Assembly: GCA_947449695.1 (NCBI GenBank)
Contig: CANFST010000002.1
Span: 1-64,000, forward strand
Direction: 5' to 3'
Length of the DNA stretch: 64,000 nt
Origin: Chitinophagales bacterium
GTDB lineage: Bacteria; Bacteroidota; Bacteroidia; Chitinophagales; CAIODY01
Part shown: piece by piece, positions 1-64,000 of the stretch
How the letters are laid out: every line of letters starts with the position of its first letter
Position numbering within the stretch: the stretch's first letter is position 1
Position numbers and translations under genes: made by a program
Notes under the pieces: generated by a model
What the model saw: the letters and a program-made list of their open reading frames with translations, nothing else
Told to the model about the DNA's origin: nothing
Database searches by the model: none

Positions 1-2
1 CA

Positions 3-146
3 TGGGTAATGCTATTGGCATCAAAAAAACGCAAACAAACTATCAGCAATTTGCCGCATGGCAAAGATGCATCGGTGGAAGTATGCGCTATTAATAGTGT
101 TGATAATAGCGATTGGAGTGGTGGCGTTAAAAAACTGGTGGATTAA
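3..146 (+). CDS. 3' end of an unidentified gene, cut by the window edge
   Basis: A frame open from the left edge reads 47 codons and stops with TAA at 144-146. It ends in a mixed-composition stretch with Ser-Gly-Gly-Val-Lys-Lys near the terminus, which looks like protein rather than chance. Too little is present to name a family. A competing ATG frame at position 2 is shorter. It points toward the glycosyltransferase on the other strand, with about 40 bases between the two stops. Confidence 0.4.
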   Translation, partial: WVMLLASKKRKQTISNLPHGKDASVEVCAINSVDNSDWSGGVKKLVD

Positions 147-187
147 AAATTCATACCAAACTTAAAAAGAGCAAGAATGGGAAGGGA

Positions 188-1192
188 TTAAATATACTTT
201 TTCATGCTTTCCCACTCCGCTTTAAAATTCTGATTGGCAAACGGATACCCCTGATGATGGGCAAATTGAGCAATTGTCGAAAAAACACTTTTTTCTTGTT
301 GGGCTTCAATTATTTTTTGCTCAATGGCTTTAGGCAGAATTTTACGAATAACTTTTGTTACTTTCTTTTTAGTGGAAGTATAAGCTTTTAGCAAATAAGG
401 CTGAAAAATTTTTTCTGTAGCTTGTTTGTTAAATGCCGTTTCGGGTGCCACATACTGATGTATCAATTTCAAAAATGATTCATATTCAGTTTTCATTTTT
501 TCACTGGTCATTATTTTGTGAAAGCTCAAAGTAGTTGCTCCTGCCGATGTAGGTATGTGTTCACGGGCCGAATAAAACTCGGGCAACATTTTTATTTTTC
601 CTTTTGCTGTTGGAATTATTGCCATTAAAAATTCAACCAGATTCAGATTATTGATTTTGTTTTTAACCATTTCGGCATAAGTGGTTTTCATCACCTCGGT
701 GCGCTGAATAGCATAAAACAGCGGATAATAATGCTGCATTAGTTTTTGCAGACGAATATTTTTTTCATCATTTTCTAAATTAGCCGATAAACCAGCTTCA
801 TAAATAGGAAACAAAACTAACTCCTGGTTTATTTTCGTAAATCGAGTATAAGTGCCTTGTGCAGTGGTGTAAGCAAGATTTTGCTCTAAAAATTCAACTG
901 ATTTTTTTATGCCATTTAACGAAAAAAAATCATCATCAGCCATTAACATTACATAAGGTGTAGTAACATTTTGCAAAGCATAATTTACCTTTTCAACAAA
1001 TGAAAATTGGGGGCAATGATGATAAACCAATCCACTTTCATCAACGCATGAATTGTTTTTAGCGATGCTTGAATCACAAATCTGAAGAGGAATTTCAGCC
1101 AGATTTTCTTTATAAAACTTTACACATCGCTCTAAATATTGAGGACGATTGTGAGTGGGGACAATGATGGAAATTTGTTTTGAGATATTCAT
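188..1192 (-). CDS. Glycosyltransferase family 2-like protein
   Basis: The 334-residue protein opens with the GT-A signature ISIIVPTHNRPQYLERC and has an acidic metal/nucleotide-binding run, MLMADDDFF, near residue 85. This is the pattern of inverting GT2 enzymes that move a sugar from an NDP-sugar. No membrane segments are visible, so it should be cytosolic. The C-terminal third is helical and Lys-rich and does not resemble the DPM1 type. The acceptor cannot be read from the sequence. It stands alone, divergent from the lipoprotein gene at 1303 with a 110-base AT-rich spacer. Confidence 0.8.
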   Translation of the reverse strand: MNISKQISIIVPTHNRPQYLERCVKFYKENLAEIPLQICDSSIAKNNSCVDESGLVYHHCPQFSFVEKVNYALQNVTTPYVMLMADDDFFSLNGIKKSVEFLEQNLAYTTAQGTYTRFTKINQELVLFPIYEAGLSANLENDEKNIRLQKLMQHYYPLFYAIQRTEVMKTTYAEMVKNKINNLNLVEFLMAIIPTAKGKIKMLPEFYSAREHIPTSAGATTLSFHKIMTSEKMKTEYESFLKLIHQYVAPETAFNKQATEKIFQPYLLKAYTSTKKKVTKVIRKILPKAIEQKIIEAQQEKSVFSTIAQFAHHQGYPFANQNFKAEWESMKKYI

Positions 1193-1302
1193 GTAATAAA
1201 ATTAGCTAAAAGTTTATTCCTTGATTTTGAACAAATAAAGACATCAAAATTGGAATAATTAAAAATCAAATCCTTTTTTATCTTTACCAAAACTAAATAT
1301 TT

Positions 1303-1716
1303 ATGCGTCGTTTTTTATTTTTTATTTTAATCATTGGTTCATTAATTAGTTGCCGAAAAAAAATAAATGTACCCGATGATTCATTGCAAAATTTATTTGG
1401 CACTTGGAACTGGCAATATACTTTTGAAAAAGATGGCGGCTACAGCACCCCTACCACAGTTGGTGCTGATTATAAAAGAATCTATACCGATAAAGGCAGA
1501 TTTGAATACCACAAAGGCTCATCAACTCAGCAAAAATTGAATTATGACTTTGCTACCTCAACCAGCAGCAAATATAAATTTGCTGTTGAATACTGGCATC
1601 GCACTTTTAGCAATGATACCCGTTCTACCGAAAATATACACTTTTCAGGTGATACTTTATTTATAACTCAAAGTTGCGATACCTGTTACATTGAGGTATA
1701 TACCAAAGCAAAATAA
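1303..1716 (+). CDS. Small lipoprotein, lipocalin-like
   Basis: This 137-residue protein has a lipoprotein signal: a hydrophobic N-terminus ending in the lipobox LISC, with Cys17 as the likely lipidated residue. The mature part carries LFGTWNWQYTF, a GTW motif often found near the start of lipocalin-like folds of Bacteroidota lipoproteins, and ends in a Cys-x-x-Cys pair (SCDTCYIE). It is probably anchored in an envelope membrane with unknown ligand. The start is an ATG; a possible -7 box (TATCTTTA) lies at 1279-1286. deoC follows after 13 bases, so the two may be co-transcribed. Confidence 0.65.
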   Translation: MRRFLFFILIIGSLISCRKKINVPDDSLQNLFGTWNWQYTFEKDGGYSTPTTVGADYKRIYTDKGRFEYHKGSSTQQKLNYDFATSTSSKYKFAVEYWHRTFSNDTRSTENIHFSGDTLFITQSCDTCYIEVYTKAK

Positions 1717-1729
1717 CACTGATATAAAA

Positions 1730-2386
1730 ATGGATAATAAAATATTTGCCCGATACATAGACCATACCCTTTTATCACCAACATCTGGTTTATCTGCCAT
1801 ACATCAATTATGCAATGAAGCCATCGAAAACAGATTTGCGGCTGTTTGTGTTCCGCCTTGTTATGTTGAAATTGCAAAAGATAAACTTACAGATAGTGGC
1901 ATTAAAATAGCCACTGTAATTGGATTTCCGTTTGGTTATAATCATACCGAAGCAAAAGCAACAGAAATTGAATTAGCCATTGGCAATGGTGCTGATGAAC
2001 TGGACATGGTTATTAATTTAATTGATTTAACCAATAGCAATGAGGATTTTTTATTTAATGAAATAAACTACTGCACACAGCTTTGTCACGAACGTGATGC
2101 CATCATTAAAATAATTATCGAATCAGGTATTTTATCGAGTGAACAAATTATTGCTGCCTGCCATATTTGCGCCGATGCTGGTGTTGATTATGTAAAAACA
2201 TCAACTGGCTATGCAGCGCAAGGTGCTACAATTGAAGCAGTGCAACTAATGCGAAAACAATTGCCAAGTAATGTTGGTATTAAAGCAAGTGGCGGAATAA
2301 AAACCAAAGCCGATGCGCTTGCCTTTATCAATGCAGGTGCCACCCGAATTGGTACTTCTAACGCAATAAAAATGATGAAAGAATAA
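1730..2386 (+). CDS. deoC: Deoxyribose-phosphate aldolase
   Basis: Class I aldolase that splits 2-deoxyribose 5-phosphate into glyceraldehyde 3-phosphate and acetaldehyde in deoxynucleoside salvage. The 218-residue TIM barrel shows the family landmarks: ARYIDHTLL at the N-terminus, the acidic DELDMVIN strand, the Schiff-base lysine in YVKTSTGYA, and the second lysine in GIKASGGIKT. I chose the ATG at 1730. A frame continues upstream to a TTG at 1691, but those 13 residues overlap the lipoprotein gene and precede the conserved start of the family. The stop lies nine bases from the stop of the convergent methyltransferase gene. Confidence 0.93.
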   Translation: MDNKIFARYIDHTLLSPTSGLSAIHQLCNEAIENRFAAVCVPPCYVEIAKDKLTDSGIKIATVIGFPFGYNHTEAKATEIELAIGNGADELDMVINLIDLTNSNEDFLFNEINYCTQLCHERDAIIKIIIESGILSSEQIIAACHICADAGVDYVKTSTGYAAQGATIEAVQLMRKQLPSNVGIKASGGIKTKADALAFINAGATRIGTSNAIKMMKE

Positions 2387-2395
2387 ACTAAACTA

Positions 2396-3298
2396 TTATT
2401 TCTTTTTCCCGATGGCGTGCCAATAAGGGGTTTGGGCAGAGAAAACGATTTCAGTAAGGCCGCAATCGATCATCATTTTTTCAATTTCTTTTTTTGTAAA
2501 TCGTTGTTCTAAAGGTGTCCCGAATCTGTCTAATGCATCATTCTGCATGATATAAAATGATTTATTAGCATAATAAAATAAAGGTATTTTTTGCTGCATT
2601 TTTTCGCCAAAAATATTTTTTACCAGGCTTGAAATTTTTGCCAACGGAAAATAAACAACGGCTGCAATTAAGTTGCAAACTATCTTTTTTAAGCCATGTG
2701 GCATTTTCGAAATCACTAATCTGAACACATTTGAAAAAGCAAAAAGCAATTTGAATAAAACGCTTTTGTTATCGAATCGGTAGTATAGATAAACTAAAAA
2801 ATATCCTCCTGATTTTAATTTTTCAACACAAGATTGCATGGCTTGCTGGGTGTTAGGGATATGATGCAATACGCCTAAACTAAAAACAAAATCAAATGAA
2901 TCATTTGCAAACGGAATATTGCTTACACCAGCCTGAGTAACTCTTACATTGCTTAAATTACTGGTCAGCTTTGAAGCTACATAAACTGCATTACTTGGGT
3001 CAACAGCCTCAACAAATTTAGCTTTAGAGGCTACATACTTACTCCATCGTCCGCTTCCACAGCCAACATCGAGCACTAATGAATTTTTATTGAGTTGATT
3101 TTCTTTTACAATATCAAAATATTCATCGCCTATTTTTTCAATCTCTGCATCATCAAATGAATGAAATGAACTCCACTCGTCGCCAAAAGAATCAACAGTT
3201 TTTTTATCCAGATTTTTTTCATCTGGCAAAATAAAACTATTGATTTCAGCATCAGCAGTTACCAATTTTTGAACAGGTGAAGATTGATAGGCTAACAT
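2396..3298 (-). CDS. Class I SAM-dependent methyltransferase
   Basis: The 300-residue protein has the Rossmann-fold motif I LVLDVGCGSGRWSKYV near residue 75, an acidic motif II strand (VEAVDPS), and FSLGVLHHIPN, the motif IV/post-IV pattern of the UbiE/methyltransf_11 group. After the catalytic domain come about 60 hydrophobic and basic residues (YFLVYLYYRF to KMPHGLKKIVCNLIAA), suggesting membrane association or a lipid-like substrate. The last segment, with FTKKEIEKMM, is typical of small-molecule methyltransferases. The substrate is unknown. It is divergent from the DUF4293 gene. Confidence 0.8.
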   Translation of the reverse strand: MLAYQSSPVQKLVTADAEINSFILPDEKNLDKKTVDSFGDEWSSFHSFDDAEIEKIGDEYFDIVKENQLNKNSLVLDVGCGSGRWSKYVASKAKFVEAVDPSNAVYVASKLTSNLSNVRVTQAGVSNIPFANDSFDFVFSLGVLHHIPNTQQAMQSCVEKLKSGGYFLVYLYYRFDNKSVLFKLLFAFSNVFRLVISKMPHGLKKIVCNLIAAVVYFPLAKISSLVKNIFGEKMQQKIPLFYYANKSFYIMQNDALDRFGTPLEQRFTKKEIEKMMIDCGLTEIVFSAQTPYWHAIGKKK

Positions 3299-3376
3299 AT
3301 CATTTTGTTTAAAACAGGAAATTTCAGATTTTCACAAACATAAATACTCCTATTCTAAATTACTAAATAATTGAAG

Positions 3377-3384
3377 TAAGTTTG
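3377..3384 (+). promoter_or_regulatory. Bacteroidota -7 box upstream of the DUF4293 gene
   Basis: TAAGTTTG matches the Bacteroidota -7 consensus TAnnTTTG exactly and sits 17 bases before the ATG at 3401. The -33 region is only a weak TTC. It would drive the DUF4293/SGNH pair. Confidence 0.45.
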
Positions 3385-3400
3385 CGATTATTTTAATTAT

Positions 3401-3841
3401 ATGATTCAGCGTAAACAAACCTTGTATTTATTGTTAGCAGCTATTTTTACTGGCTCAACTTATTTTTTCAATCTTTGGTCATGTGTTTATACATCTAACC
3501 CAGATAACTTTCCTGCAATGGTAAGTGTAAGAAGTTTTTTACCAATACTATTAAGTGTGGCAGCTTCAGTTATCATGGCATTGGTGAGTATATTTTTATT
3601 CAAAAACAGAAAAAGACAAATGCTGATTTCAATTGTTGCAATGGCTACAAATATTTTTGTTGTATTGTTCGGATGGATTGAAATTAATAACATTCAAAAA
3701 AAAGGCTCAGCAGTAATTATTTCGCAATCTTACTCGTTAGGCATTATTCTTCCTTTTATTTCTATTGTATTAATTGCTTTGGCCATTGCAGGTATTCGTA
3801 AAGATGAAAAATTAGTAACTTCTTTAGACCGATTGAGATAA
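3401..3841 (+). CDS. DUF4293 family membrane protein
   Basis: The 146-residue protein begins MIQRKQTLYLLLAAIF and ends GIRKDEKLVTSLDRLR, both hallmarks of the Bacteroidota-specific DUF4293 family. Four transmembrane segments can be seen, around residues 8-24, 45-68, 74-94 and 108-128, separated by short loops; the C-terminus is charged and probably cytoplasmic. Function is unknown. The stop and the next start overlap (TAATG at 3839-3843), so it is translationally coupled to the SGNH hydrolase. Confidence 0.88.
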   Translation: MIQRKQTLYLLLAAIFTGSTYFFNLWSCVYTSNPDNFPAMVSVRSFLPILLSVAASVIMALVSIFLFKNRKRQMLISIVAMATNIFVVLFGWIEINNIQKKGSAVIISQSYSLGIILPFISIVLIALAIAGIRKDEKLVTSLDRLR

Positions 3842-4446
3842 TGCAACCCGAAAAAAAAACATTCTTAGCCATAGGCGATTCTTACACAGTTGGTGAACTG
3901 GTTGAAACATCACAAAGGTGGACCATGCAATTGGTGAAACTTTTTCAGGCAAATAATATTTTATTTCATCCCCCTATAACCATTGCTCATACTGGTGCTA
4001 CGACCGATGAACTTTTATTTGATTTAAACCAATTGCAACCGAAAGGAAAGTTTGATTTAGTCAGTTTATTAATTGGCGTAAATAATCAATACAGAGGGTA
4101 CTCATTGATAGATTATGAAAAAGAGTTTGAGATGTTGCTAGATATTTCAATTAATTTATCAAAACAACAAGTAGTTGTAGTTTCTATTCCGGATTGGAGC
4201 TATTCAGCTTTTGGTTCAAATGACCAAAGAGGCAGTGAAAAAATTTCGTCTGAAATTGCTGCTTTTAATACCGCAAACAAAAAGATAGCTGATAAAAAAA
4301 ATGTTTTATACGCTGATATAACTGCATTATCAATGAATCATGATCCTTCTTTTTTTGCAGTTGATATGCTTCACCCAAGTGGCAAGCAATATGGATTATG
4401 GGCTGAAAAAATTAATTCTATTATAAGCCCTCATTTTGAAAAATAA
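3841..4446 (+). CDS. SGNH/GDSL-family hydrolase
   Basis: The 201-residue esterase-like protein has all SGNH blocks: block I AIGDSYTVGE with the nucleophile serine, block II glycine in HTGATTDELL, block III LIGVNNQY with the oxyanion asparagine, and block V DMLHPSGKQY with the catalytic Asp and His. There is no signal peptide, so it should act in the cytosol on an unknown ester. Length is normal for the family. The start codon overlaps the DUF4293 stop. Confidence 0.88.
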   Translation: MQPEKKTFLAIGDSYTVGELVETSQRWTMQLVKLFQANNILFHPPITIAHTGATTDELLFDLNQLQPKGKFDLVSLLIGVNNQYRGYSLIDYEKEFEMLLDISINLSKQQVVVVSIPDWSYSAFGSNDQRGSEKISSEIAAFNTANKKIADKKNVLYADITALSMNHDPSFFAVDMLHPSGKQYGLWAEKINSIISPHFEK

Positions 4447-4547
4447 TTTTAAAGATGAAGGGTTATTGTTTAATAAAAATTAATTGCCGGAAACTTACAA
4501 CTTATAAATAGTTTCCATTGTTTAACTATTAATTTTATTCAAGACTT

Positions 4548-6914
4548 ATGAAAAAATATTTCATTTTCTGTTTACTGATAATGAGTTTAATTAAAGCAAC
4601 TCATGCACAAAATTTTACCATAAACGGTTATATTAAAGATTCAGCAAATGGTGAAACATTTATAGGCAGCTCCATTCGAGTTGCTGAAAACGCCAGTATT
4701 GGCGCTACTTCGAATGCTTATGGCTTTTATTCACTCTCCTTACCAAAAGGAAATTACACTTTATTATACTCCTACTTAGGTTTTGAAACTGTTGAGAGAA
4801 AAATCGAATTGAATCAAAATTTATCAATCAATATTGATCTAAAAAAAAGAAACATATTAGAAAAAGCTATCGTAATTACTGATAAAAGGAAAGATGAATC
4901 AGTAAAGAGTACACAAATGGGGCAAATCGAATTAAGCACTGAACAAATAAAAAATATTCCTGCCATTTTTGGTGAAGTGGATGTAATGAAAGCGTTGCAA
5001 TTATTGCCTGGTGTGCAATCGGCTGGAGAAGGGCAAAGTGGTTTTTATGTTCGTGGTGGTGGGCCTGATCAAAATTTAGTTTTACTTGACGATGCAACAG
5101 TTTATAACACTGGGCATCTGTTTGGTTTTTTTTCAGTATTTAATTCAGATGCAATAAAAAATACAACATTGATAAAGGGAGGTATGCCAGCAAATTATGG
5201 CGGTCGTTTATCATCGGTTGTTGATGTAACCATGAAAGAAGGCAACAATAAAACATTTCATGGAAGTGGTGGCATAGGCTTAATAGCATCGAGGCTGACA
5301 CTAGAAGGACCGCTTAAAAAAAATAAAGGTTCGTTTGTTGTTTCGGGGCGCAGGACCTACATCGACGCAATTATCAAACCATTCATCAGCAACAGTCAAT
5401 TGAAAGGAAGTGGTTATTATTTTTATGATTTGAATTTGAAGGCTAATTATAAATTCAGCAATAAAGACAGAGTTTATTTAAGTGGCTATTTTGGAAGAGA
5501 TGTTTTTTCATTTAAAAACAGCAGCGGCACTTTGAATATTAATATGCCCTGGGGGAACTCAACTACTACAGTGCGTTGGAATCACTTGTTCAATGATAAA
5601 TTATTTTGCAATACCTCTGTTATTTATAATGATTACCAATTCAAAATTGGTTTATCACAAAATAATTTCAATTTAGGTTTGTTAAGCAGCATTAGAGACT
5701 GGAATGCAAAATCAGATTTTGAGTACTATTTGAATAACAAAAATCAGATGAAGTTTGGATTTAATTATATTTATCACACCTTCAATCCCAATGCTGTTAG
5801 CATCCAAACATCAAGTATTGATATTACTCCGGCTGACGAAAACAAACGTCATGCCCACGAAGCTGCTCTGTATTGGTTAGATGATTGGAGTGTAACATCA
5901 CGATTGAAAATAAATGCAGGTTTGCGTTATTCGTTTTATCAGCAGGTTGGGCAATACAACTATATTTTAACTGATAAAGATTTTCATCCAACAGATACAA
6001 TTCATTTTAATAAAGGGCAAAATGTAAAAACTTATGCAGGAGTAGGCGGTTTAGAACCCCGAATAACACTGCGTTATGAGCTAACCGAAAGTTCTTCGAT
6101 CAAAGCAGCTTATTCACACAACAATCAGTATATCCATTTAGTAAGTAGTAACGGAACTACATTACCAACCGACATTTGGGTACCAAGCACTATTTCAGTT
6201 AAGCCACAAATCAGTGACCAATATGCCATCGGCTATTTCAGAAATTTTAAACATAACATGTATGAAACCTCCGTTGAGTTGTATTATAAAAATATGCAAA
6301 ATCAAATTGAGTATCATGAATTCTATGTACCAACAGGCGATGGAAATGTAGAAAAGGATTTTATTTTCGGCAAGGGCGAATCGCATGGAGCTGAATTTTT
6401 CATCAACAAAAAAGAAGGTAAATTAACAGGTTGGATTGGATACACACTTTCCTTCACGAATCGAAAATTTGATTTATTAAACAACGGAAATTGGTTCCCA
6501 TCAAAATTTGACAGACGTCATGATATCAGTTTTGTAGCATCTTATGAGTTGAATGATAAATGGAAATTTGGAGCAATCTGGGTATATGGTTCAGGCAATA
6601 CTGCTACAGTACCAGATGCATTATATCAAATCAATGGTACATTGTATGAACATTTCACATCAGTAAATGCCTATCGTTTGCCATCATATCATCGTGGAGA
6701 TATTTCTGCCACTTACACACCAAACAAGCGAAATAAAAAATTTGAATCGAGTTGGACTTTTGCCATTTATAATGTTTACAGTCGTTTTAATCCATACTTC
6801 GTTTATCTGGATATAAATGGCAGTGTAACTGCAGGCACATCGAGCGTTACAGCAAAAGAAGTTTCAATTTTTCCATATCCATTACCTTCTATTACTTGGA
6901 ATTTTAAATTTTAA
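4548..6914 (+). CDS. TonB-dependent outer-membrane receptor with carboxypeptidase-regulatory domain
   Basis: The 788-residue receptor has a signal peptide ending HAQ (residue 21), a carboxypeptidase-D regulatory-like domain (residues 22-100, with GSSIRVAENASIGATSNAYG), and a plug domain with VMKALQLLPGVQS and GFYVRGGGPDQNLVLLDD. The rest is barrel, ending in aromatic WNFKF as outer-membrane proteins do. It should import a ligand using TonB energy. The gene is directly followed, after three bases, by a DUF4249 lipoprotein, the usual partner in this phylum. This is not SusC: there is no SusD gene. The substrate is unknown. Confidence 0.9.
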   Translation: MKKYFIFCLLIMSLIKATHAQNFTINGYIKDSANGETFIGSSIRVAENASIGATSNAYGFYSLSLPKGNYTLLYSYLGFETVERKIELNQNLSINIDLKKRNILEKAIVITDKRKDESVKSTQMGQIELSTEQIKNIPAIFGEVDVMKALQLLPGVQSAGEGQSGFYVRGGGPDQNLVLLDDATVYNTGHLFGFFSVFNSDAIKNTTLIKGGMPANYGGRLSSVVDVTMKEGNNKTFHGSGGIGLIASRLTLEGPLKKNKGSFVVSGRRTYIDAIIKPFISNSQLKGSGYYFYDLNLKANYKFSNKDRVYLSGYFGRDVFSFKNSSGTLNINMPWGNSTTTVRWNHLFNDKLFCNTSVIYNDYQFKIGLSQNNFNLGLLSSIRDWNAKSDFEYYLNNKNQMKFGFNYIYHTFNPNAVSIQTSSIDITPADENKRHAHEAALYWLDDWSVTSRLKINAGLRYSFYQQVGQYNYILTDKDFHPTDTIHFNKGQNVKTYAGVGGLEPRITLRYELTESSSIKAAYSHNNQYIHLVSSNGTTLPTDIWVPSTISVKPQISDQYAIGYFRNFKHNMYETSVELYYKNMQNQIEYHEFYVPTGDGNVEKDFIFGKGESHGAEFFINKKEGKLTGWIGYTLSFTNRKFDLLNNGNWFPSKFDRRHDISFVASYELNDKWKFGAIWVYGSGNTATVPDALYQINGTLYEHFTSVNAYRLPSYHRGDISATYTPNKRNKKFESSWTFAIYNVYSRFNPYFVYLDINGSVTAGTSSVTAKEVSIFPYPLPSITWNFKF

Positions 6915-6917
6915 AAA

Positions 6918-7826
6918 ATGAAAAGAAATATTTTTTTTCTGTTGATTTCAATAGCTACTGCTTTTGCAGCCTGCGAAAAAAATTATGATTTAACAGGCGT
7001 TAGTTCGCTACCACCTCAACCAGTTGTAGAAGGTTATATTGAGAATGGTGTTACACCTTATGTTATTTTGACTAATACATTTTCGCTTTTTGGTAATCTG
7101 TCATTAGCTACAGTAAGCAATATTTTTATTCATGATGCGGTTGTAACAATTACCAGCAACAAAGGAGAAACTATCAGTTTACAAGAGAAAAACATAACCT
7201 TTAATGGAAATAAAATTTATGTTTATTTACCAACTAATTTAAGTGATACTGGAAAATTAAACACAACCTACTTTTTAAATATTACCTTAAAAGATGGTTC
7301 AAAAATTTCAGCTCAAACATCAATTTTAACTTCACCAAAAATAGATAGTCTTTGGGGTGTTCCAAGGAATTCAACACCAACAGATTCATTGGTAAGATTA
7401 TATTTAAAAAGACATGACAATGCCTCTACTAAAGATTTCTACCGATATTTTACTAAAACTAATAATCAGCAGTTTTTGCCCGGGAATGTTCAAGGACTGC
7501 TTTCAGTATTTGATGATGAATACACCAACGGACTTACTTATGAATGGCCAATCAACAGAGGTATTGACAGAAATGATACTTCAAAAAAACAATTTAAACA
7601 CCCCTTCTATTTTGTAAAAGGCGATACTGTAACCATTAAACTTTGTGCAATCGACCAACAGGTATATGACTTTTGGCTCACTGCTGATAATGCTTATGGG
7701 AATGTGGGAAATCCATTTGCTGCACCATCAAATGTAAAAAGCAATGTAACAGGTGCATTAGGAGTTTGGTGCGGTTATGCCACTTATAATCCACCCAATT
7801 ATTACAAAATAATTATTCCTAAATAA
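6918..7826 (+). CDS. DUF4249 lipoprotein, partner of the upstream TonB receptor
   Basis: This 302-residue protein has a lipobox (FAAC, Cys18) and the DUF4249 layout: PQPVVEGYIENG near the mature N-terminus, then a beta-rich body, and the conserved end GNPFAAPSNVKSNVTGALG followed by VWCGYATY. DUF4249 proteins are surface or periplasmic lipoproteins encoded next to TonB receptors; a substrate-capturing role is inferred, not shown. It starts three bases after the receptor stop and is certainly in its operon. A second complete copy (14684) and a remnant (63185) occur in this window. Confidence 0.85.
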   Translation: MKRNIFFLLISIATAFAACEKNYDLTGVSSLPPQPVVEGYIENGVTPYVILTNTFSLFGNLSLATVSNIFIHDAVVTITSNKGETISLQEKNITFNGNKIYVYLPTNLSDTGKLNTTYFLNITLKDGSKISAQTSILTSPKIDSLWGVPRNSTPTDSLVRLYLKRHDNASTKDFYRYFTKTNNQQFLPGNVQGLLSVFDDEYTNGLTYEWPINRGIDRNDTSKKQFKHPFYFVKGDTVTIKLCAIDQQVYDFWLTADNAYGNVGNPFAAPSNVKSNVTGALGVWCGYATYNPPNYYKIIIPK

Positions 7827-7829
7827 TTT

Positions 7830-8564
7830 TCAAATTGGCAATCGGCTACAAATAATTCCAGCTGCAACAGCTACATTTAGTGATTCAGCTTTTCCTTTGC
7901 CAGCAATGGTTACAAGATGAGTTGCCTTATCAATAATTTTTTGACTAACGCCCTTTCCTTCACTTCCTAGAACTAATAAACCATTTTTTGTAAAAGTAGT
8001 TTTCACAATATTTTCACCATTCATCACAGCCACAGCAATTTGATCAAATTTATTTTCAGTAATTAGTTTTTCTAAATCAACTACATCAACTTTCATTCTT
8101 AAAAACGAACCCATAGTTGCCTGTATAGTTTTACTATTAAACAAATCTGCACAATCAGGTGATGTAAAGATTTGTTGAATGCCAAACCAGTCAGCAGTGC
8201 GAATAATTGTACCATAATTTCCAGGATCCTGAATACCATCTAAAGCTATGCTCCAGCCATGATTGTTGATTATAATTTTATTGGCAGAGGGAATTTTCAT
8301 GACAATAATTACATCTGTAGGAGCTTGTAAATTGCTGATACGTTCAATTTCTTCGTTAGTAATTATTTCAATTTTATTCTTATTAAATTCAAACTGATGT
8401 TCATCAACAAATTTTTGTGTAGCATATACTTGTTCAATTGCCCAATTGCTGTTTAAAATTTCAATTGCAATTTTATTTCCTTCAGCCACAAAGCAGCCGT
8501 ATTTTAGCCTTAATTTTTTATTGGCTAAACTTTTGATATAAGAGATTTTACTTTTTGAAATCAT
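7830..8564 (-). CDS. TrmH/SpoU-family RNA 2'-O-methyltransferase
   Basis: The 244-residue SPOUT enzyme methylates a ribose 2'-OH in tRNA or rRNA using SAM. All three family motifs are present: motif 1 in GIQDPGNYGTIIRTADW with the catalytic Arg, motif 2 VLGSEGKGVS, and motif 3 ESLNVAVAAGI that forms the trefoil knot. The N-terminal 90 residues (KIKSLANKKLRLKYGCFVA pattern) form the substrate-binding domain. The start codon is head-to-head with, and overlaps, that of tamL, so promoters must lie inside the neighbouring coding sequences. Confidence 0.88.
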   Translation of the reverse strand: MISKSKISYIKSLANKKLRLKYGCFVAEGNKIAIEILNSNWAIEQVYATQKFVDEHQFEFNKNKIEIITNEEIERISNLQAPTDVIIVMKIPSANKIIINNHGWSIALDGIQDPGNYGTIIRTADWFGIQQIFTSPDCADLFNSKTIQATMGSFLRMKVDVVDLEKLITENKFDQIAVAVMNGENIVKTTFTKNGLLVLGSEGKGVSQKIIDKATHLVTIAGKGKAESLNVAVAAGIICSRLPI

Positions 8565-10911
8565 GATGAGAAAGATAGTGTTTTATAGTTTTTTTTTAAT
8601 GATGTGCTATTCATGTAGCATTACTAAGCACTTACAGCCGAATCAATTTTTATTGCAACGCAATGAAATCGAAATTAAATCGCCCTTAAAATTAACTACA
8701 AAAAATATTTCAAAGAAAGAATTACTTGATTTAGCAAAACCAGCTGAAAATAAATTATTGTTTGGCATTTTGAAACCACTAGGCATTCGTATCAAATGGA
8801 AGATGCTCATCTTTAACGCTTTTGCAAATGGCAAACAGACTGGCTTTAAATATTGGATTCAAACAAATTTAGGCGAACCGTACAGTATTTACGATTCTAC
8901 ACTTGCATTAAGGAGTAAAAATGAAATGAAATCTTATCTCATCAACAAAGGATATTATGATGCAACAGTTGATTTACAAGTGAAAAAGAAAAACAAAAAA
9001 GCATCATTAAAATATATCATTCGCCCAAAAACACTTTATGTATTAAATGATATAAACGAAATTGCCTACAATGCTGATATGCAGAGCCTTTTGAATCAAA
9101 ATAGTGCTGTAAGTTTTTTAAAAAAATCGGATGCTTATAGCAGTTTGAATTTCAAAAATGAACGTGAACGAATTGAAATTTTGATGCGTAACAACGGCTA
9201 TTTCGATTTTAGTCAGCAATATGTTTTATGTAAATTAGATTCATCAGCCGGTAAATTGAAAAAGAATTTTTTCGACAATTTATTTTCAGAAAACAAACGC
9301 CCTGTGAACGTTAAATTAATTGTAAAAGATCCTGAAAATGAACAACACAAGAAGTTTACAATCAATAATGTTTTTGTGTTTCCGAATTTCAAAAATGATA
9401 CTTCGAAAAACAAATCAGATGCTGATACTATTGTTTTTAATCAATTCAAATTTGTAGGCAGCAAATTCAAAATCAAATTTTCTGCTTTGGTCGATAATAT
9501 TTATATCGAACCACATCAAACTTTTTCGTTGCTCAATCAACAACAAACTAATGCTCGATTAAATGCATTAGGTATGTTTAGTAATGTTAGCATTCAATAT
9601 ATCGAAACGGGCAATAATCAGCTTGATTGTTATATTTTTCTTACCCCATCAAAGAAAAATGAATTTGGTGCTGAACTTTCAGCCAGCAGCATTACAGAGT
9701 TTTTCGGCTTTGGATTAAATGTTTCGGAAAAGAGTAAAAATTTTTTTCACAATGGTGATTTATTTACTATAAATTTAAAAAGTGCATTAGAGTCGCCTTA
9801 TGAAAATATTGACCATAAGTTTCACACTTTAGATTTAGGTGCACAAACAATTTTTCAGTTTCCTAAATTCATTGTACCATTCAGAACGCATAAAATTTCG
9901 GTGAACGAAAACCCGAAAACAAATATCACAGCATCCTACAATTATTTAGAACGACAAGATTTTTACAAACAAAATCAAACCAACTTTTCGTTTGGGTATG
10001 ATTGGAACGAAACCAAAAGAAAACACCATTATCTTAATCCACTAGTGTTAAGTTTTATTAATTACAATCAAATTACAGATTCGTTTCAACACTTCCTGAG
10101 TTTGAATCCCTTACTGCAAGGCAGCTTTAAGACGCAATTAATACCTGGCATGAATTATTCTTTCACTTATAACACATTAGACCCGAATGCCTATAAAACC
10201 ATAACTTATTTTTTCAAATCAACGTTTGATGTAGCTGGCAACCTATCGATGTTGGTGGCAAAAAATATTTTAAATACACAATCATCACCTGTAGTTTTAT
10301 TTGGCAATGAATTGTCTCAATTTGTCAAAGTTGATTTTGAAAACCGGTTTCATATTGATTTAAGAAGAAATCAAAGTTTTGTATTCCGCTTTCTGACAGG
10401 CGTTGGCAAAGCTTATGGCAATAGTTCGGTTTTGCCTTACATCAAACAGTTTTACATGGGCGGACCAAATGACATGAGAGGATGGCGTGCCAGAACTTTA
10501 GGACCAGGGATTTATCAAGATCCTAACTTAATCAAGAACCCACTATACATCAACGAAACTGGTGACTTGAGATTGGAAGCCAATGCTGAATATCGTTTTA
10601 ATATCTGGTGGTATTTTAAAGGTGCTTTATTTAGTGATATTGGAAATATGTGGTTGATAAAAAAAGATACTGAACGACCAGGTGCTGAATTTAACATGAA
10701 CACTTTTTACAAACAATTCGCTGTAGATGCTGGTGCAGGTTTGCGATTTGATTACAACTATTTTTTATTACGCCTCGATATTGGTTTTCCACTCATTAAT
10801 CCGCAATTATCAAGCGATCAAAAATGGTTGGGCAATGCTATTAATTTATCTTCCTCCACGTGGCGCTCGAATAATCTAAAGTATAATTTAGCCATAGGTT
10901 ATCCGTTTTAA
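8563..10911 (+). CDS. tamL: TamL-type outer-membrane assembly lipoprotein (BamA/TamA superfamily)
   Basis: The 782-residue protein combines a lipobox (CYSC, Cys18) with POTRA-like repeats (about residues 30-370) and an Omp85 barrel. The barrel carries the conserved GGPNDMRGWR, the substrate-interacting RG motif of the family. The lipidated N-terminus is the mark of TamL, the Bacteroidota replacement for TamA, thought to work with TamB in outer-membrane protein or lipid transport. The protein ends in aromatic LAIGYPF. tamB is not adjacent. A bidirectional terminator follows at 10952. Confidence 0.85.
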   Translation: MMRKIVFYSFFLMMCYSCSITKHLQPNQFLLQRNEIEIKSPLKLTTKNISKKELLDLAKPAENKLLFGILKPLGIRIKWKMLIFNAFANGKQTGFKYWIQTNLGEPYSIYDSTLALRSKNEMKSYLINKGYYDATVDLQVKKKNKKASLKYIIRPKTLYVLNDINEIAYNADMQSLLNQNSAVSFLKKSDAYSSLNFKNERERIEILMRNNGYFDFSQQYVLCKLDSSAGKLKKNFFDNLFSENKRPVNVKLIVKDPENEQHKKFTINNVFVFPNFKNDTSKNKSDADTIVFNQFKFVGSKFKIKFSALVDNIYIEPHQTFSLLNQQQTNARLNALGMFSNVSIQYIETGNNQLDCYIFLTPSKKNEFGAELSASSITEFFGFGLNVSEKSKNFFHNGDLFTINLKSALESPYENIDHKFHTLDLGAQTIFQFPKFIVPFRTHKISVNENPKTNITASYNYLERQDFYKQNQTNFSFGYDWNETKRKHHYLNPLVLSFINYNQITDSFQHFLSLNPLLQGSFKTQLIPGMNYSFTYNTLDPNAYKTITYFFKSTFDVAGNLSMLVAKNILNTQSSPVVLFGNELSQFVKVDFENRFHIDLRRNQSFVFRFLTGVGKAYGNSSVLPYIKQFYMGGPNDMRGWRARTLGPGIYQDPNLIKNPLYINETGDLRLEANAEYRFNIWWYFKGALFSDIGNMWLIKKDTERPGAEFNMNTFYKQFAVDAGAGLRFDYNYFLLRLDIGFPLINPQLSSDQKWLGNAINLSSSTWRSNNLKYNLAIGYPF

Positions 10912-10951
10912 AATCATCAGTACTACCCTACTCTATAGGTTATCTATCAAA

Positions 10952-10992
10952 AAATAAATCCATCGCTTTCATTCAAAACGATGGATTTATTT
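10952..10992. terminator. Bidirectional terminator between tamL and the 11.0-12.2 kb gene
   Basis: A perfect 14-bp stem (AAATAAATCCATCG / CGATGGATTTATTT) encloses the 13-base loop CTTTCATTCAAAA, with A/T runs on both sides. It lies between two convergent genes. The same loop and nearly the same stem recur at 12223-12261. Confidence 0.8.
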
Positions 10993-11035
10993 TCAAATAC
11001 AAGGAATTAGTTTTCAGTAAACCTATTCGAAGCAA

Positions 11036-11271
11036 CTAAAAATTAAAATCGGCTGGTTCACCTGCTAATACTCTGCCTCTTAATACCATTTGTTTTGCTT
11101 CTTTATAAAAACCAAAATCGTACTCGGGCGGTGGATAAGCAATGCCAGCTTGTTTTCTGAACAAGTATTCATCATAAACTACTGGCAAGGCTTCAATGGT
11201 TTGTTTGATTGTATAAGCCTTGGCAGCGGCTATTAAAGCCAATCGTACAAATCGGTAGTAAGTGGTATAAT
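11036..11271 (-). pseudogene. Out-of-frame 3' end of the gene at 11233-12171
   Basis: Downstream of the stop at 11233 the other frame continues for about 68-80 residues with protein-like composition (YYRFVRLALIAAAKAY, then YDEYLFRKQAGIAYPPPEY). The frame has no ATG, only a TTG at 11242, and its sequence runs back over the last 10-13 codons of the upstream frame. The likeliest reading is one gene of about 375 residues broken by a one- or two-base indel near 11255-11280, real or a sequencing error. A coupled small gene starting at the TTG is the alternative. Confidence 0.55.
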
Positions 11272-12171
11272 TTCTTTGGCTTCGCTTAATGTTCTTACAG
11301 CTGCTTCTGCTTGTTCATCTTCATAAGTGTTATTTTGGCTATGCATGGTGTTCCATAAATCAAAAGCCATTAATGCTTCTTTATCGCCATCAATTTCGGC
11401 AATAAATTTTCGCATTTTAATTTTATCTAATTCGATATTCAAATAAGGACGTGGGTCGGGTGGAGGGGATGCTGCAATTAAAGCTTCTGTTTTTTGTTGA
11501 TTTTCTATTCGAGTTAAACTAATATAGTATTCCTCTTTTTCGCCTCTAATATCAGGTAATAACAATAAGCCTTTGTTGCCACCATTTCTATTATCGTAAA
11601 ATGTGTACCAATTGGGTATCGTGTCGCCATCATTATCATTGCCTTTAATATGGTTATAATCTTGCCAGCCATAATAATATTCATCTGTATTATCAGTTTT
11701 TAAATACTCTATATACCAATCTAATTCTTGTTGGGTAATAGGGTTTAAAAATGGACAATTCAAAATATGATTTTGCCAATGTTGAAAATCATAAACAGAT
11801 TCGATAGTTGGCAATGTGATTAAATTAGCCCTCCATTTACATTGCAAATCGAACAACTGTTTTTGCAAAATTTCTTTTAAGCAATTATCGGCTTCTGTTT
11901 TATATTTTAAGCCTGCATAGGTTTGAGTAAACTCTATATTTTTTGCACTATACAACCAATTTGCTTTACTGAAAGCATAGGTTTGTATAAAATTTTCGTG
12001 TGATATTGGATTAAATTGTTCTAAGAAATGCTGAAACCGAGGCTCAGTTTTTAGTTCCTTTAAAAAGCGTTGATAGTTTTCGTTTTTGATTCGTTCTCTA
12101 TCTGCTGCTTCTTGCATCATATCTTTGGTCGATTGATAGGGGTCTATTGGTTGTTCTTCTTCGTTTTGCAT
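11233..12171 (-). CDS. Unrecognised protein, probably frameshifted near its 3' end
   Basis: The 312-residue product is not recognised. It has no signal peptide, an acidic helical N-terminus (MQNEEEQPIDPYQ), many Trp and Tyr residues, and an Asp/Asn-rich stretch NDNDGDTIPNWY around residue 180 that resembles a calcium-binding loop. The coding frame stops at 11233 while the reading sense continues in another frame (see 11036-11271), so the C-terminus is probably lost. It is a single-gene cassette lying between two nearly identical terminators. Confidence 0.6.
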   Translation of the reverse strand: MQNEEEQPIDPYQSTKDMMQEAADRERIKNENYQRFLKELKTEPRFQHFLEQFNPISHENFIQTYAFSKANWLYSAKNIEFTQTYAGLKYKTEADNCLKEILQKQLFDLQCKWRANLITLPTIESVYDFQHWQNHILNCPFLNPITQQELDWYIEYLKTDNTDEYYYGWQDYNHIKGNDNDGDTIPNWYTFYDNRNGGNKGLLLLPDIRGEKEEYYISLTRIENQQKTEALIAASPPPDPRPYLNIELDKIKMRKFIAEIDGDKEALMAFDLWNTMHSQNNTYEDEQAEAAVRTLSEAKEIIPLTTDLYDWL

Positions 12172-12222
12172 GGCTAATTTATATTTTGGTTTTACAAATC
12201 TAAATAAGTCATTTTATTCTAC

Positions 12223-12261
12223 AAAAAATCCACCGCTTTCATTCAAAACGATGGATTTTTT
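12223..12261 (-). terminator. Terminator of the FN3-like fragment gene; second copy of the 10952 hairpin
   Basis: The stem AAAAAATCCACCG / CGATGGATTTTTT encloses the loop CTTTCATTCAAAA, identical to the loop at 10952. The single mismatch becomes a G-U pair only when transcribed from the minus strand. That fits termination of the gene ending at 12294. Confidence 0.7.
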
Positions 12262-12293
12262 TCAATTGCAAATTATCCCATTAGTGCATTGTT

Positions 12294-12575
12294 TTAGGTT
12301 ACCACTATGCTCATCGGGTCGCTCCAATCTTGCTGCACATTTTTAACAATTAAAGCAAAACGCACCCATATTTTTTTACCTACAACCAACCCAGCTAAAG
12401 TAGCTTTACATTTTTTAACTACCGATGCTTGAGTCCATACATAAGTAGTTGCTGGTGCCACGGGGTCGGGGCTGGTTTGAAAAATATACAACGCTCCTTT
12501 TGTAGCTTTTACTTTTGCATCTACATTATCAAAGAACACAAATTGATCTTCTCTGATCATTTCATAGATAATCAT
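12294..12575 (-). CDS. Short protein resembling the C-terminal half of an FN3-type domain
   Basis: The 93-residue protein has a run of beta strands, including AGLVVGKKIWVRFALI and QDWSDPMSIVV, that reads like the last strands of a fibronectin type III fold (the family typically shows L-x-PG-x-x-Y-x-x-RV and GxSxWS). There is no signal peptide. Related Bacteroidota proteins tend to be longer, so this may be a shortened copy. It has its own terminator at 12223 and lies upstream of the 12171 gene on the same strand. Confidence 0.5.
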   Translation of the reverse strand: MIIYEMIREDQFVFFDNVDAKVKATKGALYIFQTSPDPVAPATTYVWTQASVVKKCKATLAGLVVGKKIWVRFALIVKNVQQDWSDPMSIVVT

Positions 12576-12649
12576 GTAAATCTTTATTGGGTTTGAAATC
12601 TGATTTACAGCAACTTTACAATTTATGTTTTAAAAATTATTATATAAAA

Positions 12650-14053
12650 TCAATTCTTTTTTTCAAGCAAAACCACACACTCTACATGGGCAGTATGCGG
12701 AAACATATCAACAGGCTGAATTTTTTTAACAGCATATATTTCACTCAGCAATTGTAAATCACGGGCTTGTGTGGTAGGGTTGCAACTTACATATACAATT
12801 CGGGGTACAGCAATGTTGCACAACATTTTTACCACATCAGGATGCATTCCAGCCCTTGGAGGGTCAGTAATAATCACATCAGGCTTACCATTGTTATTGA
12901 TAAACTCATCAGTAAATATTTTTGCCATATCACCCACAAAAAAATCGCAATTATCAATATTGTTTAAGGCAGCATTTTCATGGGCATCATTAATTGCACT
13001 CTGCACATATTCAATACCCACCACTTTTTTGGCAGCATCAGCCAGATAAAGAGCAATACTGCCAGTGCCGGTGTATAAATCAAACACATTTTCATGCCCC
13101 GATAACTGGGCAAACTGCTTTGTAATATCATAAAGCTGCTTGGCTTGATAACTATTGGTTTGGAAAAATGATTGCGGACTTATTTTATATTTAACATGAT
13201 TCAATTGTTCTAAAATAAAGCCTTTTCCACTAAATATTTTGTGCAAACAATCGCCGCTGAAATCATTTTTTTTAGGATTAATGACCGATAAAATAGTAGT
13301 TATTTCAGGCACTTGCTGTTGCAAATGCAAAAGAAGTTTTTCGTTGATTTCATCTTCATAATAAAAACAAACAATTACCATTACTTCGCCCAAAGTAGTA
13401 GTGCGAATGGTAATTTCTCTTAATAAACCTTCATGTTTTAAAACATCATGAAATGATATTTTATTATCGATGGCAAATTGTTTAATGATTTTTCTGATTT
13501 TATTGCTGGGTTCGGCCTGATGATGACAAAAATCAATATCCAACACCCTTTGAAATTGCCCAGCCACATGAAAACCGATAGAATCCTTTTCAACAAAACG
13601 CATTTTATTATAAAAAGACTCATCTAATTCAATGCCTTTGCTGCAAGCAGCAAATTGCAACTTGTTTCGATACAATTCGGTGATAGGAGAAGGTAAAGTA
13701 GGCTCAATAGCAGGCAGATTTTCTAATTTTCCAATATGCAATAAAGCCTCTTCAACAATTTGTTTTTTAAAATTCAATTGAGCAGCATAATCAATATCCT
13801 GCCATTTACATCCGCCACATAATCCAAAGTGATTACAATGTGGTTCACGACGCAAAGAAGAAAGCTGATGCCATTTTATTGCTGAACCTTTAGCAAAATT
13901 TTTTTTTTGTTTATAAATTCTTACATCAACCACATCTCCAGGAACTGCATTATCTACAAATACAACTTTCCCTTCATGTTTTCCTATTGCTTTGTCTTCT
14001 GGTGTAATAGCAGTGATGCTAATATTTTCAATAATTGTATCGTAATTTTTCAT
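12650..14053 (-). CDS. rlmD: 23S rRNA (uracil-5-)-methyltransferase, RlmD/RumA type
   Basis: The 467-residue enzyme carries an N-terminal TRAM domain (residues 1-60), an iron-sulphur cluster region with Cys residues in HCNHFGLCGGC and a fourth Cys in DIDFCHHQ, the SAM site FDLYTGTGSIALYLA, TDPPRAGMHP, and the catalytic YVSCNPTTQARDL. This matches the RlmD family, which makes m5U in 23S rRNA. Bacteroidota often carry one enzyme of this group, and m5U747 or tRNA T54 specificity cannot be excluded. It is a single gene. Confidence 0.88.
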   Translation of the reverse strand: MKNYDTIIENISITAITPEDKAIGKHEGKVVFVDNAVPGDVVDVRIYKQKKNFAKGSAIKWHQLSSLRREPHCNHFGLCGGCKWQDIDYAAQLNFKKQIVEEALLHIGKLENLPAIEPTLPSPITELYRNKLQFAACSKGIELDESFYNKMRFVEKDSIGFHVAGQFQRVLDIDFCHHQAEPSNKIRKIIKQFAIDNKISFHDVLKHEGLLREITIRTTTLGEVMVIVCFYYEDEINEKLLLHLQQQVPEITTILSVINPKKNDFSGDCLHKIFSGKGFILEQLNHVKYKISPQSFFQTNSYQAKQLYDITKQFAQLSGHENVFDLYTGTGSIALYLADAAKKVVGIEYVQSAINDAHENAALNNIDNCDFFVGDMAKIFTDEFINNNGKPDVIITDPPRAGMHPDVVKMLCNIAVPRIVYVSCNPTTQARDLQLLSEIYAVKKIQPVDMFPHTAHVECVVLLEKKN

Positions 14054-14168
14054 TTTTAATGAGATGCTGAAAAGAAACAGATTAGATGAAATGAATTTGT
14101 ATGCAATGATAAATTGAATTTAATAAATTCAATACACTTTTTGCATCTAAGCAGAAATAATTCGTGCT

Positions 14169-14219
14169 AAAATAAAAAAGGGACTTTTGATATTTTTTAT
14201 CAAAAGTCCCTTTCAGCGG
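14169..14219 (-). repeat. 51-bp repeat containing a terminator hairpin, left copy
   Basis: This segment matches 48451-48501 in the same orientation at 45 of 51 positions. All six differences are the six-base loop (TTTTTT here, AAAATC there). It contains a perfect 15-bp stem (14177-14191 with 14199-14213) followed on the minus strand by a T-run, so it is a minus-strand terminator. The right copy terminates tRNA-Ser. It may be a reused terminator or one end of an integrated element. Confidence 0.7.
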
Positions 14220-14367
14220 GCTCAAAGTTCAATATTTCGAACCAATTTTTAAAGGATTTGGAGGATATAGTTTCTTTTATGAAACGATTTAAATCTTTAT
14301 AAATGTGCAAATTTAAACTGTTAGAATAAATTTTTTTGCCTGCTTCTTTTAATGCTTTTAGATACAC
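14200..14367 (-). CDS. Short unrecognised ORF ending inside the hairpin, possibly a gene remnant
   Basis: A 55-codon frame starts at GTG 14367 and stops with TGA at 14202-14200, inside the terminator stem. Its composition is protein-like and helical (YLKALKEAGKKIYS, then FKNWFEILNFEPAERDF). A TAG lies four codons upstream of the GTG. No ATG or signal peptide is seen and I do not recognise a family. It may be the 3' remnant of a longer mobile-element gene. The gap 14054-14683 otherwise holds only hairpins. Confidence 0.35.
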   Translation of the reverse strand: MYLKALKEAGKKIYSNSLNLHIYKDLNRFIKETISSKSFKNWFEILNFEPAERDF

Positions 14368-14457
14368 ATAATGATTAAACTAAAGGTTTGTTTTTAACTT
14401 GTTGTAATTAATAAGGAAAACTTTGAAAAAGTGAAATCTATGTTTGGTTGAAAACAT

Positions 14458-14487
14458 AAAGGACAATGAGTTAACTCACTGTCCTTT
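14458..14487. repeat. 30-bp near-perfect palindrome
   Basis: AAAGGACAATGAGTT is followed immediately by AACTCACTGTCCTTT, giving 14 of 15 complementary pairs with no loop beyond the hairpin turn. There is no strong T-run on either side. It could be a terminator for an unseen transcript in 14488-14610 or a dimeric protein-binding site. Confidence 0.5.
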
Positions 14488-14610
14488 GAACAACAAAGCA
14501 ATTTTCAGTTTTTTATGAATTACAATAACTAACTAAAAACTAGTTACAAAAAAAGCTATTAAAAGAGTGTGGGTCTTTATTTTATAGGAGTTTCCTGTGA
14601 TTTCAAAGGT

Positions 14611-14643
14611 AAAAAAAGAGGGGAAAACTAATTTCCCCCTCTT
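14611..14643 (-). terminator. Terminator of the LytTR-linked receptor operon
   Basis: The stem AAGAGGGG (14616-14623) / CCCCTCTT (14636-14643) is followed on the minus strand by seven T residues. It lies 40 bases after the stop of the DUF4249 gene at 14684 and closes the operon that starts near 21.1 kb. Confidence 0.8.
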
Positions 14644-14683
14644 GACCTAAACCCTATCGAACATGAAAAGAAAAAGCTTTTGA

Positions 14684-15511
14684 TTATTCTTTCTTCACTA
14701 ATAACTCAATGTTATCGGCTTGATTTAAGCCTGCGAAAATTCCTAACCCATTTTTAATATTGGTTTGTGGTGAGGCAAGATTTTGACTGTTAGTTCCTGT
14801 TGTTTTATACAATGCAGCATAATCGCCTGTTACTTTATAAAGAATAACATCATGCCAACCTAAGTATTCAAAATCTTGCATTCGCAATTCTTGTTCGGCA
14901 CCTTGTGTTGGTTCTTTTCGGAATATTGGTAGTTTGTTTCCACTACCGTTTGAAATAGTAGTAGCGGTGCTTTGTGCTTTTACAGCTACTAAAAAGAAAC
15001 TTTTATCGGGGTTATCCCAAGTTAGTTTAATGGGGTCGGGAAATGTTGGCATAGTACCAGAAGAGGGAGGTACACTTGAAAAATCAGGCACTGATAATGT
15101 ATCGGTAGAAGCCTTGAAATTAGTAGGCTTTGTAGGAATTACTGTAGTTGCAGAAATCGTAAAACCATTATAGTCAAACTGCAATTTGTAAGTGTCGGAA
15201 GCCATGACTAACATACTTGTATCAGCATAAATTGCACTGCCTTTGTAAAAAAGTTTTGTCATTACATTGTTGTGAATGATGTACACATTTAGGTTAGGTA
15301 AGTATTCTGCTGAATCATCAGACGTGTAAGGAATTTCTTTGGTTATTTTTATTTCGATGTGTTTGTCAGCTTGCAGATAGCCCTCAACCACTGCATGATT
15401 GCCCGTGAGTGTATCTGTTGCAGTTTCTTTTTTGCATTGTTGAAAAAAAATAGAACCAAAGAGTAAGAACAGATAAAGCTTGTTTAGATGTCGAATGAAA
15501 AATGTTGTCAT
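14684..15511 (-). CDS. DUF4249 lipoprotein, partner of the STN-TonB receptor
   Basis: The 275-residue protein has a lipoprotein signal (FFQQC), the DUF4249 opening GNHAVVEGYLQADKH, and the family ending SPQTNIKNGLGIFAGLNQ. It follows the TonB receptor gene by seven bases, so the pair mirrors the 4548/6918 pair elsewhere in the window. A surface role as partner of the receptor is inferred. It is the last gene before the terminator at 14611. Confidence 0.82.
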   Translation of the reverse strand: MTTFFIRHLNKLYLFLLFGSIFFQQCKKETATDTLTGNHAVVEGYLQADKHIEIKITKEIPYTSDDSAEYLPNLNVYIIHNNVMTKLFYKGSAIYADTSMLVMASDTYKLQFDYNGFTISATTVIPTKPTNFKASTDTLSVPDFSSVPPSSGTMPTFPDPIKLTWDNPDKSFFLVAVKAQSTATTISNGSGNKLPIFRKEPTQGAEQELRMQDFEYLGWHDVILYKVTGDYAALYKTTGTNSQNLASPQTNIKNGLGIFAGLNQADNIELLVKKE

Positions 15512-15518
15512 GAAATAA

Positions 15519-18254
15519 TTATTTTAGTTTGTAAGAGAGTGTGATGTTTGGAATTAACCCCATGTAATGCACTGGTGTTTCAACTACTTTGCCGTCAACA
15601 ATTTGATAATTCATGTACCACACATTTTTTCGTGCATACAAATTGAAAATTGAAAAACCTATGCTGCCGTTGTTACCATTTTTAAATTTGAAATTATAGG
15701 TAGCAGCAATGTCTAACCTATGATAATCGGGTAAACGCTTTCCGTTTTTTTCAGAAACTGTGATGTAATCTTTTGTTGACCCATCTAACAATGAAACAGT
15801 GTAACCGCCTTCGGGTGCTGTGAAAGGTTTGCCTGTGGCGTAAATCCACGACAAACTAAAATCCCAATCTTTCCATTTGTACATGTGGACTGTTTTAAAT
15901 TCATGCTTCACATCATTGCTTGCATAAAAATAGTTGTTGCCATACACGTTAAATTGATTCATCGCTTCTGCCAATGTATAAGCAATCCAACCATTATATT
16001 TTCCTTCTTTTTTCTGCAATAAAAAATCAATTCCACGAGTGTAACCTTTACCCGTATAAAAATATTCGTTGTAAGAAATTGTGCCGATAGAAGGAGTGAA
16101 ACGCAGGGTATATTCAGATAACCCTGTCATCTCTTTGTAATAACTTTCTACATCAAACAACCATTTTCTATTTTCATAACTTGCTCCTAAAACATATTGA
16201 GTGGAAACAGCAATAGGAATTTTTTTATCGTCAGACAATAACCAAAAATCACGACTGCCTTGTAGAATATCTTCTTTAATTACACGTTTGGCGAATTGAT
16301 AGTAAGTGCCATAGGATGATTTCAATTTAATTTTGTCGGTGATGTTGTAGCTTATATTCAATCGTGGTTCGGTGTAGAATTTTTGAGTAACATCAAAATA
16401 TGTGTAGCGCAGACCTGGAAGAATTTCTAATTTACTGTGAAAGAGTTTGATTCTGTCTTGTAGATAATTGGCTATGGTGTTGCCGTTGCTATTTTTATCA
16501 ATGATGGTGCTGGTATCATTTTGAGAATAAGTGTACTTAATTTTATTGTGTGTAGCCGCAACACCAAACTCAATTGAATTGGAGTTGATAGGCTTGTATT
16601 CAAAATCAGTTTTTGCGGTGTAATCATCTAAATTATTGTTTTCTAAAGTGCCGTTTTTTATATCGTGTGAATTGCCTGAAGCATCTGTGAAACTACCACT
16701 GGTGCTGTTATCACGATTGCTGAAATAATTGGAATAGCTTAACAAAGTATTGCTGTAAAATTTTTTGTGCCACTGTCTGCTCCATTTTAAACTACCGCCT
16801 ATGTTACCCCATTTCGTCAAATCAGTTTGGTTAATACTAAACCCACCTCCACCGCCTCCTCCAGGAGGACCAAAACCGTTTGAACTTGGTTCAATGGAAT
16901 TATCCAACTTGTCTTTTCCATCATAAAAACTCAAAGCAACTACATCTTTTTTAGTGGGCTTATAAGTAAATTTAGCATTCATGTCATAGAAAAACGAAGT
17001 AACTTTATTGGTGGCATTACTGTTTGCAAACCTTCCTCCTCCTTGAGTTGTGGTTTGTGAGGTGCTTTTGCTATATTTATTGAAAATGACATCATACAAC
17101 AAGCCTTGATAACTTCTTCGGTAAGAAAAAAATGTTGTAATTTTTTTTCCGATGGGTGCTTCAACAAATGCATTCAAACTCATCAAACTTAAATCTACGC
17201 CACCATTGAAATATTTTTTGTTGCCTTCTTTGCCTGTTATATCAACTACACTGCTCAACCTGCCGCCAAACTTACTTTCAAAACTTCCTTTGTATAAATC
17301 AACGCTTTTTATTGCATTGCTGTTAAAGGCACTGTAGAAGCCAAACAGATGCTCGACATTATAAACCGTGAAGCCATCATACAACACCAATACTTGGTCT
17401 GGTGTACCACCTCTTACATATAACCCTGCCGAATTTTCATTGGCTGCACTCACACCTGGCATGAGTTGGTATGCTCTGAAAATGTCTTTCTCTCCTACAT
17501 TTGGAAGGGTTGCAATTTTTTCAGGCGTTAATTTTATCATGCTTGTTTTTTCATTGAGCTTAAATGTTTCTACTTGCTTTGCAGAAATTTTAACGGTCTG
17601 TAAAGTTTTTGTGGAAGGAGAAAGTTCAATCAATTTTCCGTCTAACTTTTCAGTAGGCGATAAACACCAATGATAAGTTTCACAACCTAAATAAGTGAAG
17701 AAGATAATCGAAGTATCAGATGGAACATTTGTCAAAGTGAAACCACCATCAACATTGGTGTAAACGCCTATCGTTGTGCCGCTGATACCTAACGTAACAT
17801 AAGGCAAAGGTTCGCCATTCCTGATGTCCACCACTTTGCCAGTTACATTAAACTTGAATCTGGTTGGTTGCCCGTGATACCTTTCAACAACTTGCACCGC
17901 ATTTTCATTTTCGTTTTCATCTCTGCCAATTACACAAATTTCTCCTGCTTTGTTGATGTAAAATTTTGATTGCGTTCGTTTGCAAATTGTTTTCAGCACC
18001 TCGGATAATTTTGTTTCCCTAAACTCTTCCTCCAATTCATATTTTTCCAATCGGTCTTGCTGATATTTTATTTTGAGTTTGTAATCATTTGCAATTTCAT
18101 CAAGCACCCTATCGGTTGAGGAATAAGCAAACTTATCCATGGTTCTTTCTAATTTTACTTCTGTTTTTTGCTTTAGCGATAAGGTGTCTTGCGCTTGTGT
18201 TTTGAAAGTAAAAAAGAACAATAGGAAAACGACAATGAACTTTATTGATGACAT
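15519..18254 (-). CDS. TonB-dependent receptor with N-terminal STN domain
   Basis: After a signal peptide (MSSIKFIVVFLLFFF, cut near TQAQ) comes an STN domain (RVLDEIANDYKLKIKY, LSEVLKTICKRTQSKFYI), then a carboxypeptidase-regulatory domain (GKVVDIRNGEPLPYV), a plug with AYQLMPGVSAANE and GLYVRGGTPDQVLVLYDG, and a barrel. A Gly-rich stretch lies in one barrel loop near 16850. Frames extend to 18362 and 18305. I chose 18254 because the signal peptide starts there and because the shared upstream element then lies 66 bases away, exactly as for the preceding gene. An STN domain often marks receptors that signal as well as transport. Confidence 0.85.
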   Translation of the reverse strand: MSSIKFIVVFLLFFFTFKTQAQDTLSLKQKTEVKLERTMDKFAYSSTDRVLDEIANDYKLKIKYQQDRLEKYELEEEFRETKLSEVLKTICKRTQSKFYINKAGEICVIGRDENENENAVQVVERYHGQPTRFKFNVTGKVVDIRNGEPLPYVTLGISGTTIGVYTNVDGGFTLTNVPSDTSIIFFTYLGCETYHWCLSPTEKLDGKLIELSPSTKTLQTVKISAKQVETFKLNEKTSMIKLTPEKIATLPNVGEKDIFRAYQLMPGVSAANENSAGLYVRGGTPDQVLVLYDGFTVYNVEHLFGFYSAFNSNAIKSVDLYKGSFESKFGGRLSSVVDITGKEGNKKYFNGGVDLSLMSLNAFVEAPIGKKITTFFSYRRSYQGLLYDVIFNKYSKSTSQTTTQGGGRFANSNATNKVTSFFYDMNAKFTYKPTKKDVVALSFYDGKDKLDNSIEPSSNGFGPPGGGGGGGFSINQTDLTKWGNIGGSLKWSRQWHKKFYSNTLLSYSNYFSNRDNSTSGSFTDASGNSHDIKNGTLENNNLDDYTAKTDFEYKPINSNSIEFGVAATHNKIKYTYSQNDTSTIIDKNSNGNTIANYLQDRIKLFHSKLEILPGLRYTYFDVTQKFYTEPRLNISYNITDKIKLKSSYGTYYQFAKRVIKEDILQGSRDFWLLSDDKKIPIAVSTQYVLGASYENRKWLFDVESYYKEMTGLSEYTLRFTPSIGTISYNEYFYTGKGYTRGIDFLLQKKEGKYNGWIAYTLAEAMNQFNVYGNNYFYASNDVKHEFKTVHMYKWKDWDFSLSWIYATGKPFTAPEGGYTVSLLDGSTKDYITVSEKNGKRLPDYHRLDIAATYNFKFKNGNNGSIGFSIFNLYARKNVWYMNYQIVDGKVVETPVHYMGLIPNITLSYKLK

Positions 18255-18319
18255 TGAGAATGTTTTGGTGAATGATGAACATGTATTGTTTCTGAATATT
18301 TTCATTTGGGTATGGAGAA

Positions 18320-18348
18320 TAGGTGTTTGAGTTGTATTTATCGGAGAA
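18320..18348 (-). promoter_or_regulatory. Bipartite element upstream of the STN-TonB receptor
   Basis: TAGGTGT (18320-18326) and TTATCGGAGAA (18338-18348) as read on the plus strand, with starts 18 bases apart. The same pair at the same spacing occurs at 19287 and 21162. It lies 66 bases upstream of the chosen start. It could be a LytTR operator or an alternative-sigma promoter. Confidence 0.6.
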
Positions 18349-19221
18349 TCATCTTTTCGCAATCAAAATCTTTTGCCAAAATGTTTTTGCAGAAATTTTT
18401 ATTTTTGGAATGAAAGCACCTTGACCATTCATGTTTGGTGGAGGAGGCATTTGTCCGCCACCACCAAATCCACCGCCATCGCCTCCCATTGGCGGAGCAC
18501 CACCACCCATCGGAGGCATTCCACCACCAGGCATTTGTGGTTCTTCCATTTCCATTACGTTGATTTCAAAACCTAAACCAATTGGCTTTGTAAAATCAGC
18601 TATGTTGAAAGCATTTAAAGGAATTGCAAACTCACAAATCAATGCATGGAAATCATCCCAATCATAAAATGCTTTGATTGGGTTGCGTTGTTCGTTCAAA
18701 ACAAATTCGCCATTCGGAATATTTTGAAAGCCTACAACTTCCAATTTTTCTTTTGTTGCATCTGTTTTTGATAAACGCTGAATTTGGCTACTGTCAGGCA
18801 TTTCAAAATTTATCGGTTGTTCAGTTCTTCTTGCTCCGAAGTTTTTTGGATGAGGCATCTCATCATGTTTTGAGAAATCAGGCATTGGCTTTTCAACTGG
18901 AATCTTCACATAATTCAATTCATTTCGTTTCCCTTTTTCATCAATAAAAATTTTCAAACCCGAATGCATGAATTGCATTTGTTGGTCAGCATCAAAAATT
19001 TTGACACACACAAATAAGTATTGCTGATTGTTTGCAAAGCCATATTGAATTTTTGTTTCGCTGTTGTAATAATTCAATAAAGAATCCCACTCGGTTGATT
19101 TACCGTCAACCTGAATGGTACTGATAAAATGTGAGGGATGTTTTTTGGCTGCTTGTAATACCGATGAATAAAGGATTGTAAGACTTATTGCAAATGCAAT
19201 CCAATTTTTGTTGCGTATCAT
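18349..19221 (-). CDS. Exported protein with CBM9/DOMON-like domain and Gly/Met/Pro-rich tail
   Basis: The protein (290 residues from 19221) has a signal peptide (WIAFAISLTILYSSVLQAA) followed by a beta-sandwich stretch, STIQVDGKSTEWDSLLNYY through GLKIFIDEKGK, that resembles carbohydrate-binding family 9-like domains. A Gly/Met/Pro-rich tract (about residues 230-270, repeats of MGGG and GGGMPPMGG) precedes the end. Several Met-Pro and His residues (KPMPDFSKHDEMPHP) suggest metal or hydrophobic ligand contact. The frame extends to 19263, but 19221 begins the signal peptide and puts the shared upstream element at 66 bases. The ligand is unknown. Confidence 0.65.
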   Translation of the reverse strand: MIRNKNWIAFAISLTILYSSVLQAAKKHPSHFISTIQVDGKSTEWDSLLNYYNSETKIQYGFANNQQYLFVCVKIFDADQQMQFMHSGLKIFIDEKGKRNELNYVKIPVEKPMPDFSKHDEMPHPKNFGARRTEQPINFEMPDSSQIQRLSKTDATKEKLEVVGFQNIPNGEFVLNEQRNPIKAFYDWDDFHALICEFAIPLNAFNIADFTKPIGLGFEINVMEMEEPQMPGGGMPPMGGGAPPMGGDGGGFGGGGQMPPPPNMNGQGAFIPKIKISAKTFWQKILIAKR

Positions 19222-19286
19222 TTTTGAAATTGTTTTGAATAACGAACGCAAACTTATCGGCAATATTTATTCTGCCAGTAATGAAA

Positions 19287-19315
19287 TAGGTGTATAGGTT
19301 AAGATTATCGGAAAA
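19287..19315 (-). promoter_or_regulatory. Bipartite element upstream of the CBM9-like gene
   Basis: TAGGTGT (19287-19293) and TTATCGGAAAA (19305-19315) on the plus strand, with starts 18 bases apart, as at 18320 and 21162. It is in the 3' flank of the response-regulator gene and 66 bases upstream of the start at 19221. Confidence 0.6.
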
Positions 19316-19324
19316 GCAAAAATT

Positions 19325-20032
19325 TTATTTGCTCTTCATCCATTGTTGGATGCTTTCTATGTAAGTGTCGCCAATGCTGACTTCCATATTAGAGAGAATA
19401 ATTTTTTTGTTGCGAATGCTTTTTATTTTTTGAATAGGCACAATAAAACTTCGATGAACTCTTTTAAACTGACCTTCGGGGAGCTTATCCAGCATGGCTT
19501 TCATGCTGCTCAATGAAAGAACTGGAAATTTGGAATTGCTCAAAAATATTTTTACATAATCGTCCATGCCTTCAATGAATTCAATCTCACTGCAATTAAT
19601 TTTGACCATAGCATAATCAGATTTGATAAAAATAAAATCATCAGTTACTTGATTTTTGCTTTCTTGTTGACGCAACGAATACAGCTCTAATGCCTTGTTT
19701 ACTGACTTTTCAAAACGAGTAAATGAAATAGGTTTCAACAAATAATCTACCACATCTAATTCATAACCATCTAAAGCATACTCACTAAAAGCTGTCGTAA
19801 AAATTACTAATGGTTTTATTTGCAAAGATTTAATCAGTTCAATGCCGCTTACATCAGGCATTTGAATGTCTAAAAAAAGCAAGTCGATTTTTTTATGATT
19901 GTGAATGAATTCCACAGCTGCAATGGCATCAGAAAATGAAGTGATGTATTTTAAGGCTGGGATTTTTTCCAAATGATTTTTAATGACTTCAATCGCTAAA
20001 GGTTCATCATCAACAATAAGACAATTCATCAT
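19325..20032 (-). CDS. LytTR-family response regulator
   Basis: The 235-residue regulator has a receiver domain (MMNCLIVDDEPLAIEVI, phospho-acceptor Asp in LLFLDIQMPD, Lys in DYLLKPISF) and a C-terminal LytTR DNA-binding domain (FIFIKSDYAMVKIN, RVHRSFIVPIQKIKSI). LytTR proteins bind direct repeats and activate nearby genes. Its start overlaps the end of the kinase gene by four bases (ATGA). It is the candidate reader of the three bipartite elements found in this operon. Confidence 0.9.
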   Translation of the reverse strand: MMNCLIVDDEPLAIEVIKNHLEKIPALKYITSFSDAIAAVEFIHNHKKIDLLFLDIQMPDVSGIELIKSLQIKPLVIFTTAFSEYALDGYELDVVDYLLKPISFTRFEKSVNKALELYSLRQQESKNQVTDDFIFIKSDYAMVKINCSEIEFIEGMDDYVKIFLSNSKFPVLSLSSMKAMLDKLPEGQFKRVHRSFIVPIQKIKSIRNKKIILSNMEVSIGDTYIESIQQWMKSK

Positions 20033-21120
20033 AGTGTTAGATTTAGTGTTACTTCAAAAGTGGTTTCTGTTTGATTGATTTTTAATTGATGCAAATTGTT
20101 GTATAAATGTTGCAACCGTTGTTTGGTATTGGTTATGCCAATACCAGATGTTTCTTTCGATTCATTTTTGTTTTTGAAAACATTGTTCTTAACTTGTAAA
20201 CTCAATGTGTTTGAATTGACTGAAACATATACTTCAATCATTGATTTTTCATGATAGCTGACACCATATTTAAAAGCATTTTCAACAAATGGCATCAATA
20301 ACAACGGGGCAATGAAATGATGATTTTCGTTTTCAATGATTTCTAATTTCACTTCTAAATTGTTGCCCATTCTTATTTTCTGCAACTCAACGAAATGTCG
20401 TAAATAATCCAACTCCTTATGTAACGGCACTTTGTCGTGTTGTGCATCGTCAATAACATACCGCATCAAGTTGCTTAATTTGATGACGGCTTCGGCTGTC
20501 ATATCACTTTTGCTCAATGCTAATGAATAAATGCTGTTTAAAGTATTGAATAAGAAATGTGGATTGATTTGAGATTTCAATAATGATAATTCAGTGTTCA
20601 GTCTTTCTGCTTCAATTTCTTTCGAACGCTTTTCAGACTGCAACCATTCGCTTGTAATTTGAATGGCTGTGCTTAATAACCAAATGACGGCAAACAATAA
20701 CAACGATTGATAAAAGTCAATGAACCCGATATGATGTTGTAGTGGTTTCATTTTCATCATTTCGTTTGGCATCGGCATTCCTTGCATGTTCGGAAAATTT
20801 GGCGGACGATGAAAATTCATTTCAGGCATTGGCAAGGAAATAATAATCAAATTAAATCCTAACAGCATTACCACAATGATTACTGCATACCAGAAAAATT
20901 TTTTTTGAAAAAATAACTTTGGGATAAACAAATAAGAGTTGAGGTAAAAAAAAGCAATCGACAAAACATTCAGCACACCAAATTTGATAAGGATAAAATT
21001 GCTGAAAGCAGTTTCATTAGTATCGTTGAAATGTGGCTTTGGTAGAAACAAAAATGGCAATGACAGAAACAAAGCCCATGCAACCACATGAATAAGAATC
21101 TTTAAAAATTTTGAACTCAT
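20029..21120 (-). CDS. LytS/YehU-type sensor histidine kinase with Met/Pro-rich loop
   Basis: The 363-residue kinase has four hydrophobic segments in its first 160 residues, then the His_kinase motif QINPHFLFNTLNSIY, and an HATPase domain with PLLLMPFVENAFKYGV and SGIGITNTKQRLQHLY. Between membrane segments 3 and 4 lies a loop with many Met, Pro and His residues (MPMPNEMMKMKPLQHH), which may sense a metal or other ligand outside the membrane. It overlaps the response-regulator gene by four bases, so they form a two-component pair. Confidence 0.9.
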   Translation of the reverse strand: MSSKFLKILIHVVAWALFLSLPFLFLPKPHFNDTNETAFSNFILIKFGVLNVLSIAFFYLNSYLFIPKLFFQKKFFWYAVIIVVMLLGFNLIIISLPMPEMNFHRPPNFPNMQGMPMPNEMMKMKPLQHHIGFIDFYQSLLLFAVIWLLSTAIQITSEWLQSEKRSKEIEAERLNTELSLLKSQINPHFLFNTLNSIYSLALSKSDMTAEAVIKLSNLMRYVIDDAQHDKVPLHKELDYLRHFVELQKIRMGNNLEVKLEIIENENHHFIAPLLLMPFVENAFKYGVSYHEKSMIEVYVSVNSNTLSLQVKNNVFKNKNESKETSGIGITNTKQRLQHLYNNLHQLKINQTETTFEVTLNLTL

Positions 21121-21161
21121 TGAGTAAAATTAATTTTCAATGAAACGATTCTTTTACAAAT

Positions 21162-21191
21162 TAGGTATATCGAAGAAGTTTATCGGAGAAG
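21162..21191 (-). promoter_or_regulatory. Bipartite element upstream of the LytS kinase
   Basis: TAGGTAT (21162-21168) and TTATCGGAGAAG (21180-21191) on the plus strand, starts 18 bases apart. Here TATCGAAGAAG also repeats as TATCGGAGAAG 13 bases on. It lies 42 bases from the kinase start and matches the elements at 18320 and 19287. Confidence 0.6.
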
Positions 21192-21256
21192 GATTTAGAA
21201 CTAACGTGGAATACAATGAACGGGTTTGTTTGTAATCAAATGGAAAATAGACTTCC

Positions 21257-22615
<1,359 letters not shown>

Positions 22616-22631
22616 CTATTTGTTAGGAATG

Positions 22632-23315
22632 TCAATATGCCTTCTTTGAGATAAAATTATCTAATGGGTAGGTTCTTAATAGCAGCTCCAGATATATTTT
22701 AAAACCTACAAATAAAATCAGCACGGGATATGGGTTGCCAAAGACAAGCCATCCGCCAACCCAAATCACCACAAACTGCACAAAAAGACGTGGGAAAGGT
22801 TCAAATAGTAGCTGGGTCATGCTGCATTTCGTGTAGGCACCGGTAACAATAAAATCGTTCATAAAACCGTAAAGGACATTGCTTGCAAAAGTGCCAAGCG
22901 CTATAGTATAAGAGCCCTGCCCCAATAAACTGTAAAGCCCATAAAACAGGTTGCCATCATCAAAGAAAACCTGCAACATCAGCAATGCCGAACCGAAATA
23001 AAAAATAATGAAAATTCCAATCATGATAAAATCAAAAGCTGACCTTTGCATTTTCTCATCTGAGCCATAATTTTGTAAACTGTAATTTTGTACTCTGTAT
23101 CTATGCACCACAAGCATTTTTATAACACCAAAAATGCCTAATACAATAGTTTCCAGGGCATAGTATATATAAACACTCTCGGGTTTCCATCCGGCAAATG
23201 CAACGCCCATTATCGGATACAGGTTCCAGAGAATTATTAGTATTGAACCCCTATCTAATTTCGGCCGATAGGAAACCGGATTTTTAATTTCTTCCATTTT
23301 ATTAATTTTGAACAA
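22632..23315 (-). CDS. DUF6498-like membrane protein, copy 1
   Basis: The 227-residue protein has five to six transmembrane segments and the pattern SILIILWNLYPIMGVAFAGW then YYALETIVLGIFGVIKML, characteristic of DUF6498 proteins of unknown function. It is paralogous to the next upstream gene, sharing GWKPES, YALET, LLLRTYPL-type endings and EPFPRLFVQFVVI / EPYPRVFIQQFVVI. The likely start may be the second methionine (MEEIKNP, 23297). Confidence 0.7.
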   Translation of the reverse strand: MFKINKMEEIKNPVSYRPKLDRGSILIILWNLYPIMGVAFAGWKPESVYIYYALETIVLGIFGVIKMLVVHRYRVQNYSLQNYGSDEKMQRSAFDFIMIGIFIIFYFGSALLMLQVFFDDGNLFYGLYSLLGQGSYTIALGTFASNVLYGFMNDFIVTGAYTKCSMTQLLFEPFPRLFVQFVVIWVGGWLVFGNPYPVLILFVGFKIYLELLLRTYPLDNFISKKAY

Positions 23316-23341
23316 ATGCTTCCTTAATCATTTTGCTACTA

Positions 23342-23998
23342 CTATTTTTTTTGCATTTTGCCTACCTGCTCTTTAAGGAGACTAGCTAATGGGTACTTTC
23401 TTAAAAGTAAGTCAAGGTATATTTTAAGGGCGACAAAAACAATTAATACGGGATAGCCATTACCAGTTAAGTTGAAAATAGAGTAGCCCAATATCACCAC
23501 AAACTGCTGAATAAATACTCGTGGATAAGGCTCAAACATTTGCAGATTTAAACTGCGCTTGGTGTATTCACGAGAAAGCATAAAATCGTTTACAAAACTG
23601 AAAACATTGTTCAACACAAAAGCGCCAAGGGCAAGGTTATAAGAACGCTGAGCAAGAATAGCGGCAAGTTCTGCGTCTGGGTCTTTCTGAAAACAAAAGG
23701 AAAGCTGGAAAATTACAAAAACGAAATAATGAATAATAAAAAACGGAATCATTCCCCAACCGTTGTCAACGGTTTCATTGTCTTTACGCGACCAAGCTGA
23801 ATAGTAAATAGCTATCATTTTAAAAACATTGAATACGCCTACTATGACAGTCTCCAGTGCATAACAGATAAAAACACTCTCGGGTTTCCATCCGCCAAAT
23901 ACAACGCCCACAAACGGAAACAGATTCCAGATTATAACCGGCAAATCATGCCTGTTCAACTTGGGTAGGAACCAAAAAGTAGTTTGCTTTTGTTTCAT
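23342..23998 (-). CDS. DUF6498-like membrane protein, copy 2
   Basis: The 218-residue tandem paralogue of the 22632 protein has the same membrane layout: LPVIIWNLFPFVGVVFGGW, then CYALETVIVGVFNVFKM, and near the end FVALKIYLDLLLRKYPLA. Divergence between the copies suggests an old duplication. Its start overlaps the stop of the WG-repeat gene (23995-23998, ATGA), so the three genes form one transcript. Function is unknown. Confidence 0.7.
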   Translation of the reverse strand: MKQKQTTFWFLPKLNRHDLPVIIWNLFPFVGVVFGGWKPESVFICYALETVIVGVFNVFKMIAIYYSAWSRKDNETVDNGWGMIPFFIIHYFVFVIFQLSFCFQKDPDAELAAILAQRSYNLALGAFVLNNVFSFVNDFMLSREYTKRSLNLQMFEPYPRVFIQQFVVILGYSIFNLTGNGYPVLIVFVALKIYLDLLLRKYPLASLLKEQVGKMQKK

Positions 23999-24966
23999 TC
24001 GGCAATTGGTTTAGGCGCCGCTGTTTTGTTACCAGCCTTGTTGATGTATTCCCAATGCGCACTCTGCCATAAGCTATGTTCGCCGTTAAATTCTGCTCTA
24101 CAATCCATGTTTACTTGTGCTACTCCGTTTTTAAATGGATAAGCACAACTATATTTTGGTTCTATTATTATTTCTCCAGTGGCATAATCGGCATAACCTA
24201 TTTTATTGTTGATGATTATTCTGAAAAGTCCATCCGATGGTTCATCTGGTGCATTATCAAAAGAGTAAACTTTGTATAAAATATCACCTTGCCTATCAAT
24301 AGCCACCATTTCCGAATCGCCATTTACCACTATGCCATAGGTTCTAATTGTATCGGTAAAACATTTTGAGTATTTCATTTCTGTAATTATGGTATCACCA
24401 TCTTGATTTACATAACCACATTGTTGTGTACTATTGTTGCAAACTTTAATTAAATAGGATTTTTTATATGCTCTTCTGTTAATTGAATCGGTAACCATAG
24501 TAACTATAATCACCATAGCATACATCAGCACTACTAATATGACAAGGAAAGCAATTAATTGCAACAGCACTTCCCAAATGCTTGGCTTTTCGATTTGCTG
24601 TGGTAAAAAATAATGCAGAAAAAGAAGTTGGGCAAAACTGCCAATTACCCAAAGATAAAAGGGTTGAAAGCTGAAGGGATTTCCGACACTGCCCCAAAAC
24701 AAACCCATGACGCAAAACCAAATTAATGCAACAACAATTGCTAGTGCTACTAATGACAAAAATAGATTGGTAGCTTTTACAAAATATAATATTGTGCTGC
24801 TGAAAATGCCAAGTGCCAATGCTAAGGGTAAAGTCCAAAAGAAAAACGCTTTTGTATCGCCGCTTTGATACCAATTGTTGAGGGCTAAAACAACAACCGA
24901 AATGAAAACAAAACATAGCAAGTTGATAAGAATGCTAAGGCACTTGATGATAATTGGGTGTTTCAT
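23995..24966 (-). CDS. Membrane protein with C-terminal WG repeats
   Basis: The 323-residue protein has about five hydrophobic segments in its first 165 residues, then a soluble domain with WG-type beta repeats (CGYVNQDGDTIITEMKYS, MVAIDRQGDILYKVY, KIGYADYATGEIIIEPKY, WEYINKAGNKT). WG repeats are common in Bacteroidota and often bind or sense something outside the membrane. It is the first gene of the 24966-22632 operon. Why a WG domain is tied to DUF6498 proteins is unknown. Confidence 0.65.
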   Translation of the reverse strand: MKHPIIIKCLSILINLLCFVFISVVVLALNNWYQSGDTKAFFFWTLPLALALGIFSSTILYFVKATNLFLSLVALAIVVALIWFCVMGLFWGSVGNPFSFQPFYLWVIGSFAQLLFLHYFLPQQIEKPSIWEVLLQLIAFLVILVVLMYAMVIIVTMVTDSINRRAYKKSYLIKVCNNSTQQCGYVNQDGDTIITEMKYSKCFTDTIRTYGIVVNGDSEMVAIDRQGDILYKVYSFDNAPDEPSDGLFRIIINNKIGYADYATGEIIIEPKYSCAYPFKNGVAQVNMDCRAEFNGEHSLWQSAHWEYINKAGNKTAAPKPIAE

Positions 24967-25018
24967 TTTTTTATCCTAATTTGGGTTACACAATAATTCC
25001 AAAAATTTTGTTCTGTTA

Positions 25019-27160
25019 TTAAAATACTAATTCTAAGACTTTACTGAAATTAGAAGTTCTATTGCTGTCATTAGAATCAATTAACCTAACAGTATAAATC
25101 ATTCCTTTTGCTCCTTTTATTTGGTCATCTGTAAAAGTGTTGTTATCCAATTTTATTGTTTTAAAAATCGCCCAAACATTTTCTTTTTTTTCTTTTCTAC
25201 TAATTTCTACCATTATTTTTTTTTCTATTAATTTCACATCAATTTGAAAATTAAGAACGACTGAATTTGTTTGATTATCGTAACTCCCTTTCAGAATTGG
25301 CGTTGGTAATTGATTGTTGAATATCGTTTTCAACAAAATACTCCTTGACATTTTCGACATCAATCCACCGTCATCTTTTGCAATCATAGTGTATTCATAT
25401 TCTTTTCCACCAATTATTTTTTTATCTATAAATGAGGTTGTTTGAATGTTCGAATTTGTGAAAATGGTATCGAATTTTATCACTCCTTTTTCTCTTCTTA
25501 ATAAATAATTTTTCGTGGCATCTTCGCTACTTGAATTTTCAAAATAAATAATCACAGCAGTGTCATTCACCGAAAATTTAGTGATGATTCCGCTTACTGG
25601 CGGAATGGTATCCCGTTTGGTTAATTCAATGATTTTTGAAGGTGCCGATTGATTAAAATGCGAATCAAAAGAAATCAATTTGTAGAACACTTTTTTGGTG
25701 AGCGTTTTTAAAGTTGAAGTATCGTGAATCGTAAAAATATTATTGCCAAGGCTATCATTAAAAGTTTGATGAATGATAGAAAATTCATGCTCGATATCAT
25801 TTGCTTTTTGCAATTCATACCCCATGAAATCTTTTTCAATATTGGGTTTCACTTTAATAGTAACGATGCCAAAGGAATCAATTGTTGCAGAAGTAACGAT
25901 TGGAACTGCTGGTGGTGTGCTATCAATTAAAGTAACATAAGATGGGAAAGATTGACTTGCATTACCTGCTGTATCCACTGCTTCAACGATGTAATAATTA
26001 AAACCATTTTTGTCGAAATTTTCATCAACAAATTTTGTAGTTGTGATGGGTAAAATTGTTTTTGAAATCAACATAAATTTACCATGCACGTCATCACTTC
26101 TTTTGATGTTAAATCCTTTCAAATCTGTTGTTTTCTTTGCATCCATTTCCCAAATTAATTCAACCTTATTAGGAGAAATATGTTTTGCGGATTTTAAATA
26201 AGGTGGCGGTGGAGATGTTAAATCACGAGGCGTTGCTTCAAACTCCGACAACAATAAATCATCTCCAAAAATGGTTGAAACCACCACTCGGTAATAATAT
26301 TTCTTGTAGTTAATCAATGCCGAATCACCATAACCAAAATCTGATTTTCCTGTATATCCATGCGCTCGTAATTTAATGGTTGGTGTTGTTGTGAGTTGTT
26401 TAAAGCTGACACCATTATCATCTGACCTTTCTACTTTAAAAGCATAATATTCTTTTGATTCGGGAAATGAAAATGAAATATTTCCATCGCCTTCTTTCAC
26501 TTTAACTACGTCGTTTTTTTTGAGATATTGTTCGTTGAAATTTTCGCATTTTGCTTTACAATAACTCCAACCTGTTTTTGATTTTTCATTTAAATTATTT
26601 ATGCGTATTCGATACACATAAGTTGTCCCGAAAACCACCTCATCATCATTTACTAAAAGTCCCAAACATTCAGCTGCTAATGCGCTTTGGCAGGTAGTCA
26701 TCAAAACAAATGCAAAAGTATTATCTGCTTTGTCTTGTTCCGCTTTTAATGTTTTTAAACCGCTGTTCAACACATCACCTTGCGCAACTTTTACACTTGT
26801 ATCAGTTAATGAATAAGCAAACCCTGCTAACTTGATGTTGTTGCTGTCATTCTTATTAACAGTATTGATTTTTTGCGCTAATTGTTGATTGCTCCAACGT
26901 TTGAATGGAGAATTTTTCAATGCTGTATAATTCAATTTTTCAATAGCAACACCTTGTTTCAAAATTGCTTTTTCAATTGTATAACCATTGCTGTTGGCTT
27001 CATTAAACAATATAGGTGATGTAGCAAAATATCTAAGCTCAATATGATTGGCATAGCTTCGAGCCACAATTGCAACATCCTGCTGAGCTTCATTTTTTGT
27101 TTGCGATTTTACAATTAAGCAAGCCAACACAATTGGAATAAGGACTAATATTTTTTTCAT
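25019..27160 (-). CDS. Exported fibronectin type III-repeat protein
   Basis: The 713-residue protein starts with a signal peptide (MKKILVLIPIVLACLIVKS) and has a unique 180-residue head. FN3-like repeats follow, with TYVYRIRINNLNEKSKTGW, KYYYRVVVSTIFGDD, FNYYIVEAVDTAGNAS, VFYKLISFDSHFNQSA, and EYTMIAKDDGG as the Y-x-V strand near each repeat end. At least five repeats can be counted. No type IX sorting domain is seen at the C-terminus. It ends an operon with a giant TANFOR protein and a beta-barrel protein and may be periplasmic or an outer-membrane partner. Confidence 0.7.
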   Translation of the reverse strand: MKKILVLIPIVLACLIVKSQTKNEAQQDVAIVARSYANHIELRYFATSPILFNEANSNGYTIEKAILKQGVAIEKLNYTALKNSPFKRWSNQQLAQKINTVNKNDSNNIKLAGFAYSLTDTSVKVAQGDVLNSGLKTLKAEQDKADNTFAFVLMTTCQSALAAECLGLLVNDDEVVFGTTYVYRIRINNLNEKSKTGWSYCKAKCENFNEQYLKKNDVVKVKEGDGNISFSFPESKEYYAFKVERSDDNGVSFKQLTTTPTIKLRAHGYTGKSDFGYGDSALINYKKYYYRVVVSTIFGDDLLLSEFEATPRDLTSPPPPYLKSAKHISPNKVELIWEMDAKKTTDLKGFNIKRSDDVHGKFMLISKTILPITTTKFVDENFDKNGFNYYIVEAVDTAGNASQSFPSYVTLIDSTPPAVPIVTSATIDSFGIVTIKVKPNIEKDFMGYELQKANDIEHEFSIIHQTFNDSLGNNIFTIHDTSTLKTLTKKVFYKLISFDSHFNQSAPSKIIELTKRDTIPPVSGIITKFSVNDTAVIIYFENSSSEDATKNYLLRREKGVIKFDTIFTNSNIQTTSFIDKKIIGGKEYEYTMIAKDDGGLMSKMSRSILLKTIFNNQLPTPILKGSYDNQTNSVVLNFQIDVKLIEKKIMVEISRKEKKENVWAIFKTIKLDNNTFTDDQIKGAKGMIYTVRLIDSNDSNRTSNFSKVLELVF

Positions 27161-27193
27161 TTTATTGATTTTGTAGAAATAAAAAAGTTGTTT

Positions 27194-30100
27194 TTAGTGT
27201 TGTTGATTATAGTTGTTGCTCACTACATCTGAATTGGTTTTGAAATAAATTGACTTGGTTTGCTTAATTGGATTAGTAGTATTTCTATGATTCACGGGCT
27301 TCCATACGCCATTTATTTTTTCTTGTAAAGCACCAACAATTTCAAACTTGTAACTTGTATTTGCTTTCAATGCATTGGTTGGTGCATTCGCAATACCGCC
27401 ATTCACCAAAGCATCTATCTTAAATAATTTTGCACCTAACTCATCATAGCCTGCATCCATCAATGAAAGAGAAAGTGCCATTGAAACTAAAGGACTTAAA
27501 CCCATTGTGGCACTACTGTGCATGACAGTGGCATTCGTATGTGAATGATTGATTGTAGCTGCGGAATTACTCTGTTGCTGCCTTTGGGTGTTAGTAATTT
27601 GCTGTTGTTGATTGCCCCCAGTTACTGTAGTTGCAGTTTGCCTGTGCACTGTGGTATTTACTGCTCCGAGTGAAGCTTGTGTTGTGGCTGAACTAATCGA
27701 ATCTTGTGTTAAAGTTGGTGTATAAAAGGCTCTGAAAGTTCGTACTTTTATTTGACCTGATGATTGTTGTTCTTGCAAAGCAAAAGTATCGTTGTAAGGA
27801 TAATTTAATAAAACAGAAAAATCAGTAGTACGTGAAATACCAATACCGCCGTTGCTGGGTGTAAGAATATTGTTGATTAAAACATAACTCAACGAATCAC
27901 TTACTTTTTGTTGCGTATAAACATTTTGGTTAGCAACTGCATCTTCTGTTCCTGCACATTGTGTTCCATTTGTAAAATGTTTATGAAATGGAACCGAATA
28001 ATCACAGATTGAAAAGTCGCCATCTAATTGTCCGTCAAAATAAGTTGGATTAGGAAATTCAGCGGTTGCATAAGCACTAGCAGCAACGCTTCCCAGTATC
28101 CCCGATGCTGGGTCAAACAAAGGTAAATTATAGGAATAGCCAATACTTGCACCAGCATAAACAGCCATACTTGCTTTGGCACGCCATCCTTTGCCAAGCC
28201 CGACACAACCAGAATATTGGAGGAATGATGCATCAATTTCTCCACCAGCAGCAATGCTGTAGTTAGCTCTTACATATCTGTCGCAACCACATACTTTGCC
28301 ATGCCAACCTGCAATGTTCCAACTATCTGAATTGCTATAATTTAAACCGACACCAAATGCAAATCCTTTCGCCGATTGATATTTATTATCGCCAGTTGCA
28401 TTATCACTAAATGCAGGAAGATTATGTCCGATGCTTGTAAATCCATTTACAGTTTCTTGCATAAATCCATGCGGTATATCAATATCGTTTCCAAATTCTA
28501 AATAAGAATGAATGCCAATTCCTAAAACTTTTACGCCATTTGGTTGAGTGGGTGTACCAAATTTGAAGAACCATTTATTTTGTAATCCATCTAAATGCAA
28601 TTTTGATTGTATCGCTGCATCGGTTGATAAATAAGGGGGTTTGGAGATATTGCACATCAAAGAAGCATCGAATAATTTATGAGGAAAATCGTATCGAACA
28701 GTAATTGCTCCGTTGGCAAACGCATCGGCTTCATGACCAATTTTTGCACCACAATTAAACAAACCATCTATCTGAATAAAATCCATTCCACCATTGGTAT
28801 TGAATTGTGCATCTAATGCAATACTGCCGTTAAAAGTTTCTTCTTTGGGCGAAGTAGCCACAATTGCTTTCACTTTAAAGCCAACACTTACTGCATAATC
28901 GGGTGTAAAAACAGCGCCGCCAAAAGTACTGCTTGCCGCCGTGGTCGGGTTAAAAACTGTTGGTGAAGTCATGTGCATTCGGCTGTAAATGCCAGCACCA
29001 AAACCTCTGAAAGCAATGCCCGGTAAAAATACGATACCCGGCGGAGGCAAATTTACTTGTGCTTGCACCATCCAATATTTGAATGCTGGAAGTGTATTGT
29101 TAGGAATGTATTTAGTGTTGCCAAATATTGCACCTGCTTGCACTGCAAGATTAAGGGTGGTAAATTTTACAGTAAGGTCGCCTTTAAAAGCATTGCCGTA
29201 AGTCAAATCATTTTTATAAAATTGAACATTGCCTTTTATTGATGCCGCAGCGATGGTTAAATCAACATGAACATCTTCTACTTTTACACCAATAAATCCT
29301 GATTTGATATGCGTTAAAAATCTCCAATCTTGCTTTACACTGCTTATTCCAGCAATTGATGTAGTGCCATATCTTGTTGATGCAACAGCACCTTCAATAT
29401 CAATTTTTGCATCGCCGCTGATGGCAACTTTATCCGTACCAATATTCATTTTTGCTTTGAAACAAACTCCACCTTTAAATAAATATTGCGATTCAGCCAC
29501 ACCCGGAATGATGGGTTCTATTTTAGGAACTATATCAGTAATTGTAAAAGCAAATTTGCAGATTTTTTTTTGTGGACTTGCAAATGACCAATTGCCTGTG
29601 TTGAATGTAAAATGTTCGGTTGCATTTTTTTGATATGTCATGCCCATGTGTTCAAAATCGCAGGATAAATCTAAATCGAGAGGGATGCTGCCGCTTGGGT
29701 CAAGTATGTGTCCTGTTGGGTAATAAAGTTTTCCATTTAAATCAACACTCAAAGCTATTTGCCTTTTGCAACCAGCAGTTTTTGAAATCGTAAGACTGAT
29801 TAAAGATGTTTTTTTAATCTGCAATTGTCCATCACCAAAAAACTTACTTTTTATTTCATGGTTAGGAGATAATGTAAGATACAAGGATGAAGTGTTTGCC
29901 GTAGCTGTGTTCGATGGTAAAAATATGGCTTTGTAATTAATCGCATTTGAAACATTATCAGATGAACTGATTGGTAATGTGATTTGCCCAAGCATCTCGG
30001 CTTTTGTTACTGCATTGTTGATGAAATTCACTCTTACAGTATCAATGCTTGCACCCAAATTTCCAACATTTGCAACAGGATAATTGATGATATTATATGC

Positions 30101-32281
30101 TCCAAATGCAGCCGACAAGCCATGTTTGTCAATAATTAAATCATGTACATTAACTCTTATTTTTTTTGTTGTATCAGCATAACTTCTTACTTCGTCAGGC
30201 AGGGTTAAGAATAAATCTTTGATAAAAAAACCTGTGAACATTTCATCTGTTTGTCCATTATAACCAGTTGGAAACTCCATGTCAGCAGCGTTGTTATTTT
30301 CCGAATGGTCAAATGTGATGGCTGATGCTTGAATACCCAAACCGTTTGTATTCGGGATGGTACAGGCTGGTAAATTTCCTTCCAATACAAAATCATTCCA
30401 TTTAGAAAATTGCGCCTGAAAATTAATAGCAACATTTTTTGAAGCTGTATCTTCCGGTATCAACCAAGCCTTTGGTAATTGAACATCGGCATCAAATTTA
30501 TAAGTCCAAAAATCATTAGGGTCGCCAAATTTTATTCCATTGCCAATATGTGTGCTATCATCTGTATTAAAAGTCATTTTCAACGAATCGGCATCGTTTG
30601 CAGTTTGCCCAACTCGGGCATAACGAAATGTAATGGACTGTTTTAACTTTATTTCGCCATTGATGGAATGTAAACCTGCATTAGTAAATTGTATTCCGCT
30701 ACCCTCCAAAGCAATAGCATCAGTGCCATACATGATGCTGTTATTTTTAAAAATTCCTTTTGTGTTCAATGATGCAATCACATCAAATTCAGCATGCTCA
30801 GGGTTGAAAACCATTTCTGTAAATCCAATTGCATTTAATGAATCGCCATTTGTAAAATAACCAATAGGCATTGTTTTAGCAGCCGAACCCATTGCGTTTA
30901 CATCGTTTGCGGCTGTAACCAATGGCTTATTTATTTTGTTCCATCGAATGTAGGATGCAACTGCTTTTATTTTTGAGGAAGTCCAAGCGCCAACGCCATT
31001 GCCCATTGCCAATGTATTCCATTGCGAAGGATAAGATTGAGATGGGTCGGAAATGGAATAAATTTTTCCGCTGCACAAATGATTGTTGCTATTAATTTTG
31101 ATACTATCGAATCGCACTTTAATTTTTCCTAACCATTTTACATACACAGTTCCTTTGCCCGACAAAGAATCATTTCTGCCTTTTGGTTTTTGGGTAAGAA
31201 TTAAATCAAAATTATCTGATAAATGAATGATAGAAGCCGAATCGAATATTGCAGTAGAAATAGAACCGCAAGTATTTATAGCGGCTGAATTAGTTGATGT
31301 TGTTGAACTTCGATGATGACCATGATTTTTTGTTGAGTCTGTTTTTATGCTTTTATTTCCATTATTTTGTTGGGTTGCTGTGTTGCCATTATTGCCATTT
31401 GTTGTGAGCATTCTTTTTGTATTCGCTCCTAATTTATATTGAAATGAACACACATCACTCAAGCCATTATTCTTCAATAAAAATCCGGGTGCAACTGTCT
31501 GAACTTGCAACGCATAAGTTGCTCCATTTTTCCAAACAATATTGTTTGATTGGGTAATCACAAAAAGTGGCGCAGCAATATTCGATTGATTTAAAACTAC
31601 ATTAATGCCTGCACCAGCATTGTTCATAGCATCTTGTGGTGTTGCACCTTCGGGTACTTCTACCATTGTTAAATGATATTTTATGTTGGGTGCAGCTGCT
31701 GCATTCCACTGAATGATGACAGGTTGTTGTGCATTTAAAACATTTAATTCTTCGCCACAAGTAGGCATTGTTATTTGCGATTGAGGCACTTCATAAATAC
31801 TAAATGTTGGACACGATTGACCCAACAAAACATCGGTTGCATAATCATATACATAAACACATTCCGTATAATTTCCTTCAGGAAAACTGGGTTGGTAAAT
31901 CAATTTATCTTTCTCAAATCCAATGAAATGAACATCATTGCCCGACATATCTTTGGTAAGTTGGTTGTAATTATTTCTATCAAAAATTACTGTTCTGCCA
32001 ATTCCTGCTGGAATATCAATCGCTGTTTTTGGTTTGTAACCAGTTGTTGTATTATCGGCACCATAAGCAGCATCATCACGTTTTATTTCAGTTAATACAT
32101 ACACCTTTTGCGCATCAACACTCATGTTGGTAATAATTAGTCGAACTTTATTTGTGCCGTTTCCAATGTAATCATTCACCAAATTGCTTTGTGGTGGGTC
32201 AAGAATCAGTTGCACATTTACTTGAGCATTTGCGAAGTGTATTAAAAATATCAAAACGGAAAGTGTAATTATTTTTTTCAT
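27194..32281 (-). CDS. Giant exported protein with N-terminal TANFOR domain
   Basis: The 1695-residue protein has a signal peptide (LIFLIHFANAQ) and an N-terminal domain of the TANFOR type (LVNDYIGNGTNKVRLIITN, PSFPEGNYTECVYVYDY, VIIQWNAA). Low-complexity Asn/Gly/Gln/Ser/Thr stretches follow near residues 295-335 and 1560-1610. Between them is a long beta-rich region with Gly/Ser repeats. No sorting domain or membrane anchor is seen at the C-terminus. It sits between the barrel and FN3 genes and shares their promoter. Its size and place suggest a surface or periplasmic filament or scaffold. Function is unknown. Confidence 0.65.
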   Translation of the reverse strand: MKKIITLSVLIFLIHFANAQVNVQLILDPPQSNLVNDYIGNGTNKVRLIITNMSVDAQKVYVLTEIKRDDAAYGADNTTTGYKPKTAIDIPAGIGRTVIFDRNNYNQLTKDMSGNDVHFIGFEKDKLIYQPSFPEGNYTECVYVYDYATDVLLGQSCPTFSIYEVPQSQITMPTCGEELNVLNAQQPVIIQWNAAAAPNIKYHLTMVEVPEGATPQDAMNNAGAGINVVLNQSNIAAPLFVITQSNNIVWKNGATYALQVQTVAPGFLLKNNGLSDVCSFQYKLGANTKRMLTTNGNNGNTATQQNNGNKSIKTDSTKNHGHHRSSTTSTNSAAINTCGSISTAIFDSASIIHLSDNFDLILTQKPKGRNDSLSGKGTVYVKWLGKIKVRFDSIKINSNNHLCSGKIYSISDPSQSYPSQWNTLAMGNGVGAWTSSKIKAVASYIRWNKINKPLVTAANDVNAMGSAAKTMPIGYFTNGDSLNAIGFTEMVFNPEHAEFDVIASLNTKGIFKNNSIMYGTDAIALEGSGIQFTNAGLHSINGEIKLKQSITFRYARVGQTANDADSLKMTFNTDDSTHIGNGIKFGDPNDFWTYKFDADVQLPKAWLIPEDTASKNVAINFQAQFSKWNDFVLEGNLPACTIPNTNGLGIQASAITFDHSENNNAADMEFPTGYNGQTDEMFTGFFIKDLFLTLPDEVRSYADTTKKIRVNVHDLIIDKHGLSAAFGAYNIINYPVANVGNLGASIDTVRVNFINNAVTKAEMLGQITLPISSSDNVSNAINYKAIFLPSNTATANTSSLYLTLSPNHEIKSKFFGDGQLQIKKTSLISLTISKTAGCKRQIALSVDLNGKLYYPTGHILDPSGSIPLDLDLSCDFEHMGMTYQKNATEHFTFNTGNWSFASPQKKICKFAFTITDIVPKIEPIIPGVAESQYLFKGGVCFKAKMNIGTDKVAISGDAKIDIEGAVASTRYGTTSIAGISSVKQDWRFLTHIKSGFIGVKVEDVHVDLTIAAASIKGNVQFYKNDLTYGNAFKGDLTVKFTTLNLAVQAGAIFGNTKYIPNNTLPAFKYWMVQAQVNLPPPGIVFLPGIAFRGFGAGIYSRMHMTSPTVFNPTTAASSTFGGAVFTPDYAVSVGFKVKAIVATSPKEETFNGSIALDAQFNTNGGMDFIQIDGLFNCGAKIGHEADAFANGAITVRYDFPHKLFDASLMCNISKPPYLSTDAAIQSKLHLDGLQNKWFFKFGTPTQPNGVKVLGIGIHSYLEFGNDIDIPHGFMQETVNGFTSIGHNLPAFSDNATGDNKYQSAKGFAFGVGLNYSNSDSWNIAGWHGKVCGCDRYVRANYSIAAGGEIDASFLQYSGCVGLGKGWRAKASMAVYAGASIGYSYNLPLFDPASGILGSVAASAYATAEFPNPTYFDGQLDGDFSICDYSVPFHKHFTNGTQCAGTEDAVANQNVYTQQKVSDSLSYVLINNILTPSNGGIGISRTTDFSVLLNYPYNDTFALQEQQSSGQIKVRTFRAFYTPTLTQDSISSATTQASLGAVNTTVHRQTATTVTGGNQQQQITNTQRQQQSNSAATINHSHTNATVMHSSATMGLSPLVSMALSLSLMDAGYDELGAKLFKIDALVNGGIANAPTNALKANTSYKFEIVGALQEKINGVWKPVNHRNTTNPIKQTKSIYFKTNSDVVSNNYNQQH

Positions 32282-32290
32282 AAAAATCAG

Positions 32291-33991
32291 TTAGAATGAA
32301 TAGGTGTATGAGGTAAGGAAATGCAAGTTTGTATAGTTGGAATACGATTGGATGAAATTTATTCCGCCGCTGAAATTAAAGCTGTGATGCTTGTTTGGCA
32401 CATAACTAAGATTTAAATTGTTTACAAATGAAGTGCTAATCAATTGTTGATTTTGCAAACTTTGCTGAAGCCCATTGCTATAACCAATTGATAATTTGTT
32501 TTCAAAAAAAGATTTATTAGCTGATAAATTGATACCCTGATTATTTGAATTGCTATAAGCCGAATTAAACTGACTGTAAGTAATTCCGCCTGAAATTCCG
32601 TATCCTTTTTTTAAGTTGGTGTACACGTTAGTAATCATTGCAACAAGAATATTATTTTGATTGGCTGCCGCATTCAAACCAGTTGTAGTTGAAAATTGAT
32701 TAGTAACCAGACCAATAACTGTGTTCGAAAAATTTGTTTTGATAATCGTAAAATGTGGCGAAACTGAAATGCCTTGATTGTTGATGCGTTGCAAAATAGA
32801 GTCGCTAAAAGTGGCTACTGTCTTCACTTGTCGGTTCGTGAAAATATTGTATGATAAATCAATACCCCATTTGTTGGATGGATTAATGGCAATGTTGCAA
32901 TTACCACTATTTCTAAAAACCGTTACAGCTTTTTGATTCATCACATTATTTTTATCTGCCGTTATTCCGCTGCTAAATCTGATCTTATTTTTTAGCAATG
33001 GAAAAGATAATTGTGCTTTGCCTCCCATATCGTCAGCCAAATAACTAACAATACCAAGTGAACGATAAAACGGAGAAATAAATCGATAGCCAGTTTTGAA
33101 ACTGAAACTTTTATTAACGTAGGCTACATTAGTTTCGGCTGCGCCTTGCAACAAAGTAGAATATCGAGGTGTGATAATATTTTGAAGAAAACTATTGATT
33201 GAATTGTTAGAAGATGAAATTTCATTGCTTCTGATATCGCTCGTAAATGCTGATAATGCTGCATTGCTTTGCCATGTGATGTGTTTGAAAAATTTGAATT
33301 GCGAATTAAATCCGCCAACTGCATTTTCTTGTCCTTTTAATGCTGTATCTTTTATTGCCGTTGGAATAGAATGAATATCATCGGCAATGTGTAAATAAAC
33401 CAAATCAAAAAAATTATTTTTCGTTCCCAGTCCAATTCTAGCAGCATAGCCCATTCGCTTATAACTTGCTCCCAAATAATTTTTAGGTTTGTTAGATGTA
33501 GTATCTTCTGCTTGCGCTTTTTTAAATTCACCATAAATAATTCCTGCTCTAAATTTCTTTGGATTTATTTCAATGCCACCGCCCAAAAAAGTTTGTCCAT
33601 TTAAAATAAATGGTGAAAATGAAATGCTTCGCCAACCTAAATGCAGAGTTACCCATTTATAAGTTGGCGACATGCCATATCGTTGAAATAATTTAGGTTT
33701 TGAAAAACTGAATTTTGTATCTGCAAAGGTGGCTGAAAGCGGAATGCTCCAGCCGTATATTTTCATATTGACACTTGCAAAAGCATTCCAATAGAATGGC
33801 GTTGGCGATTGTTGGCTTACTTCACTTGATGAAACCCAATTGGAAGCAACACCAATGCTACCATTTATCACAAATGGTTTTTGCGATTTCAAAGCAGATA
33901 AATCTTGACTTGTTGCGCTCAAACAGCAACAGCAGATTATCACTAGGAAAAAAATAATTTTTGCAAATTTTATTTCAAAAAGAAATTTCAA
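32291..33991 (-). CDS. Outer-membrane beta-barrel-like protein
   Basis: The 566-residue protein has a signal peptide with an unusual Cys run (VIICCCCLSATSQ). The rest is strand-rich with alternating aromatic residues (KWVTLHLGWRSISFSPFIL, FRAGIIYGEFKKAQ), ending LHFLTSYTYSF, an aromatic C-terminus of the outer-membrane type. It resembles no plug-bearing receptor. It is the first gene of the operon with the TANFOR and FN3 proteins and has an operator-like palindrome directly upstream of its promoter. A translocon or anchor for the giant protein is a reasonable guess. Confidence 0.6.
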   Translation of the reverse strand: MKFLFEIKFAKIIFFLVIICCCCLSATSQDLSALKSQKPFVINGSIGVASNWVSSSEVSQQSPTPFYWNAFASVNMKIYGWSIPLSATFADTKFSFSKPKLFQRYGMSPTYKWVTLHLGWRSISFSPFILNGQTFLGGGIEINPKKFRAGIIYGEFKKAQAEDTTSNKPKNYLGASYKRMGYAARIGLGTKNNFFDLVYLHIADDIHSIPTAIKDTALKGQENAVGGFNSQFKFFKHITWQSNAALSAFTSDIRSNEISSSNNSINSFLQNIITPRYSTLLQGAAETNVAYVNKSFSFKTGYRFISPFYRSLGIVSYLADDMGGKAQLSFPLLKNKIRFSSGITADKNNVMNQKAVTVFRNSGNCNIAINPSNKWGIDLSYNIFTNRQVKTVATFSDSILQRINNQGISVSPHFTIIKTNFSNTVIGLVTNQFSTTTGLNAAANQNNILVAMITNVYTNLKKGYGISGGITYSQFNSAYSNSNNQGINLSANKSFFENKLSIGYSNGLQQSLQNQQLISTSFVNNLNLSYVPNKHHSFNFSGGINFIQSYSNYTNLHFLTSYTYSF

Positions 33992-34046
33992 AAGTTGGAT
34001 TAGGTTTGGTTTTTTGCTGCAATCAATTATTGCATTGCAATTTCCG

Positions 34047-34094
34047 CAAACCTATTGGTGAAAAAGGTTTCACACAATTACCATTTATGGTAAT
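34047..34094 (-). promoter_or_regulatory. Promoter with NarL-type 7-2-7 palindrome for the barrel/TANFOR/FN3 operon
   Basis: On the minus strand the palindrome ATTACCATAAATGGTAAT (34094-34077) runs straight into the -33 TTG (34077-34075). A 20-base spacer leads to a perfect -7 box TAGGTTTG (34054-34047). Heptamers TTACCAT and ATGGTAA with two bases between match the 7-2-7 layout of NarL-family operators. Its position next to -33 suggests activation. The start codon is 55 bases downstream of the box. A near-identical site, at the same distance, lies upstream of the regulator gene. Confidence 0.7.
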
Positions 34095-34146
34095 ACAATT
34101 TATAAAAAGAAGAAATCGGGAAAATGTTTTAGAAAAATCGGATGGA

Positions 34147-34770
34147 TTATTTCGGGAATGCTTTATTCAATGCCTCTACTTTATTTTGAACTTGCAATTT
34201 TTGGTAGATGTTTTGGATGTGCTTTTTTACTGTTTCATAACCTACTTCAAGCGTAACAGCAATTTCTTTGTACAAAAAACCTTTAGCAAGCAAATCAAGA
34301 ATTTGCTTTTCTCTATCGGTAAGTATTTCGATAGTTTCATTCTTTTTGTTTTGCAAGGACACCACCACTCTTCTAGCAATTTCGGGGCTCATCGGCGAAC
34401 CACCTTGGTGCATTTCCAAAATCAAATCTAATAATTGTGCTGGCGAAGTTCGTTTTAAAATATAACCCGTTGCACCAGCTTTTAATGCGTTAAAAATATT
34501 TTCATCATCATCAAAAACGGTTACCATCATAAAATGTGTAGCAGGCATTTTAGTTTTTAAAATGGCAACTGCTTCAATACCCGAAATACCCGGCATGTTA
34601 ATATCCATCAACACAACATCCAATTTTAATTTGGGAAGTTCATCCATTGCTTCGGTTGCAGATGGATAAGCATTTAGGCAAGTATATCCATTGGAGCCAT
34701 TAATGAGCGTACGCATGGCTTCACGGATTTCGTTATTATCTTCCACTATTGCCACTGTAATATTTTCCAT
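34147..34770 (-). CDS. NarL/LuxR-family response regulator
   Basis: The 207-residue regulator has a receiver domain (VAIVEDNNEIREAM, phospho-acceptor Asp in DVVLMDINMPG, Lys in GYILKRTSP) and a LuxR-type helix-turn-helix (LTDREKQILDLLAKG, YETVKKHIQNIYQKL). It follows its propeller kinase gene by 73 bases on the same strand. Its own promoter carries a palindrome of the type also found before the barrel/TANFOR operon, so it likely activates both. Confidence 0.92.
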   Translation of the reverse strand: MENITVAIVEDNNEIREAMRTLINGSNGYTCLNAYPSATEAMDELPKLKLDVVLMDINMPGISGIEAVAILKTKMPATHFMMVTVFDDDENIFNALKAGATGYILKRTSPAQLLDLILEMHQGGSPMSPEIARRVVVSLQNKKNETIEILTDREKQILDLLAKGFLYKEIAVTLEVGYETVKKHIQNIYQKLQVQNKVEALNKAFPK

Positions 34771-34791
34771 CTTTATTTTTAGATTAATGGG

Positions 34792-34839
34792 TAAAACTAC
34801 ACCACATTAAATTTCAAATTCATTCCCATTTAGGGTAAT
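34792..34839 (-). promoter_or_regulatory. Promoter with NarL-type 7-2-7 palindrome upstream of the response regulator
   Basis: On the minus strand the palindrome ATTACCCTAAATGGGAAT (34839-34822) has the same 18-base frame as that at 34077-34094, with 16 of 18 positions identical. A weaker -7 box TAGTTTTA (34799-34792) starts 23 bases below the palindrome, the same distance as at 34077/34054. The regulator start is at 34770. This suggests autoregulation. Confidence 0.6.
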
Positions 34840-34843
34840 GCTT

Positions 34844-37732
34844 TTATTTTTTTATTGGAATGGAAATTTCTATTCGTGTTCCATCTTCATTTTTTATAGA
34901 AAATTTTCCATCCACCTCTTTCATTCGTTTTGCCATATTAATTAAGCCATTACCAAAGGCCGATGATTTTGAGCCATCAATTCCTTTTCCATTATCATGA
35001 ATAATGATGCTAAAAAAATGCGTACTCATTTCAAACGAAATTCTTACTACATCTGCATTTGAATGTTTCAAAACGTTGTGCAACGCTTCTTTTACTACCA
35101 AAAAAATATTCCGTCTTGTTATTCCTTCAATATTAATTGACGGAATAAAATCGGGTGTGTTTACCAAACATTTTATGGTTGTATTTTCAAAAAATTCAAC
35201 AGCATATTTTCTTGTGTAAGCAATCAAATTATTCAATTGGTCATTTTTTTCATTCATCGACCAAATAATATTTCCCATTTGCTCTACCATTTCTTTGCTC
35301 GAACGTGAAATGTTTTCTAAATGAAGTTTCGTATCGCCATCAGCCGAATCCTGATTTATCATGTCACTTAAGAAAGAAATTTTTGATAAACCCGAACCTA
35401 AATCATCGTGCATTTCCGAACTGATTCTTGCCCTATCGGCTGCAATGGCAATGTGTTGGTCTAATTTCTTTTTTAATTGATAGCGATATAAACTATACAC
35501 AATGGTTGCTATCAATGCAATTATGAATAATCTAAACCACCATGTTTCCCAATAAGGTTTGTTGATTGTAAATGAAAAAGTTGCATGGTCATTTACCCAT
35601 GTGCCATTTCCTTTGCGCACTTGTACAGCAAATGTATAGGAGCCGGGCATTAAGCCCGAATAAACTACAGCATTTGAAAATGTAGTGTTCCAACCAGTAT
35701 CAGTAGGAACTAATTGATAGCGATATTGCAATGATTTAGCATTGCGAAATGATAAGCCGTTATAAGTTATTCTGATGTTATTTTCATAGTAAGCAAGTGT
35801 GTAATTCGATTTCCAATCAACGTTTGTATTGTTTATCTCCAATTGAGTGATATATACTTTGGGCGATTCAATTGGTGTGTTTAAATCAGCTTCATTAAGT
35901 ATTAATAAGCCTTTATCGGTACTCAATAATATTTCACCATTGCTTGCTGATACTGAAAAAATAGAACCACATAATAAACCATTGCTGGGGTTATAATTTT
36001 TTATTTCTACAACATTTTTTTTGTTCATCGTAATTACCGACAAGCCGTTATTCAATCCTAAATAAATTTTTTGTGAAGTAGAATCGTAATACAAACTTGT
36101 GCAAACATTGCTTTGCAAGCCGTTGGTCGTATTTATAAATTTAATTTTACCCTCCGTAATTATTGCAAGCCCATTATATCGGGTAGTAACCAGCATAGTT
36201 CCGTCTTTTATTTTGCTGATGTCGTCTATCCAACCGGCAAACGATTTTATTTCATGATGAAAAGGAATCAGCGAATCGTTTTTCCAGATAAAAAGTCCTT
36301 TCTCTGTACCTAGCCATATTTCATTAGCAGCCTTTTCACAAATAGAATAAATCCGAAAAGCATTACCCCACTTAGAACTAAATGTTATAAACTGTGATTT
36401 GCCATTTTTGTATTTCGTAAATCCATTAAACCCACCAGCTATTATGGTTCCATTAATACCAATAGCTAATGATTTCGAAGCAGCATCTAAAGTGCAAAGG
36501 TTTTTTAATGTAGTTTCTTGTTGCAGAAAAATATTTTTCTGACTTAGTATATATGCTCCATTACTCCCGTCATTAATTATTTTTCGCACTTCGCCAGCTT
36601 TCATATTTACCGACTTCTCAATTTTATTCTTGGCATCAATGATATGTACATAGCCATTTGTAGTTCCACAGATTATTCTGCCATCATTCATTCGCAAAGC
36701 AGCAGTAATGTTATTATCCTGCAAGCCCGATGATTTATCAAACAATTTAATAGTTAATGCTGGCACCATCAGCAAGCCTTCGCCTTTCGTTGCAAACCAA
36801 AAATTTCTATCCTTATCCTGATAAATATTATTGATAGCTATGCCTTCAAAATATTGATGTACATCAGTTAGTATTGCCTTGTCATCAATTTTAAATCGGT
36901 ACAAATTAGTGTTATCTGTATTCCAAAAATAACCTTCTCTGTCGGCTATTATCACACATCCATTTTTATTGCTGATGGATTTTTGATTGCCCAAATAACT
37001 GAACCTATGATGTTGATAGGAATACATACCTGCATCAGCTACTATAAGTAATACATCACTTGCATTATTATAATAGCTAAAAAAACGACTATGGATATTC
37101 ACTTTCAAAACAGCAGCGTTTATGTTTTTTCCATCATCAATAAAGTTGTTTGTTTGAGTGATTAAAACAGAACTATCTTTTTTTTCAAAAATGTTGTTAG
37201 AAAATCCGTGTTTATAAATTTGCAACATGGTATCTTTTAATACATAAATGTTTTTTTCATTTGCATTAATCAAAATATCGCCATTATATAAAGGCGTAAA
37301 AGCAACAGCATAATGTTTAAATTCTAATTGATTTAACCATGGCGTATTGCTGCTATTGTGCACCATTCCATCGGCATAATACGACATTGGCCCTGTGAAT
37401 GATTTAAACCAAATGCGCCCCCGTTTATCTTCAATCACCATCAATACTTCATTATCGGGCAAGCCATTTTCGATAGTGAAATTTTCAAATCGAGTGCCAT
37501 CAAATTTTGATGCGCCTTTATCAGTAGCCACCCATATATAGCCTTTTGAATCTTGTGTGATTTGATAAATTAAATTGCTGGGCAAGCCATCATCTACCGT
37601 GAATTTTTTGTAAGGTGGATTTTGGGCAAAACAATTGTTACAGAAAAATAAAACCAATAATACAAAGCCGCATGGTATTATGGCTTTGGTAACGATGCCC
37701 GTAGGTAAGCCGATTATTTTTTTACTTGCCAT
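34844..37732 (-). CDS. Sensor histidine kinase with propeller and Y_Y_Y domains
   Basis: The 962-residue kinase has a signal-type N-terminus (CGFVLLVLFFC), two-component propeller repeats (GLPSNLIYQITQDSKGYIWVA, GLPDNEVLMVIEDKRGRIWF and weaker copies) and a Y_Y_Y domain (residues about 620-710). A membrane helix (WWFRLFIIALIATIVYSLYR) follows, then HisKA_3 with ARISSEMHDDLGSGLSKI, and HATPase boxes VVKEALHNVLKHSN and IIHDNGKGIDG. It is a full-length kinase that should phosphorylate the NarL-type regulator just downstream. Its start lies inside the hsdS 3' end (11-base overlap). Confidence 0.88.
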   Translation of the reverse strand: MASKKIIGLPTGIVTKAIIPCGFVLLVLFFCNNCFAQNPPYKKFTVDDGLPSNLIYQITQDSKGYIWVATDKGASKFDGTRFENFTIENGLPDNEVLMVIEDKRGRIWFKSFTGPMSYYADGMVHNSSNTPWLNQLEFKHYAVAFTPLYNGDILINANEKNIYVLKDTMLQIYKHGFSNNIFEKKDSSVLITQTNNFIDDGKNINAAVLKVNIHSRFFSYYNNASDVLLIVADAGMYSYQHHRFSYLGNQKSISNKNGCVIIADREGYFWNTDNTNLYRFKIDDKAILTDVHQYFEGIAINNIYQDKDRNFWFATKGEGLLMVPALTIKLFDKSSGLQDNNITAALRMNDGRIICGTTNGYVHIIDAKNKIEKSVNMKAGEVRKIINDGSNGAYILSQKNIFLQQETTLKNLCTLDAASKSLAIGINGTIIAGGFNGFTKYKNGKSQFITFSSKWGNAFRIYSICEKAANEIWLGTEKGLFIWKNDSLIPFHHEIKSFAGWIDDISKIKDGTMLVTTRYNGLAIITEGKIKFINTTNGLQSNVCTSLYYDSTSQKIYLGLNNGLSVITMNKKNVVEIKNYNPSNGLLCGSIFSVSASNGEILLSTDKGLLILNEADLNTPIESPKVYITQLEINNTNVDWKSNYTLAYYENNIRITYNGLSFRNAKSLQYRYQLVPTDTGWNTTFSNAVVYSGLMPGSYTFAVQVRKGNGTWVNDHATFSFTINKPYWETWWFRLFIIALIATIVYSLYRYQLKKKLDQHIAIAADRARISSEMHDDLGSGLSKISFLSDMINQDSADGDTKLHLENISRSSKEMVEQMGNIIWSMNEKNDQLNNLIAYTRKYAVEFFENTTIKCLVNTPDFIPSINIEGITRRNIFLVVKEALHNVLKHSNADVVRISFEMSTHFFSIIIHDNGKGIDGSKSSAFGNGLINMAKRMKEVDGKFSIKNEDGTRIEISIPIKK

Positions 37733-39047
37733 ACTTCACTTTTTCTTCCGCTGCCATTGCCAACGCTTCTTCTGCTTGCTTTACGCTGACTTGCCCATTC
37801 ATCAACATGGGCAATAACCAATCACGAAGTGAAGTGAGTTGTTGGTTTTCAGATTTGTTATTGATTATTTTCTGATAATTGATTGAAAGCATTTCATTGT
37901 ATTTATCAATTAATATTTTGCTCGGAATTAGCAATGGAATATTATCTATTTGGTCGCTGCTAATATTGGGTTGTGCAGCTCCGCTTGCTAATACAAAAAC
38001 TGTTTCTCTAAAATATTTTTGGTTCAGTGAATTAATTAAGAATGGCAGTTTTATTAATGGTTCTTTTCCTAAATCAAATAAAGCAACTCGTTGATTTACT
38101 AAAATCGGTTTATTAATTTTAGGTACAATTCCATACTTGCCAACTGTTGCTCCTGTCATAGCAATTACAACATCACCAGCAAATGCTTCATAGTTTTTTG
38201 CTCTTTCATATTTATCTTCTCCAACAAAAGAACAGCCTTCAATGCTAAGTGTATAATCTTCGTTAATATCTTTAATTTTTATTACTGGCAAACCTTCATC
38301 TGACCACCATTCCGATTTAAAAGCAAAGCCACCTTTTGCTTTAGCATAACTTCCAAACGTTCCAACCTCCCAACCCTCTGGCACTTCACGTTTTAATTCT
38401 TCGTTCCACACCATTTTGCCGCCGCTGCTTTTGTAGGGAAGCCCCACCCCAGCCCTCTCCAAAGGAGAGGGTGAAGGAAAATCAAACTGCACAAACCAAT
38501 AATCATAAATGGTTTTTGCCATCGCTTCTAACTCGGCATTGATGCGGTTGTTGAGTTCGATTTTGGAATCGAGGGAAGAAAGTACAGAAGCGATTTGGCG
38601 TTGGGTTTCTAAATCTTCTGGAACTGTAAATTCTATGCTTCTTAAATTCTCATTATAAATTCTATTTATGGTGCTACCATTGGTAGTTATCCATGGCTTT
38701 GTTTGATAAAAGTAATAGAGGTATGCATTTAGTACTTTACTTTCATTGTTTTCAATCCAAACAATATTGGAGTCTTGAAAATATCCGTCTTCACCATTAT
38801 AGATAACAGTTTTCCCGATTGTCCCTGCGGCAGAAATTAAAATATCTCCTTTTTTAGGAAATGAATATTTCTCTTTATACTCTAAAAATTTTTCTCTTGA
38901 AATAAATGTATCCGCTTTCCCTCCGAAAGTTGAAATTTTATAAAAGGGAATTTTCTCAAATTCTGAAGTTTCTTCCTTTAGAATACGCTTGCACATTGCA
39001 ACTTTTCCAATATCTCGAATAAAATATTTTTTTAGTTTTCTACTCAT
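37722..39047 (-). CDS. hsdS: Type I restriction-modification specificity subunit
   Basis: HsdS contacts DNA and sets the two half-sites recognised. The 441-residue protein has two target-recognition domains, residues 1-150 and about 225-370, each followed by a helical conserved spacer (RQIASVLSSLDSKIELNN and NEMLSINYQKIINNK). The first spacer normally runs FDFPDxxGxPYKSSGGKM; here it contains SPSPLERAGVG from a repeat (38436-38477), in frame. The last 11 bases overlap the propeller kinase gene. It belongs with hsdM and hsdR upstream. Confidence 0.88.
   Translation of the reverse strand: MSRKLKKYFIRDIGKVAMCKRILKEETSEFEKIPFYKISTFGGKADTFISREKFLEYKEKYSFPKKGDILISAAGTIGKTVIYNGEDGYFQDSNIVWIENNESKVLNAYLYYFYQTKPWITTNGSTINRIYNENLRSIEFTVPEDLETQRQIASVLSSLDSKIELNNRINAELEAMAKTIYDYWFVQFDFPSPSPLERAGVGLPYKSSGGKMVWNEELKREVPEGWEVGTFGSYAKAKGGFAFKSEWWSDEGLPVIKIKDINEDYTLSIEGCSFVGEDKYERAKNYEAFAGDVVIAMTGATVGKYGIVPKINKPILVNQRVALFDLGKEPLIKLPFLINSLNQKYFRETVFVLASGAAQPNISSDQIDNIPLLIPSKILIDKYNEMLSINYQKIINNKSENQQLTSLRDWLLPMLMNGQVSVKQAEEALAMAAEEKVKYGK
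38436..38477. repeat. GC-rich hairpin repeat inserted in frame in hsdS
   Basis: A 42-base insert with an 8-bp hairpin (CCCTCTCC / GGAGAGGG, 38453-38471) shares the core CACCCCAGCCCTCTCC with the repeat at 49500-49545 on the other strand. It keeps the reading frame and adds SPSPLERAGVG to the HsdS spacer. Confidence 0.65.
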
Positions 39048-39094
39048 ACTCCAACCCCTCCAATTGTTTTTGTGTAAAAAGAAGAAGAAGCTAA

Positions 39095-39210
39095 AGGGTT
39101 CAAATGTTTATAGCAACAACAGGAAGCCAAATCATACGACTCCGAAGGAGTCGAACAACATTTCATTCCGCTGCTATAGCTATAAATAGGCAACCCTGTT
39201 GGGGTTGTAA
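39095..39210. repeat. Intergenic repeat with two palindromes
   Basis: Between the DUF3800 and hsdS genes lie CGACTCCGAAGGAGTCG (39137-39153), TATAGCTATA (39175-39184) and CAACCCTGTTGGGGTTG (39191-39207). This layout is typical of the dispersed intergenic repeats of Bacteroidota. A frame of 133 codons reads through it (39445-39044) but is made of repeat sequence and I do not take it as a gene. Confidence 0.6.
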
Positions 39211-39350
39211 AGCTTTTATTGTTCATGATTTTAAAAATATTGGTTGCATAAAATAATGTTGTGTATATTTGCAGCAGCAATTTTTGTATATCATAATCTG
39301 CACTTGCCGAGGTTGCCAGTATTGGCACGGGATACAAAAGATTGCTTTTT

Positions 39351-40142
39351 TTATTTTCCATCATTTCTGAATTCAGCTGCTTCGTTTTTATTAAATCTGT
39401 TTTGAGCTGTATAATAGTTGTTATCAGCAGTTGAATATAAATCAATAATCAGGTTGTATTTATTTTCCAAAGCTTTGTAATATCGTGCTTCATCACTCAG
39501 TAAATGACGCTGCAATGACCATAGTAAATAATCAACAATGCTCATTTCGGGTGTTTGATTGGTTTGCACAATTCGGCAATCAAATTTTATGTTCAATTTA
39601 TTTTCCCTTTTGTGATTGTCTTTTGCAATTGCTTTGTCAATAGCTGCTTTTAAAAGGTTGGCTGTATTGCCGTTTCGGGCTGCTAAAAATATTTGGTAAA
39701 AATAATTTTCATTGTTAAGCCTGTCTTTTAATAAGTGATAAACTAAATCAAAATAAAATTCATTTTCGTTAGAATTATGTTTGCTCTGAAAAGTGTTTAA
39801 TTTTTTTCTACCAATTACATGGTAAGATTCAAAGCCAGTTATGTTTCGCAATAACTCAATAAATTTTGCTCTTACTTCCAATTGGTCATTTCGGGCATGT
39901 AAAAACCATTGGTTTGATTTTGTGATACATGGTAATGTGTTGTATAAAGCATCATTCAATAGTTGATTTTGGAAATTAGTTACAGCTTGGTGAAGATGTT
40001 TTTTATCATCACACATAATCATACCTAACACTAGCAATGGTTTAAAACCATCGGTGCCAATTAGTAATTTTTTTCCTTTGGCATAAAAAGCAGCATCGCC
40101 GCTTTCATCAATGAAAATATATTTTTTAGGAAGCTTCTCCAT
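39351..40142 (-). CDS. DUF3800 protein, nuclease-like, in the restriction operon
   Basis: The 263-residue protein has the DUF3800 signature: IFIDESGD at residues 9-16 and a C-terminal acidic/aromatic block VDYLLWSLQRHL. The family is thought to have an RNase H-like fold with a metal site built from such Asp residues. It often appears in mobile and defence regions. It lies between hsdM and hsdS, with gaps of about 70 and 300 bases, so it may be an accessory part of the restriction cluster. Confidence 0.75.
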   Translation of the reverse strand: MEKLPKKYIFIDESGDAAFYAKGKKLLIGTDGFKPLLVLGMIMCDDKKHLHQAVTNFQNQLLNDALYNTLPCITKSNQWFLHARNDQLEVRAKFIELLRNITGFESYHVIGRKKLNTFQSKHNSNENEFYFDLVYHLLKDRLNNENYFYQIFLAARNGNTANLLKAAIDKAIAKDNHKRENKLNIKFDCRIVQTNQTPEMSIVDYLLWSLQRHLLSDEARYYKALENKYNLIIDLYSTADNNYYTAQNRFNKNEAAEFRNDGK

Positions 40143-40213
40143 TATTGTTGTTTAGTATCAAATTTACTCCAATTGAATTGTCGTGCCAGTGGAACGACAA
40201 TTAATTTTATAAT

Positions 40214-41839
40214 TTAATTATACTCCAAACCCTCCAATTGTTTTTTTATTTCAGTTTCCAAAGTTTTGCTTTCGGCAAAAAGCTTATTCAGGTTGGATTT
40301 GTAGCTGTTCATTTTATCCGTAAATTCTTTGGCGGTAATATCGGTGTATTCAATTTTTACTTCAAAATATTGCCCTGCACTAAAGCTGTAGTTTTTTTCT
40401 TTTATCTGCTCATAACTCACCACCACACTAAAATCTTCTTTGGCTTCATGCTTATTAAAAGTGTCAATTATCAAATCTTCTTCTTCATGGCTTAAAAGTG
40501 TTTTTTGGTTTTTGCCTTCTTTCACTGTTTCGCCCAGTTTGCTGGCATCCATCAATACTATATCGCCTTTGGTATTGGCTTTATCTAAAAACAAAATGCT
40601 CACATTGGTACCAGTGGTTGCAAAAATATTGCTGGGCATACTTATCACACCTCTCAACATTTTTTCTTCCACCATCTTTTCTCTAATCTTACGCTCAATG
40701 CCGCTTTGAGCCGTTATAAATCCAGTAGGCACTACCACTGCGGCTCTGCCATTTTTAGCCAGCGAAAACATAATGTGCTGAATAAATAGGGGGTAAATAG
40801 CCATGCCTTCGGGCTTTGCCTTGGGTACATTGGGTGTGCCTGCAAAAAATCGTTGCTGATTTTGTTTGGTGTTTAAGTCAGCTACATAATCGCTAAAATC
40901 TAATTTAAACGGCGGATTGGAAACTATGAAATCAAATTTTTTCAGTTGTCCGTCTTTCTCTTTGTGATAAGGCTCCAGCAGCGTATTGCCTTTTACAATG
41001 TTGGGTATGGAATGAACCAGATTATTCAAAATCAAATTCAATCGCAATAGGTTAGATGATTTCTGCGAAATATCCTGCGAATAAATGGTGCATTTATCTT
41101 CGCCAATGGCATGTGCCAAATTCATCAACAGCGTACCCGAACCAGCCGATGGGTCGTAGCATGTAACGTTTTTCACTTTATCCGTTACTAAGCAAGCCGC
41201 CATAATTTTTGCTACGGCATGCGGTGTAAAATACTCGGCATATTTGCCGCCGCTATTGGTGTTGTAATCTTTAATGAGGTATTCAAAAATAGTAGCGTAG
41301 AAATCGAATTTCTCCTGAAAAATATTTTCAAAACTGAAATGAATCAACTTGTTGATGATGGCTCGGCAAAATTCATCGCGTTTGTCGGTTACATATTTGC
41401 TGATGTTTTCAAACAACACAATCTTTTCGCCTCCATCGGTCATTACCGAAAATATATCGTTGTTTTCTTTGGCAATATCCAAAAGCGTATTATCGAAAAT
41501 GTCGGCAAACTTAGGTTCATTCTGCCTTTCGAACAATGCTGCAATAAATTGAGTGGGTTTTAAATGTGCTGTGCTTTCGCTCAATTGCATCAGCAACATT
41601 TCGTAATCATTCTTTTTTAGTTGAGCAACAGCCGCCGCAAAATCATCGGCATCGGCCAGTTTTTTATCGAGCTGTTTCATTTCATGAATGAATTTATCAT
41701 TCAGAAATTTGTATAAAAAAACCTGGGTAATAATTTTGAATTCGTTGCCATCATTGCCCAAGCCATAGTTGGCGCAAACGCTTTTCAGGTCGTCAATCAG
41801 GTCTTTTGTTTTGCGTTCAAATTCTAATGCTTTGGTCAT
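40214..41839 (-). CDS. hsdM: Type I restriction-modification DNA methyltransferase subunit
   Basis: The 541-residue N6-adenine methyltransferase has an HsdM N-terminal helical domain (residues 1-140), SAM motif I YDPSAGSGTLLMN, motif IV VSNPPFKLDF, and MFSLAKNGRAAVVVPTGF as in family HsdM. It methylates the site chosen by HsdS to protect host DNA. Its start overlaps the BRO gene stop by four bases. It differs from the HsdM fragment at 21257, so two different systems have been present. Confidence 0.92.
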   Translation of the reverse strand: MTKALEFERKTKDLIDDLKSVCANYGLGNDGNEFKIITQVFLYKFLNDKFIHEMKQLDKKLADADDFAAAVAQLKKNDYEMLLMQLSESTAHLKPTQFIAALFERQNEPKFADIFDNTLLDIAKENNDIFSVMTDGGEKIVLFENISKYVTDKRDEFCRAIINKLIHFSFENIFQEKFDFYATIFEYLIKDYNTNSGGKYAEYFTPHAVAKIMAACLVTDKVKNVTCYDPSAGSGTLLMNLAHAIGEDKCTIYSQDISQKSSNLLRLNLILNNLVHSIPNIVKGNTLLEPYHKEKDGQLKKFDFIVSNPPFKLDFSDYVADLNTKQNQQRFFAGTPNVPKAKPEGMAIYPLFIQHIMFSLAKNGRAAVVVPTGFITAQSGIERKIREKMVEEKMLRGVISMPSNIFATTGTNVSILFLDKANTKGDIVLMDASKLGETVKEGKNQKTLLSHEEEDLIIDTFNKHEAKEDFSVVVSYEQIKEKNYSFSAGQYFEVKIEYTDITAKEFTDKMNSYKSNLNKLFAESKTLETEIKKQLEGLEYN

Positions 41840-42708
41840 TTGGTTTTGTTTTTAGGCAATGTTTTTTTCTTTTTATTTTTTTCAGGTAATGCAGCGTTCA
41901 AAAAGTTTTTAGCGTTTAATGCCGTTACTACTTTTTTACCTGTTTTCGATTCTAATTCTTTCATGGCTACATGTGCTACGTTGCCGCCTTGCTTGGCTAC
42001 TTTCTGGCTTTCTTCAAATGTGGCAGGCTTTGTAGCTTGTGAAATATCTTTGGTGGATGCTTCTGCCAGCATGTTTAAAATCAACTCGGTGTTGGTCATG
42101 TTATCTCTCAGGTTTTCTTTTTTCAAACCTTTCAATACTTTGTATTCTTTGGTGCTTTTCCCCGACCATGCTTTGGTGATGATGTCAGTTAACGATGCAA
42201 ACTGAACACCTTCTTTCAATCCTCTTTTTTTCCATTCATCGGTCAGTTCTTTTCTTACTTCAATACTTTTCAATCGTTGGTTAATCCAGTTTTGCGAATA
42301 ACCCAATTGCAAATATTGTTCTAAAGCTCTGTCGATGCTCAATTCAGGGTCTTGCATTTCATCCAATCGTTCAGCACCTACTTGTGCCAACCATTGTTTA
42401 AAAGGTTCAGCCTTTGGCGATGGAATAGATTGAATTAAACGCAATAATTGTTCGGTATCGGCTACGTCAGTTAAGTAGTATTTGCCATCAGCAGATGGCA
42501 ATTTCAGTTGGTTACAATTTGTAACCGACTGGTTTCCTTCCTTTGCCAATCTATGTTTCAGTACTTTCCAATAATTTCTTGGGTTAGGACTTTCAGTTAA
42601 AATTCCTATCACATCAACAATGGAAAAATACCATTTTTCTTGTTCTTCATTCCAAAGCGTTCTGACTTGTTTGTCATCAAAAACTTTTATGGCTTCTTGT
42701 TTTTTCAT
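41836..42708 (-). CDS. BRO-N domain protein in the type I restriction operon
   Basis: The 290-residue protein starts with a BRO-N-type domain (VRTLWNEEQEKWYFSIVDVI, PRNYWKVLKHRL), then YLTDVADTEQLLRLIQSIPS. The C-terminal half is helical and ends in a Lys-rich tail (KNKKKKTLPKNKTK). BRO domains occur in phage antirepressors and in proteins beside restriction systems, where their role is unclear. It sits between hsdR (10-base gap) and hsdM (four-base overlap), so it should be made with them. Confidence 0.75.
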   Translation of the reverse strand: MKKQEAIKVFDDKQVRTLWNEEQEKWYFSIVDVIGILTESPNPRNYWKVLKHRLAKEGNQSVTNCNQLKLPSADGKYYLTDVADTEQLLRLIQSIPSPKAEPFKQWLAQVGAERLDEMQDPELSIDRALEQYLQLGYSQNWINQRLKSIEVRKELTDEWKKRGLKEGVQFASLTDIITKAWSGKSTKEYKVLKGLKKENLRDNMTNTELILNMLAEASTKDISQATKPATFEESQKVAKQGGNVAHVAMKELESKTGKKVVTALNAKNFLNAALPEKNKKKKTLPKNKTK

Positions 42709-42718
42709 TGGTAAAATT

Positions 42719-45700
42719 TTAAGCAGTTCTTCCTAAATATTCATTCATGTATTCCTTCACAATCAAAGTATTGATATGCTTTGCTGTATCAGCATCCAAG
42801 TTTAATTGATGTTTGTTTTTCAGTTGGTCAATCACCAATCTTACCATCATGCGTTCTACAAAACTTTCATTTTCCAGCATTTTTGAATTTTGTAAAATCT
42901 GAGCATCGGCTTCTTTTTTCAGGCTTTGCAATGCTTCAAACAATTTGCTTTCGCTATCCGTCAACGGATTTTTTTCCATCAATCGTTTATGCAATCGGGC
43001 ATACTTTCCATCGTTGTCGTATTTGGCTTTCAGCAATTGATTTTTGCGTTCCAATTCTTTAGCTGCGGTGTAAATTTTTTCCAACGCTGCAATGTTGCGT
43101 TCCATTTCTTCTTTCGTTACTTCATTCAGATTTTTCTTTTTAAACAAACGCTCAAGTTCTTCTTTTAAGGAAACAAACACAGGGTCGGCTTGGTCAAAAT
43201 TACCACCCAACATTTCCCTTGTTTTTTGTAAAGTGTTTTTCAGTTGGTCAGCCAAAATCATTTCTTCTTCCTTCACTTTTGTAAAGGCAAACAACACATC
43301 TTCCAAAGCAATATTCAGCAAGTTGGTCGTATCAACACTTTTCTCCAACGCTTCTTTCATATTAATTAAAGCCAAATGGTTATTGGCTTCACGAGCCAAA
43401 AGCGTCAGTTTATTAAAGTCTAATTTTTCCAGCAATTCATAATTGCCTGATAAGCGAATAATGTTGTAAAGACTTTTTGCATTGTTCAACGCCTTCACAA
43501 TTTTTTGCATTTCGGCTCTGTCTTGTATCTGCGAAATCTGATGCGAAAAAACTTCAGCGTTGGTAGTATTGAATTGAAACAGCAAATCTTTTATCTCTCT
43601 TATTTCAGCTTCTATTTCTTCTTTCGATTTAAACAAGTTGCTGTAATGCTCCATTTCATCACCCAATTCCGATTGCAACTCTTTAAAATAATCCTGATTA
43701 GTTTTGTTAAACTCTGCTTGAATATCAGCAAAGTCAACTACATAGCCATATCTAAATTCTTTATAAGTTCTGTTTACACGGGTTAACGTCTGTAATAAAT
43801 TGTGTGCTTTTACAATTCTACCCAAATACAATTTCTTCAATCGTGGTGCATCAAAGCCTGTCAAAAGCATGTTGAACACAAAAACAAAATCAATATTTCC
43901 TGCCTTAAATTGTTCTACCCATTCTTCTCTTTCCTTTTTAGTACCTACATCATGCAAAATCAAAGCAGCAGATTTCACTTTGCTGTTTTCTTTTTGCTTT
44001 GCTCCATAATTCACAACAGGTTCAGCAGCCATCAATAAAGACTCTTCCTGTTTAGCTGCATATTTGTTTTGAAAAATTTCATACATCATTTTTGCTTGTT
44101 CAGACGAATCGCAAACCACCATTCCTCCAATTGAATTTTCATTCATTGCAATTCGTGAATTTTCAAAATCCTGCATGATGTAATCGAGCATTGGCTCAAC
44201 AAACTTATGATGAGCATATACCGTTTTTCTATCAGCATTACCTTTTAAAATTTCAATGGCTTGTAATGCTTCTTTCAAAAGCAAACTATAACTCGTTTCA
44301 ATTTCTTCTCGTATCAAACGCAGTGTATAGCCATCAGCAATAGATGAATTGTAATAGTATTTATGAATGTAGCCGCCAAATATTTTTTTGGAGTTGAATT
44401 CATCACCTAATAAAGGTGTTCCTGTCAAACCAATTTTTATAGCGTTAGCATCGGATTCATGTAAATTAGCCAAGAAGCTGCCTTTGGGGTTATAGCTTCG
44501 ATGAACTTCATCTAAAAAATAAACCCGTTGAATATTCAAATTGTAATCATTGTTTCTGATTACATCAGGGTCGTTTTCAAATTTCTGTATGTTTACAACC
44601 GTAATTTCTGGTTTGCCAGAATTATTATGAATTACGCTGGTTGATTTAATATCTTTTGAAAATTCTTCTCTTGTATTAATGTTGTGAACCACCAAACCTC
44701 TGCTCTTAAATTCTCTGCTGGCTTGAATAAGTAAATCAATTCTATCAACAATAAAATAAAACTTCGGGATGATATTTTTCGATTGAAAATAATCAGTCAG
44801 AAATTTAACATTGTAATACGCTAAAGCAGTTTTTCCGCTTCCTTGTGTATGCCAGATGATTCCTTTTTTTACACCTTCATTTAATTTTTTTGCAATTGCT
44901 TTTGTGGCAAACACTTGCGGATAGCGCATGATGTGTTTCTCTAAATGATATTCGCCTTTTACATAAGCTATTGAATAACGAAGCATAAATGCCAATCGCT
45001 CTGGTTGAAATAAAGAATTAAAAACTCTATGCGTTGGCGAATTCGGATTTTTATTGGTGATGAACTCAGGAGAATCTTTTATGCCAACTAAATTATTATC
45101 TTTTAAAATTACTGTTTCGTCTTCATCACTAATGTCTTTCAGAATTTTAGACAATTCAAAATGTTCTTCTTCTCTGAAATAATTGAAGTTTGGTTTTTGA
45201 TAAGATGCAGTTGCATAAAACGCTCCTTGTATGGGTTGAATAGCATGGTCGTCATACTCCATATTGTTGGAGAAAACCATAAGCTGTGTGATATTGACAA
45301 ACTTTCTGAATTTCTTATTTTGAAATCTGCTTTGAATGCGCTTGTGCTCTGCTAAAATTCCATCTTGATTATTTGGCTTTTTAACTTCAATAAAAACCAA
45401 TGGCATTCCATTTATCAGCAGGGTTATATCAGGTCTGAATTCTTCGTCATCTTTTTTGCAAGGCAATTCAGTTACAACATTTAAAGTGTTGTTCTGGAAA
45501 TTATCAAAATCAATGAGTTTGATACCTGATTGGTTGATTAGCTTTTCATAAAAACTTTTACCAACATCTTCATTTTCTAAACACAATGAAATTTCCTCCA
45601 GCACTTTTTTGATTTCACTTTCCTCAATTCCTTCATTGATTTTTTTGATGCTCTCAATAAAAATATTGGTGAAAATGTTGGTGCTTTCATGCACCAAGGC

Positions 45701-45787
45701 ATCTTTTAGAGAAACATAAGAGTAGCCTAATTTGCATAAATGCAAAATAGCAGGAATTTTCACTCGGCTGTTTTCGTTAAATGTCAT
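42719..45787 (-). CDS. hsdR: Type I restriction endonuclease, motor/nuclease subunit
   Basis: The 1022-residue HsdR has a PD-(D/E)xK nuclease (Asp120, Glu134, Lys136 in RPDITLL and FIEVKKPN). A helicase motor follows, with Walker A HTQGSGKTALAYY, the DEVH box YFLDEVHRSYN and the TGTPL motif. Further helicase motifs (FVFNMLLTGFDAP, QTLTRVNRTYK) and a coiled C-terminal domain for HsdM binding come next. All needed residues are present. It is the first gene of the operon, with a promoter at 45805-45836. It should cut unmodified foreign DNA. Confidence 0.93.
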   Translation of the reverse strand: MTFNENSRVKIPAILHLCKLGYSYVSLKDALVHESTNIFTNIFIESIKKINEGIEESEIKKVLEEISLCLENEDVGKSFYEKLINQSGIKLIDFDNFQNNTLNVVTELPCKKDDEEFRPDITLLINGMPLVFIEVKKPNNQDGILAEHKRIQSRFQNKKFRKFVNITQLMVFSNNMEYDDHAIQPIQGAFYATASYQKPNFNYFREEEHFELSKILKDISDEDETVILKDNNLVGIKDSPEFITNKNPNSPTHRVFNSLFQPERLAFMLRYSIAYVKGEYHLEKHIMRYPQVFATKAIAKKLNEGVKKGIIWHTQGSGKTALAYYNVKFLTDYFQSKNIIPKFYFIVDRIDLLIQASREFKSRGLVVHNINTREEFSKDIKSTSVIHNNSGKPEITVVNIQKFENDPDVIRNNDYNLNIQRVYFLDEVHRSYNPKGSFLANLHESDANAIKIGLTGTPLLGDEFNSKKIFGGYIHKYYYNSSIADGYTLRLIREEIETSYSLLLKEALQAIEILKGNADRKTVYAHHKFVEPMLDYIMQDFENSRIAMNENSIGGMVVCDSSEQAKMMYEIFQNKYAAKQEESLLMAAEPVVNYGAKQKENSKVKSAALILHDVGTKKEREEWVEQFKAGNIDFVFVFNMLLTGFDAPRLKKLYLGRIVKAHNLLQTLTRVNRTYKEFRYGYVVDFADIQAEFNKTNQDYFKELQSELGDEMEHYSNLFKSKEEIEAEIREIKDLLFQFNTTNAEVFSHQISQIQDRAEMQKIVKALNNAKSLYNIIRLSGNYELLEKLDFNKLTLLAREANNHLALINMKEALEKSVDTTNLLNIALEDVLFAFTKVKEEEMILADQLKNTLQKTREMLGGNFDQADPVFVSLKEELERLFKKKNLNEVTKEEMERNIAALEKIYTAAKELERKNQLLKAKYDNDGKYARLHKRLMEKNPLTDSESKLFEALQSLKKEADAQILQNSKMLENESFVERMMVRLVIDQLKNKHQLNLDADTAKHINTLIVKEYMNEYLGRTA

Positions 45788-46231
45788 TTGATTTTTTCGA
45801 ATGATAAAGATAGCAGATAAAAATTTGCAATGTCAATACCGAAAAGGGGGTAAATTTTTTAGTTGTTTTATGATTTCCAATACTCTCAATTCAATCTTAA
45901 ATAATTCTTCCAGAAATCATACGCTGTTCTCCATCAATACACATCAAATCACCATCATTACATCATGAATACAACATCAAAACATCATGGATACATCATC
46001 AATTCTGCATGAACATTTGATGCCAAAAGTGGAAATTGCTGGAATCATCTTTCCATTTCAATCCTTTCGAGGACTTTTGAATACTCTTCTTGACATTAGA
46101 TTCCTTTCTGGGAATTGTTTTTCCATTGGAGGAATTGTTTGAACCTTTCATATAGAAAGTAGGAAAGTTCACTTTTCAGTTGACTAAATATTTGCAGCGT
46201 AAATAAATTATTAACGCAAAAATTTCACAAA
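45788..46231. other. Non-coding gap with short repeats between hsdR and the recombinase cluster
   Basis: No coding frame is credible in this 444-base gap. It holds the hsdR promoter, eight ATCA-type repeats mostly in ACATCA context at 45933-46001, and GGAATTGTTT twice, at 46111-46120 and 46131-46140 (20-base period). A possible promoter lies near 46180-46195 for the small acidic gene. The repeats may be binding sites for an element-coded protein. Confidence 0.5.
45805..45836 (-). promoter_or_regulatory. Promoter of the restriction operon
   Basis: On the minus strand TTG (45836-45834), 21 bases, then TATCTTTA (45812-45805), close to the Bacteroidota TAnnTTTG. The hsdR start follows 18 bases on. 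Confidence 0.45.
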
Positions 46232-46435
46232 ATGAAAAGTAAACAATTTGAAGTTCCTCAGGAACAAATCGTAGAGTTCTGTCAATTAATTGAAGAACAC
46301 GAACTCGAAAATCAAATCATTGGTGTTACTGATGATGAAAACATTCTTATCGAAGTAAGCTATGAACAAAATGACAGAAGTGCCATGATGGAATTAGTTG
46401 AATTGATTGAAGTAGATGATGAGGATGATGACTAA
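46232..46435 (+). CDS. Small acidic protein, first gene of the recombinase cluster
   Basis: The 67-residue protein is strongly acidic, with the tail VDDEDDD, a helix with EEHELENQIIGV, and no Lys- or Arg-rich segment. It has no signal peptide. The family is unknown. Such small acidic proteins often accompany recombinases or mimic DNA, but nothing here proves that. It lies 273 bases upstream of the next small gene, with the structured region in between. Confidence 0.5.
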   Translation: MKSKQFEVPQEQIVEFCQLIEEHELENQIIGVTDDENILIEVSYEQNDRSAMMELVELIEVDDEDDD

Positions 46436-46460
46436 GTATTGATTTTCGAAATCAGCTTTA

Positions 46461-46555
46461 AAACGCCTTTTAAAATCAACGATTAGAAGAATTGACTAAA
46501 ATTTCATTGCTGGTCAATCCTAAAAATATCCATAAAAACGATTTAAAGGCGATTT
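46461..46555. repeat. Inverted and direct repeats upstream of the recombinase
   Basis: AAACGCCTTTTAAAATC (46461-46477) is an imperfect inverted match to GATTTAAAGGCGATTT (46540-46555). The latter region also reads as the direct pair GATTTAAAGGC and GATTTAAGGC. They could be recombinase or regulator sites. Confidence 0.45.
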
Positions 46556-46589
46556 AAGGCATTTTGGCTCAAAGTCAATACAGTAGGTT

Positions 46590-46645
46590 ATTCCAAGGTG
46601 AGTGCTTACCTTTGAAATGGGGGTAAGCATCACTTGGAATTTTTT
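46590..46645 (+). terminator. Long hairpin with T-run between the two small genes
   Basis: The arms 46590-46610 and 46622-46640 pair over about 18 positions with two single-base bulges, a 10-base loop, and a T-run at 46640-46645. It is a strong intrinsic terminator for transcripts from 46232, or a structured leader of the downstream pair. Confidence 0.7.
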
Positions 46646-46707
46646 AATAAAAATGAAATAATGAGCAGCATGAAAAAATAAAAAGTGAAACAGAAACAAA
46701 AGAACAA

Positions 46708-46920
46708 GTGATAGATGAAGTCATTAAAATGAATCCCAAGAAAGAACCGTTGACGAGTGAAAAGTTAAAAACGTTTAAAGGATTTGAGCAGATGAATGAC
46801 GAAGAGTTAAAAGAATATTTACATCACATTCATCAAATGGCGGTTATAGTGGTAGAATATTTAAGAACGCAAAATAATGACTTTATAGAATCAGATAATC
46901 AAAACAAATTAGCAGCATGA
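46708..46920 (+). CDS. Small helical protein coupled to the recombinase
   Basis: The 70-residue frame opens at GTG 46708; ATG 46729 ([16 protein letters not shown]) is equally possible. It has two helices, [22 protein letters not shown] and a polar end. The stop overlaps the recombinase start by four bases (ATGA), so it is translationally coupled and may help or control the recombinase. Family not recognised. Confidence 0.55.
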
Positions 46921-48596
46921 CAACAGAAAAATTAGAAGTATTTCAGCAATTCGGAAGAAGTGCTAAATATCAAATTAAAAAAGTAGAAACAGGCAATGTA
47001 GTTATCTATACAAGAGTTTCGAGTAAAGAACAAGCTGATAAAAACCTTTCTTTAGAAACCCAAAGAAGAGCAATAGAGCAATATGCAGAGCGCAACAAAT
47101 TAGGGATATTGGGTTATTTCGGCGGAACGTATGAAAGTGCAAAAACAGATGGCAGAAAAGAATTTAATCGGATGCTGGATTTTATCCGAAAAAGTAGAAA
47201 CAAAGTCAGTACTGTTTTAGTGTATAGCATGGATAGATTTAGCCGAACAGGTGCGAAAGGAGCTATCTCCATTGTTTCAGAACTAAGGGAGAAATATGGC
47301 ATTAATGTATTTGCCATCACACAGCCAACCGACACCTCAAATCCGAGTGGTGTTTTGCATCAAAACATTCAGTTACTGTTCAGTGAATATGATAATGAAT
47401 TAAGAAAACAAAAAGCAGTGGCAGGGATGAAAGAAAAACTCAAGAAAGGAATTTGGGTAGTGCCACCACCACAAGGCTATGACATCATTAAAATAAATGG
47501 GGACAGAAAAATTGTAGTGAATGAAGTAGGAAAGAAAATCAAAAAAGCTTTTCAGTGGAAAGTAGAAGGCATGAAGAATGAAGAGATTGTGAGCAAATTA
47601 AAAGCAATGAAAGTTCCCATGTATAAACAGCAATTACTGAAAATTTTCAAAAATCCATTTTACTGTGGCTTAATTGCTCACGGCTTATTAGATGGTGAAG
47701 TAGTAGAAGGTACACATGAAAAAATGATAACGAAAGAAATGTTTTTACGTATTAATGATATCATGCAAAGTTCTTCAAGGTTTGGTGTTCCACACCGAAA
47801 AGAGAATGACAATATTCCGTTAAAAGTATTTATGAAATGTGATGATTGCAAAGAACCATTTGCTGGTTATATCGTGAAAGCAAAGGGTTTGTATTATTAC
47901 AAATGCAGAACAAATGGTTGTCGTTGTAACAAAAATGCAAAACAGATGCACGAGTTATTTGCCAATTTCCTAAATCAATTTCAGATGAATGCGGATTGTA
48001 TTAAACCATTCTTGTACGAAGTTATCAGCGAAGTTGAAAAACAACAGGAAGATAACGTTTCGGAACAGAAGGTTATCAAAAGTAATTTAACAGAGGTACA
48101 GAAAAAGATTGATGATTTAGAAGAAAGGCATTTTATTAAAATAGAGATTCCCAAACCTGTTTATGAAAAATTCTTATTGAAATACCAACAAGAAAAAAAG
48201 ACAATAGAGAAAAATTTGTGTGATTCTAATATTGACATTTCGAACCTGCAAAACAACTTAGAAAAGGCATTGAATTTTAGTGTGAACCTTGCCACAGCAT
48301 GGAGTTCTACGGATTACTCATCAAAAGAAAAGTTGCAGAAATTAATGTTTCCTGAAGGAATTTACTACAATCGTCAAAATCACACATTTCGAACCACGAA
48401 AATAAATTTGGTATTTGCTCAAATCGCTGATTGGAAGCGAATTACAGCCGAAAATAAAAAAGGGACTTTTGATAAAAATCATCAAAAGTCCCTTTCAGCG
48501 GAGAAAGAGGGATTCGAACCCCCGGAACCTTTCGGTTCAACAGTTTTCAAGACTGCCGCAATCGACCACTCTGCCATTTCTCCGCTGCAAATATAG
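46917..48596 (+). CDS. Large serine recombinase/integrase whose frame enters tRNA-Ser
   Basis: The 559-residue protein has a resolvase catalytic domain ([20 protein letters not shown] with the catalytic Ser, YSMDRFSR), a recombinase domain (residues 175-270) and a zinc-ribbon ([21 protein letters not shown]). A coiled coil follows. The last 50 residues are read from the terminator and body of tRNA-Ser (minus strand): [21 protein letters not shown]. Such tails mark integrases inserted at a tRNA 3' end, so the attachment site lies in this overlap. The true end of function may be nearer residue 505. Confidence 0.88.
48451..48501 (-). repeat. 51-bp repeat containing the tRNA-Ser terminator, right copy
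   Basis: It matches 14169-14219 except for the six-base loop. It contains a 15-bp stem (48459-48473 with 48481-48495) and a T-run on the minus strand, directly after the tRNA 3' end. It is also translated as part of the recombinase tail. It is a candidate attachment site. Confidence 0.7.
48499..48583 (-). tRNA. tRNA-Ser (anticodon UGA)
   Basis: The minus strand folds as a class II tRNA: acceptor GGAGAAA / TTTCTCC, anticodon loop CTTGAAA, a long variable arm GAACC GAAA GGTTC, and T-loop TTCGAAT, with discriminator G. CCA is not encoded. A strong hairpin terminator follows at once. The recombinase reading frame overlaps the whole gene on the other strand, which marks it as the integration target. 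Confidence 0.95.
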
Positions 48597-48644
48597 ACAT
48601 GAAAAATAGTTCTGCAAACTTGCGCTTATCTTTTTTTATTTTTT

Positions 48645-50690
48645 TTAATTAAAAATAGCCTGAGCAATTTTTCCAGCATCAATTATTTGGCAAGTTTTGT
48701 TCTTGCAAACAAACACTAGGTTTTTATCAGTAGCATATTCATTTAAAATATTTAGGCTTGTTAAGTTTTTCTTTTGCATCAAAATTGTTGCAGGAAAAAA
48801 ATGTTGCTGAATTTTATTCGTGAATTTATCTGCATCATTTCCACAACAAATTATTTCAGTAATTCCATTTTTAAATTCATAAGCCGCACAAGCCCAATTA
48901 GCAAAGGATGTTGGATGTTGAACCATTGCATTTTTTACTTCTTGTAATTGATTTTTTGCAATCGAAAATAATTTTTCATCTTCAAAAATCAGACTCAATT
49001 TTAAAAAAGCACGGCACAAAACTGAATTGGGTGAAGGCACTGCACCATCGTATAATTCCATAGTACGGCTGATTACATCGTTTTGACTTTTTTTTGTGTA
49101 GTAGAAAAATGGAGAATTTTCACTTACAAAATTTTCAATTACAAATTGCGAAAGCGAATAAGCAGAATGTAAATGATTTTCATCAAAACAAATTTCATAA
49201 ATACTTAAATAAGCTTGAATCAAATAAGCATAGTCATCCAAAAATGTTGCTCCTTGAGGCTTTCCAAGTGTACATTGATGAAATAAATGCGCCGGTATTT
49301 TTCTTGGAAACAATTTTTCTTCAATGAATTTCAAACTTTGCAATGCAGCATTTTTAAATGCTTTATCACCAAAAGATTTGCAGCATTGACTCAAACCACT
49401 GATGAGCAAAGCATTCCAAGCCAACAATTGTTTATTATCCAATTGCGGACGAACTCTTTTTCCACGAGCTCCAAATAATTTTTCATATGCAGATTTTAAA
49501 AGCTCTCTCTCTGTTGGAGAGGGTTGGGGTGAGGTTGCTTCATGCAAAATATTAAAGCCATGTTCCCAATTTCCTTCAGGTAAAATGTTGTAAGTTTTTT
49601 CAATGATTTTGTATTCTTCTTCGCCTAAAATTGATTTTAGTTCTTCGTAAGCCCAAATATAAAATTTACCTTCAATGCCTTCTGAATCTGCATCCAAAGC
49701 CGAATAGAAGCCCCCATTCAAATCTTGCATTTCTCTTTGCAACCAAATTAAAATTTGATTTGCTTTTTCCTTCAGCATATTATTTTTGGTGATGGAATAA
49801 GTTTGCGCCATCACTTTCAACAGCAAGGCATTATCGTACAGCATTTTTTCAAAGTGAGGTGCAAACCATTTTGCATCAGTGCTATATCGCGAAATGCCGC
49901 CACCGAGTTGGTCGTAAATTCCACCGTTTAACATTTTCAACAAACTCAATTCAACATGCGCTAATGCTTTTTCGTTTTTTGCAAAACGAAAATCAAACAG
50001 CAACCATTCCTTATTCATTGTTCCAAGAAATTTGGGAGCAGCTCCAAAGCCACCATCCATGCCATCAAATTGCATTTGCATGGCTTGAAATATTTTTTCA
50101 AAATCATTTTCCGAAAAAATATTTTCTGCATTTTCGTTCGGCACATCAATCATTTTTTTCTTCAAAACACTCACCACATCATTGTTGATATAATCCATTA
50201 ATTGATTGGCTTGTTGCTCAACTTCATCACGTTTTGTTTTGTAAGCATTGGCAATATGCCACAACACATCATTCCATAATGGACGATTATGCATTGGTTT
50301 TGGTGGAAAATAAGTGCCGCCATAAAATGGTTTTAAATCGGGTGTCAAAAAAATATTCAAGGGCCATCCGCCACTTCCTGTAAGGATTTGAATGGCATTC
50401 ATATAAATATGGTCAAGGTCGGGGCGCTCTTCTCTATCCACTTTTATATTGATGAAATATTCATTCATCAAAGCAGCCGTTTGTTCATTTTCAAAACTTT
50501 CATGCTCCATCACATGACACCAATGGCAACTACTATAACCAATGCTTAATAGAATTGGCTTGTTTAAATCTTTTGCTTTTTGTAATGCATCATCATTCCA
50601 AGCATGCCACTGTACTGGATTGTAGGCATGTTGTAATAAATACGGGCTAGTTTCTTTTATTAATTGATTTGGCTTTTTATTCATTCTCAC
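48645..50690 (-). CDS. Thioredoxin-domain protein of the YyaL/spermatogenesis-associated 20 family
   Basis: The 681-residue protein has an N-terminal thioredoxin-like domain with [16 protein letters not shown] and VDREERPD, followed by an (alpha/alpha)6-barrel-like catalytic region ([46 protein letters not shown]). The domain order and length match the family, whose activity is poorly known. A repeat-derived insert [13 protein letters not shown] near residue 390 replaces a normally variable loop. The start could also be the second Met (MNKKPNQ, 50684). It is convergent with the recombinase. Confidence 0.88.
49500..49545. repeat. GC-rich repeat inserted in frame in the YyaL-family gene
   Basis: The minus strand reads CACCCCAACCCTCTCC, close to the core at 38436-38477, with a short hairpin. 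It adds [10 protein letters not shown] to the protein without breaking the frame. Two such in-frame inserts in unrelated genes indicate a mobile hairpin family. Confidence 0.6.
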
Positions 50691-50728
50691 AAATCAACAC
50701 ATTATTATTCTTTTGGTTTAACTATTTT

Positions 50729-50762
50729 TTTGATGTACGACAATCTCAATCTACTACATTTG
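50729..50762 (+). promoter_or_regulatory. Promoter of the PNGase F-like gene
   Basis: TTTG (50729-50732), 22 bases, then TACATTTG (50755-50762), a perfect Bacteroidota -7 box. The start codon is 16 bases downstream of the box. Confidence 0.5.
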
Positions 50763-50778
50763 CAGCATAACTTTTAAT

Positions 50779-52716
50779 ATGCTAAAAAATATATTTACAA
50801 CAATTTTAATTTTTGTTAATTTGAATTTGTTTGCCAGCACTGGCGATACAACGCATGTATTAACACACAATAATGTATTGCACCATTACATTACTACATC
50901 GGGTAATTACAATTATACAACTTGGACAAGATTCCCGAATAAATCATGGCGCAAAGCGATTTTGAAAGTAACGTTTAAAGCACCTGGAAATGGCTTGCAA
51001 TGCGGACAATGGGATTATTTGAATTATGTAAAAATTTTACGAAAGGGTAGTATAAATAATCCATCCCAAAATATAGAAATTGCCAGAATCATTACCCCTT
51101 ATGGCAATTCATTTGGTTCAAAATGGAGCTATACCTGGTTCGCTGATGTGACAGATTTTGCACCATTAATGAATGATTCCTTAGAAGTGGATTATAATTT
51201 CACTGGAGGTGATGGTTCAACCTCAGGGTCAAGTGGATATAAATTTACCTTAGATTTTATAATGATTGAAGGTACACCAGCCATGCAACAAACTAGCTTC
51301 ACACAACTTTGGAATGGTTCATTTGCTTATGGGAACATTAATAATCCAATCGAAAATCATTTAACTCCAATCAGTATTCAAATTGATACTAGTGCGTCTA
51401 TCGGACGGTTAAGATTATTACAAACTGGTCATGGGGCTGAAAACAATGACGGTTGCTCTGAGTTTTGCAACAAATATCGTTTATTGAAATGGGATAGTGT
51501 AAAAGTTGATTCACAGCAGGTTTGGCGGCTTTGTGGATTTAATGGATTATTTCCTCAAGCAGGTACATGGGTTTATGACAGAAGTAATTGGTGTCCTGGA
51601 AGCATGGTGTATCCTTACTCTTACGATTTTAAAACCACTGCCAACAGCCATCATACTATTGATATTGATATGCAGCAATTTGTGGCAAATGGTAGTGCAA
51701 ATTATGTTTTTGGTTCGCAATTTTTTCAATACAAAAAACCTATTCACAAAATTGATGCATCTATTGAAAACCTTATCAATCCTAGCTCTCAAGCTGAATA
51801 CAATCGTATTAATCCAATTTGCGGTAACCCTACTTTAACTGTAAAAAACAATGGTAGCGATACCATTCAAACACTTGGGTTCCAGTTTGGCATAGTCGGA
51901 TCATCAGCTCAAACTTATTTCTGGAATGGAATCTTATTACCTCAGCACACAACAACTATTACTTTAAATAATTTTCTACTTATTGATTCGAATTCGCAAA
52001 AATTTAACGTGACTATAAGTAGCGTAAACAATGCTTCAGATGAATACCCAGCTGACAACAGCTATACTACTAATGTTAAGCTACCATCCGTTTATGAACA
52101 AACTATGGTTTTTATTGTAAAAACAAACAAACATCCACAAGAAACTAAATATGAAGTGAAAGACATTTGGGGAAACATTTTGCTACACAAATCTGGTTAT
52201 AACTTAAATGCAAATACCACTTATCGCGATACCATTTCATTTCCTGATGGCTGCTACTTTTTCAATATTTACGATTCAAGCGATGGCGGTGGTGATGGAC
52301 TTACTTTTTGGGCAGATACAGCTCAAGGCAGTGGATATGCCAAAATTGTAAATTTGGGTAATACCCCATACATCACTTTCAATTCTGATTTTGGTTCGCA
52401 AACAGGCATAAACTTCAAAGTAGGTAGCCCACAATATTTGGCTATTCAACACATTGCAAAACCAACATTAAAATGCAATGTTTTTCCCAATCCAAACAAT
52501 GGCAATTTTACAGTTGATTTAGATATGACTGGGTTTGATGATGTAACTATTTGGATAACTGATTTAATGGGAAGAGTGATTTGTAAACAAGAGTACAAGA
52601 ATGTTTCAGGGCTTACAAAAAATTTCAATCTGGATAACGAATCTGCCGGAATTTATTTAGTTAAAATTTCATCATCATCACAATCCGAAATAAGAAAAAT
52701 AATAAAAACAAACTGA
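50779..52716 (+). CDS. PNGase F-like exported protein with type IX sorting domain
   Basis: The 645-residue protein has a signal peptide (LIFVNLNLFAS) and two sandwich domains of the peptide-N-glycosidase F type (CGQWDYLNYVKILRK; then TGHGAENNDGCSEFC, then GLFPQAGTWVYDRSNWCPGS). After about 300 residues it ends with a type A sorting domain (CNVFPNPNNGNFTVDL, DLMGRVI, GIYLVKIS). It should be exported by the type IX system and fixed to the surface. Glycan removal from glycoproteins is inferred from the family; the active site is not proven here. Confidence 0.8.
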   Translation: MLKNIFTTILIFVNLNLFASTGDTTHVLTHNNVLHHYITTSGNYNYTTWTRFPNKSWRKAILKVTFKAPGNGLQCGQWDYLNYVKILRKGSINNPSQNIEIARIITPYGNSFGSKWSYTWFADVTDFAPLMNDSLEVDYNFTGGDGSTSGSSGYKFTLDFIMIEGTPAMQQTSFTQLWNGSFAYGNINNPIENHLTPISIQIDTSASIGRLRLLQTGHGAENNDGCSEFCNKYRLLKWDSVKVDSQQVWRLCGFNGLFPQAGTWVYDRSNWCPGSMVYPYSYDFKTTANSHHTIDIDMQQFVANGSANYVFGSQFFQYKKPIHKIDASIENLINPSSQAEYNRINPICGNPTLTVKNNGSDTIQTLGFQFGIVGSSAQTYFWNGILLPQHTTTITLNNFLLIDSNSQKFNVTISSVNNASDEYPADNSYTTNVKLPSVYEQTMVFIVKTNKHPQETKYEVKDIWGNILLHKSGYNLNANTTYRDTISFPDGCYFFNIYDSSDGGGDGLTFWADTAQGSGYAKIVNLGNTPYITFNSDFGSQTGINFKVGSPQYLAIQHIAKPTLKCNVFPNPNNGNFTVDLDMTGFDDVTIWITDLMGRVICKQEYKNVSGLTKNFNLDNESAGIYLVKISSSSQSEIRKIIKTN

Positions 52717-52839
52717 TAAAATCTTTTTACATAACTTCGCCTTTCTTCTCTCTTAAACTTAATTTTATTTCTCTTAAATAACTATTAAAAGAATGGTGGT
52801 TACATTACATTGTGCCTCCGAAAAAATTGAAAAAAATCC

Positions 52840-54657
52840 ATGTGTGGAATAGCAGGAGTTTATAAATTTTACAGCAAAGATGTAGATGAAGCCGATTTGA
52901 ATAAGATGATTGTTATTCAAAATCACCGAGGACCTGATGATTCAAAAACATGGATTCATTCAGAAAACAAAATTGGTTTCGGACATAATCGTTTGCGGAT
53001 TATTGATTTATCGCAAGCGGCTTCGCAACCCATGACCTATCAAGGTTTGTACACTATCACGTACAACGGCGAATTGTATAACTACAAACCACTTAAGGAA
53101 AAATTACAACAAAAAGGCTATCAATTCAACAGCCAATCCGATACAGAAGTTTTATTAGCCATGTATGCCGAATTTGGCATTGATTGTTTGCAACATTTAG
53201 ATGGGATGTTTGCCTTTGCAATTTGGGATGAAAAAAAACAACGCTTGTTTTGTGCTCGAGATAGATTTGGCGAAAAACCTTTCCATTATTATTATTCAGC
53301 TCCACAAGGAAATTTTGTTTTTGCATCCGAAATCAAAACTTTGTTTGCATCAGGATTAGTACCAAAAGAATTTAATTACCGTATGGTATATCATTTTCTG
53401 GCAAATGAGATGGTCGAAAATCCATTCAATTTTGAGGAAACATTTTATGATAACATATCTAGATTAGAAGCGGCACATTACTTAATAATTGATGGTACAG
53501 GAAGATTGCAAAAAGGAAAATATTGGGAATTGAAAAATGAAACCAATCATTCTATTTCGGAAAAAGATGCTGTAGAAAAATTTCAAGAATTATTTTTAGA
53601 TTCAGTACGAACCAGATTACAAGCAGATGTTCCATTTGGCACATCCCTTTCTGGTGGATTAGATTCTAGTTCAATTTTATGCGCCGCAAGGCAACATTAC
53701 AAAGGTGATTTAAAAGCTTTTTCAGCCCGATTTAAAGATGCGAAATTAGATGAGGGGAAATACATAGAAGCAGTTGTAAAGCATGCTCAAGTAAAAAGTA
53801 TTCAAACCACACCTGATGAAAATACATTCTTGGATTCGGTAGAAAAAATATTATACTATCAAGAAGAACCATTTTCTAGTGCCAGCATTGTTGCACAATG
53901 GGAAGTAATGAAATTGGCAGCTAATAATGATGTTAAAGTATTGATTGATGGGCAGGGCTCAGATGAGTATTTAGCTGGCTATACTCATTTTCACTTCACT
54001 TATCTTAAAGAACTATTTATAAATAATAGAACTACATTTTATGAAGAAGTAAGAAATCAACGTGAAAATATTAACCCAAATTTTTCTTTAGGATTACAAT
54101 TTTATTTTCAAACAATTTTTCCTGCATCATTTGACAAACTTCAAAGTTTTAAAAATACTGCTTTTGGGAGTGAGAAAGATAAATTTTTGCATTACGATTT
54201 TTTTCGACAATACCAGGAAAAACAAAATCCATTCAACAATTTTTTGACTTTAAAAGAAGCGACCAATTATTTTACAACACAGTATGGCTTGCATAAATTG
54301 CTCCGATTTGCGGACCGAAGTTCCATGGCACATTCAATCGAAGTAAGATTACCATTTTTAAATCATAACTTAGTAGAGTTTACGCATTCCTTACCTGCTG
54401 ATTTATTAATAAAAAATGGATGGAGCAAATATGTACTGCGCAAATCAATGGAACCTTATCTGCCTCAAGAAATTACTTGGCGAAAAGATAAGCTAGGATT
54501 TCAAGCACCACAATTAGACTGGTTAAAATCTCCTACGATTCAGCCCATTATGCACGAAGCCACACAATGGATGAAGACACATCATATTTTAAATAAAAAG
54601 TATAAAAAAGAATATTCATGGTTAATTCTGATCATGTATTTATTCCTCCGAAAATAA
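52840..54657 (+). CDS. asnB: Asparagine synthase, glutamine-hydrolysing, first copy
   Basis: The 605-residue enzyme has N-terminal Cys2 (MCGIAGVYKFYS) as the glutaminase nucleophile, HRGPDDSKTW, the Gn-AT II loop RDRFGEKPFHY, and the synthetase PP-loop SLSGGLDSSSILC. It uses Gln and ATP to amidate Asp, but copies in glycan clusters often amidate uronic acids or other cell-surface substrates. It is followed after three bases by a second paralogue. Together with WbqC, GT2 and formyltransferase genes it is best read as a surface-glycan enzyme. Confidence 0.85.
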   Translation: MCGIAGVYKFYSKDVDEADLNKMIVIQNHRGPDDSKTWIHSENKIGFGHNRLRIIDLSQAASQPMTYQGLYTITYNGELYNYKPLKEKLQQKGYQFNSQSDTEVLLAMYAEFGIDCLQHLDGMFAFAIWDEKKQRLFCARDRFGEKPFHYYYSAPQGNFVFASEIKTLFASGLVPKEFNYRMVYHFLANEMVENPFNFEETFYDNISRLEAAHYLIIDGTGRLQKGKYWELKNETNHSISEKDAVEKFQELFLDSVRTRLQADVPFGTSLSGGLDSSSILCAARQHYKGDLKAFSARFKDAKLDEGKYIEAVVKHAQVKSIQTTPDENTFLDSVEKILYYQEEPFSSASIVAQWEVMKLAANNDVKVLIDGQGSDEYLAGYTHFHFTYLKELFINNRTTFYEEVRNQRENINPNFSLGLQFYFQTIFPASFDKLQSFKNTAFGSEKDKFLHYDFFRQYQEKQNPFNNFLTLKEATNYFTTQYGLHKLLRFADRSSMAHSIEVRLPFLNHNLVEFTHSLPADLLIKNGWSKYVLRKSMEPYLPQEITWRKDKLGFQAPQLDWLKSPTIQPIMHEATQWMKTHHILNKKYKKEYSWLILIMYLFLRK

Positions 54658-54660
54658 ATT

Positions 54661-56541
54661 ATGTGTGGCATTGCAGGTTATTTTTCATTTTATAAATCAT
54701 ACGAAAAACAATTGTTGGAAGCAAGTACCAACACCATGGCACATCGAGGACCAGATGCTGCTGGATTTTATTTTAATGAAAATCAAACTTGCGGATTGGG
54801 GCATCGAAGATTAAGTATAATTGATTTAAGCACAGCCGCTAATCAACCCATGATAAGCCATAACAGGCAGTTTCAAATGGTTTTTAATGGCGAAATATTT
54901 AATTACCAAGAAATTGCAACTGAACTTCAAAATGAATTTTTACAAAAAAACCAGCACCAATTACAGTTTAAAACACATTCCGATTCGGAAGTAATTTTAG
55001 AAGCATTTTCATTTTGGGGAAATGAATTTGTTGAACGATTAAATGGGATGTTCACTATTGTAATTTATGATACAAAAGAACATCAGCTTTTTATTTTTAG
55101 AGATCGGTTGGGGGTAAAACCTTTATACTATTATTTTGAAAATGATTTGTTTGTTTTTGGCTCAGAATTAAAAGCTGTTGCCAATTTTCCTTCCATAAAA
55201 AACAGTTTACAAATTAACGCTGAAGCCATCAATCAATATCTACACATAGGCTATGTAGCAGAACCTTTAAGTATCTACAATCAAATTCGTAAATTTCCAG
55301 CAGGTGCTTTTGGGCTTTTAAAAAATGAAAAACTAAATATTCAATTTTATTGGAAGGCTGAGGAGAAAATTACAACCGAAATAATTTCTGATTTTACTGA
55401 AGCAAAAAATCAGCTCCAAAAATTGTTGTTGCAATCTGTAAAACATCGCATGATTAGCGATGTTCCGTTTGGTACATTTTTAAGTGGTGGCATTGATTCA
55501 AGTTTGATAACAGCCATGGCGCAAGAAAATTCTGATACAGCAATCAATACATTTTCAATCGGTTTTAAAGAGGCATCACACAACGAAAGTATTTATGCAA
55601 AGCAGGTTTCAAATCATTTAAAAACTAATCATCATGAATTTATGGTGAGCGAAAAAGATGTTTTTGATTTGATTCCCAAAATTGCCTTTGCTTATGACGA
55701 GCCTTATGCTGATTCATCAGCATTGCCAACCATGCTGGTTTCAAAGTTGGCAAAACAGTACGTCACCATGACTTTGAGTGGTGATGGTGGTGATGAATTA
55801 ATGCATGGATATGGCATGTATAATTGGGCGAATAGATTAAGTAACCCTGCGGTGAAATTATTGAGAAAGCCGACTTCACAACTTCTCCAATTAATGTCTT
55901 CAAGGTTTAAGCGCATTGCTGATGTAATGAATTATGAAAATGAAAGTTTAATTCATGGTCATATTTTTTCTCAAGAACAATATCTGTTTTCAAAAAACGA
56001 ATTGAAAAATCTTGTTAAAAAAGAATGGCAATCTGATTTCCATTTTAAATATCATTTCGATACAAAAAGAAAATTAAGTGCTGCCGAAGAACAAGCCTTA
56101 TTTGATATTAAATATTATTTGAAAGATGATTTGTTGGTTAAAGTGGATAGAGCAAGCATGCAATTTTCATTAGAAACCCGAACACCTTTTTTAGATTTTA
56201 ATGTGGTGCAATATTGCTTGAATATTGATGAAAAGCTAAAATCAAACAATGGGGTTCAGAAATATTTGTTGAAAGAAATTTTATACGATTATGTGCCAAA
56301 AGAATTCTATAATCGTCCGAAATGGGGATTCAGTGTGCCTTTGAGCAAATGGTTAAAAAATGATTTACGATATTTGATAGATGAATTTTTGAGTGAAGAA
56401 AAAGTAAATCAAGCAGGATTCGTGGAATATCGAATGGTTGCAGAGTTAAAAAATAAATATTTGAATGAGCCGAAATTTGCTCATTATTATAACCGAATTT
56501 GGGCTTTAATTCAGTTACATAATTGGTATTATAACCGATAA
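54661..56541 (+). CDS. asnB: Asparagine synthase, glutamine-hydrolysing, second copy
   Basis: The 626-residue protein has the same plan as its neighbour: MCGIAGYFSF with Cys2, HRGPDAAGFYF, FRDRLGVKPLYYY and the PP-loop LSGGIDSSLITAM, with DVPFGTFLSG before it. The two copies are clearly distinct, so they probably act on different acceptors rather than being a recent duplication. It starts three bases after the first and four bases before the WbqC gene. Role in a glycan cluster is inferred from context. Confidence 0.85.
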   Translation: MCGIAGYFSFYKSYEKQLLEASTNTMAHRGPDAAGFYFNENQTCGLGHRRLSIIDLSTAANQPMISHNRQFQMVFNGEIFNYQEIATELQNEFLQKNQHQLQFKTHSDSEVILEAFSFWGNEFVERLNGMFTIVIYDTKEHQLFIFRDRLGVKPLYYYFENDLFVFGSELKAVANFPSIKNSLQINAEAINQYLHIGYVAEPLSIYNQIRKFPAGAFGLLKNEKLNIQFYWKAEEKITTEIISDFTEAKNQLQKLLLQSVKHRMISDVPFGTFLSGGIDSSLITAMAQENSDTAINTFSIGFKEASHNESIYAKQVSNHLKTNHHEFMVSEKDVFDLIPKIAFAYDEPYADSSALPTMLVSKLAKQYVTMTLSGDGGDELMHGYGMYNWANRLSNPAVKLLRKPTSQLLQLMSSRFKRIADVMNYENESLIHGHIFSQEQYLFSKNELKNLVKKEWQSDFHFKYHFDTKRKLSAAEEQALFDIKYYLKDDLLVKVDRASMQFSLETRTPFLDFNVVQYCLNIDEKLKSNNGVQKYLLKEILYDYVPKEFYNRPKWGFSVPLSKWLKNDLRYLIDEFLSEEKVNQAGFVEYRMVAELKNKYLNEPKFAHYYNRIWALIQLHNWYYNR

Positions 56542-56545
56542 AAGT

Positions 56546-57250
56546 ATGGCGAATAAAATCTTTGTTTCGCAATCTAATTATATTCCCTGGAAAGGCTTTT
56601 TCGATGCTATTAATACCGTTGATCACTATGTGGTATATGATGACATGCAATTTACTCGAAGAGATTGGCGTAATCGAAATTTAATTAAAACTCCAAAAGG
56701 TTTATGTTGGCTGACTATTCCAGTTGAAACTAAAGGAAAATATTTTCAAAAAATTAATGAAGTAAAAATTGCAGATGTGAATTGGAACAAAAAGCATTGG
56801 CAAATTTTACAACAAAATTATTCAAAAGCAAAATGCTTTGATGAAGTAAAATTGTTTATTGAAGAATTGTATTTAAGTTCTTCTTCGGAATATTTATCAG
56901 AAATCAATTTGCATTTTTTAAAAAATATAAATATTTTTTTAGGTATTACTACTCCACTTATATCTGATTTTAAAAATAATTTATCTTTAGAAAAAAACGA
57001 ACGCCTTATTTCGCTCTGCCAACAATTTAATTCTAATGATTATTTCACAGGAAGTTCTGCCAAAGCTTATTTAGAAGAACCAAAATTTAAAAATGCCAAT
57101 ATCAATGTACAATATTTCGACTATGAAGATTATCCTCAATACGAACAACTACATGGCAAATTCAATCATCATGTTTCCATATTAGATTTGCTGTTTTGTG
57201 AAGGACACCATGCGAAAAAATTCATGAAATCATTCCCCGAAAATGCTTGA
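56546..57250 (+). CDS. WbqC-family protein
   Basis: The 234-residue protein opens with the family pattern IFVSQSNYIPWKGFFDAIN, then VVYDDMQFTRRDWRNRN and LTIPVETKGKYFQKINEVKI. WbqC proteins occur in O-antigen and other glycan clusters, and their reaction is not settled. It overlaps the GT2 start by eight bases, so these genes are translated as one unit. Confidence 0.88.
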   Translation: MANKIFVSQSNYIPWKGFFDAINTVDHYVVYDDMQFTRRDWRNRNLIKTPKGLCWLTIPVETKGKYFQKINEVKIADVNWNKKHWQILQQNYSKAKCFDEVKLFIEELYLSSSSEYLSEINLHFLKNINIFLGITTPLISDFKNNLSLEKNERLISLCQQFNSNDYFTGSSAKAYLEEPKFKNANINVQYFDYEDYPQYEQLHGKFNHHVSILDLLFCEGHHAKKFMKSFPENA

Positions 57251-57968
57251 TTATTCAATTGTAATACCGACTTATCGAGGCGCTCAAACAATTGATTTTT
57301 TGTTTCAGCAGATTAAAGTCGAAATGAAAAAGATGAATTTTACATTCGAAGTGATATTTGTTTTTGATAACGGTGATATGAATTGTTGGCAAAAAATTAA
57401 TCAGTTAAAATCCCAATACCCTGATTTAATTCGTGGTGTTTTCCTTGAAAAAAATTATGGCCAACACTGTGCTAATATTAAAGGATTTGAAATGGCTAAT
57501 GCAAAGTTTATTATTACAATGGATGAAGATCTGCAACATTCGCCAGCTGATTTTATTAAATTAATTAATAAACAAAAGGAAACCAAGTGCGATGTGGTTT
57601 ATGGTGCTTTGCAAAATATTCAACGGAATATTTTCAGGAATCTAAGTTCAAAATCGTTCAACTTTTTTTTGGGATTTTTAATAAGCAATTTTAATTCAAA
57701 CTACTCTGCATTTCGGTTGATAAAAAAAGAAATAGCAGATGAGATTTATAGAGAAAATCATTCAAAAATATTTATAGATGCCTCGATAGCAAAAAAGACT
57801 AATCTGATTGAAATAGTTGCTATTGCTCAATTACCTGATGCAACCAATAAGACATCGTATTCTTTTTCTAAATTACTGAGGCATGGTTTTAATATCATTT
57901 TCTGGAATACAAAATTTTCCTTCTTGGCTAAGAAGCCCGAAGCAATTGTTGTTAAGAAATTAATCTGA
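57243..57968 (+). CDS. Glycosyltransferase family 2, DPM1-like
   Basis: The 241-residue protein has YSIVIPTYRGAQTIDFL, FEKNYGQH-type contacts in FLEKNYGQHCANIKGFEM, and the acidic motif MDEDLQHSPADF that replaces the usual DDDLQ. No C-terminal membrane segment is seen. It likely moves a sugar to a lipid carrier or protein. It is the fourth gene of the asnB-asnB-wbqC cluster. Confidence 0.85.
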   Translation: MLDYSIVIPTYRGAQTIDFLFQQIKVEMKKMNFTFEVIFVFDNGDMNCWQKINQLKSQYPDLIRGVFLEKNYGQHCANIKGFEMANAKFIITMDEDLQHSPADFIKLINKQKETKCDVVYGALQNIQRNIFRNLSSKSFNFFLGFLISNFNSNYSAFRLIKKEIADEIYRENHSKIFIDASIAKKTNLIEIVAIAQLPDATNKTSYSFSKLLRHGFNIIFWNTKFSFLAKKPEAIVVKKLI

Positions 57969-57975
57969 TTTCATA

Positions 57976-58656
57976 ATGGGAAAAAAAGTACTTTTTTTAG
58001 TATCGGGGAATGGCGGAACGTTGAAATTTCTTTATAAAGCAATTCAAGAAATGAATTTAAGCTTTTCAATTGTAGGCGTTCTTGCTGACAGAGATTGTGG
58101 TGCATTAAACTTTGCAAAAGAAAAAAAAATTCCTTATCAAAAAATAATTTACAATTCTTATAAAACAGATGAATTAGTTCCGGCAATCAAACGTTTTCAA
58201 CCCGATATCATTATAACAACATTTCATAAAATTGTTGATTCTGTTACGTTACAAAAGTTTTCAAATATAAATTTTATAAATGTTCACTACTCATTGCTGC
58301 CAGATTTTGCAGGCATGATTGGTTTTGAGACCTTAACAAAGGCCAAAGAGTTACATAAAAAAAAAGTAGGGGTCACTGTTCATTTTGTGGACGAAAAAGT
58401 AGATGCAGGAAAAATTATTTCGCAGGCAGAAATTAAAATTGATAGTTGGCAAAATGTAGATGAAGAGAAGCTAAGGAATATCATTTTCAAATCAAGTTGT
58501 ATTCTTCTGTTAGATGCTATTTTTAGTTTAGGCATCGAACATAATCAATTAAAAAAAAATGAAAACTATTTTGATGATGAATTTAAAATAAACTTTAAAC
58601 CCTTATCCAATAAGGCTTTTTTAGACTATAAAAAAATAAAATCAATCTTCAATTAA
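57976..58656 (+). CDS. Formyltransferase-family protein
   Basis: The 226-residue enzyme is a PurN/Fmt-type formyltransferase: KVLFLVSGNGGTLKFL at the N-terminus, then the catalytic Asn-x-His in FINVHYSLLPDF, and the Asp in FVDEKVDAGKII. It should transfer a formyl group from N10-formyl-tetrahydrofolate. In a glycan cluster the target is likely an amino sugar, but GAR or Met-tRNA cannot be ruled out. It overlaps the YCF48 gene at the 3' ends by 15 bases. Confidence 0.82.
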   Translation: MGKKVLFLVSGNGGTLKFLYKAIQEMNLSFSIVGVLADRDCGALNFAKEKKIPYQKIIYNSYKTDELVPAIKRFQPDIIITTFHKIVDSVTLQKFSNINFINVHYSLLPDFAGMIGFETLTKAKELHKKKVGVTVHFVDEKVDAGKIISQAEIKIDSWQNVDEEKLRNIIFKSSCILLLDAIFSLGIEHNQLKKNENYFDDEFKINFKPLSNKAFLDYKKIKSIFN

Positions 58657-59616
58657 CTGAAATAAAGATGCGGCATCCCCCAGCAACCAAATTAATTGAG
58701 GTGACTGAATGTAAATTTTTCTAACAGTTTGGGCGCTGAAGTAAGAAGATTTTTTCCAGTGATTTCCACCATCGGTTGTCTTCAAAAGCAGTCCATTGGT
58801 TCCAGCAATGTAACCCATAGCTTCAGATGAAAATGCAATATCCGTAAATTGCCATGAAGCGTTAAAGGGACTATTACCATTGCGCTTTGAATTCCAATTT
58901 GCACCACCATCTGTGGTTTCTAATAACGTACCATTATAGCCTATTACAAAACCATGTTGCTCATTAAAAAAATGAAGTGCAGTAAAATTATCTCCTTCTG
59001 CCGTTGTTAAATCCCATGTATTGCCTCCATCAGTTGTTTTCAAAACACCGCCAAAACCAACTATATAACCAGTTTTAGTATTTAACATTTGAATATTATT
59101 AATGATTCGAGAAATTTTTGCAACATCTGTACTCCAACTAGTGCCATTAAACTTTTGGACTACACCATCAGAGTTACTGCTACCACCAACTGCAAAACCC
59201 AGATTATTATCAACAAAATATAATTTCAAAAAATCACACCCTGGACCCCAAACCTGCATGGAATCCCACTTTTTTCCATTATTCACTGAAGTTAGCACTC
59301 TGCCAATAATACCTGTTGTATAAACTTTATGATTGGGTGTTGATTTAATGCTATATAAAATCCATGGACTGACATTATCTTTTAAATGCCAAGTCAAACC
59401 ACCATCAAAAGTTGATAGAATCATACCATCTTCATACCGATTGCCACCAACAATAAATCCAGTATCAGCACTAACAAAAAGCATGTCCTCTAAATTTCGA
59501 GTAGTTAAAGTATCTACCAAAATTTCATGAATATTTAATTGAACTGTTTTACGGCAACTACTAAAAAAAACAATTCCAATTAAACTTGACAATAAAAAAA
59601 GTTTTACAAATTTCAT
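58642..59616 (-). CDS. YCF48-type beta-propeller lipoprotein
   Basis: The 324-residue protein has a lipobox (FFSSC) and BNR/YCF48-like repeats, each with TTDGGxxW (KTTDGGNTWDL, ETTDGGANWN, KTTDGGNHWKK). Six to seven blades of a propeller are likely. YCF48 proteins help photosystem assembly in cyanobacteria, which does not apply here. Its start overlaps the aminotransferase stop by four bases, so they are coupled. Confidence 0.82.
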   Translation of the reverse strand: MKFVKLFLLSSLIGIVFFSSCRKTVQLNIHEILVDTLTTRNLEDMLFVSADTGFIVGGNRYEDGMILSTFDGGLTWHLKDNVSPWILYSIKSTPNHKVYTTGIIGRVLTSVNNGKKWDSMQVWGPGCDFLKLYFVDNNLGFAVGGSSNSDGVVQKFNGTSWSTDVAKISRIINNIQMLNTKTGYIVGFGGVLKTTDGGNTWDLTTAEGDNFTALHFFNEQHGFVIGYNGTLLETTDGGANWNSKRNGNSPFNASWQFTDIAFSSEAMGYIAGTNGLLLKTTDGGNHWKKSSYFSAQTVRKIYIQSPQLIWLLGDAASLFQLIED

Positions 59617-60800
59617 TTTTCTATTTCATCTAATGATTGCAAAATTACATCAATCGCTTGATTCAATTCAGATTCGCTAATAATTAATGGTGGTGCAATT
59701 CGCAAACAATTATCGGCAAATAAAAACCAATCGGTTAGCACCCCTTTTTCTTTACACTTATCCATCGCAGTTTTCATGGTTTTGAAATCTTCCATTTCAA
59801 TGGCTGCCAATAAACCAAAACTTCTTACTTCTTTAATCAGTGGATGCTTTAAGCGTTTCCGAATTATATCTTCACGATGGCAAACATTCATCAAATCATT
59901 GTTTTCTAATAAAAATTTCAAGCCAGCAAATGCCGCAGCACAACAAACAGGATTACCGCCAAATGTGGTAATATGCCCCAAAACCGGTTCGTAGCTTAAC
60001 GTTTTCATAATTTTTTTATTGGCAACAAAAGCTGCTAACGGTAATCCTGCACCGAAAGCCTTGCCTACTAAAAGCACATCGGGCAAAATTTCAAAATGTT
60101 CAAAACAAAACAATTTTCCTGTTCGCCCCATGCCAGTTTGTATTTCATCTAAAATCAAAAGAGTTCCAGTTTCATCACATCTTTTTCTTAAAGCTAATGC
60201 ATAATTTTTATCCATCAACCGCACACCATTTTCAGCTTTAACTAATTCAAAAAAAACAGCTGCAGTCTTTTCAGTTATCAATTCTAAATCCGACAAACAA
60301 TTAAATCGAATAAATTTCACATCTGGCAATAAAGGCTGAAAAGCATCAGTAAAATATTTATTGTTCATTAAACTTAAAGAACCCTGTGTTGAGCCATGAT
60401 AACTGTTTTCAAATGCAATAAAATCTTTTCTGCTTGTAAACCTTTTTGATAATTTCATTGCACCTTCAGTTGCTTCGGCACCTGAATTGGTAAAATAAAC
60501 ACAATCTAATTTTTCAGGCAACACCGATGTAAGCAAACTTGCCAATGCTACTTGAGGCTGCTGAATATGCTCACCGTAAACCATTGTATGCATATATTGT
60601 TGTGCTTGCATTTGAATGGCTTGTACCACTTCAGGATGACAGTGCCCTAAGGAACTAACACCAATTCCTGAAATTAAATCCATATAAACTTTGCCTGAAC
60701 TATCAGTAATGTAAATACCTGCAGCATTTTTCACTTCGAGTGCTAAAGGCATATCACTGGTTTGGGCTACATGTTGAAGAAATAAATTTCGGATAGTCAT
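59613..60800 (-). CDS. Class III PLP aminotransferase
   Basis: The 395-residue enzyme shows the class III motifs: YMDLISGIGVSSLGHCHPEV, FTNSGAEATEGAMKL, ILDEIQTGMGRTGKL (Asp for PLP), and VGKAFGAGLPLAAFV with the Schiff-base lysine. The length suits acetylornithine or related omega-aminotransferases. The substrate cannot be read. Pairing with a YCF48 lipoprotein is seen, but no wider biosynthetic operon is. Confidence 0.85.
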   Translation of the reverse strand: MTIRNLFLQHVAQTSDMPLALEVKNAAGIYITDSSGKVYMDLISGIGVSSLGHCHPEVVQAIQMQAQQYMHTMVYGEHIQQPQVALASLLTSVLPEKLDCVYFTNSGAEATEGAMKLSKRFTSRKDFIAFENSYHGSTQGSLSLMNNKYFTDAFQPLLPDVKFIRFNCLSDLELITEKTAAVFFELVKAENGVRLMDKNYALALRKRCDETGTLLILDEIQTGMGRTGKLFCFEHFEILPDVLLVGKAFGAGLPLAAFVANKKIMKTLSYEPVLGHITTFGGNPVCCAAAFAGLKFLLENNDLMNVCHREDIIRKRLKHPLIKEVRSFGLLAAIEMEDFKTMKTAMDKCKEKGVLTDWFLFADNCLRIAPPLIISESELNQAIDVILQSLDEIEK

Positions 60801-60878
60801 TTTGAAAATTGTAATGCAAATTTTTGCTCTGCAATTTACACCATCGAATTGTTTTTATTATTTTGCAAAAGAAAATTC

Positions 60879-61700
60879 ATGAAACAATTTTTAATCATAG
60901 CGTTTTTATGGTGTGTATTGTGTTTTGCTTGCACACATAGCAAAAATGGTGAAAAACCTATTGCTCGTGTGTTTGACAAATACTTATACCCTGCCGATTT
61001 GGAAGGATTAATTCCTATTGGCACATCTAAAAGTGATAGTATCTTAATTGTGAAAAATTTTATTAACGACTGGATGCAAAGACAAGTATTAGTTGCAAGT
61101 GCTGATGAAAATGTTGATGTAGATAAAAAAGAATTAGAAAAAAAAATAAATGATTACAAAGAAAGTATTTTGATTTTTGAATATGAAAATGAATTAGTCC
61201 GTCAAAAATTAGATACAGTTGTTTCTGAAAAACAAATTGATGACTTTTATAATCAACATAAAGATGATTATCTTTTACACAACGACATTATCAGAGCAAA
61301 TTTTGTAAAAATCCCGAATAGCAACATTGACTTAATGAATATTAAACGAATGATGAATGACCCATCTATCAGTACATTTCAATTAAATAATGCTTGTAAA
61401 AGAATGGAACAATTTTCATTTGATGATAACAAATGGACTTCAGCAGAAATCTTTCCAACTATTTTACAGAATTCATTCCCTAAAACAAAAGGCTATATAG
61501 AGCAACATGACTCTTTATTTACCTATTTAATTCAACTAAAGGAATTTTTGGCAAAAGAAAATACCGCACCTAAAAATTATGTAAAAGACCAAATTGTGAA
61601 AACAATTTTGAACCAAAGAAAAGTGATGATGATAAAAAAAACGAGATCCGATTTGATTAACGAAACCATTCAAAAAGGAGAATTCGAGATATTAAATTAA
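60879..61700 (+). CDS. Lipoprotein, possibly PpiC/SurA-type chaperone
   Basis: From ATG 60879 the 273-residue lipoprotein has the lipobox LCFAC. The body begins with VFDKYLYPADLEGL, then helices (LIVKNFINDWMQRQVLV, DVDKKELEKKINDYK, EYENELVRQKLD), like the SurA N-domain of parvulin-type proteins, and QIDDFYNQHKDDYLL. No clear parvulin active site is seen. A frame runs to TTG 60849 but starts before the signal peptide. A chaperone role in the envelope is inferred. Confidence 0.65.
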   Translation: MKQFLIIAFLWCVLCFACTHSKNGEKPIARVFDKYLYPADLEGLIPIGTSKSDSILIVKNFINDWMQRQVLVASADENVDVDKKELEKKINDYKESILIFEYENELVRQKLDTVVSEKQIDDFYNQHKDDYLLHNDIIRANFVKIPNSNIDLMNIKRMMNDPSISTFQLNNACKRMEQFSFDDNKWTSAEIFPTILQNSFPKTKGYIEQHDSLFTYLIQLKEFLAKENTAPKNYVKDQIVKTILNQRKVMMIKKTRSDLINETIQKGEFEILN

Positions 61701-61720
61701 CAGCTGTTTCATTTCGCAAA

Positions 61721-61747
61721 AGGTGCATTTTTACTACATTTGCACCT
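61721..61747 (+). promoter_or_regulatory. Promoter with flanking 7-bp inverted repeat upstream of the flavoprotein
   Basis: AGGTGCA (61721-61727) and TGCACCT (61741-61747) flank and partly cover the perfect -7 box TACATTTG (61735-61742). A protein bound here would block RNA polymerase. The gene starts at 61763. Confidence 0.45.
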
Positions 61748-61762
61748 CTTAAAAATTAATTA

Positions 61763-63172
61763 ATGAAGGTAATTGTAATTGGCGCTGGACCTGCTGGATT
61801 AACTGCTGCACATCAACTGGCTGAAACTGGCAATGAAGTAAAACTATTTGAAGCTGGTAAAGAAGTGGGTGGTTTGGCTCGTAGTTTTGAATTATGGGGA
61901 CAACGCGTTGATTGCGGTCCGCATCGATTTTTTAGTAGCGACAAAATCGTGAATGATTATTTCAAAAAAATTGTTGGCGAAGATTATACCTTGGTCAATC
62001 GTTTAACTCGGATTTTTTATCGCAATAAATTTTTCTATTACCCATTGCAAGCTATGAATGCTTTGGGTAATCTGCCTTTTACTACTGTATTTGAAATTTT
62101 ATTTAGCTATGCCAAACAACGCATTTCGCCTATTAAAAATCCACAAACATTTGAAGAATGGGTAACTAACAGATTTGGCAAAAAATTATTCTCCATATTC
62201 TTCAAAAATTATTCTGAAAAATTATGGGGTATCCCGTGCAGCAAAATTGATGCTGATTGGGCGGCACAACGCATCAAGAATTTTTCTTTATTAGAAGCTG
62301 TTAAAGGCGCTCTGTTTGGTAATACGGGGAAACACAAAACATTGGTTGACCAATTCGCTTTTCCAAAAACAGGCACAGGAATGCTGTATGAACGAATTGG
62401 GGAACAATTCAAAAAAGCGAATGGTGAATTACACTTGAGTAGTCCTGTAAAAAAAGTTTTGCAGGATGAAAATGGTATAGCCACTGGCGTCGAATTAGCA
62501 AATGGAGAAACTCATTTGGCTGATCAAATAGTTAGTACAATGCCACTAACACTAATGGTGAAAAGTTTAGCTCACTCACCTTCAGATGTAAAGGCAGCTT
62601 GTGATAAATTATATTACCGTAATACTATTTTGGTTTATGTTGAAATTAATTCATTGGATTTATTTCCGGATAATTGGATATACGTTCATAGCCCAGAAGT
62701 ACAACATGGCAGAATAACTAACTTCCGAAATTGGTGTCCAAGTTTGTATGGTGATAAAAAAACAACAATTCTTTGCTTGGAATATTGGTGCTTTGATAAT
62801 GATGATATTTGGAAAAAAGATGAAGTTTCGATGGGTAAATTAGCTGAAGAAGAATTGAGAATTATGAAATTGATAAAACCGACTGATAAGGTTCTAAATT
62901 CTTATTTGTTGCATATTCCAAAGTGTTACCCAGTATATGAGACTGGCTACATGAAAAACTTATCTATTGTTCAAAATTATTTAGATTCTATTAAAGGACT
63001 GATGGTAATAGGGCGATATGGCTCATTCAAATACAACAATCAAGATCATTCCATATTAATGGGGTTATTAGCTGCTCGACAAATCAATACAGGCAAAGAT
63101 CAACACTTGTGGAGTATCAACACTGATAGTGAATATCAAGAACAAGGTGAGGTAGAATATGAAAATGAATAG
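61763..63172 (+). CDS. FAD-dependent amine-oxidase/UDP-galactopyranose mutase-like protein
   Basis: The 469-residue protein has the FAD-binding VIVIGAGPAGLTAAHQL with the acidic LFEAGKEVGGLARS, and DCGPHRFFSS. The amine-oxidase motif reads GRYGSFKYNNQDHSILMG near the C-terminus. This layout fits the UGM-like/protoporphyrinogen-oxidase-like group found in glycan clusters. No signal peptide is seen. Which sugar it acts on is unknown. Confidence 0.78.
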   Translation: MKVIVIGAGPAGLTAAHQLAETGNEVKLFEAGKEVGGLARSFELWGQRVDCGPHRFFSSDKIVNDYFKKIVGEDYTLVNRLTRIFYRNKFFYYPLQAMNALGNLPFTTVFEILFSYAKQRISPIKNPQTFEEWVTNRFGKKLFSIFFKNYSEKLWGIPCSKIDADWAAQRIKNFSLLEAVKGALFGNTGKHKTLVDQFAFPKTGTGMLYERIGEQFKKANGELHLSSPVKKVLQDENGIATGVELANGETHLADQIVSTMPLTLMVKSLAHSPSDVKAACDKLYYRNTILVYVEINSLDLFPDNWIYVHSPEVQHGRITNFRNWCPSLYGDKKTTILCLEYWCFDNDDIWKKDEVSMGKLAEEELRIMKLIKPTDKVLNSYLLHIPKCYPVYETGYMKNLSIVQNYLDSIKGLMVIGRYGSFKYNNQDHSILMGLLAARQINTGKDQHLWSINTDSEYQEQGEVEYENE

Positions 63173-63184
63173 TTTTTATTTTAA

Positions 63185-63322
63185 AACTTTAATTCAAATC
63201 CATTTGCTGAACCAACTCAAATTTACAGCAAAGTTAATAATGGCTTGGGAATAGTTGGAAGCCGCAACTATCAAACATTTATGATACTAAAAAAATTAAA
63301 TGGATTTATCCGAAAGCAATAA
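63185..63322 (+). pseudogene. Remnant of a DUF4249 gene 3' end
   Basis: A frame from AAC 63185 to TAA 63322 reads NPFAEPTQIYSKVNNG, then LGIVGSRN, which matches the C-terminal end of DUF4249 proteins (compare NPFAAPSNVKSNVTGALG in the 6918 gene). It has no start and a stop codon directly upstream. It lies after the flavoprotein and shows that a receptor/DUF4249 pair once stood here. The rest of 63323-63444 shows nothing. Confidence 0.6.
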
Positions 63323-63444
63323 TTCTAAAACCAGTTTCTAACGCACTTTGCCCTATGTTACCTGAACTGGTTTTTAATAATGCTCTAATGAATCCCCAAA
63401 AAAAAACAAGAATTTGAATGATAATAATCTGAATTAAATTTCAG

Positions 63445-64000
63445 TTATCTGATAAGTGTTATATCTCCTTTATAATTAAAGCCGTTATCTTCTACATCCA
63501 TGCCATCAATCATGTAAATATAAGTGTCCATAGGTTGTTGAACACCATGAAAAGTACCATCCCAACCTTGGTTTACTTCAGTAGTAGAAAATACACATTG
63601 ACCCCATCGATTGTAAATATTAAAATGATTCAAAGTTTTAATACCAGCAAATATTGGCATGATTACATCATCCAAACCATCACCATTTGGCGAAAATGCA
63701 TTAGGCATTAATACTATTGGATTAGGGAACACATATACTTTTACGGTATCGTAATTAAAACAACCATTTCCATCAGATATTTTTACAACATAGACCTGAT
63801 CATGCTGCAATATACAAGTTGGTGTTGCTGAAGTGCTGTCAGATAACCCTGTACTTGGCATCCACAAATAATAATTGCCATTGTAGGCATTTAAAGTGGA
63901 TGGAATATTTTTTACAATATTAGTGTCGTTCTGAACATATCCATTTTTATAATGGTCAACATATACAGTTACACTATCAGTTTCAGGTTTTAAACATACA
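63445..64000 (-). CDS. Gliding-motility-type protein, type B sorting domain (5' end beyond the window)
   Basis: The frame is open to the right edge, so this is the 3' part (at least 185 residues). It carries VYVFPNPIVLMPNAFSPNGDGLDD, then NIYNRWGQCVFSTTE and GWDGTFHG, then TYIYMIDG. These are the gliding-motility-associated C-terminal domain (CHU_C), the type B signal of type IX secretion. The protein is thus exported to the surface. Upstream sequence reads on from 63867 without a stop. Confidence 0.88.
   Translation of the reverse strand, partial: VCLKPETDSVTVYVDHYKNGYVQNDTNIVKNIPSTLNAYNGNYYLWMPSTGLSDSTSATPTCILQHDQVYVVKISDGNGCFNYDTVKVYVFPNPIVLMPNAFSPNGDGLDDVIMPIFAGIKTLNHFNIYNRWGQCVFSTTEVNQGWDGTFHGVQQPMDTYIYMIDGMDVEDNGFNYKGDITLIR

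Follow-up and report, generated by a model that had tools for sequence, protein, structure and literature searches.

A palindromic operator pair at a fixed promoter distance suggests a local NarL-type two-component switch for an outer-membrane barrel operon in a Chitinophagales bacterium

Results

Genes of the locus

The window analysed here, i.e., the whole stretch of 64,000 nucleotides, carries on its minus strand a sensor histidine kinase, a response regulator and a row of envelope genes. The kinase (34844-37732, 962 aa) combines a Reg_prop propeller with Y_Y_Y, HisKA_3 and HATPase domains and is the presumed partner of the regulator. A type I restriction specificity gene (37722-39047) lies directly upstream and shares 11 bases with the listed start of the kinase, whose transcription may come from the restriction operon. 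The regulator (34147-34770, 207 aa) contains a receiver and a GerE/LuxR HTH domain, both scoring over the cut-off (PF00072, 4.4e-26; PF00196, 3.4e-16), which places it among the NarL/FixJ (LuxR-HTH) response regulators, while the NarL equivalog of NCBIfam stays below its cut-off (124 vs 250 bits). Its nearest solved structures include VraR and NarL, VraR being the closest (8.6e-32).

The first envelope gene encodes a 566-aa outer-membrane beta-barrel protein (32291-33991, minus strand), modeled with about 25 strands at a mean pLDDT of 77; its best Foldseek matches are outer-membrane barrels, distant ones with TM at most about 0.5. It is followed on the same strand by a giant secreted protein of 1695 aa (27194-32281) and an FN3-type protein of 713 aa (25019-27160). 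The giant itself shows no match to TIGR02542 (TANFOR), nor was a toxin domain detected; it is termed TANFOR-like by homology to a paralog in its own genome (34% over residues 3-283), which matches TIGR02542 at 3e-7 with 30.4 bits, under the cut-off of 67. A WG-repeat protein (PF14903, 23995-24966, minus strand) and two DUF6498 proteins (PF20108, 22632-23998, minus strand) are probable downstream members, judging from the close spacing, and the adjacent DUF6498 pair with which the presumed operon closes is a candidate for membrane partners or immunity functions. The description of this unit as a giant envelope operon in the initial annotation is a fair one. Homologs of the barrel or the giant were not found in the same-genus genomes G001 and G002. 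A second barrel-giant-FN3 operon is present in the window's own genome (L329, G000:C1:33000-46000); its giant is a weak TANFOR match, and neither a kinase, a regulator nor a palindrome-plus-box site was found there. An FN3 homolog accompanies the barrel and the giant in L327, L328, L329, L331 and L333.

Two operators with the same promoter geometry

Two palindromes on the minus strand, 745 bp apart and both situated at promoters, were found where the initial annotation had placed them, and 16 of their 18 bases are identical. O1, ATTACCATAAATGGTAAT (34077-34094), lies between the regulator gene and the start of the barrel gene at 33991, upstream of the barrel operon, and is conserved in orthologs; it is a perfect 8-2-8 palindrome (16/18 symmetric positions). 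O2, ATTACCCTAAATGGGAAT (34822-34839), occupies the 73-bp gap that separates the kinase from the regulator, upstream of the regulator gene, and is an imperfect palindrome with 6/8 arm pairs. The resemblance to NarL-family operators was upheld in layout and not in sequence. The sequence TTACCAT-AA-ATGGTAA within O1 does form two inverted heptamers with a 2-bp spacer (7-2-7); however, the heptamer consensus of E. coli NarL is TACYYMT, the window heptamers TTACCAT and TTACCCT do not conform to it, and the site is shifted by one base.

The -7 boxes, identified by consensus as being of the TAnnTTTG type, are TAGGTTTG for the barrel operon (34047-34054, minus strand) and TAGTTTTA for the regulator gene (34792-34799, minus strand), the latter with a final A instead of G. 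The equal palindrome-to-box distance reported earlier proved correct: 22 bases intervene in both cases (34077 to 34054; 34822 to 34799). If such a box occupies -12 to -5 (PMC9723704), transcription is predicted to start near 34042 and 34787, respectively. A -33 TTG (34075-34077, minus strand) abuts O1 and precedes the -7 box by 20 nt, as it does at the target promoters of orthologs; the regulator promoter of the window is devoid of this element.

Rarity of the sites

The initial annotation had named a wide and random occurrence of the motif as evidence against its reading. This was looked for in the whole 3.14-Mb genome, and no third place with at most two mismatches was found; about 20 matches with three mismatches exist, nearly all inside ORFs. 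Also a search for a wider regulon in the same genome (two patterns, then operator plus -7 box) returned only O1 and O2 with both halves and the promoter geometry. A matrix trained on ortholog sites only scored the two window sites at 23.2 and 17.3 of a possible 28.5, ranking them first and third within the 64-kb window; in shuffled windows 0.08 matches per 64 kb are expected to reach the weaker site and none the stronger one. Other matrix matches were discarded, the one at 4614 being inside an ORF that starts at 4548 and the one at 38499 inside the type I specificity gene. Among 399 genomes of the order, the pattern TACCNNAAATGGNNAT-(20-23)-TANNTTT occurs twice only in the window's genome and once in each of 15 others; its backwards control gave 10 matches in all. 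The term regulon used previously is thus too wide, because only two sites exist in the genome, and the switch looks local rather than genome-wide.

Conservation with the regulator

Four close relatives of the regulator, all from metagenome assemblies, were retrieved by a regulator search (L106, 75% identical; L107, 67%; L108, 65%; L109, 61%), and each of them has a kinase gene next to it. The operator is present upstream of the regulator gene in 4/4 of these orthologs, and a second copy stands behind the regulator, before the next gene, in L106, L108 and L109; none was found behind the regulator of L107. Additional promoters with a copy lie near L106 and near L109 (one each), and the genomes of L108 and L109 each contain a distal copy as well. 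Across the window and the orthologs, the operator and the -7 box are 21 or 22 nt apart in 13/13 sites. Target promoters always show 22 nt with TTG touching the operator; ortholog regulator promoters show 21 nt and, except for L108, no TTG, and the regulator promoter of the window combines 22 nt with the absence of TTG. The regulator sites of L108 and L109 read TACCCAT-AA-ATGGTTA. The recognition segment TVKKHIQNIY is identical in 5/5 regulators (window and L106-L109). The closest same-genus homolog of the regulator, L068 (48%), is a different case, as no such operator was found there.

The surroundings of this constant pair are variable. On the input side, the kinases of the window and L106 have a Reg_prop propeller and those of L107-L109 have TPR (L107 and L109 judged from sequence only). 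The second operator of the window precedes the barrel/giant/FN3 operon; in L106 the gene behind it encodes a TPR-SpoIIE phosphatase, in L108 an Ig-like protein carrying a CHU_C type IX signal, and in L109 a protein that is weakly trypsin-like. Thus the regulator and its operators persist as input and cargo change.

Two additional observations concern the leaders and small ORFs behind these operators. A DUF805b RNA (RF02914) is found in the transcript leader just behind the operator promoter at 5/5 non-regulator operator promoters found in the genomes of L108 and L109, in some cases as tandem copies (L108 5801-5836; L109 5809-5846 and 7332-7369; L207 1401-1433; G063:C270:6022-6056); none was found in the window. 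As a general partner of the operator it was rejected, because most DUF805b copies in these two genomes lack an operator. Behind the third operator of L106 there is a small ORF (6938-7462) whose short degenerate repeats include CTTVQTISPTVQ; it matched no Pfam family.

The barrel operon is also associated with this regulator family elsewhere. In two genomes of another family, G048 (L327) and G036 (L328), the barrel, giant, FN3, regulator and kinase genes stand in one row on one strand, as one operon, and the regulator is 37% identical to that of the window. Upstream of the barrel gene a TACC/GGTA palindrome, GTACC(T/C)TATTTATGGTAT, ends 22 nt before a -7 box, TAACTTTA; the L327 heptamers are TACCTTA-TT-TATGGTA. 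This row with its operator is evidence from outside the window that links the regulator family and the barrel operon.

A spacing rule in the wider regulator family

The DNA upstream of 106 regulator genes, 93 once similar ones had been strictly removed, was examined for 8-2-8 palindromes with at least 6/8 pairs ending before a TAnnTT[TG] box. Such palindromes end 21 bases before the box in 13 cases and 22 bases in 5, compared to 0.56 per offset elsewhere, and the family-wide peak is given by the even symmetric register, odd spacers producing none. Counted per gene, a palindrome at 21/22 nt is present in 17 of the 57 regulators with a -7 box (shuffles: mean 1.3, maximum 7 in 2,000), so that most of these genes have none by this test; when the window and its orthologs are left out, 14/53 genes remain (shuffles: mean 1.2, maximum 6). 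In the control genes, 5 palindromes were counted at offset 22, and there may be true targets among them. The operator sequences are diverse across the family (ATCATCCATTTGGATGAT, ATCACTAACATTAGTGAC, ATACGGAATCTTGCGTAT, ATCACATGTACATGTGAT and others); nevertheless, the outer heptamer bases, T2 and A17, are constant in 18/18 listed sites, which were selected for symmetry and spacing and not for these bases. In L287 a second operator pair flanks the regulator, ATACCACTAAGTGGTAT lying upstream and ATACCACTAAGTGGGTAT downstream of it. L090 and L091 have a symmetric bidirectional promoter, in which a single palindrome has a -7 box exactly 21 bases off on either side; it serves the NarL-type regulator in one direction and a receiver-type gene in the other.

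Discussion

Proposed switch and its alternatives

Our analysis makes it highly probable that the locus is governed by a two-component switch with positive feedback, in which the NarL-type regulator acts through O1 and O2. At the level of sequence the reading draws on two sites, a fixed geometry, conservation together with the regulator and a gene set that recurs; phosphorylation, binding, activation rather than repression, and feedback are what we infer. The propeller kinase would phosphorylate the regulator, and a regulator dimer would bind the two 7-2-7 operators centred near -43.5. Each operator lies directly upstream of, or abuts, the -33 region of a presumed sigma-A promoter, where the bound dimer could recruit RNA polymerase; O2 would then drive the regulator's own gene and O1 the barrel/TANFOR-like/FN3 operon. 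With the box at -12 to -5 the operator centre falls at -43.5 or -42.5, and an operator abutting the -35/-33 element at a fixed place, as in class II-like activator sites, is observed in the 13 sites and family-wide. The self-regulation and control of the neighbouring operon suggested in the initial annotation remain the best reading, with binding as a prediction, in view of the ortholog site pairs, the operon of the other family and the family-wide palindromes. As the regulator's own promoter carries a site, the feedback should be positive if the regulator activates.

One could argue that the regulator binds both operators as a repressor, blocking polymerase from a position beside or over -33, so that negative autoregulation would be combined with a barrel operon released by the signal. 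The operators do touch the -33 region, the barrel promoter core TTG-N20-TAGGTTTG is near-consensus and could fire unaided, and NarL-type regulators are able to repress (PMC4549865). However, many unrelated operators share the 21-22 nt spacing, and a tolerance of a single base points to an activator contacting polymerase, a need that a repressor does not have. Additionally, the regulator promoters are mostly without the -33 TTG, as expected where an activator is needed. Thus we regard repression as unlikely. Even less probable is that another DNA-binding protein reads the palindromes and the adjacent regulator is incidental: the genome does encode three further full-length NarL-type regulators, but these are only 28-31% identical to the 34147 protein, four other genomes show the operator travelling with the regulator, and regulators with an unchanged recognition segment also have an unchanged operator core. 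Finally, a chance repeat or an RNA hairpin or terminator after the kinase gene is barely credible and the hairpin reading was rejected, for although O2 begins 5 nt past the kinase gene and as RNA has a folding energy of -7.6 kcal/mol (z = -3.2), the folding of O1 does not exceed that of shuffles (z = -1.05), a U run is absent, shuffled windows rarely match even the weaker site, and other genomes conserve the sites together with their fixed spacing from the -7 box.

A portable cassette

Returning to the activating switch, we find it somewhat easier to accept than to reject that the regulator and its two operators form a portable, self-activating cassette, and that the 7-2-7, 21-22-nt rule runs through much of the regulator family in Bacteroidota. 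If this is true, evolution keeps the regulator and the operator sequence and swaps the sensor, be it a propeller or a TPR kinase, as well as the cargo behind the second operator: a barrel/TANFOR-like operon, a SpoIIE-type phosphatase, a T9SS adhesin or a trypsin-like protein. Such regulators are common among the Bacteroidota genomes that were searched, and descriptions of their operators were not found in a limited search of the open-licence literature. A fixed operator-to-promoter rule would make binding sites and targets predictable from sequence, and the operators, hence the targets, of many uncharacterised two-component systems could be read upstream of the regulator gene. The barrel/TANFOR-like locus, for its part, gains a concrete candidate regulator; the class is proposed to include polymorphic toxins, and its control is not described in PMC7073777, the text of which makes no mention of a histidine kinase, response regulator or two-component system.

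Comparison with known systems

The operon resembles the TANFOR loci of Bacteroidota, proposed as polymorphic toxins, in that giant secreted proteins are encoded beside FN3-type genes (PMC7073777); it differs from them in the giant, which has neither the TIGR02542 match nor a detected toxin domain. With the envelope-stress regulators of the VraR/LiaR type the window regulator shares its closest solved relative, VraR. These are autoregulated two-component systems; however, they come from Firmicutes, have other operators and targets, and are not known to be linked to a TANFOR/barrel operon.

The nearest parallel in promoter architecture is provided by E. coli NarL, which activates ogt from a 7-2-7 site abutting -35 with its centre at -44.5; for activation of yeaR it uses one 7-2-7 site located immediately upstream of -35 (PMC7419079). 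Both systems have a GerE/LuxR HTH regulator and inverted heptamers with a 2-bp spacer, and the window operator likewise abuts the -35/-33 region and is centred near -44 (PMC7419079, PMC4549865). Contrastingly, the window has the heptamer TTACCAT instead of TACYYMT, a Bacteroidota -7/-33 promoter and a propeller-domain kinase in place of NarX/NarQ, and its regulator, as proposed here, controls its own gene together with the adjacent operon.
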